DNA of 64,000 nt, taken from NCBI GenBank assembly GCA_945883425.1, contig CAMCXM010000002.1, positions 1 through 64,000 on the forward strand. The letters are read 5' to 3'. The translations under genes and the position numbers were made by a program. Positions 1 to 64,000 of this stretch are shown one piece after another (the stretch's first letter is position 1; each line of letters starts with the position of its first letter). Origin of the DNA: Spirosoma fluviale (GTDB lineage Bacteria; Bacteroidota; Bacteroidia; Cytophagales; Flexibacteraceae). The notes beneath the pieces were generated by a model. The model was not told the DNA's origin. It saw only the letters and a program-made list of their open reading frames with translations, and made no database searches.

Positions 1-584
1 GTGCAGTTTTGGGTTGGGTCGTTTTCAATAATCTTTCTACTGAGTTCGAGGACCAAAGCTTTGTCAGGTGCATGGTATCGTGTTTGAATAAAACTCTCTA
101 ATCTTTTCCACAACTTACCTTTATCTATATGCATAAAAAAGCCTTGCACATCCAGCTTTAAAATATAGGCATCGGTGCTGTAACCATTTGTTTCTGATTT
201 TACAAAGCCATACACCTGATTGATGCCAAATAGCGTGCCTTTATTTTTGCGACAAGCGTAGCTATTTTCAATAAACAGGGTTTCAAACAATGGGTTGAGT
301 TTGGCTATTACAAAATGATGCACCACCCTATCCCGAAAATCCGCTGCAAATACTTCTCTTTTTACAGGCTTTTCTACAATAAAAGCAATGCTACGCCCAG
401 GTTGATAAGTTCCTGCTAATATCTCATCTCTTAATTTGAACAGGTTGGCTTCAAGATGAATTTCAAAACGCAAGGCATTGGATGTGTTTCGCTTGTTTTT
501 CCTGCATTCGTAATATGCTGCAAACAACTCTTCCGTGAATTGAACGGCATCTATTTTTGGAGGTATAAATAAATTGAATTGCAT
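1..584 (-). CDS. DGR-type reverse transcriptase, N-terminal part (truncated by window edge)
   Basis: Not in the supplied ORF track because it is open at the window edge. The minus-strand frame from ATG at 584 has no stops: MQFNLFIPPKIDAVQFTEELFAAYYECRKNKRNTSNALRFEIHLEANLFKLRDEILAGTYQPGRSIAFIVEKPVKREVFAADFRDRVVHHFVIAKLNPLFETLFIENSYACRKNKGTLFGINQVYGF...YILKLDVQGFFMHIDKGKLWKRLESF. RFRDRVVHH-like and LDVQGFF motifs are typical of RT fingers/palm. It lies directly downstream of a TR. Confidence 0.93.
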   Translation of the reverse strand, partial: MQFNLFIPPKIDAVQFTEELFAAYYECRKNKRNTSNALRFEIHLEANLFKLRDEILAGTYQPGRSIAFIVEKPVKREVFAADFRDRVVHHFVIAKLNPLFETLFIENSYACRKNKGTLFGINQVYGFVKSETNGYSTDAYILKLDVQGFFMHIDKGKLWKRLESFIQTRYHAPDKALVLELSRKIIENDPTQNC

Positions 585-594
585 ACTAAATAAA

Positions 595-619
595 AGTCCC
601 GCTGAAAAACAGCGGGACT
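595..619 (-). terminator. Perfect 10-bp GC-rich hairpin between TR and RT, followed by T-rich tract on the minus strand
   Basis: agtcccgctg-aaaaa-cagcgggact. The minus strand continues TTTTATTTA, so it is a terminator-like or structural element of the TR RNA. Confidence 0.65.
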
Positions 620-630
620 GGTTTCTGTTA

Positions 631-824
631 AATCCCTGAGGCAACGGACACTAAAGCCATTTTGCTTATTGTTGTTGTTCCGGTTTGAATTGCCATTGTT
701 GTAATTCAGGTTCCGGTTCCAGGCGTTTGTTGTTGAGTTCTCCGTAGAGGACCACCAGTTGCCGTTGTTGCCAATGTTGTTGTAAGTTCCATTGTTGTTA
801 CGGTTGCCGCCCGGAAGGCCTGAA
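631..824 (-). repeat. DGR template repeat (TR)
   Basis: 194 nt nearly identical to VR1 and VR2. Differences occur only where the coding strand of TR has A (T on the + strand). Translating it gives an Asn (AAY)-rich sequence: [60 protein letters not shown]. Confidence 0.96.
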
Positions 825-961
825 GCGAATGTAACCACTGTTGAATTTGCTACCAGCTACCATTTCCACAAGAGCGATGGACTTTACACCAATAGCGGGT
901 TACCGGATTTAACGGCACGCTTCGGGTGGCCGTAACCAACCCGAACTCTGGCCCTGAGAAA

Positions 962-1306
962 CTATCTTGAAACACTTTTTTGCCATCCTGTTAATTGTTT
1001 TGACACTTCTTCTACATGTTCATTTACCCGAACAAATAGCTTAAGGTCTATTTGTTTCATATCTTTCATAAGTCTGATAAAAAGCCTGATTACCTCAATT
1101 CTTTCTCTTGCTTCCTGTAACACATCTCCCTTTTCTGTGCGGCTATTGGCCCTGAAAATAAGTGTAAGCAAATCTATCGTTTCTTTTTTCAGGCTTTCGC
1201 CTACAGTAAATTTGTACTCCCTGCTAAAGCCACGGCAAAGCTGAAATATCTCCAGCAACATATCGTAAGTTGCTTTATAAACAGGAAGTTCATTGTGCAA
1301 TTTCAT
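962..1306 (-). CDS. avd: Avd-like DGR accessory variability determinant (four-helix bundle / 23S-IVP-like family)
   Basis: 114 aa, helical and charged, MKLHNELPVYKATYDMLLEIFQLCRGFSREYKFTVGESLKKETIDLLTLIFRAN...; sits between VP and TR/RT as in canonical DGRs. Confidence 0.88.
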   Translation of the reverse strand: MKLHNELPVYKATYDMLLEIFQLCRGFSREYKFTVGESLKKETIDLLTLIFRANSRTEKGDVLQEARERIEVIRLFIRLMKDMKQIDLKLFVRVNEHVEEVSKQLTGWQKSVSR

Positions 1307-1373
1307 AGATGCCTTTCTGAAAACAAAAATCGACCGCTTCGCGGTTATGGAGTCAAAGGGTCAAAGGGTCTTT

Positions 1374-3128
1374 TCAATCCCTGAGGCAACGGACACTAAA
1401 GCCATCTTGCTTATCGTCGTTGGTCCGGCTTGAACTGCCATTGTTGTAACCCAGGTCCCGGCCCCAGGCGTCTGCCGTAGTCGAGGTCTCCGTAGAGGAC
1501 CACCAGTTGCCGTTGTAGCCAATGCCGTAGTAAGTCCCATTGACGTAACGGAAGCCGCCCGGAAGGCCTGAAAAACCGCTTTCATTTGTTGCTCCTGTAT
1601 TGGGAGCGGTCCAAAGGGTTGAGGTGCTTTTAAGCTTGCCACCGATGTTCTGAGCGCTCCCACGACTGCCAATTATGTCTGCATCCGTAACACTCATACC
1701 CAAATAAATCTCAAGTGTCTTCCACTCTGGATCGCTCGGCACATGCCAGCCAACAGGGCATAGATTTCTGCTGTCAACAACAGCATACCAGTTGTATAAC
1801 TTGCCATAAGTCGTATTGTTGGCAGCATCGTTGTTGTATATCGCATAAGCGCCGCTGGTGGTGTTTTGCCAAGATGTATTATCCAGATTCGTTGGTATAG
1901 GGTCACCATTCCGGTACTTGCTCACTTTTAAGTTCTCTTTCATCCAAACCTGAGTACCAATCGTTACTGTGGTATAAACGTTTCCATCCACATCCACTGG
2001 ATTGGAAGAAGTAGCCGTCGTCAATGTTTGCTGGTTGCCATAGGCAGTGCCTGCAGAATTGGTCGCATAGGCCCGTATGTAATACACTGTACTTGGACTA
2101 AGACCCGTTATGTTACTCGTAAAAATCCCAGTTCCAGTACCGTTGTTTGTTTTAGTCGTTAATGCTATAGTTGGGTTCTGGCTTGTGCTCCAAACAACCC
2201 CTCTGGCTGTAACTGCGCCACCACCGTCATTGGAAATATTGCCACCACTGCTGGCTGCCGTTGAGGTAATGGATGAAGGAGTTGTGGTGATAAGTGTTGA
2301 TAAAACAACCGGGCAAACTCCGCCGACCGTCCAAGTGAGAGATCCATTGCAAAAAGTAAGAACCTGCCCCTGGGTTTGAGGGGGAGATAAAGTTACCCAC
2401 GCTGTGCCATTCCAATACATCATTTGGTTAACTGTGGTTCCATTGGTATAGCCCGGTCCTGTTGGGCCTGCCGGTCCAGTTAAGCCAATTGGTCCTTGAG
2501 GGCCAGCTACTCCAGTCAATCCTATTGGACCTTGCGGACCAGCAGGTCCCTGTGAGCCGGTTGCGCCTGCCGGACCTGTTAAGCCAATTGGCCCTTGTGG
2601 TCCCGCTGAAGCAGGAGTTGGTTCCCATTTGCCGGTGCTCTGGTTGTAGGCCAGTACATAGCCGTTCTGTGCCCCTTGCAGATTTACTCCTTTTATTTCT
2701 TCTGCACTTCCCGCCGCAAAGGCATAAAAACTGCTGGCCAGTTCCAGTTGGCCCAGACTGGTAAAGGGTGTGTTCGGTACGGTCTGGTATTCTACTTCCA
2801 TCCAAAATCCGCCTTCTTTCCAGGGGATTGTTTCAAATGTAGTGCTTGGTGCACCGTTGCATCCTGTACCCAACACATTGCGGTTTAATTGTAAACTGAT
2901 GAAGCCATTGGCATTCGATACATCCTGATGCAATGCACAGTACACCAACGGGCCATTGGCTCCGCCTTTTTTAAAGGTCAGCCGGATGCTTACCGGCGTA
3001 TTCACCAATGGCTGGTTGTTGGCATCGCGTACCACAGCGGAAAAGCTTACAACCTGGGGTATGTTGCTTTGCGCCATGACTGCGCTGCTTAAAATGGATA
3101 CTAAAAACAGAAGGTAAATGGATTTCAT
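1374..3128 (-). CDS. DGR variable protein VP1: signal peptide, N-terminal domain, collagen-like GXY stalk, Fn3-like domain, FISUMP/CLec domain with C-terminal VR
   Basis: 584 aa. Contains [31 protein letters not shown]... and [23 protein letters not shown]...[26 protein letters not shown] (FISUMP). C-terminus [65 protein letters not shown] matches TR. Confidence 0.95.
1376..1572 (-). repeat. DGR variable repeat VR1
   Basis: 197 nt (194 plus one 3-nt insertion) aligned to TR; all substitutions at TR adenines (coding strand). Confidence 0.96.
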
Positions 3129-3161
3129 ATGACTAAATCTGAATGAATTTTTTGAATGGAA

Positions 3162-3647
3162 TTATTTGGATTTGATGATTTTATAGGAGCCCAGTTTTTC
3201 AAGGCCCTTGATGATTTGCAGTGTGTACATGCCGGCTGCCACATCTTTTAGCATCAGGCTCATTCGGCTGGATTTCACCTGCTCTTTTCTCACCTCCTTT
3301 CCATTGGCATCCAGCAATACCAGAACTTGTCCGGCAGGGTCACCCGATTTCCAGTCAATGAAAACCTCATCGGAACTGGGGTTGGGATAAACTGATACAT
3401 CCACCGTTGGTCGTTCCAAGGTTTTTACCTGCACCGGAACAAAGGTGCTTTTACCATATTCGGAACCCACCGTAAGGGAACCACCGTTGCCACTCAGATA
3501 ACTCCCGAACGAAGCACCCGCCACCGGCTGGAAATTGTTGTTGTCTGAGGCGACACCCGAGAATTGGATCCGCTCAATGCTTTGGGCGTTGGCCACCTGG
3601 CAAATCATACTGAATCCGAAGACAAACGAAAAAAGAAATTTAAGCAT
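3162..3647 (-). CDS. Secreted protein with T9SS type A sorting domain
   Basis: Signal peptide; VYPNPSSDEVFIDWKSG...GKEVRKEQVKSSRMSLMLKDVAAGMYTLQIIKG tail. 33 nt upstream of VP1 on the same strand. Confidence 0.8.
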   Translation of the reverse strand: MLKFLFSFVFGFSMICQVANAQSIERIQFSGVASDNNNFQPVAGASFGSYLSGNGGSLTVGSEYGKSTFVPVQVKTLERPTVDVSVYPNPSSDEVFIDWKSGDPAGQVLVLLDANGKEVRKEQVKSSRMSLMLKDVAAGMYTLQIIKGLEKLGSYKIIKSK

Positions 3648-3789
3648 ATGTAACTTTGAATAGCCCGCTCAGGGCCGGTGGAATAATTTCGCAAAAGTCA
3701 ACCATTCATTCCAATTCTGCAAGACTTTGGAATCGTTCAAATAATTCATCTTCAATGCCTTCGAAAAAAATAGCTTGGAGTGGCGTTAA

Positions 3790-4092
3790 TTGAAGGGGGA
3801 AAGACTTTTTAATTGGATTGAGCCAATTTTAGGCCTACCGGGCCGGCATGCCAAACCGAAGGCATGGAGTCCCTGCATCCTATTCGAAGTTCGTAGTCTT
3901 GCTCTGCAAAGACTACAAACAAGAAGAAAAAAGCCTGATTACCTCTCATCGGGCGAGGTTCTACCTCGTTCGAATTATTTTCTGGCCTCCGGCCAACATA
4001 CTCCTTACTGGTATATGTAAAAAGGATTTTTAGGACTGAGGACCGATGTAGAATAAAAAAGTAAGACAATCCAATAAACCTTAGCTCTGACT
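3790..4092. repeat. Dispersed modular repeat copy A
   Basis: Shares ctgcatcctattcgaagttcgtagtcttgctctgcaaagactacaaacaagaag, atcgggcgaggttctacctcgttcgaattattttctgg and aggatttttaggac...gtaagacaatccaataaaccttagctct with copies near 5.4-5.65 kb and 9.8-10.07 kb. Confidence 0.85.
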
Positions 4093-4245
4093 TAGAGTTT
4101 GATGTGGAGGTGAAAATGTCCTCACCTTTGTATCATGATGAAAATAATAACAAATTTAAAAAAAGCCATAATTTTTTGCAGCTTTATTTTTCGATATCTA
4201 AATTTGCTACTCCAATAAAAACCTGATAATCAAAATTAATATGCG

Positions 4246-5214
4246 ATGAACATCAAAAGAATACTCCAAACTGCCGCCGTTGCCGGCTTTTGCACCTTGC
4301 TGACGAATGCAAATGCACAGGTATCCACCGACAGCCTCATCCTGCATCTGCCCATGAACGGCGATGCCACGGACATCAGCGGAAACGGCAACAACGGAAC
4401 GCCGCTCAATGTGGTGCCGGCTGAAGACCGATTCGGCACAGCAAACGGCGCCTACAGTTTCAACGGGTCAAGTGGCACTATTGAAATTCCGGCTAGCCCG
4501 ACTATTAATAAGATTCAGGCTGTGGATGAAATTACCATCGCAGCCTGGGTGAAAAGAAACAATGTTTCCGCTGATGTGTTCGCCATACTGGAACGATACA
4601 ATCCGGCTCTGGATGCCAGCTACATTCTGGAACTCAATACGTATCTGGGCGGAATTGTTTTTGTCGGAAACCCCGCGGCTCCTTCTCCGCTTATTACCTG
4701 CAATTACACCAACTGGAATGTAAATCAATGGTATCATGTGGCTTTTTCCTACAGCAAAACTGCCGGCCAGGCTAAATTTTATGTCGATGGCACCAGTGTT
4801 TGTTCCATTCCCTACACAATTGATATTGATATTGCCGATTCCACGGCTTCTTTCTGGGTGGGCAGAAGTCTTACTGGACCGGATGAATATTCCAACGGCC
4901 TTATCGATGACCTGAAGGTGTATTACCGAGCGCTTTCCGATGCAGAAATCATAACCTCGGTTGAAACAGGAAAACAGCTGAAGAACAGGCTGGCGGTATA
5001 CCCCAATCCTGCAAGAGAATCTGTTAGCCTCGACCATCTGCCAGCCGGCGCAAATGTAATCTTGACGGATCTGGCAGGCAAAGAAGTAAATCGTTCAGTT
5101 GCGAACAGTGAAGTACTGAACATCAGCACGAAGGAACTCGATAACGGCTTTTACTTCATTCGGGTGGAGAGTCTGGGTTCTTCCGCATCCCGAAAACTCA
5201 TCATCCGGAAATAA
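4246..5214 (+). CDS. Secreted LamG/concanavalin-like protein with T9SS sorting domain
   Basis: MNGDATDISGNGNNGTPLN...GAYSFNGSSGTIEIP...ISGAWVK-type LamG pattern; C-terminal LAVYPNPARESVSLDHLPAG...GFYFIRVES. Confidence 0.85.
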   Translation: MNIKRILQTAAVAGFCTLLTNANAQVSTDSLILHLPMNGDATDISGNGNNGTPLNVVPAEDRFGTANGAYSFNGSSGTIEIPASPTINKIQAVDEITIAAWVKRNNVSADVFAILERYNPALDASYILELNTYLGGIVFVGNPAAPSPLITCNYTNWNVNQWYHVAFSYSKTAGQAKFYVDGTSVCSIPYTIDIDIADSTASFWVGRSLTGPDEYSNGLIDDLKVYYRALSDAEIITSVETGKQLKNRLAVYPNPARESVSLDHLPAGANVILTDLAGKEVNRSVANSEVLNISTKELDNGFYFIRVESLGSSASRKLIIRK

Positions 5215-5252
5215 TCCTTGTTGGTAACGCCAATAACAGATCTTCCAGCAAA

Positions 5253-5286
5253 AAGCAGAACTCACCGAGAGGCTTCTGCTTTTTTT
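5253..5286 (+). terminator. Rho-independent terminator
   Basis: AAGCAGAA...TTCTGCTT followed by TTTTTT, just after the LamG gene. Confidence 0.75.
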
Positions 5287-5437
5287 ATGCCGTCATGGTT
5301 GTCAGCAAAGGGATCCGTCGAAAAAGTTGGGGAGAGAAATATTCAGATGCTGGACATCCTATTATTTCAGGATTCGGGTTTTCCAATTCCGTCAAATGAA
5401 TTTCTGGCAATGACATTCAGCAAGATTATTAATGCCC

Positions 5438-5655
5438 TCTCATCGGGCGAGGTTCTACCTCGTTCGAATTATTTTCTGGTCTCCGGCCAACATACTCCTA
5501 ACTCATATATATGTAAAAAGGATTTTTAGGACAGAGGGCCATTTTAGAATAAAAAAAGTAAGACAATCCAATGAACCTTAGCTCTATTATTATGTGTAGA
5601 GGCTGGAAGCCTCACAATAGGCCGAACGAGGCACAGCCTCGCCCGATTGGGGTAT
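5438..5655. repeat. Dispersed modular repeat copy B
   Basis: atcgggcgaggttctacctcgttcgaattattttctgg...gtaagacaatccaatgaaccttagctctattattatgtgtagaggctggaagcctcacaataggccgaacgaggcacagcctcgcccgattgg. Confidence 0.85.
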
Positions 5656-5668
5656 TCATAAACAATTT

Positions 5669-5998
5669 GTGAATTTTGCCTTACCTTTGCACAAAATGCA
5701 TGAAATGAATACAGTTGTGGAGCAATTAAGTAAAGTAAGCCCTGCCATTCGCAAGCGGTTTAAGCTACAAAGCCTGGGTGTATTTGGCAGTTTTGCAAAA
5801 GACAAATATCATGTGGGCAGTGATCTGGACTTACTTTATGATTTGGAAGAAAATGCAAGTCTGAGTTTTAAAGATTTTATTTTGCTGGAGGAAACCATAG
5901 CAAGCCATACTGGTATTTCTGATATTGATTTGGTTCGCCTGCAAAATATCAATCCATTGGTTTGGCTTACAGTAAAAGATACGGTGATTTATGTTTGA
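5669..5998 (+). CDS. MNT-type minimal nucleotidyltransferase (MntA-like antitoxin)
   Basis: LGVFGSFAKDKYHVGSDLDLLYDL (GSx10DxD motif); overlaps the downstream HEPN ORF. True start may be 5696 or 5705. Confidence 0.85.
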   Translation: MNFALPLHKMHEMNTVVEQLSKVSPAIRKRFKLQSLGVFGSFAKDKYHVGSDLDLLYDLEENASLSFKDFILLEETIASHTGISDIDLVRLQNINPLVWLTVKDTVIYV

Positions 5999-6431
5999 AA
6001 AAACTTCCTTACTTTACATCTGTACGACTCTGGAAGCAATTGAAAAAATTGAAATTTATTCCGGGTCTTTTCAAAATGGACAGGAATTGAGAGAAGCCAA
6101 TGACCAAATGAATTTTAATGCCATCAGCCGGCTATTGCTGGCCATAGGTGAAGAAACAAAGAAAATAGAAGAGCCCTTGCTAAATCTTCAACCTCAGATC
6201 AATTGGATTTCTATTGTTGGCCTAAGAAACAGAATGGCTCACGATTACAGAGGGATAGACGCTGATATTATTTTTGATATTGTGAAAGTAGAGTTGTTGC
6301 CTCTGAAAAATGCACTCCTGTATCTGCTGCGTCATTTTTCAATTCCAAGGAAAGATCTTAAAGATTTGGTAACCTCTTCCTATTTTAAGCATATTGGCTA
6401 CGTTTCAACTTATTTACAAATTATTGATTGA
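5991..6431 (+). CDS. HEPN (HepT-like) RNase toxin
   Basis: Carries RNRMAHDY, matching the Rx4-6H HEPN motif with adjacent Tyr; 8-nt overlap with MNT gene. Confidence 0.85.
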   Translation: MFEKTSLLYICTTLEAIEKIEIYSGSFQNGQELREANDQMNFNAISRLLLAIGEETKKIEEPLLNLQPQINWISIVGLRNRMAHDYRGIDADIIFDIVKVELLPLKNALLYLLRHFSIPRKDLKDLVTSSYFKHIGYVSTYLQIID

Positions 6432-6660
6432 ACTTCGCTGCATGGGTTCGAGTCTCTCGAACCAACACAATGGTTGCAGAAATGGCTGCTTAAGCCCTTT
6501 TCATGATCTCTGCCCGGATTCGGGAATATTAATCAAAAGTAGAATTGATTCGTGAAGACCTAGGCGGGGAAAAAACCTAAAGGCCACTTACCCAGGCGTA
6601 GTTTTGCTGGTGCTAAAGAATAAAACCTATAAGCACTTCGAAGAGCTTATAAGTTTGGTG

Positions 6661-6699
6661 CATCTCCAGCAACATATCGTAAGTTGCCTTATATACAGT
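6661..6699 (-). pseudogene. Fragment of an avd / 23S-IVP-like gene
   Basis: Minus strand ACTGTATATAAGGCAACTTACGATATGTTGCTGGAGATG encodes TVYKATYDMLLEM; avd at 1247-1285 encodes PVYKATYDMLLEI. 26 nt are exactly identical. Confidence 0.6.
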
Positions 6700-6704
6700 C
6701 CGCT

Positions 6705-6735
6705 GTCCGCCATGCTAGCGAAGCGCATGTCGGAC
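6705..6735. repeat. 31-nt hairpin, copy 1 (inverted relative to copy 2)
   Basis: Reverse complement GTCCGACATG-CGCTTCGCTAG-CATGGCGGAC. Confidence 0.7.
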
Positions 6736-6981
6736 GATAGGTTAGGCGGATTTGCAATTTTCTAATGGCGCCAAGGCGGCACCGCGAATACTTCTTGTTT
6801 AGAAAATATTTAAAATATTGCAAGTTCCAACAAACCAATTCTGGTCCCATAAAAATCTATTCAGCTGCTTAACAAATATTCTTTTTCAACAATACCTGCT
6901 GCAACTGGTATACAATACAAATAAAATTTAAGATTGGCATCTAAAAAGCTTTTCGCCGATTGCAAATCGGCTTTATCTGTA

Positions 6982-7012
6982 GTCTGACATTCGCTTCGCT
7001 AAAATGTCAGAC
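6982..7012. repeat. 31-nt hairpin, copy 2
   Basis: GTCTGACATT-CGCTTCGCTAA-AATGTCAGAC; perfect 10-bp stem; same loop as copy 1. Confidence 0.75.
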
Positions 7013-7013
7013 A

Positions 7014-7076
7014 GCAGGGTGGAGGCTGGAAGCCTCACAATAAGCCGAACGAGGCACAGCATCGCCCGATTGGAGA
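7014..7076. repeat. Dispersed modular repeat copy C (partial)
   Basis: gaggctggaagcctcacaataagccgaacgaggcacagcatcgcccgattgg. Confidence 0.8.
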
Positions 7077-7142
7077 CTATGTCCAGGTAACCCATCTGCA
7101 TTGCCTAAAGTTAAAAGCACCAACTTTTGATCCGGGATTAAG

Positions 7143-7799
7143 TCAAGGCCGTGAAAATCGGTAGGTCTGCCCATTTTGCGGCAGGCCATTCAACCCGTAA
7201 TCTGCTGTGCTAAGAATGGGCACGGTGGGGGTGCCCCGGATATATTGAACACCAATCCCCAGTAATGGACCATAAGCGCCGTTCATAGCACGCATCAAAT
7301 TGGCCTGGGTAGGACCAAAAGCAAGCTCAAACCTTTTTCCGTCTTCATGGATCCAGATTTGAAAGTTTAACTTATCTGTATGGGTTTCATCGCCTACAAA
7401 TCCGGCATTCCGGAACTGAACCTTGGCAATACGATTGGGCGTTGTGCCTTCCATTACCCAGGAAACCCGTGATGTGTCGTTTTCTTTTTGGCGCAGACCG
7501 CAATTTCCAAAACCCCAGACCAGGGTCCGGAAGAAAGTACTGCCACCTGAAGTAGCCAGGCGCATAATCCGCCCATCCGTATCTACATAAATGGTGTTTA
7601 CCACCGCATTGCTGATTCGCACAGGAAATGGAAGCACAATTTTGTACTTTTTGGCGACCCATTGGGTATCGCTTAAGACGGTATCATTTACCAGATTCTG
7701 ATACGATTGGTTCGCTGAAAAGGCCAGGGAATAGGTCTGAGCCTGCGCCGTTCCAAAAACAACCAACAGGACAAAAAGGAAAATAGCTTTCAAGTTCAT
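7143..7799 (-). CDS. Secreted hypothetical protein
   Basis: Signal peptide MNLKAIFLFVLLVVFGTAQAQ; same strand as and 5 nt downstream of the deiminase gene. Confidence 0.6.
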   Translation of the reverse strand: MNLKAIFLFVLLVVFGTAQAQTYSLAFSANQSYQNLVNDTVLSDTQWVAKKYKIVLPFPVRISNAVVNTIYVDTDGRIMRLATSGGSTFFRTLVWGFGNCGLRQKENDTSRVSWVMEGTTPNRIAKVQFRNAGFVGDETHTDKLNFQIWIHEDGKRFELAFGPTQANLMRAMNGAYGPLLGIGVQYIRGTPTVPILSTADYGLNGLPQNGQTYRFSRP

Positions 7800-7804
7800 A
7801 AAAA

Positions 7805-9679
7805 TCAGAATTTGGCGTAGGTATGCATTTCAACAGGTCTTCCCGGAACCGAAATCCGGAGGTGATACATCCCTGGGGGAAGAGACCTTAGGTTCAATTT
7901 GTGCCTGGCTTCATTCTGCCCCAGCACGATGCCAGACTGGAGTTTTCCCATGGCATCCAGAACTTCAATTTTACCCTGAAAATCGAAATCAGCAGTCAGC
8001 CATACATCCCCGGTTCCTGGGTTTGGCCAGAGTGTAAATGGAGAAAGTTCGCCTGCCTTCCGGACCTGAGCAGGTGCGGTGACGGTAAACTCAAAATAGC
8101 CTTCGGGGGCGGTGATGGGTTTAAAAGCGGTTTTGCCGTTGTTGGTCGTGGCTGAAATATAATATTGAACGGTATCTCCCACCGAAAGGCTGTCACCCAA
8201 AATACGGCCGATATAAAAACCAGAGGAGTCGGTCAGCTGGATTTCATTCCAGGTTTGGGAAGGGAGAATTCTCCATTTGCAAATGGCAGACTGAACCCCA
8301 CTTCGGTTCCGGATGGTGGACCTGATCTTGTATTCCGGTTGAATTACCTGTTGATCCCGGAAAGCGGGGTGCCAGATTTTGACCGGATTGTCGGCAGGAA
8401 TCTGCATGGTGATGCAATGCAACTGACCTCCAAAACCTGTCATAGCCCGCACATCGATGCCAAAAGTCTTCATGCCGGGAAACCATTTTTTCAGATTGGC
8501 CTCCACTTGCAGGCGCTGGGCTGTGTTTCCTGAGGCCTGGTCGTCCCAGATGGGATAGATAAACGTTTTGTTTACGGTGATTCCATTAATGAAGGACCTG
8601 CCAAAACTATTGAGACCATTACAGGTAATCTGCTGATTGTAGGTTCCATTGTTGTCGGTCGGAATGGGCAGCCTGAAAACGCGGTAAGGCCTTCCATACA
8701 CCGAATTCCGGTTTTTTATGAGGGTAACATTCTGCTCAGATAAGGTTTTATCGGAAGAAGTAATAACCGAAGGATATTGCCCTGCAATCCAGGTTTCCTC
8801 GTCCATCATCTTCAGGTAAAGGTCGAGGTGGCCCGTTCCTCCATCACAACTGAGAGCCGGGATTTGCAACACCTGATCGGCTTTGAGCACCCTCCGCATG
8901 GAATCTGCTACCGTTGCAGCTGTCATGGTGGGAAAATGCGTTCCAGTCAGGGTATTGGCTTGCGACACCACGCTGGAGTAAAAAACTTTTCCAAATCCAT
9001 CGGCAATCAGGTTTCCGCCTTCATAGTTGAGCGGTGTCACCCGGTGCTGCCAGCCATTTTTTACGGCCACGGTCGCAGGAAGGGCATTGTCGTGCTCACG
9101 GCCCGGGTAGTATTTGAAATCCACAAAACCAAGAGAATCTTTGTCACCAAAATAATAACCAATGGGACCAAAATCCCTGGCCCACCAATTGTCGCCGTGC
9201 TTAACAATGAAACGGTAATTGAAAAGTGGGGCTCCCAATGCGTTCATGTAACGCTTTACCGGCAGGGAATCAGAGGCCTTGTGCACACGGATCCAAACCT
9301 GAGCCTCGGGCTGGATTCCAATACACAATTGAGCCGATATCTCTGCGAGGTTGCTGGTGGTATCTACATTTTCATTTCCGTCGTATTCTCCCCAGCTTAG
9401 CACAACGGCCTGACTTTCTTCAAATTCTCCTGGCAACCATGGAGTATTTGCATCCTGAACCGCTTTGTCTTCGGAGCCAGGTTTCCTGAAATCAAATTCA
9501 AGGGCCGGAAGGGAAGGGGGCAAAGCAAATCCAGGTAAAAGGCGTTTCTCCCGGATCGATTCGGGCAAAATATGGTGCTTATTGTCCTGTGAAAAACCCT
9601 GGAGTGAAGGGGCCCAGGCCAGGATGAATCCAAGCAATGCAGCCAATGGGTGTCGGTAGGTAGAAAATACGGCATTCAT
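7805..9679 (-). CDS. Secreted agmatine/peptidylarginine deiminase-family protein with T9SS-like C-terminal domain
   Basis: WWARDFGPIGYYF, NYEGGNLIADGFGKVF, CDGGTGHLDLYLK, GGQLHCITMQIP deiminase motifs; C-terminal FTLWPNPGTGDVWLTADFDFQGKIEVLDAMGK...GMYHLRIS. Confidence 0.88.
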   Translation of the reverse strand: MNAVFSTYRHPLAALLGFILAWAPSLQGFSQDNKHHILPESIREKRLLPGFALPPSLPALEFDFRKPGSEDKAVQDANTPWLPGEFEESQAVVLSWGEYDGNENVDTTSNLAEISAQLCIGIQPEAQVWIRVHKASDSLPVKRYMNALGAPLFNYRFIVKHGDNWWARDFGPIGYYFGDKDSLGFVDFKYYPGREHDNALPATVAVKNGWQHRVTPLNYEGGNLIADGFGKVFYSSVVSQANTLTGTHFPTMTAATVADSMRRVLKADQVLQIPALSCDGGTGHLDLYLKMMDEETWIAGQYPSVITSSDKTLSEQNVTLIKNRNSVYGRPYRVFRLPIPTDNNGTYNQQITCNGLNSFGRSFINGITVNKTFIYPIWDDQASGNTAQRLQVEANLKKWFPGMKTFGIDVRAMTGFGGQLHCITMQIPADNPVKIWHPAFRDQQVIQPEYKIRSTIRNRSGVQSAICKWRILPSQTWNEIQLTDSSGFYIGRILGDSLSVGDTVQYYISATTNNGKTAFKPITAPEGYFEFTVTAPAQVRKAGELSPFTLWPNPGTGDVWLTADFDFQGKIEVLDAMGKLQSGIVLGQNEARHKLNLRSLPPGMYHLRISVPGRPVEMHTYAKF

Positions 9680-9825
9680 TACGACAAAAGAAATATAGAA
9701 TCCTGAAAGAAAAAGGCTTTACCCGATAATTTGAATATGGCTTTTATCTCTTTTTGGCTTGTTTGACAGGAGCAAGCTACTTATCCTTCCTTTACGACCT
9801 GTCCGGAGAGCGGCAAAGCCTGACT

Positions 9826-10066
9826 TTCACGGACAGAGAACCATTGTAGAATAAAAAAAGTAAAACAATCCAATAAACCTTAGCTCTATTATTATTTGTA
9901 GAGGCTGGAAGCCTCACAATAAGCCGAACGAGGCACAGCCCCGCCCGATTAGTGGGGAAATACTTTTAATTGGATTCAACCAATTATAAGCCTACTGGGA
10001 CGGAGTCCCTGCATCCTATTCGAAGTTCGTAGTCTTGCTCTGCAAAGACTACAAACAAGAAGTGTA
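9826..10066. repeat. Dispersed modular repeat copy D (most complete)
   Basis: Contains the gtaaaacaatccaataaaccttagctct, gaggctggaagcctc...cgcccgatt and ggggaaa..aattggatt...gactacaaacaagaag modules in series. Confidence 0.85.
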
Positions 10067-10250
10067 AAATCGGGACAGGTCCTGCGGTTTCTGTCTTTTT
10101 GGACAGCCCCAAACAAGAAGTGTTAAAATCAGGTTCAATCGTTGTAAGCTTGCAGTGAAATCCGTGTGGCTTGTCCACCAGATTTCCGGACCGTTTCTGT
10201 GTTGCCGCAGAGGTGGTTATAAATGGTGAAGGTTAAATCCCCGTTGAAAA

Positions 10251-11198
10251 ATGGTTCGTGTATATTACAAAGAAGGCAAAGACATACGGAAAGAAACCTC
10301 ACTGGATGAAATCGAAGAACTCGAAGACATTGTTTGGGTGGACTTGCAGAACGCTTCTGAAAAAGACGAAGACTGGATCGAGGGTCATTTCGGCCTGAGT
10401 TTTCAAACACCGCAGGAGGTAATCGAAATAGAAAGCTCGAGCCGGTACATTGAACGGGAGCAAACCATTATTGCCAACTCCAACTTCCTCAAAATAACCA
10501 CCGATAAGTTGGAAGAAGCCTATCCGGTGGCTTTCCAGCTGAAGGACAAAACCTTGTTTACGCTCCGTACTGGCGACTCCCGGATTTTTGCCGATACCGT
10601 CCGTAAGATGAAAATCAGCAAAGAGCAATTTCATTCCGGTGCCGATGTACTGTTGCGGCTGTTTGAAACACAGATCGATTACGAAGCCGATCTGGTGGAA
10701 AGCATCGCCAAAAACATTACCCTCATTTCCCGAAACCTCAACGCCGATCGACGAACAGACAGCAACAGCATTCTCGTGATCAACGGACTGCAGGAGCAAA
10801 CGATGACGCTTCGGGAAGGAATCATTGATAAGCAACGGGTGTTATCGGCTTTTATGCGTTCGGCTCTGTTTCCCGAAGACCGCAAGGACCGCCTGAAAAT
10901 TGTGCTGAAGGATATCTCGTCGCTGCTGGAGTACACCAGTTTCAATTTTGAGCGACTGGAATATTTGCAGAATACCTTGATGAACTTAATAACGCTGGAG
11001 CAGAACCAGATCATCAAGATTTTTACGGTTTTCAGCATTGTGTTCCTCCCTCCTACGCTGGTGGCCAGTATTTTCGGAATGAACTTCTCCTTTATTCCCG
11101 GCTTGAACTCGCAGGCAGGCTTTTATGTTTCACTGTTTTTGATGCTACTTTCGAGCCTGGGCATCATTGCGTATTTCCGGAATAAGCGGTGGATTTAG
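10251..11198 (+). CDS. corA: CorA-family Mg2+/Co2+ transporter
   Basis: C-terminal FGMNFSFIPG (GMN motif) and two TM helices. Confidence 0.9.
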   Translation: MVRVYYKEGKDIRKETSLDEIEELEDIVWVDLQNASEKDEDWIEGHFGLSFQTPQEVIEIESSSRYIEREQTIIANSNFLKITTDKLEEAYPVAFQLKDKTLFTLRTGDSRIFADTVRKMKISKEQFHSGADVLLRLFETQIDYEADLVESIAKNITLISRNLNADRRTDSNSILVINGLQEQTMTLREGIIDKQRVLSAFMRSALFPEDRKDRLKIVLKDISSLLEYTSFNFERLEYLQNTLMNLITLEQNQIIKIFTVFSIVFLPPTLVASIFGMNFSFIPGLNSQAGFYVSLFLMLLSSLGIIAYFRNKRWI

Positions 11199-11545
11199 AC
11201 GAAACTCCCCTCCCCCAACGCCAGCAATTTCTCCATCGAAGCCATTTTAAACCGGATGGTTTTGATTTCCGAATTTGCTTGGTCAATTCTTCAATTCATG
11301 CTATCATTATTAACCTGAAATTCCGTCTGTTTCGTCAGGCAGTGTAATCGAGTATTTTGTGGAAGCATCGTCTTTTTCCGGACACCACGAAACAATGCCC
11401 GGCACCGCACCGGCAGGAACATATAGGGTGCTGATTACCGAAAGATAATGAAGTTAATTCTGATCAAAAATCAACTACTGCAATTTCCACCAATCTTGTA
11501 GATTTGGACCGCATTTTCTACAATTAAGCGATACTCACTTTACGA

Positions 11546-13102
11546 ATGGATTTATTAGGAACCCTGGTTAAAACCGGAATCAAATTACGGAGCCGAAGAC
11601 AGAAAAAGCAGGCTTCTCCATTAGAGGAGCAGATGAAAGTTCTTCAGAAACTGCTGGTGAAAGCCGAGAATACTCAATTCGGAAAGCACTATCATTTTGG
11701 AATGATGGTGGGCCTTCGCAAGGCAGGCGATGTAAAAGCGAAGTACAAGCAGTTTTGCCGAAACGTTCCTACTCATACCTATAACCAGATTTTTGATGCC
11801 TGGTGGCATAAAACCCTTGCCGGTCAACCTGATATTTGCTGGCCGGGACAGACGAAATATTTCGCTCTCAGTTCCGGTACTTCGGAGGCGGCAACCAAAC
11901 ATATTCCGATCACCAAAGACATCATCAAAGCCAATCAGAAAACCAGCATCCGCCAGATTCTGACGCTTTCTCATTATAAAAATCTTCCAAGCGATTTCTT
12001 TATCAAAGGAATCCTGATGCTGGGAGGTTCTACCAATCTCAATTTCAATGGAATCAGTTATGAAGGAGACTTGTCTGGAATTCAGGTGAGTCAGATCCCT
12101 TTCTGGTTTCAACCTTTTTACAAACCCGGAACCAAAATAGCACAGGAAAAAGACTGGGGTAAAAAGCTGGATGACATCGTTCTGAAAGCCAAAGACTGGG
12201 ACATTGGATGTGTAGCCGGCGTGCCTGCCTGGATTCAGATTCTGATCGAAAAAATCATCCGCCATTACAATGTCAAAACAATACACGAAATCTGGCCCAA
12301 CTTTTCGGTCTATGGCCATGGTGGTGTTTCGTTCGAACCCTACCGCAAGGCCTTTGACAAATTGATGGGCCGTCCTGTTATTTATCTGGAAACCTATCTG
12401 GCTTCGGAGGGATTCATTGCGTATCAGTCCCGGCCGGAAACACGCGGCATGAAACTGGCCATCGACAATGGAATTTTTTTCGAGTTTGTTCCTTTCAATG
12501 AGGAAAACTTCAACAGCGAGGGCGAAATGGTGGCCAATCCGCAAACGCTCCTGGTCGATGAAGTGGAAGAAGGCAAAGACTATGCGATTCTGATTTCCAC
12601 CTGTGCAGGTGCATGGCGGTATCTGATTGGGGACGTAATCCGGTTCTCAGATCTGGAGAAATGTGAAATCGTAATCACTGGCCGTACGAAGCACTACATC
12701 AGTTTGTGCGGCGAACACATGTCGGTTGAAAACATGAATTCCGCCATAGCTGCCGTACAGGAACAATTCAACGTCGCCATCACTGAGTTTGCTGTGGCGG
12801 GCATTCGCTCCGGAACTTTATTCGGGCACAAGTGGTTTGTGAGTTGTGACGACACCATCGACAGCGAAAAACTGATTGAGGCCATTGATGAGCAATTGAA
12901 AAACCTCAATGATGACTACCGAACCGAACGTGGACATGGTCTGAAAGAACTGCAGATCGAAGTGATGCCCCTCTCCTATTTTCACCGGTATCTGGAAAAG
13001 AAAGGAAAATTGGGCGGACAGAATAAATTCCCACGGGTGCTGAAAAAGCATCAGATGGAAGAATTTGAAGAACTGATTCAGGACATCCGGAATGGAGGGT
13101 AG
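11546..13102 (+). CDS. GH3 auxin-responsive promoter family protein (acyl-adenylate-forming)
   Basis: FALSSGTSEAATKHIPIT, YLETYLASEGFIAYQ, WRYLIGDVIRF, GRTKHYISLCGEHMSVENM. Confidence 0.85.
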   Translation: MDLLGTLVKTGIKLRSRRQKKQASPLEEQMKVLQKLLVKAENTQFGKHYHFGMMVGLRKAGDVKAKYKQFCRNVPTHTYNQIFDAWWHKTLAGQPDICWPGQTKYFALSSGTSEAATKHIPITKDIIKANQKTSIRQILTLSHYKNLPSDFFIKGILMLGGSTNLNFNGISYEGDLSGIQVSQIPFWFQPFYKPGTKIAQEKDWGKKLDDIVLKAKDWDIGCVAGVPAWIQILIEKIIRHYNVKTIHEIWPNFSVYGHGGVSFEPYRKAFDKLMGRPVIYLETYLASEGFIAYQSRPETRGMKLAIDNGIFFEFVPFNEENFNSEGEMVANPQTLLVDEVEEGKDYAILISTCAGAWRYLIGDVIRFSDLEKCEIVITGRTKHYISLCGEHMSVENMNSAIAAVQEQFNVAITEFAVAGIRSGTLFGHKWFVSCDDTIDSEKLIEAIDEQLKNLNDDYRTERGHGLKELQIEVMPLSYFHRYLEKKGKLGGQNKFPRVLKKHQMEEFEELIQDIRNGG

Positions 13103-13255
13103 AAATTGTGGATTAGGGCTGATTAATCATTATGGATTGTATATTTTCATCAACACCCATCCAAGGCCAAAAACTGAATTTATTTTCCTTGTTCCATGAT
13201 GGAAATTAGGAATGATTCGCCCCGGCAAATGCATATTGCACATTCATAATACGAC

Positions 13256-14545
13256 ATGTTCGATCGAAGTATAGCCCCTGAATGTATGCCGTTGAAGGTC
13301 CCGGTTCTTACCCGACCTGAAACAGAAATCCTGCCCAATGGCATTGAACTCACCTCTTTTTTTCATCCGGATCAAAGCCTGATATCAATAGAACTGATTT
13401 TCCCTGCCGGTGATCTTTCTTCTGGAAACCGTCAGGAAGAAGGCTATATTTTCAAATTACTGGCGGAAGGAACCCAAACCAAATCGTCCAAACAAGTGGC
13501 CGATGCCATTTCGTTTCTGGGTGCCAGTATCGATTTCAGTCACCAGGCCGATTTTGACACCATCAATATTTCCTGCCTTTCGCGTTTCCTTCCGTCTGTC
13601 CTGCAAATTCTGGATGAACTCTGGCACAGTCCGGTTTTCCCTGAAAAAGAATGGAACACCATGAAGGAAACCCAGCAGAGGCAAAACGATATCAACCTTC
13701 AGAAAACCTCCTATCTGGCAGGACGACTCCTTCGCAAATCACTTTATTCGACTGCCCTTGACTATGGTTATTCCTATGACCAGTCACTCGTTGAGTCATT
13801 ATCCACCGAACAATTCCGGAACCGCTTTCAAACCATTAAAAAAACCGGACCCGGTTTGGTTCTTCTATCGGGATTTGCCAACGCTGAGATGCAGAAACAG
13901 TTACGCGATTGGTTGTTGAAATTTTCAGATTGCCTCCCGATTATCCGGAACCGGGAATGGGCTTTACCAATGCCGTCAGCCGGTATTCTATGGGATGAAC
14001 GAGCGGAGTCTCAGCAATCTTCGCTTCGGATTGGTCAGTATTCGATCAACAGTCAGCACGAAGATTCAGCTTTATTTTCCTTAACATTGGAATTGTTTGG
14101 CGGATATTTTGGTTCAAGGTTGATGAGCAACATAAGGGAAGATAAAGGCTGGACGTACGGCATTTATGCGCAGCGGGTTCCTTTGGTTGCCAAGCCACAC
14201 TGGGTGATTGGCACCGATGTAAAAGGCGAAGTGATTCTGGATGCAGTGGAGGAAATTAAGAAAGAAGCGCTCATTCTTCAAAACGAATTGGTTCCGGATG
14301 ATGAGTTGCAGAAAGTGAAAAACTATATGCTGGGACAGTTTCTATCTTCCATCACCAATGTGTATGGTCTGGCCGAACGATACCGCTCCATGTGGATGAA
14401 TGGTGTGGATTTTGAGCGTGTGGAACGCAACCAACGAATCATACAGGAAGCCAGTTCGATGGAAGTTCTCAGAATGGCACAACAATATCTGGGCCTGGAA
14501 GATTCCATCATTGCTTTGTCCGGAAAAAAAATGGTTACAAATTAA
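13256..14545 (+). CDS. M16 family peptidase homologue
   Basis: ISIELIFPAGDLSSGNRQEEGYIFKLLAEGTQTKSS...LFGGYFGSRLMSNIREDKGWTYGIYA; no HxxEH, so probably the catalytically silent subunit. Confidence 0.85.
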   Translation: MFDRSIAPECMPLKVPVLTRPETEILPNGIELTSFFHPDQSLISIELIFPAGDLSSGNRQEEGYIFKLLAEGTQTKSSKQVADAISFLGASIDFSHQADFDTINISCLSRFLPSVLQILDELWHSPVFPEKEWNTMKETQQRQNDINLQKTSYLAGRLLRKSLYSTALDYGYSYDQSLVESLSTEQFRNRFQTIKKTGPGLVLLSGFANAEMQKQLRDWLLKFSDCLPIIRNREWALPMPSAGILWDERAESQQSSLRIGQYSINSQHEDSALFSLTLELFGGYFGSRLMSNIREDKGWTYGIYAQRVPLVAKPHWVIGTDVKGEVILDAVEEIKKEALILQNELVPDDELQKVKNYMLGQFLSSITNVYGLAERYRSMWMNGVDFERVERNQRIIQEASSMEVLRMAQQYLGLEDSIIALSGKKMVTN

Positions 14546-14590
14546 CGAGCTGGGGCTTTTGCGTTCCACCTCACTATAAATCAACTAACA

Positions 14591-14995
14591 ATGAAAAATT
14601 ACAAGGAATTCTACAAACAAATGGGCAACCTGCTGTACAGTATGGCGGCTATTGATGGGAAAATTGCTCCGAATGAGCTGAAAGAACTCCGGCGAATGGT
14701 TCGTGAAGAACTGGTTCCTCAGGAAAAGCACAACGATGAATTTGGAACCGATGCAGCATTTGCTGTTGAATTTCAATTTGACGTATTGGAAGGAAATGAC
14801 GCCCCATCTTCTGAAGCCTGGGAAGAGGCCAAAGAATATCTGAAACACAACAGTGCATTGCTGCCGGAAAAAGACCGAAACCTGTTGATGGCCGGCGCCA
14901 AATATGTGGCCGAAGCCTTTCATGGAATCAGCAAGGCCGAACATATTTTGCTTGAGAAACTACGAGCACTGCTGGATGTTCCTCAACACTCGTAA
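14591..14995 (+). CDS. TerB-like protein
   Basis: LYSMAAIDGKIAPNELKELRRMVREEL ... helical TerB pattern. Confidence 0.55.
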   Translation: MKNYKEFYKQMGNLLYSMAAIDGKIAPNELKELRRMVREELVPQEKHNDEFGTDAAFAVEFQFDVLEGNDAPSSEAWEEAKEYLKHNSALLPEKDRNLLMAGAKYVAEAFHGISKAEHILLEKLRALLDVPQHS

Positions 14996-15117
14996 TCCTG
15001 CATCCAAGATTCGTGAATGATTGGCATCAGATTTCCAAAAAGGTTATCTGTGTACCTTCCCTGATTTCACTTTTTTCGGGAAACAAAAATTATTTGATCA
15101 ATCGATCGCATTAAAAT

Positions 15118-15936
15118 TTGGAAAAGCCCGATACAGGAAACCATTTTTGTTCCGGCAAATCAGATAAATTATTTCCTTACAATACAACCAGAACACCCGG
15201 ATCCGTGAGCGACAGTATCGTAATCATTCCCACCTACAACGAAAAGGAAAATGCCGAAGCGATCGTTCGGGCAGTAATGGCGCTGGAACCAGAGTTCCAT
15301 GTTCTGATTGTAGATGACGGTTCGCCGGATGGTACCGCTCAAATCATTCAGGGCCTCCAGGGAGAATTCCCGAACAGGCTGTTTATGGAACAGCGGAAAG
15401 GCAAACTTGGATTGGGAACCGCCTACATCCATGGTTTCAAATGGGCATTGCAAAAAGGATATGAATTCATTTTTGAGATGGATGCCGATTTCTCACACAA
15501 CCCCAACGATCTGGTTCGGTTGCGGGATGCCTGCAAAAATGGTGGTGCCGACCTGGCCATCGGAAGCCGGTATGTGGTTGGTGTAAATGTAGTAAACTGG
15601 CCGATGGGCCGTGTCCTGATGAGCTATTTTGCCAGCTACTACGTTCGGATGGTTACCGGAATGCAGATAAACGACACAACGGCTGGCTTTAAATGTTACC
15701 GAGATACCGTCCTTAAAACCATTGATCTCAACAAAATAGACTTTGTCGGCTATGCCTTTCAGATTGAGATGAAATTTCTCGCCTGGAAATTCGGATTCAA
15801 GATCACGGAAGTACCCATCATTTTTACAGACAGGACCAAAGGTGAATCCAAAATGAGTTCCGGGATTTTTAAGGAAGCCGTTCTGGGGGTTTTACAAATG
15901 AAAATACAGTCCTATTTCCGCAATTTCAGACGGTAA
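15118..15936 (+). CDS. Polyprenol-phosphate mannosyltransferase-like glycosyltransferase family 2 (start may be near 15205)
   Basis: SIVIIPTYNEKENAEAIVRAV, LIVDDGSPDGTA, FEMDADFSHNP, TAGFKCYR. Confidence 0.88.
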   Translation: MEKPDTGNHFCSGKSDKLFPYNTTRTPGSVSDSIVIIPTYNEKENAEAIVRAVMALEPEFHVLIVDDGSPDGTAQIIQGLQGEFPNRLFMEQRKGKLGLGTAYIHGFKWALQKGYEFIFEMDADFSHNPNDLVRLRDACKNGGADLAIGSRYVVGVNVVNWPMGRVLMSYFASYYVRMVTGMQINDTTAGFKCYRDTVLKTIDLNKIDFVGYAFQIEMKFLAWKFGFKITEVPIIFTDRTKGESKMSSGIFKEAVLGVLQMKIQSYFRNFRR

Positions 15937-15943
15937 GCAATCC

Positions 15944-17374
15944 TCAGGAATCGGACGAACCTGGCAGAAGGCTTCGCATCTTTTTAATTTTCTTCAGCGT
16001 TTCTTCTTTGGGCAGCACAATGGAAAAAACGGAACCTTTATTCTCTTCTGATTTTACCTGAAGGTCACCGTCCTGTTTACTGATAAACTCTTTACAGATC
16101 GAAAGTCCGAGACCGGTTCCTACTTCATTTTCAGTACCTGCCATCGAAATAGTGCTGTTGGTAAAAAGCGTCTTTAGAATTCCTGTTGGCATACCCACTC
16201 CATTGTCCCGCACCTCCACAAAATGATATTCTTTGTCCTCCCGATACATCAGCCAGATTTCTCCGCCTGAATTAGTGAATTTGATGGCATTGGAAATCAG
16301 GTTTCGAAGGACCGTCTGTATCATCGCTTTATCAACATTGAGAACCAGATCAGAGCTCACCATATTATGAATGGCAATGTTTTTTGAATTCAGTTGTTCC
16401 TGATACAAATCGATCACCTCCTGCCCGAGTAATTTGATTTCAAATGGGAGTGGATTGATTTCAATCTTATTGAGCTGTAATCGACTCCACGTCAGGACAT
16501 CCTCCAGCAACTTTCCATAATTGTTTGAAGTTTGCTCAAGCTGGTCAATAAAGTCTTTGATTTCAATTTCAGCTAAGGATGCACGATGATTTTTCAAAAT
16601 GTAAATAATGGCGCTGAGCCCTGAGAGAGGCGACCGAAGGTCATGACCCAGAATGGAAAAGAGCTTTGTTTTATCGTCATTGAGCTGCCGAAGGATCCGC
16701 TCGATTTCCTTTTGGCGAAGGAAATCCTGTGTGATGGAAACCGTGGAAAAGAAAGCTACAACCAAAGCGATGCAAATGGCCAGGTAGTTGGTGTAGCTTC
16801 CAAAGGAGATACTTCGGTTGATGTATTTGCGATTGATCTCGAGAGAAACCTTTAACTCGCCATCGTACTTGTGCAGCACTTCGCGGATCTCCAACGTTTT
16901 GTCAGCACCCTGAGCGATCAATTCATTCGAGACATTCGATTTACCGTCGAACTTGCCTTTAAGCAAAAGCCGGGTCTGATAAAACAGGTCTGTTCTTTCA
17001 TTAATAAGCCGTGAAATCTTTTCCAGCAACACGCTTGGGACCATCACTCCTTTACTACCGTTTTCAGCCAGTTCATTCACTGCATTCTGCAAACGAATTA
17101 CTGACCTGTCGTGGCTGCGGAGGTAAATTACCTGCTTGGATATGAAGTAGTTTTTAAGGGTGCTTTCAGCAAAACTGATGTCATTTTCAATCTGAGCAAG
17201 CAGTGTAAGCTGACTGTGAATCGTTTCCACCTTTCCCACATTCCCACGCAAATTCCGGGTGATGTTGATGGTAAGAAGAATGTTGCCAATAAAGGTCGCA
17301 ATGGTCATAAAAAACCCGATCACAACAACGGCGAGAGGCTTATTACTGAGTATGGTGCGAACAATCTGCTTCAT
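15944..17374 (-). CDS. Sensor histidine kinase with CHASE3-like periplasmic region
   Basis: LGHDLRSPLSGLSA (H-box), NLISNAIKFT, VRDNGVGMP, GTGLGLSICKEF. Confidence 0.9.
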   Translation of the reverse strand: MKQIVRTILSNKPLAVVVIGFFMTIATFIGNILLTINITRNLRGNVGKVETIHSQLTLLAQIENDISFAESTLKNYFISKQVIYLRSHDRSVIRLQNAVNELAENGSKGVMVPSVLLEKISRLINERTDLFYQTRLLLKGKFDGKSNVSNELIAQGADKTLEIREVLHKYDGELKVSLEINRKYINRSISFGSYTNYLAICIALVVAFFSTVSITQDFLRQKEIERILRQLNDDKTKLFSILGHDLRSPLSGLSAIIYILKNHRASLAEIEIKDFIDQLEQTSNNYGKLLEDVLTWSRLQLNKIEINPLPFEIKLLGQEVIDLYQEQLNSKNIAIHNMVSSDLVLNVDKAMIQTVLRNLISNAIKFTNSGGEIWLMYREDKEYHFVEVRDNGVGMPTGILKTLFTNSTISMAGTENEVGTGLGLSICKEFISKQDGDLQVKSEENKGSVFSIVLPKEETLKKIKKMRSLLPGSSDS

Positions 17375-17447
17375 TCAGGACTGGCTCCGTGGCGAAAAGG
17401 AAACCTTCAATCTGTTGCGGACTTACACAACAGGCATTGCAATCTGG

Positions 17448-18569
17448 CTATTTCCCGCGAAAAACCTCGGATAACTTTTGCTCCAAAGCAGGTCCACGTA
17501 GGTTTTTCGCTGCAATTCTACCTTCTGGATCAACCAGAAATGAAGATGGAAACGAACGTACAAAATATGGTCGGGCTGCTGCATTATCTTCAGTCAAATC
17601 AGAAGCATGGGACCAAAACATTTTATCTGCGACAATGGCCTTGAGCCAGGCATCTTTTTCTGTGTCAATACTGACAGAAAGAATAGTGAATCCCTTGTCT
17701 TTATACGCCTGAAACGCCTTCTTCAATGTTGGATTTTCGGCCCGGCATGGTTTACACCAGGAAGCCCAGAAATCCAGCAACACCCATTTTCCCCTGAACT
17801 GGGTAAGGGTTACCGCTTTTCCAGTCGGATCGGGCTGTGAAAAATCCGGAGCCATTTTACCGACAGCGAGCTTTCTGGGCACTTCGAGATATGACTTCAT
17901 TTTCTCTGTGTAGGCTGCTTTGGGCTTCTCCTTTTCAAACCGGTTGGCCAATGAGTCAAGATAACCGAAATCTTCATCGACTGAAAGCATGGAAGTGGCC
18001 AGGTGCGAAACCGGATTTGGTCCAATGCTGTCGATCAAACGCTTCACATATTGTTTAGTGGTGTTTTGCAAAGCGAAAAATCCGGACATAGCCGAATCGG
18101 CTCCTTTCTGGTTTCCGGCATTCATTGCCCTTTTAAAATTCATTTCCAGAGCCTGTGCCTTTTGCTCAAACCCAACTCGGGTTGCTTCCACCCTTTTCAG
18201 TAAATCGGTTAACCTTGAATTGGTATAGGTTGAAGACTGATAAAGACTATTAAAGTCACCTTTCAAAGAATGTTTCCCGGCCTCAAGAAACAAAGGCAAC
18301 CGCTGACCACCCAATTCCAGAACATAAAGTCTTTCCGAATCTGCAGGCAAAACCACTGAAAATTTCCCACCTGCTTCAAATAGTGCCGAGTCTACAACAA
18401 CAGGACCCTTCGCGTCAATCCTCGATAGGCGAATGTTTTTAACCGGAGCGGGCAGATTGGTGATTTCACCATCAATAGAAGCCTTATTTTCTAGGTTTTC
18501 CTTATTATCCGAACAGGAAAAAAAAGAAATGACACACATTGAAATCAGAACATGGGATTTGAATGACAT
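17448..18569 (-). CDS. TlpA/ResA-like thioredoxin-family lipoprotein with DUF4369-type N-terminus
   Basis: FRGKWVLLDFWASWCKPCRAENP active site; lipobox-like N-terminus (ISFFSCSDN). Confidence 0.9.
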   Translation of the reverse strand: MSFKSHVLISMCVISFFSCSDNKENLENKASIDGEITNLPAPVKNIRLSRIDAKGPVVVDSALFEAGGKFSVVLPADSERLYVLELGGQRLPLFLEAGKHSLKGDFNSLYQSSTYTNSRLTDLLKRVEATRVGFEQKAQALEMNFKRAMNAGNQKGADSAMSGFFALQNTTKQYVKRLIDSIGPNPVSHLATSMLSVDEDFGYLDSLANRFEKEKPKAAYTEKMKSYLEVPRKLAVGKMAPDFSQPDPTGKAVTLTQFRGKWVLLDFWASWCKPCRAENPTLKKAFQAYKDKGFTILSVSIDTEKDAWLKAIVADKMFWSHASDLTEDNAAARPYFVRSFPSSFLVDPEGRIAAKNLRGPALEQKLSEVFRGK

Positions 18570-18609
18570 AGTTGTGTTGAATTATGGTTAAGACTTTTAG
18601 AAAAGGGTT

Positions 18610-19410
18610 TTAGTTACCCAACTCAATGGACCGGTCTAATGCTGCCTGCAAACCGGTCTGGATCTGATCACTTACGTGTCCGGACTCGAAGGAATGAATC
18701 GCAGCTTCTGTCGTTCCTCCTTTGCTTGAAACCTTACCGATCCATTCACGGCAAGTAAAGTTATTGTTGCATAGCAAGTGGGTTGCACCAAGAAAAGTTT
18801 GTTCCACAAGTGTTTCTGCTTCTGTTGTAGAGAATCCCATTTGTATTGCTGAATCAATCATGGCCTGCATGAAATAGTACACATAGGCAGGACCGGAACC
18901 CGAAATGGCTGCGATGCCATCCAACAAGCTTTCATCATCAAAATAGAGAGATTTTCCTGTCGTGTTAAGGAGGTTTTGAACGGAGAAAAGCTCCGTCCTG
19001 CTAACGGATACGTCAGCAGAAAAACCTGTCATTCCCATCCCGACTTGTGCGGGGAGATTTGGCATTGCCCGAATAATTTTAGTTGTCGGAAGGGCCTCTT
19101 TCAATGTTTCAATCCGGACACCTGCCATGATACTGAGCACAAGCTGGTCGTCCTTCATAAAATGACTAATCTTTTCAAAAAGATCCTGGGAATCCTGTGG
19201 CTTAACAGCAAAAATAACAAGGTTCATTTCACTGATAAAGGGACCGGGGCTGCTTTCAACGCATTTAAAACCCAGACTCAAAAAATAAGGCCTTTTATCT
19301 TCCGCCTTTTCCAGAATAAACAAATCTTTCCTGGCTACCGAATGATTCGAAACAAAGCTTTCGGCATACGTTCTGCCCATATTACCTCCACCTACAATCA
19401 GAATCTTCAT
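18610..19410 (-). CDS. proC: Pyrroline-5-carboxylate reductase
   Basis: ILIVGGGNMGRTYAESF; AISGSGPAYVYYFMQAMIDSAIQMG; SSKGGTTEAA. Confidence 0.93.
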   Translation of the reverse strand: MKILIVGGGNMGRTYAESFVSNHSVARKDLFILEKAEDKRPYFLSLGFKCVESSPGPFISEMNLVIFAVKPQDSQDLFEKISHFMKDDQLVLSIMAGVRIETLKEALPTTKIIRAMPNLPAQVGMGMTGFSADVSVSRTELFSVQNLLNTTGKSLYFDDESLLDGIAAISGSGPAYVYYFMQAMIDSAIQMGFSTTEAETLVEQTFLGATHLLCNNNFTCREWIGKVSSKGGTTEAAIHSFESGHVSDQIQTGLQAALDRSIELGN

Positions 19411-19418
19411 TTAGATAG

Positions 19419-19814
19419 TCAGGCAAGTTGGCTGGCAATGAGTTTTTGCATCCTTTCCAATTCTTCCCGCGAAGGATTGAGTTTTGGTCTGGAGAAGTTC
19501 ATATCGCTCATGGTTTGCATTGGCACCAGATGAATGTGCGCATGAGGCACTTCCAATCCGATCACTGTGACACCAACTTTCACACATGGAACCGCTTTTT
19601 GCAATCCAATGGCTACCGTGCGGGCAAACAACCAGAGTGCTTGATAAGCAGGTTCTGTGATATCAAAGATATAATCTGTTTCAACTTTTGGCACCACCAA
19701 TACATGACCTTCAGCAACTGGATTTATATCCAGAAATGCAAAATGTTGGTTGTCTTCAGCAACCTTGTAACAGGGTACTTCGCCCTGGATGATACGGCTG
19801 AAAATACTTGCCAT
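19419..19814 (-). CDS. HIT family protein
   Basis: GLEVPHAHIHLVPM (HxHxH). Confidence 0.93.
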   Translation of the reverse strand: MASIFSRIIQGEVPCYKVAEDNQHFAFLDINPVAEGHVLVVPKVETDYIFDITEPAYQALWLFARTVAIGLQKAVPCVKVGVTVIGLEVPHAHIHLVPMQTMSDMNFSRPKLNPSREELERMQKLIASQLA

Positions 19815-20290
19815 CAGAAACTGGATGCTATATCCAGAATCTCAAAATCCATTGTACCGGCAGGCACCTGAATGGAGGCCAGTTCACCTACTTTCTTGCC
19901 AAGGAGACCCTTTCCGATCGGACTTTTTACTGAAATTTTACCCGTCTTCAGATCCGCTTCTTCTTCGGAAACAATGGAGTACGTAATGGTTGCTCCGTTT
20001 TTCGGATTTTTGATTTTCACCTTCGTCATGATGGAAACCTGGCTTGTATCAATCGAACTGGAATCCAGAATACGGGCATTTGCCACAACGTCTTCAAGCT
20101 TTGAGATTTTCAATTCTAGATGACCCTGAGCATCTTTAGCGGCATCATATTCCGCATTTTCACTCAGATCACCTTTGTCTCGGGCCTCCGCAATCTGGCG
20201 AGCCATATCGGCCCTGCCACGAACTTTCAAATCGCTTAATTCATCTTTGAGCCGTTTCAAGCCCTCTTCGGTATAATATGATATTGCCAT
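19814..20290 (-). CDS. greA: Transcription elongation factor GreA
   Basis: EARDKGDLSENAEYDAAKDAQ and SPIGKGLLGKKVGELASIQVPAG. Confidence 0.95.
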   Translation of the reverse strand: MAISYYTEEGLKRLKDELSDLKVRGRADMARQIAEARDKGDLSENAEYDAAKDAQGHLELKISKLEDVVANARILDSSSIDTSQVSIMTKVKIKNPKNGATITYSIVSEEEADLKTGKISVKSPIGKGLLGKKVGELASIQVPAGTMDFEILDIASSF

Positions 20291-20320
20291 AATGGTCTAT
20301 AAGGTCGGAAAAAAAAGAAA

Positions 20321-20345
20321 AACGGCTCTGAGGGAACCGTTTTTC
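20321..20345 (-). terminator. Terminator after the PorV-like gene
   Basis: Minus strand AACGGTTC...GAGCCGTT followed by TTTTTCTTTTTT. Confidence 0.65.
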
Positions 20346-20371
20346 GGAATACAAATGTAACAGGTATTTTT

Positions 20372-21499
20372 TTAAAGAGACAGCAGTAGTGAAAATCTGT
20401 GTGTTCCACCGAAATAGCGTGTCATAGAGTAGGAATAATCAAAGGCAAAAAGTTTTGACTTATTCGAACCTTCATGGAGATCTTCATTGTTTGCCTGTGA
20501 CATTTCACCTGATGTACTTCTGGTAAATGGCATCTGGAATGTAGCTCCAAAAGAAGGTCCCAGATTTACTGTGGTTGCTTCTGCTTTTGTGATGATTCCA
20601 TCCTGATAATCATAGCCTCCACGCAACATAAACATATCTTTCCATGATGCCTGCACTCCTACCTGATACTGATCGGAAGTGAATGAGTTGGACCTGAAGT
20701 TAAAACAGGGAGTGAGTTTTAATGTCTCGTTTTCCATGTAGAAATCATAACCAACACCAATATTGAGCATAGATGGTTGCTCGAAAGCAGCGGTTGGCAA
20801 ACTAATGGTTTGTGCGTAGTTGGTTCCCTGCTTTGTACCACGGGTTGCAAACGCATCTCCAGAAAAGTTCATTTTCGGACCCAGATTCATAATTGAAACA
20901 CCAAACTTAAATTGTTTTTTAGGTCCGGTCTGGTACTGAATACCTGCGTCAAACGCAATTCCAAAAGCCGATGCAGAATTGTACGATTGCGACACACCTC
21001 TTACGAGAATTCCAGCTGAGATTCTCTTCGAAAAGGTTTTGGCATAAGACGCACCAAAGTTAAAAATCTGTGGTGAGAACTTGTTGCCGGTACCGTCAGG
21101 AAGCTCAACAGTGGTTTCAAGAAAATCACCCAGACTGTACGAACTGAGCGTAATCCCCATGGCACCTTCGCCAACTTTGGTTCCAAATCCTAAAGAGTTG
21201 ATTTGAATATCGCTTCCTGTCAGATAAAGGGCTGAACAGAAGTTAATCTCCGTTTTACGAACAGCCGACAGACCCGCCACATTCAGACCCATGGACTCAA
21301 TTCCACGGACAATTCCTGAATTGGAACCAGCCATACCACTTGTACGGGCCCACGGATTGATGAGAAGCTCAACAGCTCCACCTTGTCCTCTTTTTGTATC
21401 GTTTCCAGCCCAGGCCTGGGTAGCGATTACGCTACCTACCAGGCTCAGACGAATTATGCTTTTTAAATTCACTGTTTCTTTGAAAGAAAATTGAAACAT
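20372..21499 (-). CDS. PorV/PorQ-family outer-membrane protein (T9SS-associated)
   Basis: AVELLINPWARTSGMAGSNSGIVRGIESMGLNVAGLS pattern; beta-barrel-like remainder. Confidence 0.75.
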   Translation of the reverse strand: MFQFSFKETVNLKSIIRLSLVGSVIATQAWAGNDTKRGQGGAVELLINPWARTSGMAGSNSGIVRGIESMGLNVAGLSAVRKTEINFCSALYLTGSDIQINSLGFGTKVGEGAMGITLSSYSLGDFLETTVELPDGTGNKFSPQIFNFGASYAKTFSKRISAGILVRGVSQSYNSASAFGIAFDAGIQYQTGPKKQFKFGVSIMNLGPKMNFSGDAFATRGTKQGTNYAQTISLPTAAFEQPSMLNIGVGYDFYMENETLKLTPCFNFRSNSFTSDQYQVGVQASWKDMFMLRGGYDYQDGIITKAEATTVNLGPSFGATFQMPFTRSTSGEMSQANNEDLHEGSNKSKLFAFDYSYSMTRYFGGTHRFSLLLSL

Positions 21500-24400
21500 T
21501 AATTAAAGGTATCCAAATCGATTGGTCTCAGGACGCCAAACCATTTGATTGTTTTTTCTCCAAGCTTATCCGATTTCACATGGATGATGTAGACGCCGGA
21601 TGCAATCGGAATTCCAAGCTGATTTTTCAAATCCCAGTCAAGGAAAGTCTGGTAGTTGGTTCCCCGCTCATTAGTTACGGCAACCCCGTCCGCCACTGAA
21701 GCATACGGCTTAGTTGACGATTGATCAAAATTATATTGACGAATCAAAGTACCGGACAGATTAAAAATGGTGACCACACATTGTGTTGGAATGTTCACAA
21801 TCTTCACCCGGTTATCAACCTGAGAGTTTTCATAAAGCGACTGAGCAATGTATGGATTTGGCACAACCCGGATCAGATCCAAAGCACTGCTGGCCACTTT
21901 TATCGAATTACGCACTGCACCGTTATCAATGTTAAATGAATAGCGAGGATTGCAATCTTCAGCCTGACCAGCGTGAGCAAATGTGCGGAACTGTTTTTCA
22001 ACCCGAAGACGAACCCGAACATCAGATAAGTTCAATGGTTTTTCATTCAGTTTTACAAAATCGATACCTCTACCCATAAGGCCGGCATACATCACATTTT
22101 TAATCTGCCAATCTCTGTATTTACTCAGGAAGACATTGACAGGGTTTGATATGCTTTCTGTGTATAATTTGTCGTAAAACAACTCTGCGGATTTTGCTTC
22201 ATCATACTTTGTGTTCATCACGTAAATGAAATTCCGTGTTCCTTCGTTGGCACCCAAAGAAGCTCTTGGTTCCCACTTCAAATCATTTCCATTTTGATCA
22301 TCTAATACCGAACTTTCTGAGAACATAATGTTCAAACGCTGGCCTCTGTCCAAATCAATGGCATAACCAGGGAACCAGCTCATACCTCTGGAAGCTCTGC
22401 TATCATATGGAGAAACCGAATTATCCAATGCATACTCTTTATTTACTGACAGTCTTCGACTTTTTGCCATCTGGAATTTCGGTTTAGCCGAACTGGAAGC
22501 TGGGAAAGTATCGCATTGCAAGACGACGCAACGAGTCCATTTCGATTTGTCGGAGGTGAATACAACATCGACATTTCCTATTTTCGACATAGAGGCCAAC
22601 GCTTCATCTGACTTAACATCGAAGGCAATATCAGGGTTGGCTACACTGCTTGCCGGGATCTGAGGTCCTCCGGAACTAGTTCTTCCAATCGGATTCAGAT
22701 TCACTTTTTCAGTTAGAGGAAATGGCAACCAACCAGCTCCTGCAAAGTTGGAGTAACTACGTTTTGGATCTAATGCATAATATTGGTTACCTGCAACAAA
22801 TGCATCAGTACGAATCCATTGATAGTTACTGGTAGAGACTCCATACAACCAGAATTTGAATGGATCCGGATCAGAGACAATGTTAGAAGGCAATACCCCA
22901 TTCAGGCTCAAAGGATTCGCAATGTCATTTCCTGGATCCGGCGTGTTTTTCGGACGAAGGGAAATACCAAACTCTGGAATAATCTGCTCTGAAATAGCTG
23001 AAACAGGGAGATCTGAAAGAACGACGATATTGGAATTCTTTTCTGTCAACTCCCAATAATCATAATCCACAAAATCCGTTGCCACTGCCACCAGATTGGT
23101 ATCAGTCGAAAGTCTGAATTTCATTCCTGTCTTCTTGGAGGCTTTCAAAATAAACTGACCTCTTTCCAATTCAACCTGATCCTGGTAATAAATAAAGTCG
23201 CCACCAGCGCAATCCAGATCCACGTCCAGGTCATAAAATCCAGGTGCATCCGTTGCCTCAAGAACTCTTCGGATAGTTGCTACTCCTGGAATAAAGTCTT
23301 CTCTATGGCGAAGTGTATTATAACCAGGTTCTAGATTTTCAACCGAATCGGCAACAATCTTTTCACCAACTGAGAATGCATGGTTTCCTACTTTGTAACG
23401 AAGTCTAGAAGAGAATCGAATCTGGAACCGTCCTTGCTTAACTGCCTTTGGATTGTAAACCTTTATAGACACCGGTCCATTTCCAGCTTTATAGGTCAGG
23501 TCCTGAACCGAATTTTCGTTCAAGATTTTACTTTCTTCGCCTTCTGCCAGTTCAAGGATATTACCTGTATTACCAACACCGTAGTTACGTGTAATCTGAA
23601 TTTCATTTCCACCAAACCCATAGTTCAAAGAAGTACCAAACGCCTCCGGGTTTGCTTTATGTGGAATTGCGGTGTACACTTTATAGTTGTTTACACCTTG
23701 AAGATACGGCTCCTTCACTTTATCATTCCGAATGTAACCATACGCAACAACAGCATAATAGTATTTCTTGAAGTTGCTCAGATTGCCACCAGATGTATTA
23801 AACATATCCTTGGATACCTTAAAGCTGTGGAAAATTCCATCATCAGGACTGTTTTTCACCATTGGTGTCGACACATAGTCATCCAATTCTGGATTATATA
23901 AAAGGTTGTTGATTGTAGAAACACCGTCTTTTCTATCCATTAAACCAGTGAAATCGGTCCCGCCGTCACCATCAACATCTCCTTCCAGCAATCTGGCTTT
24001 ATCCGGATTTCCTAAATCCTGAACAGAAACCTTATCATCAAACAACTGATAGATTTTGTAGCCTTGAAATTTGTACTCCAGATCTTGTGGATTACTTGGA
24101 TCTCCAATTTTAGCATCGCGATCAAGTTCTTTGTAGGTCTCAGTAGTCATTAAAGGAGATTTCACAATTACATCAGGAATGATGGTAAAAATCAGATCCC
24201 GGTCATTTTCTACGATCTCAAGATTTGGGCTATTAGGGCCTACTTTTCGTTTGAAACAATCATTGAAACGTTTCTGAGCAAGGTCATCGGCTGCCAACAA
24301 TTTACCGAATGAACCGGTCGGTCCACCGGAAGTGGCCTGAGCCCAAACGATACCAATGGTACATTCATTAAAATCACCCGGCTCCAATGTAAATGGTCCG

Positions 24401-25977
24401 TTGTTGGCAAGAAAACGTCTGTCGCCAGGTGCATTTCCAGACTGAACTTCATTCCAGTTTCCGTTATCAGGGCAAGTCACTGGCTCAGAGCATTTTCGGG
24501 CTCCGCAGGCAAAACCATATGGATCACTCTGACCACTGCCCAATGGGTCCGGGAACATATGACTGGTCTTAGGATGATCAGGAAGAGATTCAACTTGTCT
24601 TCCGTCTGCTCCCCACGTTACACTCGTACCATTTCTCCATTTGTTCTGCAGATAGAAGTAGTAATCTGAAAACTTGGTAGGATCTCCATTTCTTTCATCA
24701 CCTCCAATATTGTAGTAAATGAATCCAGACATGGTAATTCGTTCATTACTATCAGCTGGAATTGTATTCATGTCGGCACAATCGAGATCCCAGTCAATTG
24801 TATCCGTAGCGTCATCCGGAAAAGGTCCTCGGAAAAAGTCAACCCCAACAGCAGGCGGATTTTCGCCATAACCAGTGGAACCTTCATCGTTTGGATCTCC
24901 ATTGTAGCAAATGCCCAAACCACGCATTACGTCACAACCAACATAGTCGTCACCTGCGTTACCCAAATCCGGATCTACCCATTGTGCGAGGTATGTCTTA
25001 TCTAGAATTACACTTCCCTTGTTATACAATTTCTGACGAAGGAACGTCATGTCGTTGGTAGCATCGGTAGAAGCATAAGCGAACGCCTCATAGTGAACCT
25101 CCATTCCAATTTCAGGAACCGCTGTGGTGTTTTCACTGAAGTTCTTTTTGTTTCCAGCATCGTTACAAACCCACCAGATCACCTGATCAGCACCTGCATT
25201 GATGTTGATTTCTCCTCCTGGACAGTTGTCATCTTTCTCGGTTCCAGCCCAAATTGGAAAATCGCCATTACATGGATTGTACACTCCATTGCTGTCCCGA
25301 TCATAGAAATTTGCAAGGTTATTATCCAATGAAGCTACGGCAGATGGATCGGCCGCGAATTCTGCCTTTTGTTTCAGGAATGGATTTCCTTTTCCTGGCC
25401 AGTACTTAATCTCCTGTGGAATCTGATCACAGTTCACAACGCCTGCTTCGTAGTCATCCACAAATTCCTTTACGGTTCTACGGTTACATTTAAAGTGCTG
25501 ATCCCATGCCGAACAAACTTTCTTATTGGTTGGTTTTGCCAATGAATCATAACTATACTGAATTGGTCCAGGCCAGTAATTCCGAAGGCTTCCACGGTAG
25601 GTTTGAACCATTACCAGGACGTTACCAGATTCTCTTTCAGTTCCTCCCAACCAGATGGCTGCTGCAAAAATGGAGTTCTTACTGGATGTGAGGTTATCGG
25701 TCCGTTTTGGAACTTCATATTTAGGAAGACTCAAACCTGGATCCCAGAACATATCTCCAGCATTCAGGTAACGGGCACGTACGTTATTTATGTCGAGTTC
25801 AGCCCGGGAAAGTCCAATGGCACAATCTGCTGCATTGGTTCCGGTGGTTCCGGTTGGTCCTTCATTCGACTGACCTGGTTTTAGGGGTGGAGCAGCAGAG
25901 AAAGCAATGCTGACCAGCGCAATACTCATCAGAGTACTCACGCTTAAACGTATCAATACATTTTTCATAGTAGTCAT
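21499..25977 (-). CDS. Very large secreted protein with FlgD-like/T9SS-type C-terminal domain
   Basis: 1492 aa; signal peptide; C-term IRVVPNPYIAQSLYENS...TIFNLSGTLIRQY...WDLKNQLGIPIASGVYIIHVKSD. Confidence 0.75.
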   Translation of the reverse strand: MTTMKNVLIRLSVSTLMSIALVSIAFSAAPPLKPGQSNEGPTGTTGTNAADCAIGLSRAELDINNVRARYLNAGDMFWDPGLSLPKYEVPKRTDNLTSSKNSIFAAAIWLGGTERESGNVLVMVQTYRGSLRNYWPGPIQYSYDSLAKPTNKKVCSAWDQHFKCNRRTVKEFVDDYEAGVVNCDQIPQEIKYWPGKGNPFLKQKAEFAADPSAVASLDNNLANFYDRDSNGVYNPCNGDFPIWAGTEKDDNCPGGEININAGADQVIWWVCNDAGNKKNFSENTTAVPEIGMEVHYEAFAYASTDATNDMTFLRQKLYNKGSVILDKTYLAQWVDPDLGNAGDDYVGCDVMRGLGICYNGDPNDEGSTGYGENPPAVGVDFFRGPFPDDATDTIDWDLDCADMNTIPADSNERITMSGFIYYNIGGDERNGDPTKFSDYYFYLQNKWRNGTSVTWGADGRQVESLPDHPKTSHMFPDPLGSGQSDPYGFACGARKCSEPVTCPDNGNWNEVQSGNAPGDRRFLANNGPFTLEPGDFNECTIGIVWAQATSGGPTGSFGKLLAADDLAQKRFNDCFKRKVGPNSPNLEIVENDRDLIFTIIPDVIVKSPLMTTETYKELDRDAKIGDPSNPQDLEYKFQGYKIYQLFDDKVSVQDLGNPDKARLLEGDVDGDGGTDFTGLMDRKDGVSTINNLLYNPELDDYVSTPMVKNSPDDGIFHSFKVSKDMFNTSGGNLSNFKKYYYAVVAYGYIRNDKVKEPYLQGVNNYKVYTAIPHKANPEAFGTSLNYGFGGNEIQITRNYGVGNTGNILELAEGEESKILNENSVQDLTYKAGNGPVSIKVYNPKAVKQGRFQIRFSSRLRYKVGNHAFSVGEKIVADSVENLEPGYNTLRHREDFIPGVATIRRVLEATDAPGFYDLDVDLDCAGGDFIYYQDQVELERGQFILKASKKTGMKFRLSTDTNLVAVATDFVDYDYWELTEKNSNIVVLSDLPVSAISEQIIPEFGISLRPKNTPDPGNDIANPLSLNGVLPSNIVSDPDPFKFWLYGVSTSNYQWIRTDAFVAGNQYYALDPKRSYSNFAGAGWLPFPLTEKVNLNPIGRTSSGGPQIPASSVANPDIAFDVKSDEALASMSKIGNVDVVFTSDKSKWTRCVVLQCDTFPASSSAKPKFQMAKSRRLSVNKEYALDNSVSPYDSRASRGMSWFPGYAIDLDRGQRLNIMFSESSVLDDQNGNDLKWEPRASLGANEGTRNFIYVMNTKYDEAKSAELFYDKLYTESISNPVNVFLSKYRDWQIKNVMYAGLMGRGIDFVKLNEKPLNLSDVRVRLRVEKQFRTFAHAGQAEDCNPRYSFNIDNGAVRNSIKVASSALDLIRVVPNPYIAQSLYENSQVDNRVKIVNIPTQCVVTIFNLSGTLIRQYNFDQSSTKPYASVADGVAVTNERGTNYQTFLDWDLKNQLGIPIASGVYIIHVKSDKLGEKTIKWFGVLRPIDLDTFN

Positions 25978-25987
25978 GCTGTAGATT

Positions 25988-28900
25988 TTAGAAGTTATAA
26001 GAAGCCCCGATTCTGAAACGGCGAGGCAGGGAAATGTTATCAGGATTCATGATGGCCATATTGTAGAACATGGCGTAAGAGTCAGGATCGATGGCACGCT
26101 TGGCATTGTTCTGACCGTACGCAGAAACCAGGTATCCATCATCCGTAGCGGAACCAGTCCTTGTATAAACGCCCAGAACGTTTTGCGCATTAAATAAGTT
26201 CTGAACATAGAAGTAGATGTTGATGGAGTGCTTGCGACCAGCACCAGCATCAAGAGAAAATGATTTGTCGATACGCACCGAAGTACGGTTGTTCCATGGA
26301 AGGCGGGCCCCGTTGATGGATCCACGTACTTGTGTTTTTCCACCCCACACAGAACCATCCTGTGTGTAAGGCGTACCAGAGCCTGTGTAAAAAGTGGCAT
26401 TCAGACCAACATTTTCAAGAGGATAAACACCAAACATCATCGGACCCTGTTTGCTGTTCAAACGATAATCAAAATTCAATTTAACGGCATGGCGCTGATC
26501 GTAATTCAATGGCGTTGTATTCTTCAGATTGGGAGTACTTGTGTTAAGCAAGGCTCCGGCAAAACTGGAAGCAGAACCTTCAGCAAATGACAAAGTATAA
26601 GATGCAGAGGCTGTGAAATTTTCCGATTTGCGGAGGTCGTATTCCAAAGAAAGCCCTTTTACAACACTGAAATCCTGGTTACCACTGGTCTGATACCGTA
26701 CCGGATAGGCGTAGTTCACATTGATTACCTGAATGAGGTCTTTGATTTCAGAGTAAAAAGCGGAAAACTTAATAGCAGAACTTGGGGTGATTGCCTGCTG
26801 AAACCCGAGAGCATAGTCAATTTTCTTCTGTGGTTTCAGGTTTGGATTGTTGATAAAGCCTCCGTTTCCAATCGCCAGACTGAAGTAATCAACAGGTGAT
26901 GCATAGTTTTGTTGCAGACCACCTCCGCCATCAACGCCCAATGGTCTTTGAGTGAGCACATCGTAGTGAGCAAAGAACAAAGCGGTTTCGTTCAGTGGGA
27001 AGGAGAAGGAAATACGAGGCATGAAATTGATCTGCGGTTTAAAATCACGGTATGCGTCCAGAGTAATACCGGTAGAACGTTGCAGAGATTTGAGATAGGC
27101 TTCATCATTACGGTTTACCATATCAAAGAATGGATTCACCGTTCCGTTGCGCTCGAGGGAAGCTGGGTTGCTGGTTTCAAAACCATTGGCATCATACCAG
27201 GTATCGCCATTTCTGTAACCGACAACCTGATACTCAGAATAATTCGATCCGTTGAAATTGGTGGCTGGCTTGTCAACATATACGGCCCAGTCATTTCCAA
27301 CAGAACTCGGTTGAGCCACTCCTGCTCCTTTATAAAATTCCTGAGCAGTGGTCAGACGAGTCAGTGTGTACTTGTCTTTCAAAACCGGCATGTTGGCATC
27401 GAAAGCATCGATACGCAGACCTAGGCTAAGAACAAGGTCATTGATCACAAACTTGTCCTCAATGAAACCTGCATAATAAATTGGTCTGAAAGCATCAACC
27501 GGACGATTCACTGTATCTTTGAAGAAGTCAAAAAACGATGATTTGCCGGCAATTTTCCCATAAGGCGTGTATCCCTGCCAGAGTGACAAAGGAGAGTTCC
27601 CGTTGTCAAGAATATCACTCACACCAAAATCATTGATGCTGAATGTGTTCGGACCATAACTATCCAAAAGGATGTTTTCATTATCCGGAATACCATTTTT
27701 CGCTCTGAAGTTCCGATCAAAAGTTGTTTGACCTGGGTATAGTCCGTTCTGTTTGGTGAAAGGATTCACAAAGGCACTTGTATACACTTTTACAAGTGTA
27801 TCCAAATCTGGATTGGCAGGATCATCATTGGCGATCAAAGACTTCTCCAAAATCGTTGTATTTAAATTCGGGACAAACTGAGCATTGAGTTGCTGTCTTG
27901 ATCTTGAATAAAGCGAACCAATTGTATTGTATGAAGAAATGATTCGTTGCTCGAATTCAAATCCAATTTTGATGTTATGATTTTTGATTTCAGCACCAGC
28001 CTGCAATGAAATCCGATGTTGCTGACTCATTGATTTGCTGTAGCCTGTTTGTGCTTTACCCAAAGTTGGATAAAAATATCCAAAGTCGTTTCCGCCACCG
28101 CCATTGAGGAAACCGGTCAGTCCAAGAAGTTGAAGGTCACTCACAATATTGTTTTCTTCAAAAATCTGACGGTTGATGGCCGCCAAATCAGGATTGATAG
28201 AAGACGGAGTAAAGCTCAGACCTTGAGGCTGGTTCATCAACTGAAACTTTGTTTCATCGGTTGTGTTGATAACAATTGGAGTTGTTGTCACATTTCCGTT
28301 TCCATCGACTGTCGTACTTGATAGTTCAAATGGTGGAGCTTGATCCGGATACAAAACATCGTCTTTGACTATTTCGAATTTTCCGACATAGTTAATTTCA
28401 TTCAAACGGTCATAAAAACGTGGGTCGTATGATTCGATTCTCCTTCTGGAATAATCATACTGAACCTGATAATACACATTCTTTAACAAAGAGCCGGTAT
28501 CGCTGATGCCTGAATTATTAAAGGTCTGACGGAATCGAAGAAAACCGTTGTAGTTCTGGTCAACTCTTTTACCATTATTTCCGAAGTTAAACAAATTCTG
28601 ATAGGAGTTCGGGTTCGGACTACCATCTCCACCGTTGTCCTCAGACGGTCCAAGACGACTCATAATATGGTTGTAGTTTCCACCCAATGTGATCATGATG
28701 TTTTCCTGCGGTTGGAAATCAAGGGTCAGGTTACTCTGGATGGTCTGATCACCCATATTTGGACGGGCCTTTATCTCTTCAAAAGCATCTGATTTCAGAT
28801 AGTTGGCCGAATTGGTATACGAATCTGAAAAACGTGTCAGTGGTTTGGCACGTAATGCATCCAGAGTTGATGACTTTGCTCTGTAAATAGGAATAGCAGA

Positions 28901-29791
28901 AGGAGCGCCATCTGAATTGGATGTATACTGAACTGCTCCAAAGAAACCCAGGATAGTTCGGGTATTTGTATCAGCACCTTCGATGGTTGTTCTCGTCAAT
29001 ATTGGGCCGGAACCGTTCAAACCCACAAAATTATAGTTGTATTTATCAAATAGTGAGGATGTTTCACCCTGAACTCCAACATTGAATTTCCTTGCAGCCG
29101 ACTTGGTTGTTACCGAAATAATCCCACCCAATGCATCTCCATACTGAGCCGGAATACCACCAGTAATCAGGGACAATTCCTGGATGGATTCTGCAGGTGG
29201 AAGAGACGTTCCGAACTGACGGACACCGTTCACGAAAACGGCATTATCACCTGATCTGTTACCTCTTACGTTGAGGCCTCTGCCATAATCGGCAGAAGTA
29301 ACGTTGCTGAAAGTGGCCACCATATCCTGTGGGTTCCGTGTAGGTATTTTGGCAATCTGCTCAGAGCCTAAGCGTTGCTTTTGACCTCCATCAATCCCAA
29401 TAATTGGTTCTTTGTAGGCTTTAATTTCAACCTCTTTTGTGGTGGAAACAACTGAAACTATGGAAGAATTAATGCGCTTCAATTCTTCAGCACCCACATT
29501 TATTCCAGGGACAACGTGCTTTTTGTAACCAGCACTGGATACTTCCATGCTGTACACACCCGGACTCAATGGGGAGCCTGAAAAAGAGCCATTGATATCG
29601 CAAATGGCCCCGCCTTTCAATGCGCCTCCGGAAAAGAACTTCACGTTGGCAAATGGGACGGGTTCTTTTGTATCAGCATCGGTAACGGTACCAATGATCT
29701 TACCAGTCTGCTGGGCGAAGGCAGAAAAACAGCCCGGACCTGTGAGCGCAACTAACAGTAAAAGCGCTCTTAAAATGTTCTTGATCACCAA
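25988..29791 (-). CDS. TonB-dependent receptor with carboxypeptidase-regulatory-like domain
   Basis: GKIIGTVTDADTKEPVPFANVKF; plug NPQDMVATFSNVTSADYGRGLNVRGNRSGDNAVFVNGVRQ; C-terminal NISLPRRFRIGASYNF. Confidence 0.92.
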   Translation of the reverse strand: MVIKNILRALLLLVALTGPGCFSAFAQQTGKIIGTVTDADTKEPVPFANVKFFSGGALKGGAICDINGSFSGSPLSPGVYSMEVSSAGYKKHVVPGINVGAEELKRINSSIVSVVSTTKEVEIKAYKEPIIGIDGGQKQRLGSEQIAKIPTRNPQDMVATFSNVTSADYGRGLNVRGNRSGDNAVFVNGVRQFGTSLPPAESIQELSLITGGIPAQYGDALGGIISVTTKSAARKFNVGVQGETSSLFDKYNYNFVGLNGSGPILTRTTIEGADTNTRTILGFFGAVQYTSNSDGAPSAIPIYRAKSSTLDALRAKPLTRFSDSYTNSANYLKSDAFEEIKARPNMGDQTIQSNLTLDFQPQENIMITLGGNYNHIMSRLGPSEDNGGDGSPNPNSYQNLFNFGNNGKRVDQNYNGFLRFRQTFNNSGISDTGSLLKNVYYQVQYDYSRRRIESYDPRFYDRLNEINYVGKFEIVKDDVLYPDQAPPFELSSTTVDGNGNVTTTPIVINTTDETKFQLMNQPQGLSFTPSSINPDLAAINRQIFEENNIVSDLQLLGLTGFLNGGGGNDFGYFYPTLGKAQTGYSKSMSQQHRISLQAGAEIKNHNIKIGFEFEQRIISSYNTIGSLYSRSRQQLNAQFVPNLNTTILEKSLIANDDPANPDLDTLVKVYTSAFVNPFTKQNGLYPGQTTFDRNFRAKNGIPDNENILLDSYGPNTFSINDFGVSDILDNGNSPLSLWQGYTPYGKIAGKSSFFDFFKDTVNRPVDAFRPIYYAGFIEDKFVINDLVLSLGLRIDAFDANMPVLKDKYTLTRLTTAQEFYKGAGVAQPSSVGNDWAVYVDKPATNFNGSNYSEYQVVGYRNGDTWYDANGFETSNPASLERNGTVNPFFDMVNRNDEAYLKSLQRSTGITLDAYRDFKPQINFMPRISFSFPLNETALFFAHYDVLTQRPLGVDGGGGLQQNYASPVDYFSLAIGNGGFINNPNLKPQKKIDYALGFQQAITPSSAIKFSAFYSEIKDLIQVINVNYAYPVRYQTSGNQDFSVVKGLSLEYDLRKSENFTASASYTLSFAEGSASSFAGALLNTSTPNLKNTTPLNYDQRHAVKLNFDYRLNSKQGPMMFGVYPLENVGLNATFYTGSGTPYTQDGSVWGGKTQVRGSINGARLPWNNRTSVRIDKSFSLDAGAGRKHSINIYFYVQNLFNAQNVLGVYTRTGSATDDGYLVSAYGQNNAKRAIDPDSYAMFYNMAIMNPDNISLPRRFRIGASYNF

Positions 29792-29901
29792 CGAGTAACA
29801 GTTTTATCGTAAACTAAACTTTTTTTCCAAAAAACAAAACTAATCCCACGAATACCTTTCACCAAAAAATATTGTTCTGCTAACATGCAAACCGACCGTA
29901 T

Positions 29902-30843
29902 TTACTTTGTCAATTGGCTCAACCGATCTATTATTTTAATTGCCAGCACCCGTGAAATCTTTTCGTAAGATTCTAAAGACCAACCCGCTATATGAGGGGT
30001 CAGTAACACATCATCCCGGCCGAACAGTTGTTCGTATTTGGCCCGATTAATTGAATTTTTTTTTAGGGGTGGTTCGTCTTCGAGCACATCAAGTGCTGCA
30101 CCGGACAAGGTTCCATCCACTAAACATTCGAGAATCGCCTTCACGTGTACGATCCCGCCACGTGAGGTATTCACCAGAAAGACACCTTTTCGAAAGGATT
30201 TCAGATAATCTGAATCAACCATACCTGCGGTTTCCTCCGTAAGCGGGATGTGAAGGCTGAGAATATGGCTTTCCGATTTCAATGTGTCCAGATCGACCCG
30301 GACCGCATAGTGGTCAGGCCAGTTGTCCAGATATTTGTCGTATGCAATGACCTCGCAACCGAAAGAGTTCAATCGTCTGGCAACAGCACGGCCCATGTTT
30401 CCATAGCCCACTAAGCCAACGGTTTTACCTTTCAATTCCACTCCCCGATACAATTCTCTGTTCCATTCCCCAGCCCTGACGGATCTGTCGGCACTGGCAA
30501 TTTTGGAAAGGAGTCCGAGAATGAGCCCAATGGTGTGTTCGCCAACTGCATCGGCATTGCCTTCTGCAGCATGAACCACATCGATTTCTCTTGCCCGGGT
30601 TTCTTCCAGATCTATGTTATCGAGACCGGCCCCTGCCCTTCCGATGAGATACAAACCCGGCGCCTGGTCCAGAATCTCACGGCTTACCTGAAACTTGCTC
30701 CGGATGATCAGAATGTCAGCGGTTGCCAGCATTCCGGAATCCTGTGTGAGGGCAAAGTCAGGTTTGTAGATGACCTCAAGGCCAACCGACTCCAGCTTCT
30801 GGATCAGGATAGGGTGAATATCATCTACTATAAGGCACTGCAT
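29902..30843 (-). CDS. D-3-phosphoglycerate dehydrogenase-like 2-hydroxyacid dehydrogenase
   Basis: GKTVGLVGYGNMGRAVARRL NAD motif; GGIVHVKAI; LLTPHIAGWS. Confidence 0.9.
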   Translation of the reverse strand: MQCLIVDDIHPILIQKLESVGLEVIYKPDFALTQDSGMLATADILIIRSKFQVSREILDQAPGLYLIGRAGAGLDNIDLEETRAREIDVVHAAEGNADAVGEHTIGLILGLLSKIASADRSVRAGEWNRELYRGVELKGKTVGLVGYGNMGRAVARRLNSFGCEVIAYDKYLDNWPDHYAVRVDLDTLKSESHILSLHIPLTEETAGMVDSDYLKSFRKGVFLVNTSRGGIVHVKAILECLVDGTLSGAALDVLEDEPPLKKNSINRAKYEQLFGRDDVLLTPHIAGWSLESYEKISRVLAIKIIDRLSQLTK

Positions 30844-30910
30844 ATTCTTTCAGACAAGGCGTCTTTTGAAAAGGTTGTACGAAAGGCAAAAAAAGATGAT
30901 AAAATTCGGA

Positions 30911-31357
30911 TTATATTATCTGAGAGGCGTGCTCTGCCGTTTTAACTTTATCAATGATATTGGTGATCACTCCATTTTCATCAATCACAAAGGTGGTACG
31001 GACGATTCCCATATACTTTTTGCCATACATCGATTTCTCCTTCCAGACGCCAAACGCTTCAACCAGCTGATGATCGGTATCAGCGATGAGAGGAAAGTTC
31101 AAGCTATATTTGGCGATGAATTTCAAATGAGACTTTTCATCATCCGCACTAACTCCAACTACATGGTAACCAGCCGCATTCAATGCAGGAAGAGAATCCC
31201 GTAGATTGCATGCCTGCGCTGTGCAACCAGACGTATCGTCTTTTGGATAGAAATAGAGAGCCAGTTTTTTTCCTTGAAAATCGGCCAATGAAATGGCTTT
31301 TCCGTTTTCGTCTTTTGATGTGAAGGCAGGGGCTTTATCGCCGATCTTTAATTCCAT
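30911..31357 (-). CDS. bcp: Thioredoxin-dependent thiol peroxidase (Bcp-like)
   Basis: LYFYPKDDTSGCTAQACNLRDSLP. Confidence 0.93.
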   Translation of the reverse strand: MELKIGDKAPAFTSKDENGKAISLADFQGKKLALYFYPKDDTSGCTAQACNLRDSLPALNAAGYHVVGVSADDEKSHLKFIAKYSLNFPLIADTDHQLVEAFGVWKEKSMYGKKYMGIVRTTFVIDENGVITNIIDKVKTAEHASQII

Positions 31358-31459
31358 TGAATATTATTTTAAGTAATAAATAGATTGAGGCCTGATTTTG
31401 TTTTGAGTGATGCTTTTCAACAAATGACCCGAACCCGGAAAAGGAACCAAAACAGGAAA

Positions 31460-32614
31460 TTACTCTACTGATCGTATCAGGTTATTGCTGTCGATGTTGC
31501 CAGTTGGAATTTTCTCCATGGCAGACACAAATTTGGCGCAATCATCCGGCGACAGGTAACGGTATCCTTCGGGACTGACCGTTATTTCCAAGGGCAGTTT
31601 CTTTTTGGAAGCAATCAGTTTAATGAAAGCCTGATTGGCGGCAGGCTCGGAAGGCGAAAACACATTTTCATCGTCCGGCAACATGAAACTACCTTTTGAC
31701 ATCTGGTTTTTCTGTCCGTTTTCAAACGGGAAAACCATGTACATTTTGTTTCCTGTGAGGTCGTTGCTTTCATAGTAAAACGCATAGACATAGGCATCCT
31801 CCTTCAGATCCACTTTCAGTTGATATCCTTTTCCGGTTTGCAGGCAGGTTTCCAGAGAAATCGGCTGATCGGTTTTTTCATCGACGATGTTTACAGAAGC
31901 GAACTGTCCTTTTGAAGCCAGCCGAACAAGACGGGCATACTGATCATCAATCACGCCGACATTGCCGTCCATTTTTTTGAAAGACTGCCTTTCGTTTTCA
32001 TCCTGAAACTCGAAGTCCGCATCGGCCAGCGTGATTTTGCTGGAGTAGTTGGCGAGTTTTGGATTGAGGGCATCTTTGATGAGCTCGACGTTACTCACCC
32101 GAACACCTTTATAGTCACCTATGATTTCGTATTTGCCTGTGATGTAGTAATCGGGTCTTTGTCCTTGCGCCACGTTTTTCCAGAACTCCGACTCTTCCGC
32201 CATGGTAGCCGGCGGCGTAACGTTTTTGGCCATCAGCTCGAACAGCTGTTTGTTTTCATCGTCGGGACTCACGATGTTGAGATTCAGTTTCCGGAGTTTT
32301 CGTTCCTGGGCCAGACGTTTGAAACGAAAGGAAATCTCGGCGGATATTTTCATGCCGAGGGGTGTTTTGAAGGTATCGACTCCAGCCCTTTCGCAGCGGA
32401 AAGGCAGAGCATACAGTTTGCAGCCCAGTGGGATTTTCGCTTTCCTCACTTCCTTTTTAAAGGATCGCCCCACAGACCAGGAAATCACATCCATTACGGC
32501 CAGTGGCGGCAGTGAATCTGTATCCACTTGCGCACGGATGTCAGATGAAAAAGTGGTGAGGACGAGGAAACAGAAGAAAAGTCGTTTCATGTTGGTATCA
32601 GAATTCGGTTTCAA
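31460..32614 (-). CDS. DUF4384-domain secreted protein
   Basis: VNIVDEKTDQPISLETCLQTGKGYQLKVDLKEDAYVYAFYYESNDLTGNKMYMVFPFENGQ pattern. Confidence 0.65.
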   Translation of the reverse strand: MKPNSDTNMKRLFFCFLVLTTFSSDIRAQVDTDSLPPLAVMDVISWSVGRSFKKEVRKAKIPLGCKLYALPFRCERAGVDTFKTPLGMKISAEISFRFKRLAQERKLRKLNLNIVSPDDENKQLFELMAKNVTPPATMAEESEFWKNVAQGQRPDYYITGKYEIIGDYKGVRVSNVELIKDALNPKLANYSSKITLADADFEFQDENERQSFKKMDGNVGVIDDQYARLVRLASKGQFASVNIVDEKTDQPISLETCLQTGKGYQLKVDLKEDAYVYAFYYESNDLTGNKMYMVFPFENGQKNQMSKGSFMLPDDENVFSPSEPAANQAFIKLIASKKKLPLEITVSPEGYRYLSPDDCAKFVSAMEKIPTGNIDSNNLIRSVE

Positions 32615-32680
32615 ATAAGGCGGGTCTTCCTGATTGAGGCGAATAATTTTTTGGTAAGATTGGTTAAAACGAAGTGAATT

Positions 32681-32896
32681 TCATTTGAAAGAGATGTCAG
32701 ACAGCAAATCCTCTATTTTGTTTTTGGGTAGTTCTCCAGATTGAATTCTTTTCACCTCCGCTAGTCCTTGAGTAATGGTATTCAAGTCATCGAAATTAGA
32801 ACTTGCCTCTACTGAACTTATAAAACCTAAACTCTCTACAAGTTCAATAAAAAACCCTAGTTTTTCATCCGGGACATTCACTGTGACAAAAGCCAT
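32681..32896 (-). CDS. Small hypothetical protein (71 aa; antitoxin-like composition, unproven)
   Basis: MAFVTVNVPDEKLGFFIELVESLGF...; no partner toxin visible. Confidence 0.45.
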   Translation of the reverse strand: MAFVTVNVPDEKLGFFIELVESLGFISSVEASSNFDDLNTITQGLAEVKRIQSGELPKNKIEDLLSDISFK

Positions 32897-32977
32897 TTTA
32901 TTCTTTTTACAAAATTCAAATCGAAAATATCAAAAACCCGGAAACTGGCTCACAAGCCTTTTCCATCTGGCATTTTC

Positions 32978-34699
32978 TCACTTACCAAAATCAACCAGTG
33001 TCCGGGACTTATCGACACCAATCAATACCGGATTTTGCTCTCTTGAACTTCCAAACATCCGGCGTGACTGGTAGGGCACTCCTTCGGCCATGTCGCTCAC
33101 AAACTGGTGAATTTCTTCCAGAGTGAGCTTTCCGTCCTTGTTCTTATCGGAGAGTTCTTTGTTCTGAATGGCCTTGAGGAAGTAATAGGTAAAAAGACCG
33201 TGTTCCTTCTCGACAAACCAGTTCGAAACCTGAGACTCCCGGCTGGATGCCAGAACCATGGCTTTTTTCACTTCCGGGTATTTTGGTCTGATCACCATGG
33301 GCGATGCTTTTTGAATGAGGTCTTCACCCGAAAAACAGGCATCAAGTACCACTGTCAGTGATTTTGCCGGAAGCCTTTCGAGATTGCCATAAAAGGTTTC
33401 GAGGGAATAGCCACCATTGGCCACGTAATTTGGATTGCAACCCACCGGAACAATGTAACCCTTTGTCTCACTGCCTTCTCCCAGATCTGGAGCACCATGG
33501 CCACTGTAGTAAACAAACACATCGCTGATATTGGGTTTTACACGGTCGTGCAACATTCCTTTTTGTTTTTCCTTTCCGAAAATGGTGTAGAAATCATCGA
33601 GGGAAGCATCGGTGTAATAAAGGATATTGCCCTCTCTAAAACCCAGCACCTGCACAAGGTAGTTTTTGATACTGGCGGCATCGTTGATAGCAAAATCAAC
33701 TTGTTTGGTCTGTCGGTAATGCTGATTTCCAATGATCACCGCCACCGCATCGGGATTTTGTGTTTTCGAAACCGGAAGATTCTGATCCACATCGGATGTT
33801 AAAACCACGGTTGCAAACTCTTCCTTTTTCATTTCCTTCACTGCTACATCAACCGTTTGTGGTGTGGCAAGCTTCTGGTTCATGGAAACAGAGGTTGACT
33901 TTATACTTCCGAATTGCCCATATTTCTCAGTAATGGTGAGTGTACAAGGAACAGTCGTTTCGGCATAACGCTTATTGGCCATAAACTCAAAATCGAGCAA
34001 TTTACTTTCGCCCGGCTTGAGAAGGGGGATGTTGATTTCTTCGTCAGAGGACAGGAAAACATTGGTTTCAGGTAGCTTGATCTTGACTTTCACATTTTCG
34101 GCAATGCCCTTTCCTGTGTTTTGAATGGCGGATCTCAAGGTAATGGAAACACCGGGCTGCATGGTGCCCGTCATTGATGAAAATTTGGAATCCACGATTT
34201 CGACTTTCGGTGCCTGAAAAGATTGAACCGTAACATTGATTTTAACCGGATCGGCATCGAATCCGTTTCTCTCCAGGGCCGTAATCTCTAAAGTAATGGG
34301 ACCACTGGATTGCTGCATCGTCCCTTTTACCACCAATTCAAACTTCTTTGTTTCGCCGGGAGATAACTCGGCCACTGTTTCAGCTGCGGGAAGCAGAATT
34401 CCCGATTTTGAACCGGCCATTTCGGTCATCGCTAATTTCACCTGGCAGGCATGGCCCTTCCCTGAATTCACTAATTCAAAACTGGCATTGCAGTTTTCGT
34501 TGACTTCGATGACGCCATTTCCATTGCCATCGGTAAACTGAATCTTATCAATTACAAGATTGGCCGGTGCTTTGGGCTTTTCGCAGTAATGAGGCTCCGG
34601 AGCGATGTGGATGGAATAGGGTTTGGAAATGCCTTCGATGGTTTGGGCGGAAACGGAGAACGCACCGATCAATAACAGGAGAATAAATATTCTGAGCAT
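32978..34699 (-). CDS. Secreted caspase-family (C14-like) protein with CARDB-like repeats
   Basis: VAVIIGNQHYRQTKQVDFAINDAASIKNYL; VFVYYSGHGAPD (His); LTVVLDACFSGE (Cys). Confidence 0.9.
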   Translation of the reverse strand: MLRIFILLLLIGAFSVSAQTIEGISKPYSIHIAPEPHYCEKPKAPANLVIDKIQFTDGNGNGVIEVNENCNASFELVNSGKGHACQVKLAMTEMAGSKSGILLPAAETVAELSPGETKKFELVVKGTMQQSSGPITLEITALERNGFDADPVKINVTVQSFQAPKVEIVDSKFSSMTGTMQPGVSITLRSAIQNTGKGIAENVKVKIKLPETNVFLSSDEEINIPLLKPGESKLLDFEFMANKRYAETTVPCTLTITEKYGQFGSIKSTSVSMNQKLATPQTVDVAVKEMKKEEFATVVLTSDVDQNLPVSKTQNPDAVAVIIGNQHYRQTKQVDFAINDAASIKNYLVQVLGFREGNILYYTDASLDDFYTIFGKEKQKGMLHDRVKPNISDVFVYYSGHGAPDLGEGSETKGYIVPVGCNPNYVANGGYSLETFYGNLERLPAKSLTVVLDACFSGEDLIQKASPMVIRPKYPEVKKAMVLASSRESQVSNWFVEKEHGLFTYYFLKAIQNKELSDKNKDGKLTLEEIHQFVSDMAEGVPYQSRRMFGSSREQNPVLIGVDKSRTLVDFGK

Positions 34700-34852
34700 T
34701 TGGCCTTTAATGAAGAGTCAAAATTATCGCAATAAATCAAAACTAAAAACAACCCACTGCTAGTCATCCTGGTCCGGTCAGGCAGGTACCCAGAAAAAAA
34801 AGTGGAATTGAATTCTGTAAAACATAGATTTGAATTCTAAACTGAACTAAAC

Positions 34853-35488
34853 ATGAAAGTGAATACAAGCATCCTGATACCAGGAAGCAAATACCATGTG
34901 TATAACCGAGGAATAAACGGAACCGATATTTTCAAGGCTCCGCTGAATTATGAACTTTTCCTGAAGAAATACGAAGAGCACGTTTCCCCCGTGGTGAGAA
35001 CCTATGCATACTGCCTTCTGAAAAATCATTTCCACATTCTTCTGGAAGTAAAAACAAGGGATGAAATCCTGAAGCAATACGACATACCCGGTCAAAATGA
35101 AACGTTTCTGAAGAAATTTTCAGATGATGAGTCTACCGGGAAGTTTGTAAGTCGCCAGTTGGGGCATCTTTTTAACGGTTATACCCAAACCATAAACAAG
35201 GCCTACCGTCGTACCGGCGGTTTGTTTGAAGAGCCGTTTCGGAGAATACCGGTTCTCACCAATTCTTATGTAACCAATCTGATTGGCTACATCCACCAGA
35301 ATCCTCAAAATCATGGGCTGGTTCCGGATTTTGCTACCTACCCGTATTCTTCGTATCAACGAATTCTTGATGGTGAACCGGCTTTTCTTGAAAGCGCCTG
35401 GGTGCTGGACTGGTTTGGCGGACGGGATGGATATATCAAGTTTCATCGGAACGGGGGGATATCGATCGACGAACTCGGCCTTACTTGA
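34853..35488 (+). mobile_element. REP-associated tyrosine transposase (RAYT, TnpA_REP / IS200-like Y1)
   Basis: GSKYHVYNRGINGTDIF; YCLLKNHFHILLEV (HUH); YTQTINKAYRRTGGLFEEPFRRIPV; YIHQNPQNHGLVPDFATYPYSSY. Confidence 0.9.
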
Positions 35489-35685
35489 ACAACGATCGAC
35501 GCCTTGAACAACGATCGACGACCTTTTCAAGGATCGTCGACGTTGTTGATACGCCGACGTTGTTGGGGATGCGGGGAGGCTCGCCCGTCGGCGATGGTCC
35601 TACCTCGCCGATCGGTAGCGTGGGATGGGTTCGCCGATCGATAGCGTGGGAAGGGTTCGCCGATCGGTAGCGGTGGAGAGGTTGG
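35489..35685. repeat. GC-rich palindromic and tandem repeat cluster downstream of RAYT
   Basis: gaacaacgatcgacg repeated; imperfect arms 35507-35525/35529-35547; hairpin TCGGCGA(35588)...TCGCCGA(35605); three gatcgRtagcg..gggttcgcc units. Confidence 0.8.
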
Positions 35686-35894
35686 ATCGTTTTTACCTGA
35701 GGGATAACGGAAAGGATGAATTGTTTTTCAGGGACACCTCAGGAACGAAAAGCCAATAAAAACAACAGAGATACGCTTCCCGTGATCATCCAAACCAGAT
35801 TGAAAATTTAAGGCATTGCCCCAAACCCCTACTATCAAAGGGACAAATAATCAAAGGGTTGTCGTTAAAGCGCCACGTCGCTGCACTGCGCTTT

Positions 35895-36812
35895 TTAATC
35901 CATGAGGCAACGGACACTAAAGCCATTCTGCCTATTGCTGTTGAACCGGCTTGAATAGCCATTGGTGTAATTCAGGAACCGGTACCAGGCGTAGGTTGTC
36001 GAGTACTCCGTAGAGGACCACCAGTAGCCGTAGTAGCCAATGTTGCCGTAAGTACCATCGTTGAAACGGAGGCCGCCCGGAAGGCCTGAAAAACCACTCT
36101 CATTGGTAGCTCCTATGTTTGGTGAATTCCAACCAGTTCTTGCTTTCATTTTACCTCCTGCCACATTCTCTCCACCAAGATAATTTGCCAAAGTAGTCCA
36201 TTCCTGATCTGAAGGCACGTGCCACCCAACCGGGCATACGTTTCTTTTATCTACCACTGCATACCAATTATACAGCTTACCATATTTTATATTGTTGGCA
36301 TCATCGTTATTGAAAATGGCAAAGGCACCTGAGGTAGTTTTTGCCCATTTATCGTTTGATAGATTGGTAGCAATCGGATCTCCATTTTGGTAGTGGCTCA
36401 CTTTTAAATTTTCCTTCATCCAAACCTGATCTCCAATTCTAACTGTTTCGTACTTATTTCCATCAACATCGGTCACAGTGCCTTCCACTTTGCTGGCTTT
36501 CACTTTAAACCGGACGTTGTCACCCTTGAGGTCGGCACGGTCATTTAATACGGTCCAGGTTATTTTCTTCGTGAGGCCAGCGGTGATGTTTTTCCCCACA
36601 TCTCCAGTCACCGATTTTAGTGGTCCGGCCCATGTGGTTCCATCGTCCGTGCTGCAAAATAAGCTTACCTCATATTTACCGGTTCCTCCTGTAATGCCAT
36701 AGGAAACCACCAGTGTTTGTCCGTCTTGTTCCACATTGGTAACGGTTACGGTTTGGGCGTTCAATCCGGAGAAGACAAACAGGAAGGAAAGGAGAATTAA
36801 ATGGATTTTCAT
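35895..36812 (-). CDS. DGR variable protein VP2 (remote target), FISUMP/CLec-like secreted protein
   Basis: Signal peptide; [22 protein letters not shown]...[27 protein letters not shown]-term SGLPGGLRFNDGTYGNIGYYGYWWSSTEYSTTYAWYRFLNYTNGYSSRFNSNRQNGFSVRCLMD matches TR at every non-A position. Confidence 0.95.
   Translation of the reverse strand: MKIHLILLSFLFVFSGLNAQTVTVTNVEQDGQTLVVSYGITGGTGKYEVSLFCSTDDGTTWAGPLKSVTGDVGKNITAGLTKKITWTVLNDRADLKGDNVRFKVKASKVEGTVTDVDGNKYETVRIGDQVWMKENLKVSHYQNGDPIATNLSNDKWAKTTSGAFAIFNNDDANNIKYGKLYNWYAVVDKRNVCPVGWHVPSDQEWTTLANYLGGENVAGGKMKARTGWNSPNIGATNESGFSGLPGGLRFNDGTYGNIGYYGYWWSSTEYSTTYAWYRFLNYTNGYSSRFNSNRQNGFSVRCLMD
35897..36090 (-). repeat. DGR variable repeat VR2
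   Basis: 194 nt ungapped alignment to TR 631-824; about 26 differences at template A plus one G-to-T at 35902. Confidence 0.95.
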
Positions 36813-36998
36813 TTTAAAAACCGGATTGGGGTGGGTGCGCTTTTATCTAAGTGGGCAAGTAAAGAAAGAGACAGGAATCGGGCAAGGTAAAAGGTGGTTA
36901 TACCAGAAGAATTTTTCAGCAAAGCCCGCATCCATTGGACGAGAATTGGATTTGACAAGGCAATGATTTTATTTGAAAAACAGTACATTTGTCTCATA

Positions 36999-37388
36999 AT
37001 GAATGTGCAGGAGCAAATAGACTATTGGCTTTCGGGGTCCCGGTATGATCTGGATACTGCCGAAGCAATGCTCGCCACAAAACGACTGCTCTATGTTGGT
37101 TTTTGTTGTCACCTGGCAGTGGAAAAAGCTCTCAAAGGATATTTTGTAAAATCCACCCAAACCACCGCACCATACACGCATAACTTGCTTCTTCTTGCAA
37201 CAAAATCAGGAATGACAGAGAAGTTGACAGAATCACAGCTTGACCTTTTGGATCGGCTCACTCCGTTAAACATTGAGGGTCGATATCCTTCCTACAAAGA
37301 CGCTTTGAGTAAGGCACTTTCGTTTGAGTATTGTAAAACTCTATTTCAGGAAACCGTAACCTTTTGCAAATGGACAGAGATGCAGTAA
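36999..37388 (+). CDS. HEPN-domain protein (lacks Rx4-6H motif)
   Basis: QIDYWLSGSRYDLDTAEAMLATKRLLYVGFCCHLAVEKALKGYFV...YTHNLLLLA...EGRYPSY. ORF extends to 36894 but this Met fits the family start. Confidence 0.85.
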   Translation: MNVQEQIDYWLSGSRYDLDTAEAMLATKRLLYVGFCCHLAVEKALKGYFVKSTQTTAPYTHNLLLLATKSGMTEKLTESQLDLLDRLTPLNIEGRYPSYKDALSKALSFEYCKTLFQETVTFCKWTEMQ

Positions 37389-37669
37389 TTAGCTCATTAC
37401 AAAACTATAAGACCCTTCTTTCTCAGCATTTCTCCATTCAGGAAATGTATCTGTTCGGTTCTTATGCCAAAGGAAATTACCATGAAGACAGCGATATTGA
37501 TGTTGCGGTAGTGGTAGATCATCTGGAAGGAGGCTACCTCGATTATACGCCCAAACTGTGGAAACTGAGACGCTCCATCGATATACGGATCGAACCCATT
37601 CTTTTCGAACAAGGCAAAGATCCTTCCGGCTTCCTGGAAACGATCCGCCTAAATGGCATCAGGGTTTAA
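37364..37669 (+). CDS. MNT-type nucleotidyltransferase, partner of the HEPN gene
   Basis: EMYLFGSYAKGNYHEDSDIDVAVVV; 25-nt overlap with HEPN. Confidence 0.88.
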   Translation: MQMDRDAVISSLQNYKTLLSQHFSIQEMYLFGSYAKGNYHEDSDIDVAVVVDHLEGGYLDYTPKLWKLRRSIDIRIEPILFEQGKDPSGFLETIRLNGIRV

Positions 37670-37983
37670 ATTCAGATTATGCAATAGGATTTAAATGATT
37701 GATTTTCTATGCTTTAGAGCCTCACCTAAATCCTCCCGAAGCCAGTTCGGGACAGGTCCTCCAATGTAGAGGGCTTAAGGTGAAAAACGAAGTTGGAGCT
37801 TTAGCAACATCAATCATTTATGAACCCAAAGCTTTTTCTATTGCGGAATTTGGGTTAAATTCAGATTTAGAGACTCTTTATCTGAACCCAAATCTGGCTT
37901 CCGTGTTTAATAAAGCAAACACAATGACAGGCAGATCCAACCTGGAAATCCGATCGCATCTGCCTATCTCCCAATCTTCCCTC

Positions 37984-38511
37984 CTACTTCAACCCCTCCA
38001 ACGCTTTCTCAATCGCAAATTCCAAACCTGCTTCCAAAGAGGCCGGATTGTCGGCACGGGCCTTTCCGGTGTAAAGCTGGCTGCCATCGGCTGTATTCAG
38101 AATTCGGATGGTGGCCATGAGTGGCAAACCGCCCTGAATGGATTCGGTCGTGATTTCGGTAAAGGCAAGCGCGTTGGCGCCCAGACTTTTCGCGGCTTCC
38201 AATGCGGTGTTTTCAGCAACTGCCCCCGAACCACCGAAACTGCGGGCCCGGCAGGCTTCATCAAAACGATCGTTGCCCATCACGTCAAAATTCAGTTTTG
38301 ACATTTCGGCACGTAGGTGAAAGGCACAACGGTTCAAGGCTTCATCGGTCTGGATCGGACGGCTCGAAACCAGGGTCGGCTTCACCAATATGATTTTATA
38401 GAGCAATGCCTTATTGTATGACGGTGAGGCATTGGTTTGCTGGAAGTAGTTTTTACTGCAGGCAAAAAGGGTAAGGCACAAAAGGCCGCAAACGAGGATT
38501 CGGTTCAGCAT
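37984..38511 (-). CDS. Lipoprotein, hypothetical
   Basis: Lipobox-like VCGLLCLTLFACSKN; ALAFTEITTESIQGGLPLMATIRILNTADGSQLYTGKA. Confidence 0.6.
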   Translation of the reverse strand: MLNRILVCGLLCLTLFACSKNYFQQTNASPSYNKALLYKIILVKPTLVSSRPIQTDEALNRCAFHLRAEMSKLNFDVMGNDRFDEACRARSFGGSGAVAENTALEAAKSLGANALAFTEITTESIQGGLPLMATIRILNTADGSQLYTGKARADNPASLEAGLEFAIEKALEGLK

Positions 38512-38514
38512 AAC

Positions 38515-39873
38515 TTATTTCTTTTTCGTTGTCTTTTTAACGTTGGTTTTCTTAGCCGGTACAGCTGGTTTGGACGAACCTGCCAGAATCGGTTTGTTGG
38601 TAACGGCTGGTCGGATGGCCTGGGTACGCTTTAATACATTGTCCAGATTGAGAGGTGCGTCCTCGTTGGTAGACTGCTGTTTTTCGATGGCTTCTTTCAC
38701 TTTGTTCAGATCCTGAAGAGGACGGACGGCTTCCTGTTTGTTGGAAGGCGTAAGACAAATGAAACGGCCAAACTGAAACGACACATCCATTTTCAAAGGC
38801 TGAAGGGCATCGGTTTCATCCGAATAATCCATCAGCAGATCCGTCATCTGGTCGGACCGCTTTTTAAAGGACAGGTTGTAGAGGAAATATCCGTTGTTGA
38901 GATTCGGCTCAAAGGTTCCGCCAAAATCAGCATTGCTGGTGAGCTTGTTTTTAAACTGCCGCATATCCCTTGAGGTAAGCGGAGGTGCCGTGGTGTTATA
39001 AATACGCACACGATACGGCGCCCCTTCATTGATCCAGGAACCCATGCTTTCGTTGAACAAGTACAACACACGGACCATTCCTTTCTCCACTGCATTTTTC
39101 ACTGCTTCTCTTTGGGCGGCATTGGCGTCCGGAAGCATGATATATCCCGATTCAAGAGGTGTAGTACCGAGTAACTCTCCGGTACAGTTGTCAAACACCT
39201 TCACATCGAAAAACACTTTGGTCTGGCCCGGAATCTGCCCGTTACCCGGACGGAAATCCACATTGATCTTGTCGATTTCAAACAACATTTGCGCATCGGC
39301 CAGCATTCCCAGCTTTTGCTCATAATTAAGGTCGGAGTCGTCTTTATCAAGGATCGATTTGGTGGCCTTCAGAATCTGGAAGTATCGCTTCGATTCCAAC
39401 ACCCGGTATTTTTTCTGCAACAGGTATTCATTCACCCGATCCACCGCGAAACGGTAAATTTCAGGAAGTTCACCATTGGCCGCCAGATCCGGATTCACGA
39501 TGGTGAGGAAACGAATCCCGCCCACCATTTGCGAAAGGGTCCGCACATTGGCTTCGTATGTATCTTTATTAACGGTGGCCTGCAGTTCGAGTTCGTACAT
39601 TCCATCCACCATTCCTTCTTTGAGGATGGTTTCGTTGGTTACGATTCCTTGTGTCTGGGTGGTAACGGCATCACGGACTGCCACCATATCCTGCATCTGG
39701 GTTTCGGCACTCAGACGGGTCCCGATTCCGGAAGCGATGGCGTTGCGTCGGGCATCATTCAGCGCTTCGGTGCGATTGGTTCCCTGTCCTTTTACGGTAA
39801 CGGTTGCCTGTTGTGCCCATGCGCTCAATACCACCGAAACGGAAAGGAGCACAGTGTAGAATATCTTTTTCAT
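38515..39873 (-). CDS. LPP20/DUF6175-like secreted protein
   Basis: ATVTVKGQGTNRTEALNDARRNAIASGIGTRLSAETQ pattern. Confidence 0.6.
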   Translation of the reverse strand: MKKIFYTVLLSVSVVLSAWAQQATVTVKGQGTNRTEALNDARRNAIASGIGTRLSAETQMQDMVAVRDAVTTQTQGIVTNETILKEGMVDGMYELELQATVNKDTYEANVRTLSQMVGGIRFLTIVNPDLAANGELPEIYRFAVDRVNEYLLQKKYRVLESKRYFQILKATKSILDKDDSDLNYEQKLGMLADAQMLFEIDKINVDFRPGNGQIPGQTKVFFDVKVFDNCTGELLGTTPLESGYIMLPDANAAQREAVKNAVEKGMVRVLYLFNESMGSWINEGAPYRVRIYNTTAPPLTSRDMRQFKNKLTSNADFGGTFEPNLNNGYFLYNLSFKKRSDQMTDLLMDYSDETDALQPLKMDVSFQFGRFICLTPSNKQEAVRPLQDLNKVKEAIEKQQSTNEDAPLNLDNVLKRTQAIRPAVTNKPILAGSSKPAVPAKKTNVKKTTKKK

Positions 39874-39894
39874 CGTTTGATTCTAAGTGGATGA

Positions 39895-40794
39895 TTAAAT
39901 AGGAAGAATCAGTTTTTTCACCAAGCCCCAGATCAGCAATCCGGCTTTTTTCCACTTTTCAACCCGGGCTTTTGACTTTTCATTCAGTACCAGATTCCCC
40001 AACTGATCCTGGGCCACTTCCAGCAATTCCATTCCTTTCTTTCCTTTCATGGCTTCCAGTGCACCGGAACCTTGCTTTACAATCGACAATGCTTTGCCCT
40101 TGGTGGGATCAAAGCTTTGGGCCATGTCCCAGATAATTTTGTTTTGAGAATCCGTCAGGGTTGGAAACAGTCTTGGATTGTAGGTACCGCTCACGCTTAA
40201 CATTACTTGTTTTGGAAGAGAATCCTGCACAACCGGAACATTCGGATCAACCGGAACCGGTGCCGGGGCATGTGTGGTATCAACCGCTTCGGCCAAACCA
40301 TCGGCATATAACGGAATACGCAACCGAACGGTGGCGACTCCGTCCTCGTAAGTGGTTTTGCCCACCTTCACCGCACCTTTCAGCATACCGCTTACTTTGG
40401 TTTTTACTTCATCGCTTTCTACGACGAGGTCTTTTACTGTGGTTTGTCCTTCGACTAATACGCCATTGACAATTTCGAGAAGATTCCGTTGGGCATCCAC
40501 GATGGCACCCCGCTGGGCCATGAGTTTCGCCTGATTTCTCAGTTTGAAACGGCTGCTGTCCATAATCGAGGACCCTTCTGCTTCAATGTACTGGTCGGTC
40601 CAGTTGATTTTTCCATGCTCCATTTCCTGAACGAAATCGGATCCCTTGGCAGCAGATGGACGGACGGAGCCGGATTTAACATTTGCAGGGCGGGTACTTT
40701 TCTTATTACCCGGTTTCATAGACTGGGCCTGGGTTTGCCAGGAAAGCGACAAAGCAAGAAGGCAAACAAACGGAAAAACTATTTTCATAAACAT
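39895..40794 (-). CDS. LPP20-like secreted protein
   Basis: IEAEGSSIMDSSRFKLRNQAKLMAQRGAIVDAQRNLLEIVNGVLVEGQTTVKDLV. Confidence 0.65.
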   Translation of the reverse strand: MFMKIVFPFVCLLALSLSWQTQAQSMKPGNKKSTRPANVKSGSVRPSAAKGSDFVQEMEHGKINWTDQYIEAEGSSIMDSSRFKLRNQAKLMAQRGAIVDAQRNLLEIVNGVLVEGQTTVKDLVVESDEVKTKVSGMLKGAVKVGKTTYEDGVATVRLRIPLYADGLAEAVDTTHAPAPVPVDPNVPVVQDSLPKQVMLSVSGTYNPRLFPTLTDSQNKIIWDMAQSFDPTKGKALSIVKQGSGALEAMKGKKGMELLEVAQDQLGNLVLNEKSKARVEKWKKAGLLIWGLVKKLILPI

Positions 40795-41197
40795 TGACTA
40801 TGAGGTAGAAGTGGGATTTTGTCTCTGAGCCATCCGGCCCAAAACCCGTTGCAATAATAAGGGGCTTTTTGGTTGGAAATAACAGATCCCGAAAGGATTG
40901 AGAGGAATTAACAAAAATTAAAGAACGGAACGGGTGGAACTTTAAGCTTTGATGCGTGGTTCGTGGTGAGTGATTATGAGTGAAGGGTTAAGGGTGAAGA
41001 GTTAAGAGTGGAGGGTTATGAGTGGAGAATGATGAGTTCTATTTCTTTGGCGCCTTTAGGTGCCTGCTATTGGTAGCCACGAAATCCATCCAGAACCAGA
41101 GTGCCGTAGGTACGAAATATGGAATTTGCGGCTTGCCGGGATTTATCGAGGTCTGACCTGCGGTACCGACCACAACAAATCCTGATCCGAAACAATT

Positions 41198-41329
41198 TGT
41201 GGACATTTTTCGATCGGCCCGAAATAAGTCCACAAATCATTCGTTCGGAAATTGTGGACTTTTAAAACCTTGCTCAAAAATGTCCACAAAAATGTGGACA
41301 TTTCTCAATCGACTCCGAAAAAGTCCACA
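41198..41329. repeat. Array of six TGTGGAC motifs in alternating orientation (three hairpins)
   Basis: tgtggac at 41198, 41253, 41293; gtccaca at 41228, 41282, 41323. Confidence 0.85.
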
Positions 41330-41652
41330 ATAATTTCAGAAGAAAAAAGTAAACAAAATCAAGACCACTTGTTCCTGTTGTTCCGTGACACAATGCGCAA
41401 TTTGAATAATGGTCCGGGACTCTATACCGTTTGCTCGCCATTGAATCCCATTCGCGAAAGAAAGCTATTGAACTCAATCTCAGATTCCATAAAATCCAAA
41501 ACTCTTTCCACAATTCTACCAGGCCTTTCCCTACCTAAAACCAATCTCCATCAACCTCTTTGAAACTGGATTCCGTCATTTAAAGCAGTGGGGTTAGGAT
41601 TTTCCTGAGAGATGCCCTTTCTTCGTGCCCTCACCTATTTGATCAGACACAG

Positions 41653-42924
41653 TTGGAAAAACTTCACGGACTCATTGGCGTGTTCACCATTCTTGGGATC
41701 GCCTTCCTTTTTTCAAACAACCGCAAACAAATCAACTATCGCCTTGTGGCCAGTGGCATTGCCCTGCAGATTGCGTTGGCCGTTCTGATTTTGCGTGTGC
41801 CGTTTGTAAAAGGAATGTTTCAATGGCTCGGACACCAGATGACCCACATTGAAGAGTTCGCCAAAGAAGGTGCCGGCTTTGTATACGGAGGTTTAATGGT
41901 GGATAATTTTGCCGGAGGAAGTATGGCCTACCGTACGCCCGGAGCCTTTATTTTCGGGTTCTCGGTTCTGGCCACCATCATTCTGGTTTGTGTGTTGGTT
42001 GCGATTTTGTACCACATCGGGGTGATGCAGTTTATTGTGAGCATCATCGCCAAAGCCATGAATTTTGTGATGCGGGTGAGTGGTGCTGAAGCATTGAGTA
42101 ATGTGGCCAGTGCCTTTGTGGGTCAGGTGGAAGCTCAGGTGATGATTCGTCCCTACCTGAAAGGGATGACCAAAAGCGAGCTCCTCGCCAGTATGAGCGG
42201 AAGTCTGGCCTGTATTGCGGGTGGCATTCTCGTCGTATATGTGAGTTTTGGAGCGAAGGCGGAATACCTTCTGGCGGCCAGTATGATGGCGGCTCCGGGT
42301 GCGCTGGTGATTTCGAAAATCGTTTTCCCGGAAACCGAAAAAAGTGAAACCATGGGCGAGGTTACCCTCGAAGTAAAATCGCCTTACTCCAATATCATCG
42401 ATGCCGTCAGTCATGGAGCTGCCGATGGAATGAAGATTTCCATGAACGTCATCGCTATGCTGATTGGTTTTATCGGACTGATTGCCTTCATCAATTTTAT
42501 TCTGGGGAAATTCGGGATGTTACTTCCAATGGATGATGCGCTTACACTGGACTGGATCTTCGGCAAACTGTTTTACCCGATTGCCTGGACGATGGGAATT
42601 CCGGTTCAGGATCTCAACAATGCCTCAACCCTTCTGGGACAAAAGCTGGTAATCAATGAATTTGTGGCCTTTTCTCACCTCACGGCCAATCCGGCGATTG
42701 TGAAAGATGCTCTTCCAATTGTAACTGAAAAAGGACTTCTGATTGTGAGTTTCGCCATCTGCGGATTCGCCAACTTCTCTTCCGTCGGTATGCAGATAGG
42801 TGGTATCGGCGCTTTGGAGCCTGGCCGTCGTTCTGATCTGGCCAAACTGGGATTCAAAGCCCTTCTTTGCGGAACATTGGCGTCTTATCTGTCGGCTACT
42901 CTGGCTGGAATTATCTTTGGGTAA
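41653..42924 (+). CDS. NupC/CNT-family nucleoside transporter (TTG start)
   Basis: NFVMRVSGAEALSNVASAFVGQVEAQVMIRPYL; CGFANFSSVGMQIGGIGALEPGRR. Confidence 0.92.
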   Translation: MEKLHGLIGVFTILGIAFLFSNNRKQINYRLVASGIALQIALAVLILRVPFVKGMFQWLGHQMTHIEEFAKEGAGFVYGGLMVDNFAGGSMAYRTPGAFIFGFSVLATIILVCVLVAILYHIGVMQFIVSIIAKAMNFVMRVSGAEALSNVASAFVGQVEAQVMIRPYLKGMTKSELLASMSGSLACIAGGILVVYVSFGAKAEYLLAASMMAAPGALVISKIVFPETEKSETMGEVTLEVKSPYSNIIDAVSHGAADGMKISMNVIAMLIGFIGLIAFINFILGKFGMLLPMDDALTLDWIFGKLFYPIAWTMGIPVQDLNNASTLLGQKLVINEFVAFSHLTANPAIVKDALPIVTEKGLLIVSFAICGFANFSSVGMQIGGIGALEPGRRSDLAKLGFKALLCGTLASYLSATLAGIIFG

Positions 42925-43096
42925 GTTTAGTTCAAAGTTCCGAGTTCAAAGTTCAAAGAGAGATGCGCAATTGTAATCAGGCCACTTTTCTTTGAACTTC
43001 AACTTTGAATTTTGAACTTACAATGTTTTAGATCAAAGAAGGTCTTTCTATTCAAACAGGCCACTTTTCTTTAAACTTTGAACTTCAACCTTTGAA

Positions 43097-46000
43097 CTAA
43101 AACAACAGGTTCGCTTGCATTTTGCCGATGTGGATCACACGGATGGTTTCGGATTTTCGGCCTTCGTAGGTGAACAGCAATTGCAATCCCTGCGCCAGTT
43201 TTTGTTGCAGGTTGATGTTCCAGGTGAGGTTCCGTCCAGGCAACAATCCTTCCAGCATTTCGTAGGCCGCCGGCGATTGTAAACTTCCCTGATGCCGGAT
43301 TTCCGTAACCCGAAACGAACCATTGATCGTCCGGGAGCTTAGGTGATTGTAGCGATATTCGATCCCAACTTTATAGAGACGGGTCTGCTCTTCACCATTT
43401 TGATTATGCTTCTTTGAAAACTGCCCCGTACCTGTAATCCGGTGGCTTTGGTTGGGCTGAACCGAAAACTCGGGCCCAGCTTCATAACCATTGAGTCGGT
43501 AATTCTGGGCGGCCAGGGCATCGGACTGCACCGTCCTTTCATACAAAGCCGATTGAAGGGTGAAATTGAGATAGCTGCTGAGATTCTTTCGGAATAGAAA
43601 ACGGTGCTCCCGGATTTTCCGCAGGCTAAATCCATTGGACAACAGTACTTTCTGCAAGGAATTGATCTGGCTGTATTCTGCACCGAAATCGGATTGGGTC
43701 CGGTTGAAAAAGACCGTGTTCCTGAAAATGCGGTTGGCTGACAGTACCTGTTCATTTTCCACATCGGTAAACGGAAGGTATCGGTCACGTGTTTTGCCGC
43801 CGATCGATTTCTGGTCTGATGTAATGCTGCTGAGCAAGGATAATTTCGCCAGCTGTTTCTTTATTCCTCCTGCATACCGCCAGCTTTGAGGTGCCGCAAG
43901 GTTGAGACGGTAATTCAACACATTGGTATAGGCACGAATCAGTTCGCTGGTGGGCGTAAATATTTTGATGTACTGCCTGTCTTCCGTCCGTTGGGCCTCC
44001 ACAAATTCATCGAGTTCCTGCAAGCCGTTTCCATTGTAATCCACCCACTGATGCGTGCCCTCTCCTACTGCATTGACGCGGATAAACTGAAAATTTCGTT
44101 TCGCTTCCTGTCCGGTATTGGCGGTAAAAACGATTTCCTGCCGCAAAGCTCCATCCCAGAAAGTGCCCTGGTAGTCCAGTCTTCCGGCCAGATTCTCTTC
44201 TTGTTTCTGCAATCGTGCATAACGGACGGTGCGGTAGTTTCCATACAAATCAATCCGGTGATTGGCCGAAAGGGTTTTCCCAGCTCTGACTTCGCCATTC
44301 TGAGAAAACAGATTCCGGAACAGTTCTCCGAAAAATGGTTGTTTGTCTTCCCTGTAAGTGTACGACATCGACAAAACCTGCTGGCTGCTGTCTTTGCTTT
44401 TCAATGAAAACGAATGCGCCCGGAAGTTCATAGCGGTTCGCAACACAGAATCGGATTTCGATTTCCGGATCACGTTTTCATCAGCGGTGAACGTGTAGGC
44501 CGGAATCAATCCATATTTATCCATCGACACCATGGAAGAAATTCTCCGCCAGTTGGCCACTTCCTGCGACCTGGAATTCTCCATCAGAAAAGCCTGGTTC
44601 TGAAACCGGATAAGACCCAATCTAAAATTGAGCCCGGCCTGTTGCTGCAGTCCTTTTACATTCTCGCCTTTGTTTCGCCAGGCACCGGAATACGAAACGT
44701 CCCATTTGTCGTGCTTTTTCAACCCAAGTCTGGACTGAACCAGATGATCATCGGCCGAAAGTGTATCGCCACTGTTTCCGTTCCAGTCACGCTCAAATTC
44801 AATTCCCCGGAACCGATCGATGGCCTGAAAATTCCGGCTTAGTCTTGTGTAATCAACACTGGCTGAAGGCTGGATTTCACCTTTGACTCCGTCCGGATTC
44901 CAGCTGTAACCCATGCATTGAGAATTGCCCCCATTGTCGGCTTTATCGAGTTTGGACAATCTGTTCTTGTCGTATTGACTGAAAGCGGCTTCCGAACGGA
45001 CGGCATGTCCTTTTCCCAGATTGATGGACACGGCAGCACGGCTCATGGATCGCCGATTGGGCAGAACCGCTTGCCGGACAGGAAGATACGCTCCGCCACC
45101 AGGTCCGTTGTATATGTACAGTTTGCCGTTTCCAAGATTTTCCAGAAGACGGTAATCCCCGTTTCCTTCTCCCACATCTGAAAAGGTAACCTGCCAAAGG
45201 CCGGACGTCTGATCGGTGGCTGCCTCAAAAATGGACACCAGTTCTGTTCCTACAAGAGTGTCTCTTTTCACATAATACAACTGGCCTTCCTGTGCCGACG
45301 TCACCGTTTGCTCTCCAGGCAAGACCGCTTTTCGGGGATCATCTCCGGCCTGGTTAAGAATGGATGACGAAAGTGAATCGAGTGAAAAACTCAATGGACG
45401 GCTGGCATTGTCCTGCTCCTGATAATGTGTGAGCTGAATGGTGGCCTGCCCGATTTTTTCTTCGTGTTCGCCCATCACGATGGTGCGGCTGTAATTCCGT
45501 TCCGAATACTCAAAATCGCAGCGAAGGCGGGAAAATTGGGTTACCATCAGGTTATTATTCAGGGTGAGTTCGCCGGTGTTGTAGTCGATCACGTAATCCT
45601 GATTGAAACCCCGTTTGAGAAGCCGGTTATCAAAATATATCCGTTCTGAATTGGCTAGAATCACCACCAGCAAATCGGGATTATTGGGTGGCCGCAAACG
45701 GTACGGACCGTGTACTCCTTCTGTAACGGCGACTACAACTGATGCAAATTTTCCTTTCGCCACACCGGCACCCACACGGGTTTTGCTTAGTTTGGTCGAA
45801 TCCCAATACGCATCAACCTGTGCGCCCTGAATATTTTTGTAGTATCGTAGAAACTGAGATTCTTCATTTTTGAGAACCACATCACCTGCCAGTAACCGTC
45901 CTTGTTTATGATCGAGCTGGATGTAGATTTTATCCAGTTCCCTGATCTGCTGGGTATTTCCCTGCGGTTGGAAAGGCACACTCTGATCCGATAAAACAGC

Positions 46001-46522
46001 GGTGAGCCGGATCTCGGGAGAAAGCTGGCCTTCCAACTGTAGGTTCAGTGCTGAATTGACAAATCCGTTCTGTCCGTTTCCCACGCTGATTCCACGTGAA
46101 ATAACCCCTGACTTTTGAATCCCGGGCATTTCGAACAATTCCTCCCGCTTTTCGGGCTTTCGTTCCAAACCGGGATAATCAGCAAACGAAAGGAGGGAAT
46201 CGTATAAAGCCGTACTGAACGCATAGACTGGTTTCGATGCATCAAACGGATATCGGAAATACTCAAACGTGACGGAGTCGCCTGAAAATGCACCCTTCTG
46301 AATCTGGATGTTGCCGGTTTTAAAGTCGTATGCAAGGCGAAGGCTGGTATCGGAAATACAGCGAAGTGTGGGGGCAATAATGGTGAGGCTGTCCAATTGA
46401 AAAGCCGAAGTGGGTCTGGCAATTTTCCTGCGGATTTTGGTGCCGCTTTGCGCCATTGACTCGCCCATCTGGAAGAGGCAAATGCCAATAAACCAACCGA
46501 CAAAAACAAGATTTCGCAACAA
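43097..46522 (-). CDS. Large outer-membrane beta-barrel-like hypothetical protein
   Basis: 1141 aa; signal peptide; repeated amphipathic strand pattern. Confidence 0.55.
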   Translation of the reverse strand: MLRNLVFVGWFIGICLFQMGESMAQSGTKIRRKIARPTSAFQLDSLTIIAPTLRCISDTSLRLAYDFKTGNIQIQKGAFSGDSVTFEYFRYPFDASKPVYAFSTALYDSLLSFADYPGLERKPEKREELFEMPGIQKSGVISRGISVGNGQNGFVNSALNLQLEGQLSPEIRLTAVLSDQSVPFQPQGNTQQIRELDKIYIQLDHKQGRLLAGDVVLKNEESQFLRYYKNIQGAQVDAYWDSTKLSKTRVGAGVAKGKFASVVVAVTEGVHGPYRLRPPNNPDLLVVILANSERIYFDNRLLKRGFNQDYVIDYNTGELTLNNNLMVTQFSRLRCDFEYSERNYSRTIVMGEHEEKIGQATIQLTHYQEQDNASRPLSFSLDSLSSSILNQAGDDPRKAVLPGEQTVTSAQEGQLYYVKRDTLVGTELVSIFEAATDQTSGLWQVTFSDVGEGNGDYRLLENLGNGKLYIYNGPGGGAYLPVRQAVLPNRRSMSRAAVSINLGKGHAVRSEAAFSQYDKNRLSKLDKADNGGNSQCMGYSWNPDGVKGEIQPSASVDYTRLSRNFQAIDRFRGIEFERDWNGNSGDTLSADDHLVQSRLGLKKHDKWDVSYSGAWRNKGENVKGLQQQAGLNFRLGLIRFQNQAFLMENSRSQEVANWRRISSMVSMDKYGLIPAYTFTADENVIRKSKSDSVLRTAMNFRAHSFSLKSKDSSQQVLSMSYTYREDKQPFFGELFRNLFSQNGEVRAGKTLSANHRIDLYGNYRTVRYARLQKQEENLAGRLDYQGTFWDGALRQEIVFTANTGQEAKRNFQFIRVNAVGEGTHQWVDYNGNGLQELDEFVEAQRTEDRQYIKIFTPTSELIRAYTNVLNYRLNLAAPQSWRYAGGIKKQLAKLSLLSSITSDQKSIGGKTRDRYLPFTDVENEQVLSANRIFRNTVFFNRTQSDFGAEYSQINSLQKVLLSNGFSLRKIREHRFLFRKNLSSYLNFTLQSALYERTVQSDALAAQNYRLNGYEAGPEFSVQPNQSHRITGTGQFSKKHNQNGEEQTRLYKVGIEYRYNHLSSRTINGSFRVTEIRHQGSLQSPAAYEMLEGLLPGRNLTWNINLQQKLAQGLQLLFTYEGRKSETIRVIHIGKMQANLLF

Positions 46523-46729
46523 AAGAAAGATGAGTTTCCGGCGGCAAGTTAGGTGGAAAATGGTTGGAGAAAAGGCAGGAAACGCGTAAAAATCACGTCT
46601 TTCTTAGTTCACAATCCGGAGGAAAATGAGCGTCAACTTAAATGATTAGTTTTCAATCTGACTTCCTTTTTCGGGATTAAAAGCCTTGTTTTGCAGTCAT
46701 TTCGCATCAAACGGAATTTCCTTTAACCA

Positions 46730-49687
46730 ATGAATTACCTACAACATCCCGGCCAGATGATCCGCCGGATTTTCCAACTCCTGTTTTTCTTCCTGATCAC
46801 GGTTTCCGTTTCGGCACAGAAATACGAAACCAAAACGTTTACAGAAGCCGGATACACGTATCAGGCAGTGGAAGGCGACCCCACAGAGACACGCATCTAT
46901 ACGCTGAAAAACGGAATGAAAGTGTACCTTTCTGTTTACCGTGACCTGCCTCAGATCTTCACCCTCATTCCGGTTCGGGCCGGAAGTAAAAACGATCCGT
47001 CGGACAACACCGGACTCGCTCATTATCTGGAGCACATGGTTTTTAAAGGAACATCACAGATCGGTGCCAAAGAATACGCGAAAGAAAAAGTGCTATTGGA
47101 CAGCATTGAGCGCATGTACAACCGGTACCGACGTCTGAAAGATCCGGTGAAACGGAAAGCACTGTATAAGCAAATTGACAAAGTATCGTTTGAAGCCAGC
47201 AAGCTTTGCTACGCCAATGAATACGATAAAATGGTGGGCATAATTGGCGCCAAAGGAACCAACGCCTTCACATCCAACGAGCAGACAGTGTATATGAATT
47301 CCATCCCCGCCAACCAACTTGAAAAATGGCTGGTGATCGAACGGGAGCGATTCAGCAAGTTGGTACCCCGTCTTTTTCATACGGAGCTGGAGGCAGTGTA
47401 TGAAGAAAAAAACATGTCGCTCGACAGTGATGGAGACAAGGTACAGGAAACCCTTTTTGCGAATCTGTACAAAAAACATCCGTACGGCACGCAAACCACA
47501 ATCGGAACTGTTGAACACCTGAAAAACCCTTCGATTACCGAAATCAAGAAGTTTTTCAACACCTATTATGTGCCAAATAATATGGCGATCTGTCTGGCAG
47601 GAGATCTGGATCCAAACCGGACCATCCGTTTGATCGACAGTACATTTGGTAATATGCCATCCCGCCCGGTTCCAGTCTGGAAAGCGCCGGTTGAAGCACC
47701 GATTACCCAACCAATCATTAAGAAAGTACTGGGACCATCCGAAGAAAGTGTGATGATCGGATTCCGGTTACCGGGATATGGAACGAGAGAAAGTCTGCTC
47801 GCCGGGTTGGTTGATCAGATGCTTCAGAACCAACAGGCGGGTCTGATTGACCTCAACCTGAACCAAAAACAACTGGTACTGGGAGCGGGAACGTATCTGG
47901 ATGAAAACAAAGATTATTCCACTCATATTTTCTATGGATCTCCGCGGGAGAAGCAATCTCTGGCTGCTGTGCGTAACCTCATTCTGGCTCAGCTGGACTC
48001 GATCAAACAAGGAAAATTTGAAGACTGGCTCATTCCTGCGATTGTGAACAACATTAAGATCAACGAGCTCCGTCAATTTGACAACAACCAGGGCCGTGCT
48101 TTTGCTCAGATGACGGCCTTTATTCTGGACGCCAATTGGGCCGATGTCTGGAAAGAAACCGATCAGTTGAAGTCCGTTACCAAGCAGGAAATCATGAATT
48201 TTGTTCGCCAGTATTATGGCAACCAATATGTTTCGGTTGAAAAGATCACCGGAAAGGACCCGAATCCGATCAAAATTTCGAAGCCGTCCATTACCCCGAA
48301 CTTCCTGAACAAGGACGGATCCTCGGATTTTTACAAAAGCGTTGCGGGTAAAAACTCACCACTTCTGGAGCCTCAGTTTCTGGATTACAGCAAAGACCTG
48401 AACCACTCCATCTGGAAGCCGGGCGTTGAGGTTCTGTACAAAAAGAACAAATCCACTCCCCTATTCCAGCTCACATACCTGGTAGAATTCGGGGAACTGA
48501 ATGACCGGAAAATGGAACTGGCCGGTCGTTTCCTCGATCTGTGTGGAGCTGGAAATAAGGACGGAAATCAGTTTAAAATTGAATTGTTTAAACTGGGAAC
48601 TGAAATCACGTTTCAGTCCAGCAACGACCAGTGCTATGTGACAGTGAAAGGCCTTCAGGAGAATTTCGAACCGTCTGTAAAATTACTGGATCAACTTTTG
48701 ACACAGCCAACCGGTTCCAAAGAAGACCTGGCCGTTCTGGTGGATGGTCTGATCAAAGAGCGTGAGAATCAAAAACTTGACAAAGGCTATATTCTACAGG
48801 CTGGTTTGTCTCAGTATGCAAAATTTGGGAAGGAATCCCCGGCTCATTTCATTCTTAAAAACTCAGAGCTTTCATCGGTAACAAAAGACGAACTGCTTGC
48901 GTTTATCCGCAGCCTTTCCTCATATGAGCACAAAATTCTGTATTACGGTCCGGCTGAGGAAAACGAGATGCTCGCTTCTCTGGAGAAAGTTCGTCCTACT
49001 CCGGCTCAGCTTCTTCCGGTACCACCGAAAAAGAAGTTCAACGAACTGGCAACCGACAGCAACAAAGTCTACTGGTTCGATTACGATATGGTTCAGACGG
49101 AACTTCTCTTCATTTCAAAATCCGTTGCTTTCGACAGCACCCAGGTTGTTTTAGCCAATCTCTACAATGAATATATGGGTGGCAATATGAGTTCCGTCGT
49201 GTTTCAGGAACTGAGGGAATCGAAAGCACTGGCGTACGGAGCTTATGCCGGATACAATCTGGCTTCTGAAAAAGGAAAGCCTAATTATATGACGTCATAC
49301 ATTGGCTGTCAGGCGGATAAACTACCAGAGGCCATGGTTTCGATGCTGGATGTTCTGGAAAATATTCCGTTGAAAGAAGCGTCTTTGAATCTCAACAAAG
49401 AATCCATCCAAACCTCGCTCCGCAGTGAGCGTGTAACCAAAGCATCGGTGTTGTTTTCATATCTGACAGCCCGGAAAAAAGGTTTGAACTCGGATATCCG
49501 GAAGCTGGTATTTGAGAAAACACCTGGTCTCACTCTCGACGATCTAAAACGGTTTCAGGAAACGTATGTCAAGAACCGGAAATACACACTGGTCATGATC
49601 GGAAAGAAAGACAAAATCAACTTTGATGCTTTGCGTAAATTCGGACCGGTTCAGGAGCTGAAACCTTCGGATATTTTCGGGTTTTAG
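46730..49687 (+). CDS. M16 family zinc metallopeptidase (tandem domains)
   Basis: GLAHYLEHMVFKGT (HxxEH) ... ELEAVYEEKNM. Confidence 0.93.
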   Translation: MNYLQHPGQMIRRIFQLLFFFLITVSVSAQKYETKTFTEAGYTYQAVEGDPTETRIYTLKNGMKVYLSVYRDLPQIFTLIPVRAGSKNDPSDNTGLAHYLEHMVFKGTSQIGAKEYAKEKVLLDSIERMYNRYRRLKDPVKRKALYKQIDKVSFEASKLCYANEYDKMVGIIGAKGTNAFTSNEQTVYMNSIPANQLEKWLVIERERFSKLVPRLFHTELEAVYEEKNMSLDSDGDKVQETLFANLYKKHPYGTQTTIGTVEHLKNPSITEIKKFFNTYYVPNNMAICLAGDLDPNRTIRLIDSTFGNMPSRPVPVWKAPVEAPITQPIIKKVLGPSEESVMIGFRLPGYGTRESLLAGLVDQMLQNQQAGLIDLNLNQKQLVLGAGTYLDENKDYSTHIFYGSPREKQSLAAVRNLILAQLDSIKQGKFEDWLIPAIVNNIKINELRQFDNNQGRAFAQMTAFILDANWADVWKETDQLKSVTKQEIMNFVRQYYGNQYVSVEKITGKDPNPIKISKPSITPNFLNKDGSSDFYKSVAGKNSPLLEPQFLDYSKDLNHSIWKPGVEVLYKKNKSTPLFQLTYLVEFGELNDRKMELAGRFLDLCGAGNKDGNQFKIELFKLGTEITFQSSNDQCYVTVKGLQENFEPSVKLLDQLLTQPTGSKEDLAVLVDGLIKERENQKLDKGYILQAGLSQYAKFGKESPAHFILKNSELSSVTKDELLAFIRSLSSYEHKILYYGPAEENEMLASLEKVRPTPAQLLPVPPKKKFNELATDSNKVYWFDYDMVQTELLFISKSVAFDSTQVVLANLYNEYMGGNMSSVVFQELRESKALAYGAYAGYNLASEKGKPNYMTSYIGCQADKLPEAMVSMLDVLENIPLKEASLNLNKESIQTSLRSERVTKASVLFSYLTARKKGLNSDIRKLVFEKTPGLTLDDLKRFQETYVKNRKYTLVMIGKKDKINFDALRKFGPVQELKPSDIFGF

Positions 49688-49710
49688 ATTCTGTCTGCAA
49701 AAAGAAAAGC

Positions 49711-50778
49711 ATGGCACATAAAAACATCTACACGAAAAAACAGCGGCAAACGTTGCTGATTGCCAGCATCCTGCTACTGCTTTTCTTTATTCTGTTTGGA
49801 CTTCGGGATTACCTGTCAGCCTTGTTTGGAAGCGTAATTCTGTATGTGCTGTTCCTTCCTATGTACCGCTATCTGGTGGAAGTGAAGAAGTGGAAACCTT
49901 CGCTTACTTCCATTCTGATCATCGTCCTTTCTTTTGTCGTCATTGTTCTTCCTTTTCTGTTTTTATCTGTTCTTCTCACGGATAAAATCCTGTACTACAC
50001 ATCTCACTATCAGGAAATTCTGGTTTGGGTTAAAAAACTGGAAGAGTTTTCCGGTTTTAGTCTGAAGGATAAAGCAACCATCACCTCCATTGCCTCCAAT
50101 CTCGGTTCCTTCCTGAGTAATCTGTTTCCTCAACTGGTAACCAGTGCGCTGGACGTTTTCATCATTCTGGGTTTACTCTATTTTGTGATGTATTACCTGC
50201 AGGTGTACAACCGAAGTCTGCATATCCATGTCTACAAATATCTTCCGTTTGCCGGTCCCACCATCAAGGCACTGACGGAAGAACTGAAAGCTTCTGTCAA
50301 TGCCAATGTACTGGGACTTGGGATCATATCCCTGGTTCAGGCGACGCTGGTAGGCTTCAGTTTCTGGATTTTCGGGGTACCGGATGCCATTTTCTGGGGA
50401 CTAATCAGCTTTTTTGCTGCGTTCATTCCTGTTTTGGGAACACCCTTGGTCTGGGTTCCGGGCGGAATCTGGCTCATCACCAATAATGAAACCGGAAAAG
50501 GTATTGGCCTACTCATTGTCGGTGCTGTGATTATTATGAACATCGACAACATTCTCCGGCTCTACATTGCCAAAAAAATGGGCGATACTCATCCGCTGAT
50601 CACCATTCTTGGTGTGATTCTGGGCCTTCCCCTTTTTGGGATTCTGGGTCTGGTAATCGGGCCACTCATGATTTCGTACCTGATCCTACTCATTAAAGTG
50701 TATGAACAGGAATATCCAAGGCTCCATGTTCCGGTCCCTTCTGTAGAAACTGAAGATTCCGAAGAAAGTGATGAGTGA
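49711..50778 (+). CDS. AI-2E family transporter
   Basis: Multi-TM; GDTHPLITILGVILGLPLFGILGLVIGPL. Confidence 0.88.
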   Translation: MAHKNIYTKKQRQTLLIASILLLLFFILFGLRDYLSALFGSVILYVLFLPMYRYLVEVKKWKPSLTSILIIVLSFVVIVLPFLFLSVLLTDKILYYTSHYQEILVWVKKLEEFSGFSLKDKATITSIASNLGSFLSNLFPQLVTSALDVFIILGLLYFVMYYLQVYNRSLHIHVYKYLPFAGPTIKALTEELKASVNANVLGLGIISLVQATLVGFSFWIFGVPDAIFWGLISFFAAFIPVLGTPLVWVPGGIWLITNNETGKGIGLLIVGAVIIMNIDNILRLYIAKKMGDTHPLITILGVILGLPLFGILGLVIGPLMISYLILLIKVYEQEYPRLHVPVPSVETEDSEESDE

Positions 50779-52006
50779 CAAAACCGGGACGACATCTTCC
50801 GCACCTTTTCTGCTATTTCTGGGTTCACGAAGTTTTTTTACTCTTGGAGTGAACATGCAGGGCACGCTCGTTGCATGGTTCGTTTATCAGATTACCCACA
50901 ATGCGCTGGATCTGGGCTTCACGGGTCTTGCTGAAATCGTTCCTTATGTTGGGCTCCTTCTGTTTGGTGGTGCCTGGGCCGATCGGTTCAACCGGCGGAA
51001 TCTGATGCTCTTTTCACAGGCCGGATATCTGGCGATCAGTTTCGGACTTTGGTTTCTGGCCTCCGAATCAGAAGCCGGTGTGGTCATTTCTCCCTTACTG
51101 ATTTATGCGCTTATTTTTATGACCGGCCTGTTTCGTGGGATTCTGTCTCCATCGCAGAATGCATTGCTTGGTCAGCTGGTTTCAAAAGAAGAAGTTTCGA
51201 AAGCCTCTGTCTGGAACTCGGCAGTGTTTCATATTGGCGCTGTCGGTGGTCCTGCTGCCGGAGGTTTATTGTATGCGTACGTTGGCGGAGCCTTTGCGTT
51301 TGGCGTGGTCTGTTGTCTTCAATTGCTGGCAGTCCTCACCCTTCTTCAACTTCGAGGAGTAAAAAAGCCGGAGTATCGAAACACAGGAGAAAGCATTTTC
51401 AACCGGATTGGTGTGGGTCTTCGGTTTGTGTGGTCACATAAGATTTTGTTCCCGGGAATGATGATGGACATGGTCGCCGTCCTTTTTGGTGGAGCCGTGG
51501 CTGTATTGCCTCTGTTTGCTGACCAGATATTGCATACCGGAGCGGAAGGATTGGGCTGGTTACGGGCGGCCCCGGCTCTTGGAAGTCTGGTGATGGCGGG
51601 CATTCTGATCCGTTTTCCGCTGGGTCGTGGTGCAGGCAAATGGTTGCTGATCTGTGTGTTTCTGTTTGGTCTGACAAATCTGATTTTTGCTCTCAGCACC
51701 AGTTTCCTTTTATCATTTGCCATGCTTTTTCTGGGTGGATTGTTCGACAATGTGAGTGCCATCATACGGATGACCATTGTCCAGATCTTTACTCCGGATG
51801 AAATGAAAGGTCGGGTCTCAGCGGTCAACGCCATTTTTATCGGAAGCTCCAATGAACTGGGTGCCTTCGAATCAGGAGTGGCTGCACGTTTTCTCGGACT
51901 GGTATCATCGGTTACATACGGTGCCTATGTTACCTTTGCCACCGTGGGTTTCACCGCATGGAAAGCCAAAGAATTGAGGCAACTCACAATGGAAAACAAA
52001 TCCTAA
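50768..52006 (+). CDS. MFS transporter
   Basis: GLAEIVPYVGLLLFGGAWADRFNRRNLMLFSQ. Confidence 0.85.
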   Translation: MMSDKTGTTSSAPFLLFLGSRSFFTLGVNMQGTLVAWFVYQITHNALDLGFTGLAEIVPYVGLLLFGGAWADRFNRRNLMLFSQAGYLAISFGLWFLASESEAGVVISPLLIYALIFMTGLFRGILSPSQNALLGQLVSKEEVSKASVWNSAVFHIGAVGGPAAGGLLYAYVGGAFAFGVVCCLQLLAVLTLLQLRGVKKPEYRNTGESIFNRIGVGLRFVWSHKILFPGMMMDMVAVLFGGAVAVLPLFADQILHTGAEGLGWLRAAPALGSLVMAGILIRFPLGRGAGKWLLICVFLFGLTNLIFALSTSFLLSFAMLFLGGLFDNVSAIIRMTIVQIFTPDEMKGRVSAVNAIFIGSSNELGAFESGVAARFLGLVSSVTYGAYVTFATVGFTAWKAKELRQLTMENKS

Positions 52007-52018
52007 ATTCGTATTCAT

Positions 52019-53323
52019 TTGAAAAAGGTCCTTGTCATTGCGTATTACTGGCCACCGTCGGCTGGTTCCGGTGTGCAGCGCTGGTTGAAGTTTGTAAAAT
52101 ATCTCCGCTTGTATGGCTGGGAACCCATTGTGTACACACCCGCCAATCCGGATTTTGACCTGAAGGACGAAAAGCTATTGGAGGAAATTCCGGCCGGAAT
52201 CCAGATCATCAAACAGCCCATTTTCGAACCCTTCCAGATTTACAGCAAACTGGTTGGTCAGAAGGCAGATGCCCAGGTAAATCCGGTGATGAAAGGCGAA
52301 GGGAAGATTTCCTGGAAAGCCAGACTTGCCTTGTGGATCCGTGCCAACGTTTTCATCCCGGACAGCCGGATGTTCTGGATCAAACCTTCCGTTTCATTCC
52401 TCAATAAATGGCTTTCTGAAAACAAAGTGGATGCCATGGTTACAACTGGCCCGCCTCATTCGATGCATATGATCGGTCTGGGAATAAAGAAAAAACATGA
52501 TATTCCCTGGTTGGCCGACTTCCGCGATCCCTGGACCAAAATCGATTTCTACCACGAGCTTCCCCTTGAACCATGGGCGGACCGTCAGCACAAACGGTTT
52601 GAGAGCCTTGTATGCCGCAAAGCGAATCACGTGGTTGTGGTAAGCAATCAAATGAAAGAGGATGCACTGGAATCGGGTTATGAAAATGTGTCGGTTGTCA
52701 CCAATGGTTTTGATCCGGCCGACATCGACCTCAGTCAACCACTGACGATGGATGAAAAATTCAGTATCATTCACATTGGGATGCTGGGAAAAGCAAGAAG
52801 CCATCCTATTTTCTGGAACGGATTGAATGAACTTCGCCAGCAAAATCCGGAACTGGCCCAACATCTGGAAGTCCGGATTTACGGTGTTGCCGACCCGATT
52901 GTTCAGCAGCAAATTTCCGGGTTTGACGATACTTCCTGGATAAAGTTCCTTCCTTATGTTCCACACAGTGAAGTGATTCAGATCCAGCGTGCTGCCCGTG
53001 TATTGCTGCTCAGCGTGAACAATGTGCCGTCCGCAAAAGGAATTGTGACCGGTAAAATTTTCGAATACCTGGCCATTGGAAGGCCCGTTTTATGCATTGG
53101 CCCTGAAGACGGCGATGCGGCCCATATTATCCGGGAAGCGGAGGCCGGTCCAATAGTTGGTTTTGAAGATGGAGAAGGTCTGAAAAATTCGGTTCTGCAA
53201 TTGTTTGATAACTGGAAATCGGGAAAGGACAAATCAGCGTCTTCTTCCGTAGAAAAATACAGCCGGAAAGCGCTGTGCGGCAGAATTGCGGAGATTCTTA
53301 CTGAAATTTCATCCGGAAAATAG
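52019..53323 (+). CDS. Glycosyltransferase (GT4-like; TTG start)
   Basis: KVLVIAYYWPPSAGSGVQRWLKFVKYL; PWLADFRDPWTKIDFY. Confidence 0.88.
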   Translation: MKKVLVIAYYWPPSAGSGVQRWLKFVKYLRLYGWEPIVYTPANPDFDLKDEKLLEEIPAGIQIIKQPIFEPFQIYSKLVGQKADAQVNPVMKGEGKISWKARLALWIRANVFIPDSRMFWIKPSVSFLNKWLSENKVDAMVTTGPPHSMHMIGLGIKKKHDIPWLADFRDPWTKIDFYHELPLEPWADRQHKRFESLVCRKANHVVVVSNQMKEDALESGYENVSVVTNGFDPADIDLSQPLTMDEKFSIIHIGMLGKARSHPIFWNGLNELRQQNPELAQHLEVRIYGVADPIVQQQISGFDDTSWIKFLPYVPHSEVIQIQRAARVLLLSVNNVPSAKGIVTGKIFEYLAIGRPVLCIGPEDGDAAHIIREAEAGPIVGFEDGEGLKNSVLQLFDNWKSGKDKSASSSVEKYSRKALCGRIAEILTEISSGK

Positions 53324-53333
53324 GGCAAACAGG

Positions 53334-56060
53334 TTAGAGACTTATTCCCTGATTAGCTGCAAACGCGGTTAGATTTTTACGAACATGATTGCAGATTCTG
53401 TTCACTTTCCGGATCAGTTTTTCCTTTTCAGCCTTGTCCGGAATCTGATTTGCTTCAATCCGTTGGATGGTTTCGCTCAATACCTGCTCCAATGAACGGA
53501 TGTCAAATGTTTTAATCGTCGCACGTATTTTATGCAATAAGAATTTCAGTGCTTCCGTGTCTTCTTTGTTCAGATGCTTTTCAAACTCTGATTTGCATTC
53601 GGCCAGACTTTTGAAATAAGAATTGAAGAGATTGAACATGAAATCTTTGTCACCTTCCGTAATTTCCAGCAATTTATCAAAGTTGAGATCGATGGTTTCC
53701 TGCTTTTCCTGGGCCACGGTTCCATCCAAGTCAGATTCGCTTCTGGAAAATTTCCAGGCATGTTCAATAGCATCATTTTCTGATACCGGCGGCGATTTCA
53801 CAATCACATTTCCATCATACTGTACCGCCTCGGTCTGACCCGCATCCTGAATGTAAAAGAGTAATTTGATGTTATGCTTTTTGAGAAGTGACATATCCAC
53901 TTCTTCCAGATCACCGATCGAATCTCCCCACCAAATAACGAGATGAAATTCCCCGCTGCTCAGGTATTTATTGATGCCAAAAATCGTTTTCAGCCCTGTT
54001 ACGGTTGCTCCATGGAGCCGTAATTCATCTGCATTCCAAATGGCTTTCCTTTTGAGGGAAGGGCCCGTTATGATTTTCTTATCTCTTAGAATTTTTAATG
54101 GCGAATCAATCCGATGTGTATCTGGCTGATTGGCGAGAATGGCCGGTATTCGAATAATAAATGACGTCTCCGACTTTTCGTTTTGAGTCGGTGAATCAAT
54201 CCAAACAGTTTGGAGAATCTGCAGAGTCTGTTGCAGGTCATTCGACTTTTCTCCTTCAGAATCTGTGGTAATTGATATCTGGATCTTCGGATGATCTTCA
54301 TTTATTTCCAGGTACGTGATGGAAACCTCAAAATTGAATTCGGCATGGTGGTATGCAATGCGCTCAATTGATTCAAGGATTCCAACAACCGGCAGCTGAA
54401 AAATCACTTTGCCCGGCAAAAAAGATTCTTCGATCAGACGTATATTTTTCAGTTTTCTACTTAGATTGAGAATACTGCCTGCCAACATGCTTAGCGTAGC
54501 TGGATAATAGTGAACTGAAGTTCCTTGTTTCAATCCATTACCCAACTGACGGGAATCATCCTGCCGATGCAAATCAGAAAATAGTTCATTGAGCAGGTGA
54601 AATGAAGGGAGTTCTGACGCTTCGGGAAACTCATTTCCTAAAAAACGAAACCGGATGAAAAGCCGGTCAAGAGTCTCCATAAACTGTTCCCGATTCCGTT
54701 GAAGTTCTGTTTTATCAAGGCCCAGTATCACAAACCCTTCCAGACTTTGGCCGGCAGACAAAACCGGGCTTACCTCCCGAATAATTGTTTTCACCAACTG
54801 GTCTTTATCCAGAACAAATTCCTCAAACCTCACTTTTTCAAGAAGAAGGCGAACCTCATCTATTTTGGATTTTCGAAGCAGCGCAATACTCAGATCTGCA
54901 CCATCCGCTTTGGCAATATCCTCGTCTGACTTACCCATCATCCATTCCCGGTAATCGATGTTCAATTCCCAGGCCGGATTGATGTAAGCATACCGTTCTT
55001 CTTTTGACAATGCCCCAATTTCAAAACCAGAATTCTCAAGGATCTGATGGAAGAACTTTCTGTCTTTCTCCATCATTGTAAAGTTGCCGTAAGGCCGGGT
55101 AACGTCGATGAGTTGAACAAACAAAATATTCTCCCCTACTCTGGCCAGCAATTGAAACATACGGTCTGGTCCTTTTGCCGTTTTCCACGGAACATAATCG
55201 GAAGGGTCTTTCAGTTTGGTAAGAACGGATTCGGTGAGGGAAGAAGAAATTTGTTCGAGTGTCAGTCCCTCCACTTCAAACCAATCCAGACTCATCAATC
55301 CAAGTATGGCTTTGTTTGCCCAGATCAGGCTTGACTTGCCTGGATTCGAATGCGATTCCGTCATTTCAAAAATCATGACCGGATCCGGATCCATCAGAAG
55401 ATACTTTTCCAGCCACTCATCAAAGAGTTTGTTCTTCTTCTTTGCGGCATTCTGAACAGAAAGATCCCGGGCACTTCCTTTTACTTTGAGTATTCTGCCA
55501 TCCTGATCGAAGGACATTTTGAGCCGCAGTCCTATAAAAACGGACTCCCCAAACCTGTTAACAGCCTCCCATTCATTATAGGTACTGGATTTTTTGTCTT
55601 TGTATTGCCGGTTATAAAAGAAAAGAACCTCGTGCAGATTTTCTACAGGTACCAGACTCTGGTAAGTGATTTTCTGAATCTCATCATCCCTGTAACCGAG
55701 TTTCTGGAGCATAAAAGGATTGGCATAGAGGAAGCGGCCCTTGTAATCGACCTCAAACAGAAATTCATCCGTTTCCTCGACAATCTCCTGAAAATGCTGT
55801 AGCTCGGCATTTTTTTTCTCATATTCCTGAATGATGCGCTCTGTCTTTGTTTCGAGAAGCACCTTTTGGTTAGACAGTGCCTGGACTTTCTCTTCGGCTT
55901 CAAACTTCTCTTTTCGAATCCGTTCTGAGTCGAGCAAACTCTTACGCAGACTCATTTTTTCTCTGTTCAACCGACGGCGTTGAAGGATGTAACCTGCCAA
56001 AACAAGCAGGAACAGAACTGCCAATGAATATGTTGTATACATCCTGAGCTTTTCCCTCAT
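53334..56060 (-). CDS. Membrane PAS-domain signalling protein with C-terminal HPt domain
   Basis: N-terminal TM, coiled coil, PAS (FLFEVDYKGRFLYANPFMLQKLGY); C-term FLLHKIRATIKTFDI (HPt-like His). Confidence 0.75.
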   Translation of the reverse strand: MREKLRMYTTYSLAVLFLLVLAGYILQRRRLNREKMSLRKSLLDSERIRKEKFEAEEKVQALSNQKVLLETKTERIIQEYEKKNAELQHFQEIVEETDEFLFEVDYKGRFLYANPFMLQKLGYRDDEIQKITYQSLVPVENLHEVLFFYNRQYKDKKSSTYNEWEAVNRFGESVFIGLRLKMSFDQDGRILKVKGSARDLSVQNAAKKKNKLFDEWLEKYLLMDPDPVMIFEMTESHSNPGKSSLIWANKAILGLMSLDWFEVEGLTLEQISSSLTESVLTKLKDPSDYVPWKTAKGPDRMFQLLARVGENILFVQLIDVTRPYGNFTMMEKDRKFFHQILENSGFEIGALSKEERYAYINPAWELNIDYREWMMGKSDEDIAKADGADLSIALLRKSKIDEVRLLLEKVRFEEFVLDKDQLVKTIIREVSPVLSAGQSLEGFVILGLDKTELQRNREQFMETLDRLFIRFRFLGNEFPEASELPSFHLLNELFSDLHRQDDSRQLGNGLKQGTSVHYYPATLSMLAGSILNLSRKLKNIRLIEESFLPGKVIFQLPVVGILESIERIAYHHAEFNFEVSITYLEINEDHPKIQISITTDSEGEKSNDLQQTLQILQTVWIDSPTQNEKSETSFIIRIPAILANQPDTHRIDSPLKILRDKKIITGPSLKRKAIWNADELRLHGATVTGLKTIFGINKYLSSGEFHLVIWWGDSIGDLEEVDMSLLKKHNIKLLFYIQDAGQTEAVQYDGNVIVKSPPVSENDAIEHAWKFSRSESDLDGTVAQEKQETIDLNFDKLLEITEGDKDFMFNLFNSYFKSLAECKSEFEKHLNKEDTEALKFLLHKIRATIKTFDIRSLEQVLSETIQRIEANQIPDKAEKEKLIRKVNRICNHVRKNLTAFAANQGISL

Positions 56061-56317
56061 CCGGAAGGAATATGCAAAGAATAGGTATTTTTTCGATTTT
56101 CAAGAAGGATCACCTGAAAAAATCCTGACTTTCGTGGGCCATCCTGAACCGCTCGTAATGGAGACATCTTCAGCTATATAACGAATTTTTCCTACATTTT
56201 ATCGAGGAAAACAACCCATTGAGGTGAAAGCTACCGTTTTAAACCGAATAGCAGAAAACTTCAAACTGAAAGTATTACCTTTGTTACAGTTTTAAGTGGT
56301 TGAGTAGTTTAAGTTGT

Positions 56318-56358
56318 ATGGACGTCGCACTAAATTAGTTCGATGTCCATTTTTTTTG
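56318..56358 (+). terminator. Strong intrinsic terminator in a divergent intergenic region
   Basis: ATGGACGTCG-cactaaattagtt-CGATGTCCAT-TTTTTTT. Confidence 0.75.
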
Positions 56359-56501
56359 TAAACATTACACTGCAATTACAACTCTGTAATTGACCGAAAT
56401 AATCGGATTCCAGCGCTCACTTTTGTAACGTCAAAACCAATCGAACGATTTCCATTGGATTTTGAAACTGGAAAAAATTTAAACTTCTACTCAAAAAATT
56501 C

Positions 56502-57329
56502 ATGAAGGCAGGTCTACTTGCAGATATTATCTTAGGAGAAAGCCCGCACTTAAAAGGATTGGTTCGCCACTTTAATTTACTGGTTCTCAATCCGTCCGGC
56601 AAAATCACAGGTTTCAATACTCACTTTATCAAGAATTCCGGTAAATCAGAGAATCAATTGATTCACCAGAATTTTGCCAAGCTTTTCGATTCTGATGAAG
56701 GAAAAGCAGAACTAATGCAGTGCGTAAAGCGGGCACTAAAAGGACAACCCGGATCCATCACGTTTGGCCTGACGGAATCGAATATCACGTTTAAAGGTGT
56801 CATTCTGCCTGTTTATGATTCCGGGAATACTCCTGCCAACCTCATTCTCATTACGAAAGAAGAACACACCACTTTTGTTTCTGACATTGAACTTGATGAT
56901 TTCTGGAATCTGGCCAGTAAAATGATGGAAGAAGTCGGTGTTACCACTCATGACCAAACCATTATGGATAAGCTAAAGAATCCGAATATTTTACTCATTG
57001 AAGACCGGAAAGGATTGATCGCCAAACTTTTCCAGAATCTGATCAAATCAAATAAGAATGTGATCCTTGCTCCTACCACCGAAGCGGCTCTGCTAATGGC
57101 TGAATCCTTGCTTCCACAGGTGGTCATCACGACAGCGGATCCGATCGGGACAAATCTCATAGGTACTGTCGCCGATGAACTGAAAAAGAAATTTAACTCA
57201 TCAACCATTTGCCTTACCGCCAATGGAAATGAAATACGAATTGAAGACGGCTGGCTGGATATACACATTAAAAATCAGCCCGACTCCGTCCGGAAAATAC
57301 TTGACCTGATCAACCAGCTATACTGGTAA
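56502..57329 (+). CDS. PAS-like plus receiver-like signalling protein
   Basis: LNLLVLNPSGKITGFNTHFIKNSGKS; NILLIEDRKGLIAKLFQNL...PQVVITTADPIG. Confidence 0.6.
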   Translation: MKAGLLADIILGESPHLKGLVRHFNLLVLNPSGKITGFNTHFIKNSGKSENQLIHQNFAKLFDSDEGKAELMQCVKRALKGQPGSITFGLTESNITFKGVILPVYDSGNTPANLILITKEEHTTFVSDIELDDFWNLASKMMEEVGVTTHDQTIMDKLKNPNILLIEDRKGLIAKLFQNLIKSNKNVILAPTTEAALLMAESLLPQVVITTADPIGTNLIGTVADELKKKFNSSTICLTANGNEIRIEDGWLDIHIKNQPDSVRKILDLINQLYW

Positions 57330-57484
57330 TCAGTCAACGTCTCGTGTGTGAGAGTTACTTGAGGAAATTTGGAAAGTGTGTTCTCCAAATCCGCGGTTGG
57401 CATAGGCCCTGCCCATACCCACCCGGCTCAGGTAAATTCTGACAACATGGAAAGAAGACCACCTCCAAAAGAGGTGGTTTTTTC
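57330..57484 (+). ncRNA. Candidate structured ncRNA, possibly 6S / 6S-Flavo-like, with terminator
   Basis: Long-range stem TTACTTGAG(57355)/CTCAGGTAA(57427); hairpin ATTTGGA(57367)/TCCAAAT(57384); ccgcggttgg core recalling 6S RNA; terminator ACCACCTC-caaaa-GAGGTGGT-TTTTTT (57458-57484). Confidence 0.45.
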
Positions 57485-57620
57485 TTTGAACCACATGCGG
57501 ATGATCAACGGAGAAATCAGCCTGTTATTTAGCAAATTCTCAGATTCTCAGCCATGGTATTCAAATCTCGTTCTGGTAACCCATGGATTTTATTACACTA
57601 CATAACTGGCAAACGGAAAA

Positions 57621-58241
57621 TTGACAGAACTCAATTTTGACCAGGAAGGAATTCGGCCCTTTTTTGCATACAGAAAACAAGGGCAGATCATGACAAAAAC
57701 AGAAACGCAATTCCGTGAGGTTATGCAGAAATGCAGAAGCCTTTTCATAAGTAAAAGCATAGACTATGGTACTTCCTGGAGAATTATGCGATTGCCTTCT
57801 GTAACGGATCAGATTTTTATCAAGGCATCCCGCATCCGGAGCATTCAGGAAAAAGGAACGCAAAAAGTTGAGGATCCGATTGAAACTGAGTTTGTCGGCA
57901 TCATTAACTACTGCATTATCGCCTTAATTCAATGCCGTCTGGAAGGAAAATCCATGGAGATCAATCTTACTCCGGATGAAGTAACCCAATTGTATGACCA
58001 GATCACCGAAGCCAATATTGAACTTCTACAGCAAAAGAACCACGACTACAGCGAAGCCTGGAGAGATATGCGGATCAGTTCGATTACCGATATCATTCTG
58101 ATGAAACTGCATCGTCTTAAACAAATTGAAAACAACCAGGGCCACACATTGGTTTCGGAAGGAATCGAAGCAAACTACCGGGACATTCTCAACTATTCAG
58201 TTTTTGCATTAATCACCGGCAGTGAAAAAGGCCTTTTGTAA
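57621..58241 (+). CDS. DUF1599-domain protein
   Basis: Duplicated pattern SKSIDYGTSWRIMRLPSVTDQIFIKASRIRSIQ / KNHDYSEAWRDMRISSITDIILMKLHRLKQIE. Confidence 0.8.
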   Translation: MTELNFDQEGIRPFFAYRKQGQIMTKTETQFREVMQKCRSLFISKSIDYGTSWRIMRLPSVTDQIFIKASRIRSIQEKGTQKVEDPIETEFVGIINYCIIALIQCRLEGKSMEINLTPDEVTQLYDQITEANIELLQQKNHDYSEAWRDMRISSITDIILMKLHRLKQIENNQGHTLVSEGIEANYRDILNYSVFALITGSEKGLL

Positions 58242-58256
58242 TCAAACAACATTCCA

Positions 58257-59744
58257 TTGAATTCTCCATCACCGAAAACCCTTGGTGCTTTAAAAGCATC
58301 GGGCTGGCAAAGCCGCACAGTAAAAGAAGAACTCCGCCAGAATCTGATTTCCCGTCTCAAAAACAAGGAAACCGGATTTCATGGAATCTACGGCTATGAA
58401 GAAACGGTTATTCCGGAACTGGAGCGGGCCATTCTGAGCAAGCACAACATTAATCTTCTCGGACTTCGTGGCCAGGCCAAAACAAGACTGGCAAGGCTGA
58501 TGGTGCAACTTCTTGATGAATGGATGCCGTGTATTGAAGGAACCGAGCTGAACGATGATCCTTTGCATCCGATTACCAGAGCTGGACAGGATTTGGTAGA
58601 GAAAATGGGAGATGAAACACCCATTATCTGGATGCACAGAAATGACCGGTACACCGAAAAACTGGCCACACCCGATGTCACAGTAGCCGATCTCATCGGC
58701 GATGTGGACCCGATCAAAGCCGCCAGTCTGAAACTCCCCTACTCCGATGAACGGGTAATTCATTATGGATTGATTCCAAGATCACACCGGTGTATTTTCG
58801 TAATCAATGAGTTGCCCGATCTGCAGGCAAGGATTCAGGTGGCCTTATTTAATATTTTGCAGGAAGGTGATATTCAGATCCGCGGATTCAAACTAAGATT
58901 ACCTCTGGATATCCAGTTTGTGTTCACAGCAAATCCTGAAGATTATACAAACAGAGGCAGCATTGTGACACCTCTTAAAGACCGGATCGACAGTCAGATA
59001 ATCACCCACTATCCGGCTTCCATTGAAACAGGAAAAAAAATCACACGGCAGGAAGCCGCCATTCAAAGTGGGCAAACGACCGTTTTTATACCAGAACTTG
59101 CCCGTGACCTCATTGAACAGGTGGCCATGGAAGCTCGCCACTCTGAATTTGTGGACGGAAAATCCGGTGTTTCAGCTCGTCTCACCATCTCAGCTTTTGA
59201 AAACCTGATGAGCACTGCCGAACGAAGAATGCTTCTCAACGGTGAAACCGAAACCGCTCTCCGGATGACCGATGTATACGGTATTATTCCCGCCATAACA
59301 GGAAAAGTAGAGCTGGTGTACGAAGGAGAACAGGAAGGAGCTGGCATTGTGGCCCGCAACCTGATCGGCAAAGCGATACGAACCTTATTCACACAGTATT
59401 TCCCGGACCCTGAGAAATCGAAAAAGCAAAAAGAGGGTTCTGTTTTCACGCCGGTTGCTGCCTATTTTGAAGAAGGAACGTCCATTCATTTAATGACGGA
59501 ATCCCCGGAAGAAGCGTACCGTTTGATTCTGGATGGCATCCCTGGAATGGATGACCTGTTGTTTGACAGTTCACTTTCCATTCAGCCTTCAGAACGCCTT
59601 TTCTGGAAAGAATTTATTCTGTTTGGTCTGGCCGAATTTTCCATCATCAGTAAAAAAGTTCTGGAATCTGAAACCCGCTTTTCAGATCTGTTAAGCAGTA
59701 TGATCAATCTGGATGAAATGGAATTTGACGACGACGATGTTTAA
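58257..59744 (+). CDS. Magnesium-chelatase subunit I-like AAA+ ATPase (TTG start)
   Basis: GLRGQAKTRLARLMVQLL; RCIFVINELPDLQARIQVALFNILQEGDIQIRGFKLRLPLDIQFVFTANPEDYTNRGSIVTPLKDRIDSQI. Confidence 0.85.
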   Translation: MNSPSPKTLGALKASGWQSRTVKEELRQNLISRLKNKETGFHGIYGYEETVIPELERAILSKHNINLLGLRGQAKTRLARLMVQLLDEWMPCIEGTELNDDPLHPITRAGQDLVEKMGDETPIIWMHRNDRYTEKLATPDVTVADLIGDVDPIKAASLKLPYSDERVIHYGLIPRSHRCIFVINELPDLQARIQVALFNILQEGDIQIRGFKLRLPLDIQFVFTANPEDYTNRGSIVTPLKDRIDSQIITHYPASIETGKKITRQEAAIQSGQTTVFIPELARDLIEQVAMEARHSEFVDGKSGVSARLTISAFENLMSTAERRMLLNGETETALRMTDVYGIIPAITGKVELVYEGEQEGAGIVARNLIGKAIRTLFTQYFPDPEKSKKQKEGSVFTPVAAYFEEGTSIHLMTESPEEAYRLILDGIPGMDDLLFDSSLSIQPSERLFWKEFILFGLAEFSIISKKVLESETRFSDLLSSMINLDEMEFDDDDV

Positions 59745-59861
59745 TTTCATTTCCTGATAAAGGGCAATTGCACATAAACATACATCAAAAGAAACCAGTC
59801 GAAATTCACCTTCATCGTTGTTGAAAATTCCCGATTTTTCTACTCTTAAAAAGAGTGAGGT

Positions 59862-60560
59862 ATGAAAAATTACAGAGGATTTTTAACAGCATTCATCTGG
59901 ATATCGATGTTGGTGGGGACATCGTTTCCAATAATTGTAAAAGCAATTGACCATAGTACCTTTACGTCATCTGTTGCCAATCCAGGGAGGAAGCGTGATT
60001 TCTTAGGAATGAACCTTCCAATGCTTGGAAACAAATGGCCGCACAAAAGTGGTTCTCTATGGATCAATATGAGTGCAGCTAAAAAGTACATCATCTTCCC
60101 CGAATTTGGATCTCAGAAAGGACTTCCTCCAATGCAGATATCGGGCGATTATTCTTTTGATAATCACTGGGCATTCGGCGTGTATTATGGATTCTTCAAT
60201 GCCACATATACCGATTCTTACGGATCTGAGGCATATCAAAGCCATATCAAAAGTAACTTCGGAGGAGTACGACTTACATTCCATTTCGCCGACGTGTTCA
60301 ACAACACATTTGGGGAAGTAATCAACGTAAAAAAGTGGGATTTCTATTCCACTGCTTCAATTGGCTGGTATTCTTTCCGTTGGCAAGTCGCTCCAAAATA
60401 CGTTGAAAAGCAGGATTTCTCCGATGGCTCATTCGGTTCTGCCAGTCTGGTGCTGGGTGCAAAATGGATTCCTCATCCTAAAATCGGGATTTTTCTGGAA
60501 GCTGGAAAAGGAACTGCAGGCATGATCAGCTTCGGGGTTTCTGGAAAAATCATGAAATGA
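59862..60560 (+). CDS. Outer-membrane beta-barrel-like protein
   Basis: Signal peptide and barrel-like strands; HPKIGIFLEAGKGTAGMISFGVSGKI. Confidence 0.55.
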   Translation: MKNYRGFLTAFIWISMLVGTSFPIIVKAIDHSTFTSSVANPGRKRDFLGMNLPMLGNKWPHKSGSLWINMSAAKKYIIFPEFGSQKGLPPMQISGDYSFDNHWAFGVYYGFFNATYTDSYGSEAYQSHIKSNFGGVRLTFHFADVFNNTFGEVINVKKWDFYSTASIGWYSFRWQVAPKYVEKQDFSDGSFGSASLVLGAKWIPHPKIGIFLEAGKGTAGMISFGVSGKIMK

Positions 60561-60796
60561 TAGAAGTCGATTTGCAGACAACTTCCATTTCGGTTCTGGT
60601 CCTGCCCATCAAGGCAACTGGACTGTATTGAAAGAAATCATCCGTTTGCCTCTGATTCAACACACTTTGGTACAGGCAATCGACACATTTTTAAAAAGAA
60701 TAAAAAACAATCTTTTGATTCAGGTCTTTTTGAAATAGTTTCGCCCTTTCATAGAGGACAGCCTAACAGCCAAATTATACAGCATAACGAATTATC

Positions 60797-62071
60797 ATGT
60801 CAGTTGCACAACTCACATTCGAGGGTAAAACCATTGAACTACCGGTTATCGTAGGAACCGAAAACGAAAAAGCCATTGATATTTCCACACTTCGGGACGC
60901 AACAGGTCTCGTAACAATGGATTTAGGATACAAAAACACAGGAGCCACCAAAAGTGCTGTTACGTTCCTGGATGGTGAACTGGGTATCCTCCGCTATCGC
61001 GGTTATCCGATTGAAGAACTGGCAGAGAAATCCAATTTTATTGAAGTTGCCTATCTCCTGATTTATGGAGAGCTCCCAACCAAGGCCCAGTTTGATGAAT
61101 TCACCGAGCAGATCAAAATGCACACTTTGGTGAATGAAGACATTAAAAAGATTCTGGATGGTTTTCCGGCGACTGCTCACCCGATGGGTGTTCTTTCTTC
61201 TTTGGTTTGTTCTCTTACCGCTTTCTATCCTGAATCGGTGGAGAACCCAACCCCGGACAACATCAACCTGAACATCTTCCGGTTGCTTGCTAAAATGCCA
61301 ACCTTTGTGGGTTGGGCCTACAAAAAATCAATGGGGCATCCGGTAAACTATCCGATGAACCGCTATGATTACTGTCAGAATTTCCTCCATATGATGTTTG
61401 CGCTTCCTGTGGAAGATTTCCATCCGGATCCAATCGTAGTGGATGCTCTCAACAAATTACTGATTCTGCATGCCGACCATGAGCAAAACTGTTCTGCCAG
61501 TACTGTGCGAATGGTGGGTTCATCAAAAGCAAGCCTTTATTCATCCATATCCGCCGGAATCAATGCCTTGTGGGGTCCGTTGCATGGCGGTGCCAACCAG
61601 GAGGTTATTGAAATGCTGGACGAAATCCGCTTGATGGGCATTGACCCGAAAGATTACCTTGAAAAAGTAAAAAGGAAAGAAGTTCGCCTGATGGGCTTTG
61701 GCCACCGGGTCTACAAAAACTTTGATCCAAGAGCGAAAATCATCAAAAAAGCCTGCGATAAAATCCTGAGCCAGTTGGGTGTAAATGATCCGATTCTCGA
61801 AATAGCAAAAGGACTGGAAGAAGCCGCACTCACAGACGAATACTTCATCAGCCGTAAACTGTATCCAAACGTAGACTTCTACAGCGGAATCATCTACCGT
61901 GCATTGGGAATTCCAACCAATATGTTTACCGTGATGTTTGCACTGGGACGGCTCCCCGGATGGATCGCACAGTGGAAAGAATTAAATGCTTCAAAAGAAC
62001 CGATCGGAAGGCCTCGCCAAATTTACACCGGAGCCACCGCAAGGGATTTTGTATCCATTACAGAACGCTAA
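60797..62071 (+). CDS. gltA: Citrate synthase
   Basis: LDGELGILRYRGYPIEELAEKSNFIEVAYLLIYGELP; LHADHEQNCSASTVRMVGSS; MGFGHRVYKNFDPRA. Confidence 0.96.
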   Translation: MSVAQLTFEGKTIELPVIVGTENEKAIDISTLRDATGLVTMDLGYKNTGATKSAVTFLDGELGILRYRGYPIEELAEKSNFIEVAYLLIYGELPTKAQFDEFTEQIKMHTLVNEDIKKILDGFPATAHPMGVLSSLVCSLTAFYPESVENPTPDNINLNIFRLLAKMPTFVGWAYKKSMGHPVNYPMNRYDYCQNFLHMMFALPVEDFHPDPIVVDALNKLLILHADHEQNCSASTVRMVGSSKASLYSSISAGINALWGPLHGGANQEVIEMLDEIRLMGIDPKDYLEKVKRKEVRLMGFGHRVYKNFDPRAKIIKKACDKILSQLGVNDPILEIAKGLEEAALTDEYFISRKLYPNVDFYSGIIYRALGIPTNMFTVMFALGRLPGWIAQWKELNASKEPIGRPRQIYTGATARDFVSITER

Positions 62072-62080
62072 AAAAATGGA

Positions 62081-62110
62081 ACAGCCCTCACCGAAGGGCT
62101 GTTTTTTTTA
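62081..62110 (+). terminator. Terminator after gltA
   Basis: ACAGCCCT-caccga-AGGGCTGT-TTTTTTT. Confidence 0.85.
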
Positions 62111-62132
62111 TCTCTCATCCGAATTTACACAC

Positions 62133-62603
62133 ATGCGAATTATCATTCAATCCATTCTTCTGACCATTATTGTTTGGTTCCCTCTCTCATCTTTCACTCA
62201 GAAGCCGGTGCAGGTTGGCTTTTCAAAACTGGAAGGATATTTTGTAAAACCTGGAATGGAACCAAAATCGGGACTGAACACGCAGCTTTTCGCCCGAAAA
62301 GAACAGTTTGATGAATATTTCATTTCCAAAGTGGTCCCGGGTAAAAAGATATCCAAATTGGATTTCAACCGGTATGTCGTTCTGGTTTGCATGTCGGCTA
62401 AGACAAACATTGAAACCACACTGAAACTGGAGAAGGTTTTGAAAAAAAATGGCACAATGGAAATCTATTTCACCGCAGTGTATGGAAAGAAACTTGCTTC
62501 GCCCATCATTCCCGCCTGCTTTTACATCACCGCCATCGACAAAAGCCTGAGTGGAATGGTGTATTACATCAATGGCAAACTGGTTCAGGACGTTCAAAAC
62601 TAA
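62133..62603 (+). CDS. Secreted hypothetical protein
   Basis: Signal peptide MRIIIQSILLTIIVWFPLSSFTQ. Confidence 0.55.
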   Translation: MRIIIQSILLTIIVWFPLSSFTQKPVQVGFSKLEGYFVKPGMEPKSGLNTQLFARKEQFDEYFISKVVPGKKISKLDFNRYVVLVCMSAKTNIETTLKLEKVLKKNGTMEIYFTAVYGKKLASPIIPACFYITAIDKSLSGMVYYINGKLVQDVQN

Positions 62604-62615
62604 ACGCAAAAACGG

Positions 62616-64000
62616 TTGACCGATCCCGTCCTTTCCATTGTTCTGGTCAATTACAACGTAGAGCACTTTCTGGAGCTTTGCCTGCAGTCGGTTTTAGCGG
62701 CTGTTAAAGACATACCGAGTGAGATATTTGTTGTTGACAATCATTCTTCCGACGGCTCATTGGACATGCTCCGAAAGAAATTCGGACAGGTTCAACTGAT
62801 CGATAACAAAGAAAACGTCGGTTTTTCGAGAGCAAACAACCAGGCCATCCGGTTGGCGAAAGGAAAGTACGTTTTGTTGCTGAATCCCGATACCGTCATC
62901 CCGGAAGACTGCCTCACAAAGTGCCTGGATTTCATGGAAAAAACGCCGGATGCCGGTGGCCTTGGAGCCCGGATGCTCGATGGTGCCGGAATCTATCTGC
63001 CGGAAAGCAAACGCGGACTTCCCACTCCCTGGGTTTCTTTCTGCAAAGCATTCGGACTTGCTCGCCTCTTTCCAACCAATCCGAAATTCGGAAAATACCA
63101 TCTCAGCTACCTGAATGAAATGGAAACGCATGAGGTGGATGTCCTTTCCGGGGCATTTATGCTGATGCGAAAATCGGCTCTGGATGTTTCAGGACTTCTG
63201 GATGAATCCTTTTTTATGTATGGCGAAGACGTAGATTTGAGTTACCGCATTCAGAAAGCCGGGTACAAAAACTACTACTTTCCTGAAACAACCATTCTCC
63301 ACTTCAAAGGAGAAAGCACAAAAAGAGGCAGTATTTCTTTTGTCCGGCATTTTTACAAAGCCATGCTGCTTTTCTCTAAAAAGCATTTCAGCGACCGGTT
63401 TGCCTTTACCTTATTTATTTATTTCGGCATTGCTGTCCGTGCTGTTTTGGCTCTGATCAAACGCTCCATTGATTATTCAGGCGCATTTCTGATTGAATTT
63501 CTGATTGCTTTTGGCGGAATGGCATTCATCAAAAACTGGTGGGAGCTCAATTTTAAAGGCATTCCCGGAATGTATCCGGATTACTTTATGCAATTCCTTA
63601 TTCCGTCGTACCTGCTGGTTTGGCTTGGATCCACACGCATTGTAGGACGGTACTCAGAACAATTCGGCCATGGGGCCATTATCAAAGGGATTGCCATCGG
63701 CACCATTCTGATTTCGGGTGTGACCAACTTTTTCGACGATTACCGTTTTTCGAAAGGACTCATCCTCATTGGTGCCGTGTGGACATATCTGGTTGTCACA
63801 ATCCGGTTCATAGGTATTCAATGGTTTCAAAACAAGAATCTTCTTTTTTCCACCAACAAAAAGAAACGGGTCCTTGTTGTCGGTGCCTCCGCTGATGCGG
63901 AAAAAGCCCGGATGATCCTGCGAAAATTTGATCAGGAAATGGCCGTGTGCGGATGGGTGAGCCCGGAAGAAGAAGTCCTTCCGGAACAGCCAAATTACCT
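62616..64000 (+). CDS. Glycosyltransferase family 2 fused to a membrane / CoA-binding sugar-transferase-like region (truncated by window edge)
   Basis: Open frame to the window end, TTG start: LSIVLVNYNVEHFLELCLQSV...NPDTVIP...GEDVDLSYRIQKAGY...KKKRVLVVGASADAEKARMIL. Absent from the ORF track because it is open-ended. Confidence 0.8.
   Translation, partial: MTDPVLSIVLVNYNVEHFLELCLQSVLAAVKDIPSEIFVVDNHSSDGSLDMLRKKFGQVQLIDNKENVGFSRANNQAIRLAKGKYVLLLNPDTVIPEDCLTKCLDFMEKTPDAGGLGARMLDGAGIYLPESKRGLPTPWVSFCKAFGLARLFPTNPKFGKYHLSYLNEMETHEVDVLSGAFMLMRKSALDVSGLLDESFFMYGEDVDLSYRIQKAGYKNYYFPETTILHFKGESTKRGSISFVRHFYKAMLLFSKKHFSDRFAFTLFIYFGIAVRAVLALIKRSIDYSGAFLIEFLIAFGGMAFIKNWWELNFKGIPGMYPDYFMQFLIPSYLLVWLGSTRIVGRYSEQFGHGAIIKGIAIGTILISGVTNFFDDYRFSKGLILIGAVWTYLVVTIRFIGIQWFQNKNLLFSTNKKKRVLVVGASADAEKARMILRKFDQEMAVCGWVSPEEEVLPEQPNY

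Follow-up and report, generated by a model that had tools for sequence, protein, structure and literature searches.

A chromosomal diversity-generating retroelement of Spirosoma fluviale with five FISUMP targets and a short repeat array found downstream of variable regions

Diversity-generating retroelements (DGRs) are reverse-transcriptase cassettes that write copies of a template into target genes and make errors only at adenines. The draft genome of Spirosoma fluviale has a contig (C2) whose left end carries a duplicated gene end beside an interrupted reverse transcriptase (RT). The questions raised by this locus are whether it is a DGR, which genes it rewrites, and what sets the overwritten copy apart from the template. 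The 64,000-nt stretch analyzed here, the window, starts at base 1 of this contig.

Results

Layout of the locus

The gene order is VP1-avd-template repeat (TR)-RT with all elements on the minus strand, which is the standard DGR arrangement (Table 1). A preliminary description of the window had proposed this order, and it is borne out by the Avd and VP1 assignments and by an RT frame that is open-ended, as described. The RT is truncated because the window starts at the first base of its contig, which marks an assembly gap. The predicted open reading frame at 551-838 (minus), taken in the preliminary description for the TR, is the translated TR plus spacer. The small secreted protein with a type IX secretion sorting tail does lie 33 nt upstream of VP1, a spacing that is the one link between the two genes and makes a common operon plausible. 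The hairpin directly 3' of the TR is unchanged in a sister species (G003, CANETC010000021.1, a Cytophagaceae MAG) and would be either a terminator-like structure or a piece of the spacer in the TR RNA.

Table 1. Positions of the DGR components and targets, in window coordinates unless a contig is named.
Feature	Position	Strand	Evidence or remarks
DGR RT, N-terminal half	3-584	(-)	likely ATG at 584-582; open frame 3-584/644; runs off contig; phrog_1423, E 1e-48
DGR RT, C-terminal half	C155:7239-7769	(-)	collinear with the complete sister-species RT (L035)
10-bp perfect hairpin directly 3' of TR	595-619	(-)	AGTCCCGCTG-TTTTT-CAGCGGGACT, then TTTTATTT
Template repeat (TR), 193-nt core	631-823	(-)	TR/VR alignment
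Avd accessory protein, 114 aa	962-1306	(-)	PF22296 bAvd, NF033474, phrog_3206
Target-site hairpin downstream of VR1, ACCGC-GAA-GCGGT	1333-1345	(-)	
8-nt array downstream of VR1, CCCTTTGA x2	1353-1368	(-)	
VP1, secreted target with collagen-like repeats and C-terminal FISUMP	1374-3128	(-)	PF09603, E 1.5e-49; PF01391, E 1e-6
VR1, variable region	1376-1571	(-)	25/67 TR adenines changed, 0/126 non-A
Small secreted protein, 161 aa, type IX secretion sorting tail	3162-3647	(-)	PF18962, E 5e-10
8-nt array downstream of VR2, CCCTTTGATTATTTGTCCCTTTGATAG	35832-35858	(-)	
VP2, second target, C-terminal FISUMP	35895-36812	(-)	
VR2, remote variable region, core	35897-36089	(-)	26/67 TR adenines changed, 1/126 non-A

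Other features of the window were recorded alongside the DGR. A 37-nt intergenic piece at 6662-6698, which adjoins a terminator-like inverted repeat, is 95% identical to the avd segment 1248-1284 and is apparently left over from another copy of a DGR. Two nucleotidyltransferase/HEPN-like gene pairs, judged by eye to be of the toxin-antitoxin type, lie at 5669-6431 and 36894-37669, and the latter directly adjoins VP2. Near-identical intergenic repeats (blocks of 34-82 nt, 90-97% identity) occur at 3942-4088 and 5436-5585, and positions 3786-3929 are 92% identical to 6643-6785 of contig C155.

Template and variable regions

Window positions 624-824 match 1369-1572 at 85-87% identity, and the near-duplicate of the VP1 3' end noted in the preliminary description is real. 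On the sense (minus) strand, 25 of 67 TR adenines differ in VR1 compared to none of the 126 other bases (Fisher p 1e-13), and VR1 carries one in-frame 3-nt insertion relative to the TR. This adenine-only pattern indicates that the pair was not made by ordinary duplication and divergence. The TR matches five VRs in the genome (C2:1369, C2:35891, C20:2980, C166:922, and C166:2969). VR2, in the same window, and the three VRs elsewhere in the genome go beyond what had been described.

The single non-A change of VR2 is near its 3' end. VR3 differs from the TR at 35/67 adenines and 0/126 other positions, VR4 at 33/67 and 8/126, and VR5 at 31/67 and 11/126; the corresponding values for two sister-species VRs are 32/67 and 5/126, and 33/67 and 1/126. 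Non-A changes thus number 0, 1, and 0 in VR1-VR3 and 8 and 11 in VR4 and VR5, so three VRs look recently rewritten and two look older, and not every target has been rewritten recently. Each VR is a consensus because the assembly is a draft. Over 246 nt, the TR is 98% identical to that of the sister species, and the VRs are 80-82% identical to the TR. At positions 176, 179, and 182, the VR5 non-A changes match the base found in the sister-species TR, which would fit either an older TR version as the template or a 3' end left out of the transfer. The three adenines in the last ~22 nt are invariant in seven VRs, and no clear IMH/IMH* difference was isolated at the VR 3' end. In a genus sibling (G002), a 125-nt TR-like fragment (L066 3502-3626) is 95% identical with few A changes. 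This fragment was all that was found in G002, which gave no match to the DGR RT, and it is read as a remnant of a lost DGR.

Reverse transcriptase and Avd

Completion of the RT, suggested in the preliminary description, located the other half of the gene, which has a GRYVDD motif, at the end of contig C155, and the whole gene in one open frame in the sister species. C2 and C155 map collinearly onto the sister RT with 122 nt between them unread. The sister RT is 92% identical over the shared half, and both halves here are open with neither frameshifted. The sister RT motifs are GLPIGNLSSQVFANFYL, which includes the DGR signature IGNLSSQ, and GRYVDDFV. The [IVL]GxxxSQ segment of the S. fluviale RT falls in the 122-nt gap, and IGNLSSQ is read in the sister RT. 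An alignment of 16 RT relatives shows that the G.PIG...SQ and YVDD positions are invariant.

The best solved relative is 8ub7_A (E 1e-33 with the single sequence, 3e-48 with a profile), which is the brt of phage BPP-1 and has the same sequence as the NC_005357 brt. Group II RTs (5e-19) and retron RTs score far below it. Fourteen of the 21 nearest genomic RT relatives have their own neighboring A-biased TR/VR pair, and placement of the RT in the DGR clade uses this neighborhood evidence and the profiles rather than a tree. Avd scores 55.4 bits against PF22296 bAvd (cut-off 40) and matches the phrog_3206 Avd family at E 2e-25; the NF033474 score of 62.2 bits is below the cut-off of 80. No pairwise match to BPP-1 Avd and no solved relative of Avd were found by sequence. 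The adenine-only differences, the Avd family, the closest solved RT, the sister-species IGNLSSQ and YVDD motifs, and the TR/VR pairs of the relatives identify the locus as the DGR it had been called. The concern raised with that proposal, that the completed RT might group with intron or retron RTs or be frameshifted, was not borne out.

Two further RTs in the genome (L002 on C169 and L001 on C9) are not linked to the DGR TR, and the C169 RT carries two retron-typical motifs, one NAxxH-like and the other VTG. A second, different DGR occurs in the genus (L072; sibling G001, contig C111). Its RT is ~34% identical, its TR (1824-1921) and VR (6-103) have 16 of 17 mismatches at A, and another ORF (302-754) lies between VR and RT. 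This RT gave no match when used as the query in the viral search.

Five exported FISUMP targets

Each of the five VRs is located at the end of a FISUMP (Fib_succ_major) gene (VP1-VP5), and three of these genes are on other contigs. The VR ends at the stop codon and encodes the end of the FISUMP domain. The AlphaFold2 model of this domain has a pLDDT of 42 and does not confirm a C-type-lectin-type fold, and no PDB relative was found by sequence. Inspection of the N-termini shows a lipobox-like cysteine in VP3-VP5 (LSSC, LFSC) and a plain signal peptide in VP1 and VP2. At least five exported FISUMP targets are served by one TR, and the cell would therefore diversify several exported binding domains, which are probably displayed at the surface and presumably contact ligands. 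Earlier reports (PMC4159848, PMC3521204, PMC6642488) already describe FISUMP domains and lipoproteins as DGR targets, as well as DGRs with more than one VR.

The TR has one codon that is stop-prone under A-mutagenesis, an AAG near the 3' end, which reads AAG, AGG, TAG, GAG, and AAG in VR1-VR5. The TAG in VR3 (C20:2980-3176, L013) leaves VP3 12 residues short and was apparently written by the DGR itself. AAG-to-stop conversion in the reconstituted BPP-1 system was ~1%, which is below expectation (PMC12875486). Given the draft assembly, the VR3 TAG may be one allele of many, and the next homing event could restore the open reading frame.

A hairpin and an 8-nt array downstream of VRs

The sequence after VR1 reads GAAAAGA-CCCTTTGA-CCCTTTGA-CTCCATAA and then enters the GC hairpin, whose loop is a GNA triloop here and a GRNA tetraloop in phages. 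VR3 and both sister-species VRs have the same layout, with 8-nt steps and hairpins with GAA or GTA loops. The array is further out at VR2, which has no clean hairpin; VR4 has degenerate array units and a bulged hairpin with a GAA loop; and neither element is clear at VR5. The 3.7-Mb genome contains three matches to the array pattern, which was written from those sequences, and all three follow a VR. Two untargeted FISUMP paralogues with readable 3' ends (C70, C1) are without the downstream module. The hairpin motif TTWACCGCGAAGCGGTCGA had 0 matches in 396 Bacteroidota genomes, in a search that also missed the VR1 of this genome (which has CATAACC), and a single match in viral contigs (L073), located between a VR and a TR. 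A shorter 15-mer hairpin pattern was uninformative, as a control with a scrambled loop matched likewise.

Survey of the module across DGRs

A-biased TR/VR pairs were collected from RT relatives in GTDB and IMG/VR as survey set 1. GC hairpins with a GNA triloop lie after 8/79 VRs and those with a GRNA tetraloop after 18/79, compared to backgrounds of 0.45% (GNA) and 0.47% (GRNA) of random stretches and 0/79 TRs. The survey recovers the published rule of a GRNA loop in the hairpin after the VR (PMC3240598) and adds the GNA triloop.

The array pattern was defined as two TTYR units at a spacing of 7-8 nt within 60 nt, a choice made after looking at set 1, where it follows 49/77 VRs versus 26/582 other gene ends, 2/77 TRs, and 6.7% of shuffles. 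The same pattern was applied to set 2, for which the RT queries were of the proteobacterial-phage type or other divergent viral types. This set consists of loci L397-L551 only, mostly from Pseudomonas-type phages, with redundancy removed inside the set on the basis of the downstream sequence. The array is present at 62/84 of these VRs versus 17/954 gene ends and 1/84 TRs, with overlap between the sets possible as not all set 2 contig names were screened against set 1. Unit spacing peaks sharply at 8 nt, with 51 cases in set 1 and 89 in set 2 versus 2-3 in shuffles, accompanied by a spacing of 7 nt in the first set and of 4 nt in the second. The array is found in at least half of the VRs for 17 of 33 RT clusters (60% identity), a wide but not universal distribution. 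Named phages with the array include Burkholderia phage Magia and Shewanella phage QDWS. The survey statistics ignore phylogeny and are read as effect sizes. No description of the array was found in the open-access papers covered. The array is a reproducible comparative observation that is apparently undescribed within those papers.

VR5, with no array or clear hairpin and the most non-A changes, prompted the idea that VRs without the array drift more. This was unsupported across 165 VRs (p 0.88), and the absence of extra non-A drift argues against the array being strictly required.

Discussion

The locus is almost certainly a chromosomal BPP-1-type DGR in which one TR serves at least five exported FISUMP targets. 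By homology with BPP-1, the TR would be transcribed, RT and Avd would make a cDNA of it that has errors only opposite adenines, and this cDNA would replace the homologous 3' end of the target genes while the TR stays intact. Targets would be marked by the matching VR sequence together with the 8-nt repeats and, usually, the GC hairpin.

That a group II intron, retron, or defense RT lies by chance next to a duplicated end of a FISUMP gene is close to inconceivable. The split RT fragments do have weak matches to generic RT models (group II maturase, DRT), but the best PHROG and PDB matches are to DGR RTs, Avd and IGNLSSQ point the same way, and the duplicate is not a plain paralogue since every difference from VR1 is at an adenine. 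A true DGR that is now inactive in this lineage, with an RT that was lost or is disrupted within the assembly gap and VRs that are frozen, is improbable but deserves more weight. It would fit the contig end that interrupts the RT, the non-A changes accumulated in VR4 and VR5, and the sibling that keeps a TR-like fragment with no RT match. Against it stand the two open RT halves, the intact sister RT, the conservation of a TR from which the VRs differ, and the near absence of non-A changes in VR1-VR3, which makes rewriting recent relative to background substitution. We infer that the BPP-1-type DGR is currently active, with the VR3 stop codon weighing on the other side.

The role of the array is a matter for more tentative proposals. 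The [AC]TTYR units between VR and hairpin (step 8, also 7 or 4) may be a widespread, undescribed DGR cis-element that helps mark the copy to be overwritten, a reading we entertain with some doubt. Such an element may act by melting DNA for cruciform extrusion or by binding the RT/Avd/RNA complex. A multi-frame translation stop cassette with no part in homing is the less likely account. The enriched units TTTAA, TTTGA, and TTTAG contain TAA, TGA, and TAG, a step of 7 or 8 brings successive units into every frame, and stops in all three frames follow 30/77 and 26/84 VRs versus 15% and 7% of shuffles. Most VR-downstreams nevertheless lack stops in all three frames, and the step of 8 nt (or 4 nt) is maintained in many arrays whose units are stop-free, TTCAT being the commonest unit in set 2. 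If the array is a homing element, its presence after the VR and absence after the TR would help explain one-way homing and the recruitment of remote targets. Its confirmation at VRs and not TRs would provide a simple sequence cue by which remote targets could be located when a genome is fragmented and would help in understanding how a DGR tells target from template. The locus also adds one more chromosomal Bacteroidota DGR, with five exported FISUMP targets, and can inform the question of what is diversified in free-living bacteria.

Treponema denticola and other multi-VR DGRs likewise combine one TR, remote targets, and coexisting untargeted paralogues (PMC4891356, PMC3521204, PMC6642488); their hosts are different, and the accessible portions of these reports do not mention a downstream array. 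The human-microbiome Bacteroidota DGRs with Fib_succ_major/DUF1566 targets (PMC4159848) share the C-terminal FISUMP domain and some lipoprotein targets, whereas the target set here has five members and VP1 has collagen-like repeats. The BPP-1 DGR (bRT, Avd, mtd) has the same target-avd-TR-RT order, adenine-only mutagenesis, an Avd-family protein, RT GxxxSQ and YxDD motifs (GxxxSQ being read here in the sister species), and a GC hairpin after the VR. It differs in that the targets here are chromosomal bacterial genes with five VRs written from one TR, its bRT is only 29% identical, its hairpin loop is GAAA rather than a GNA triloop, and it lacks the 8-nt array. The DGR itself is ordinary, and the array is the lead worth following.
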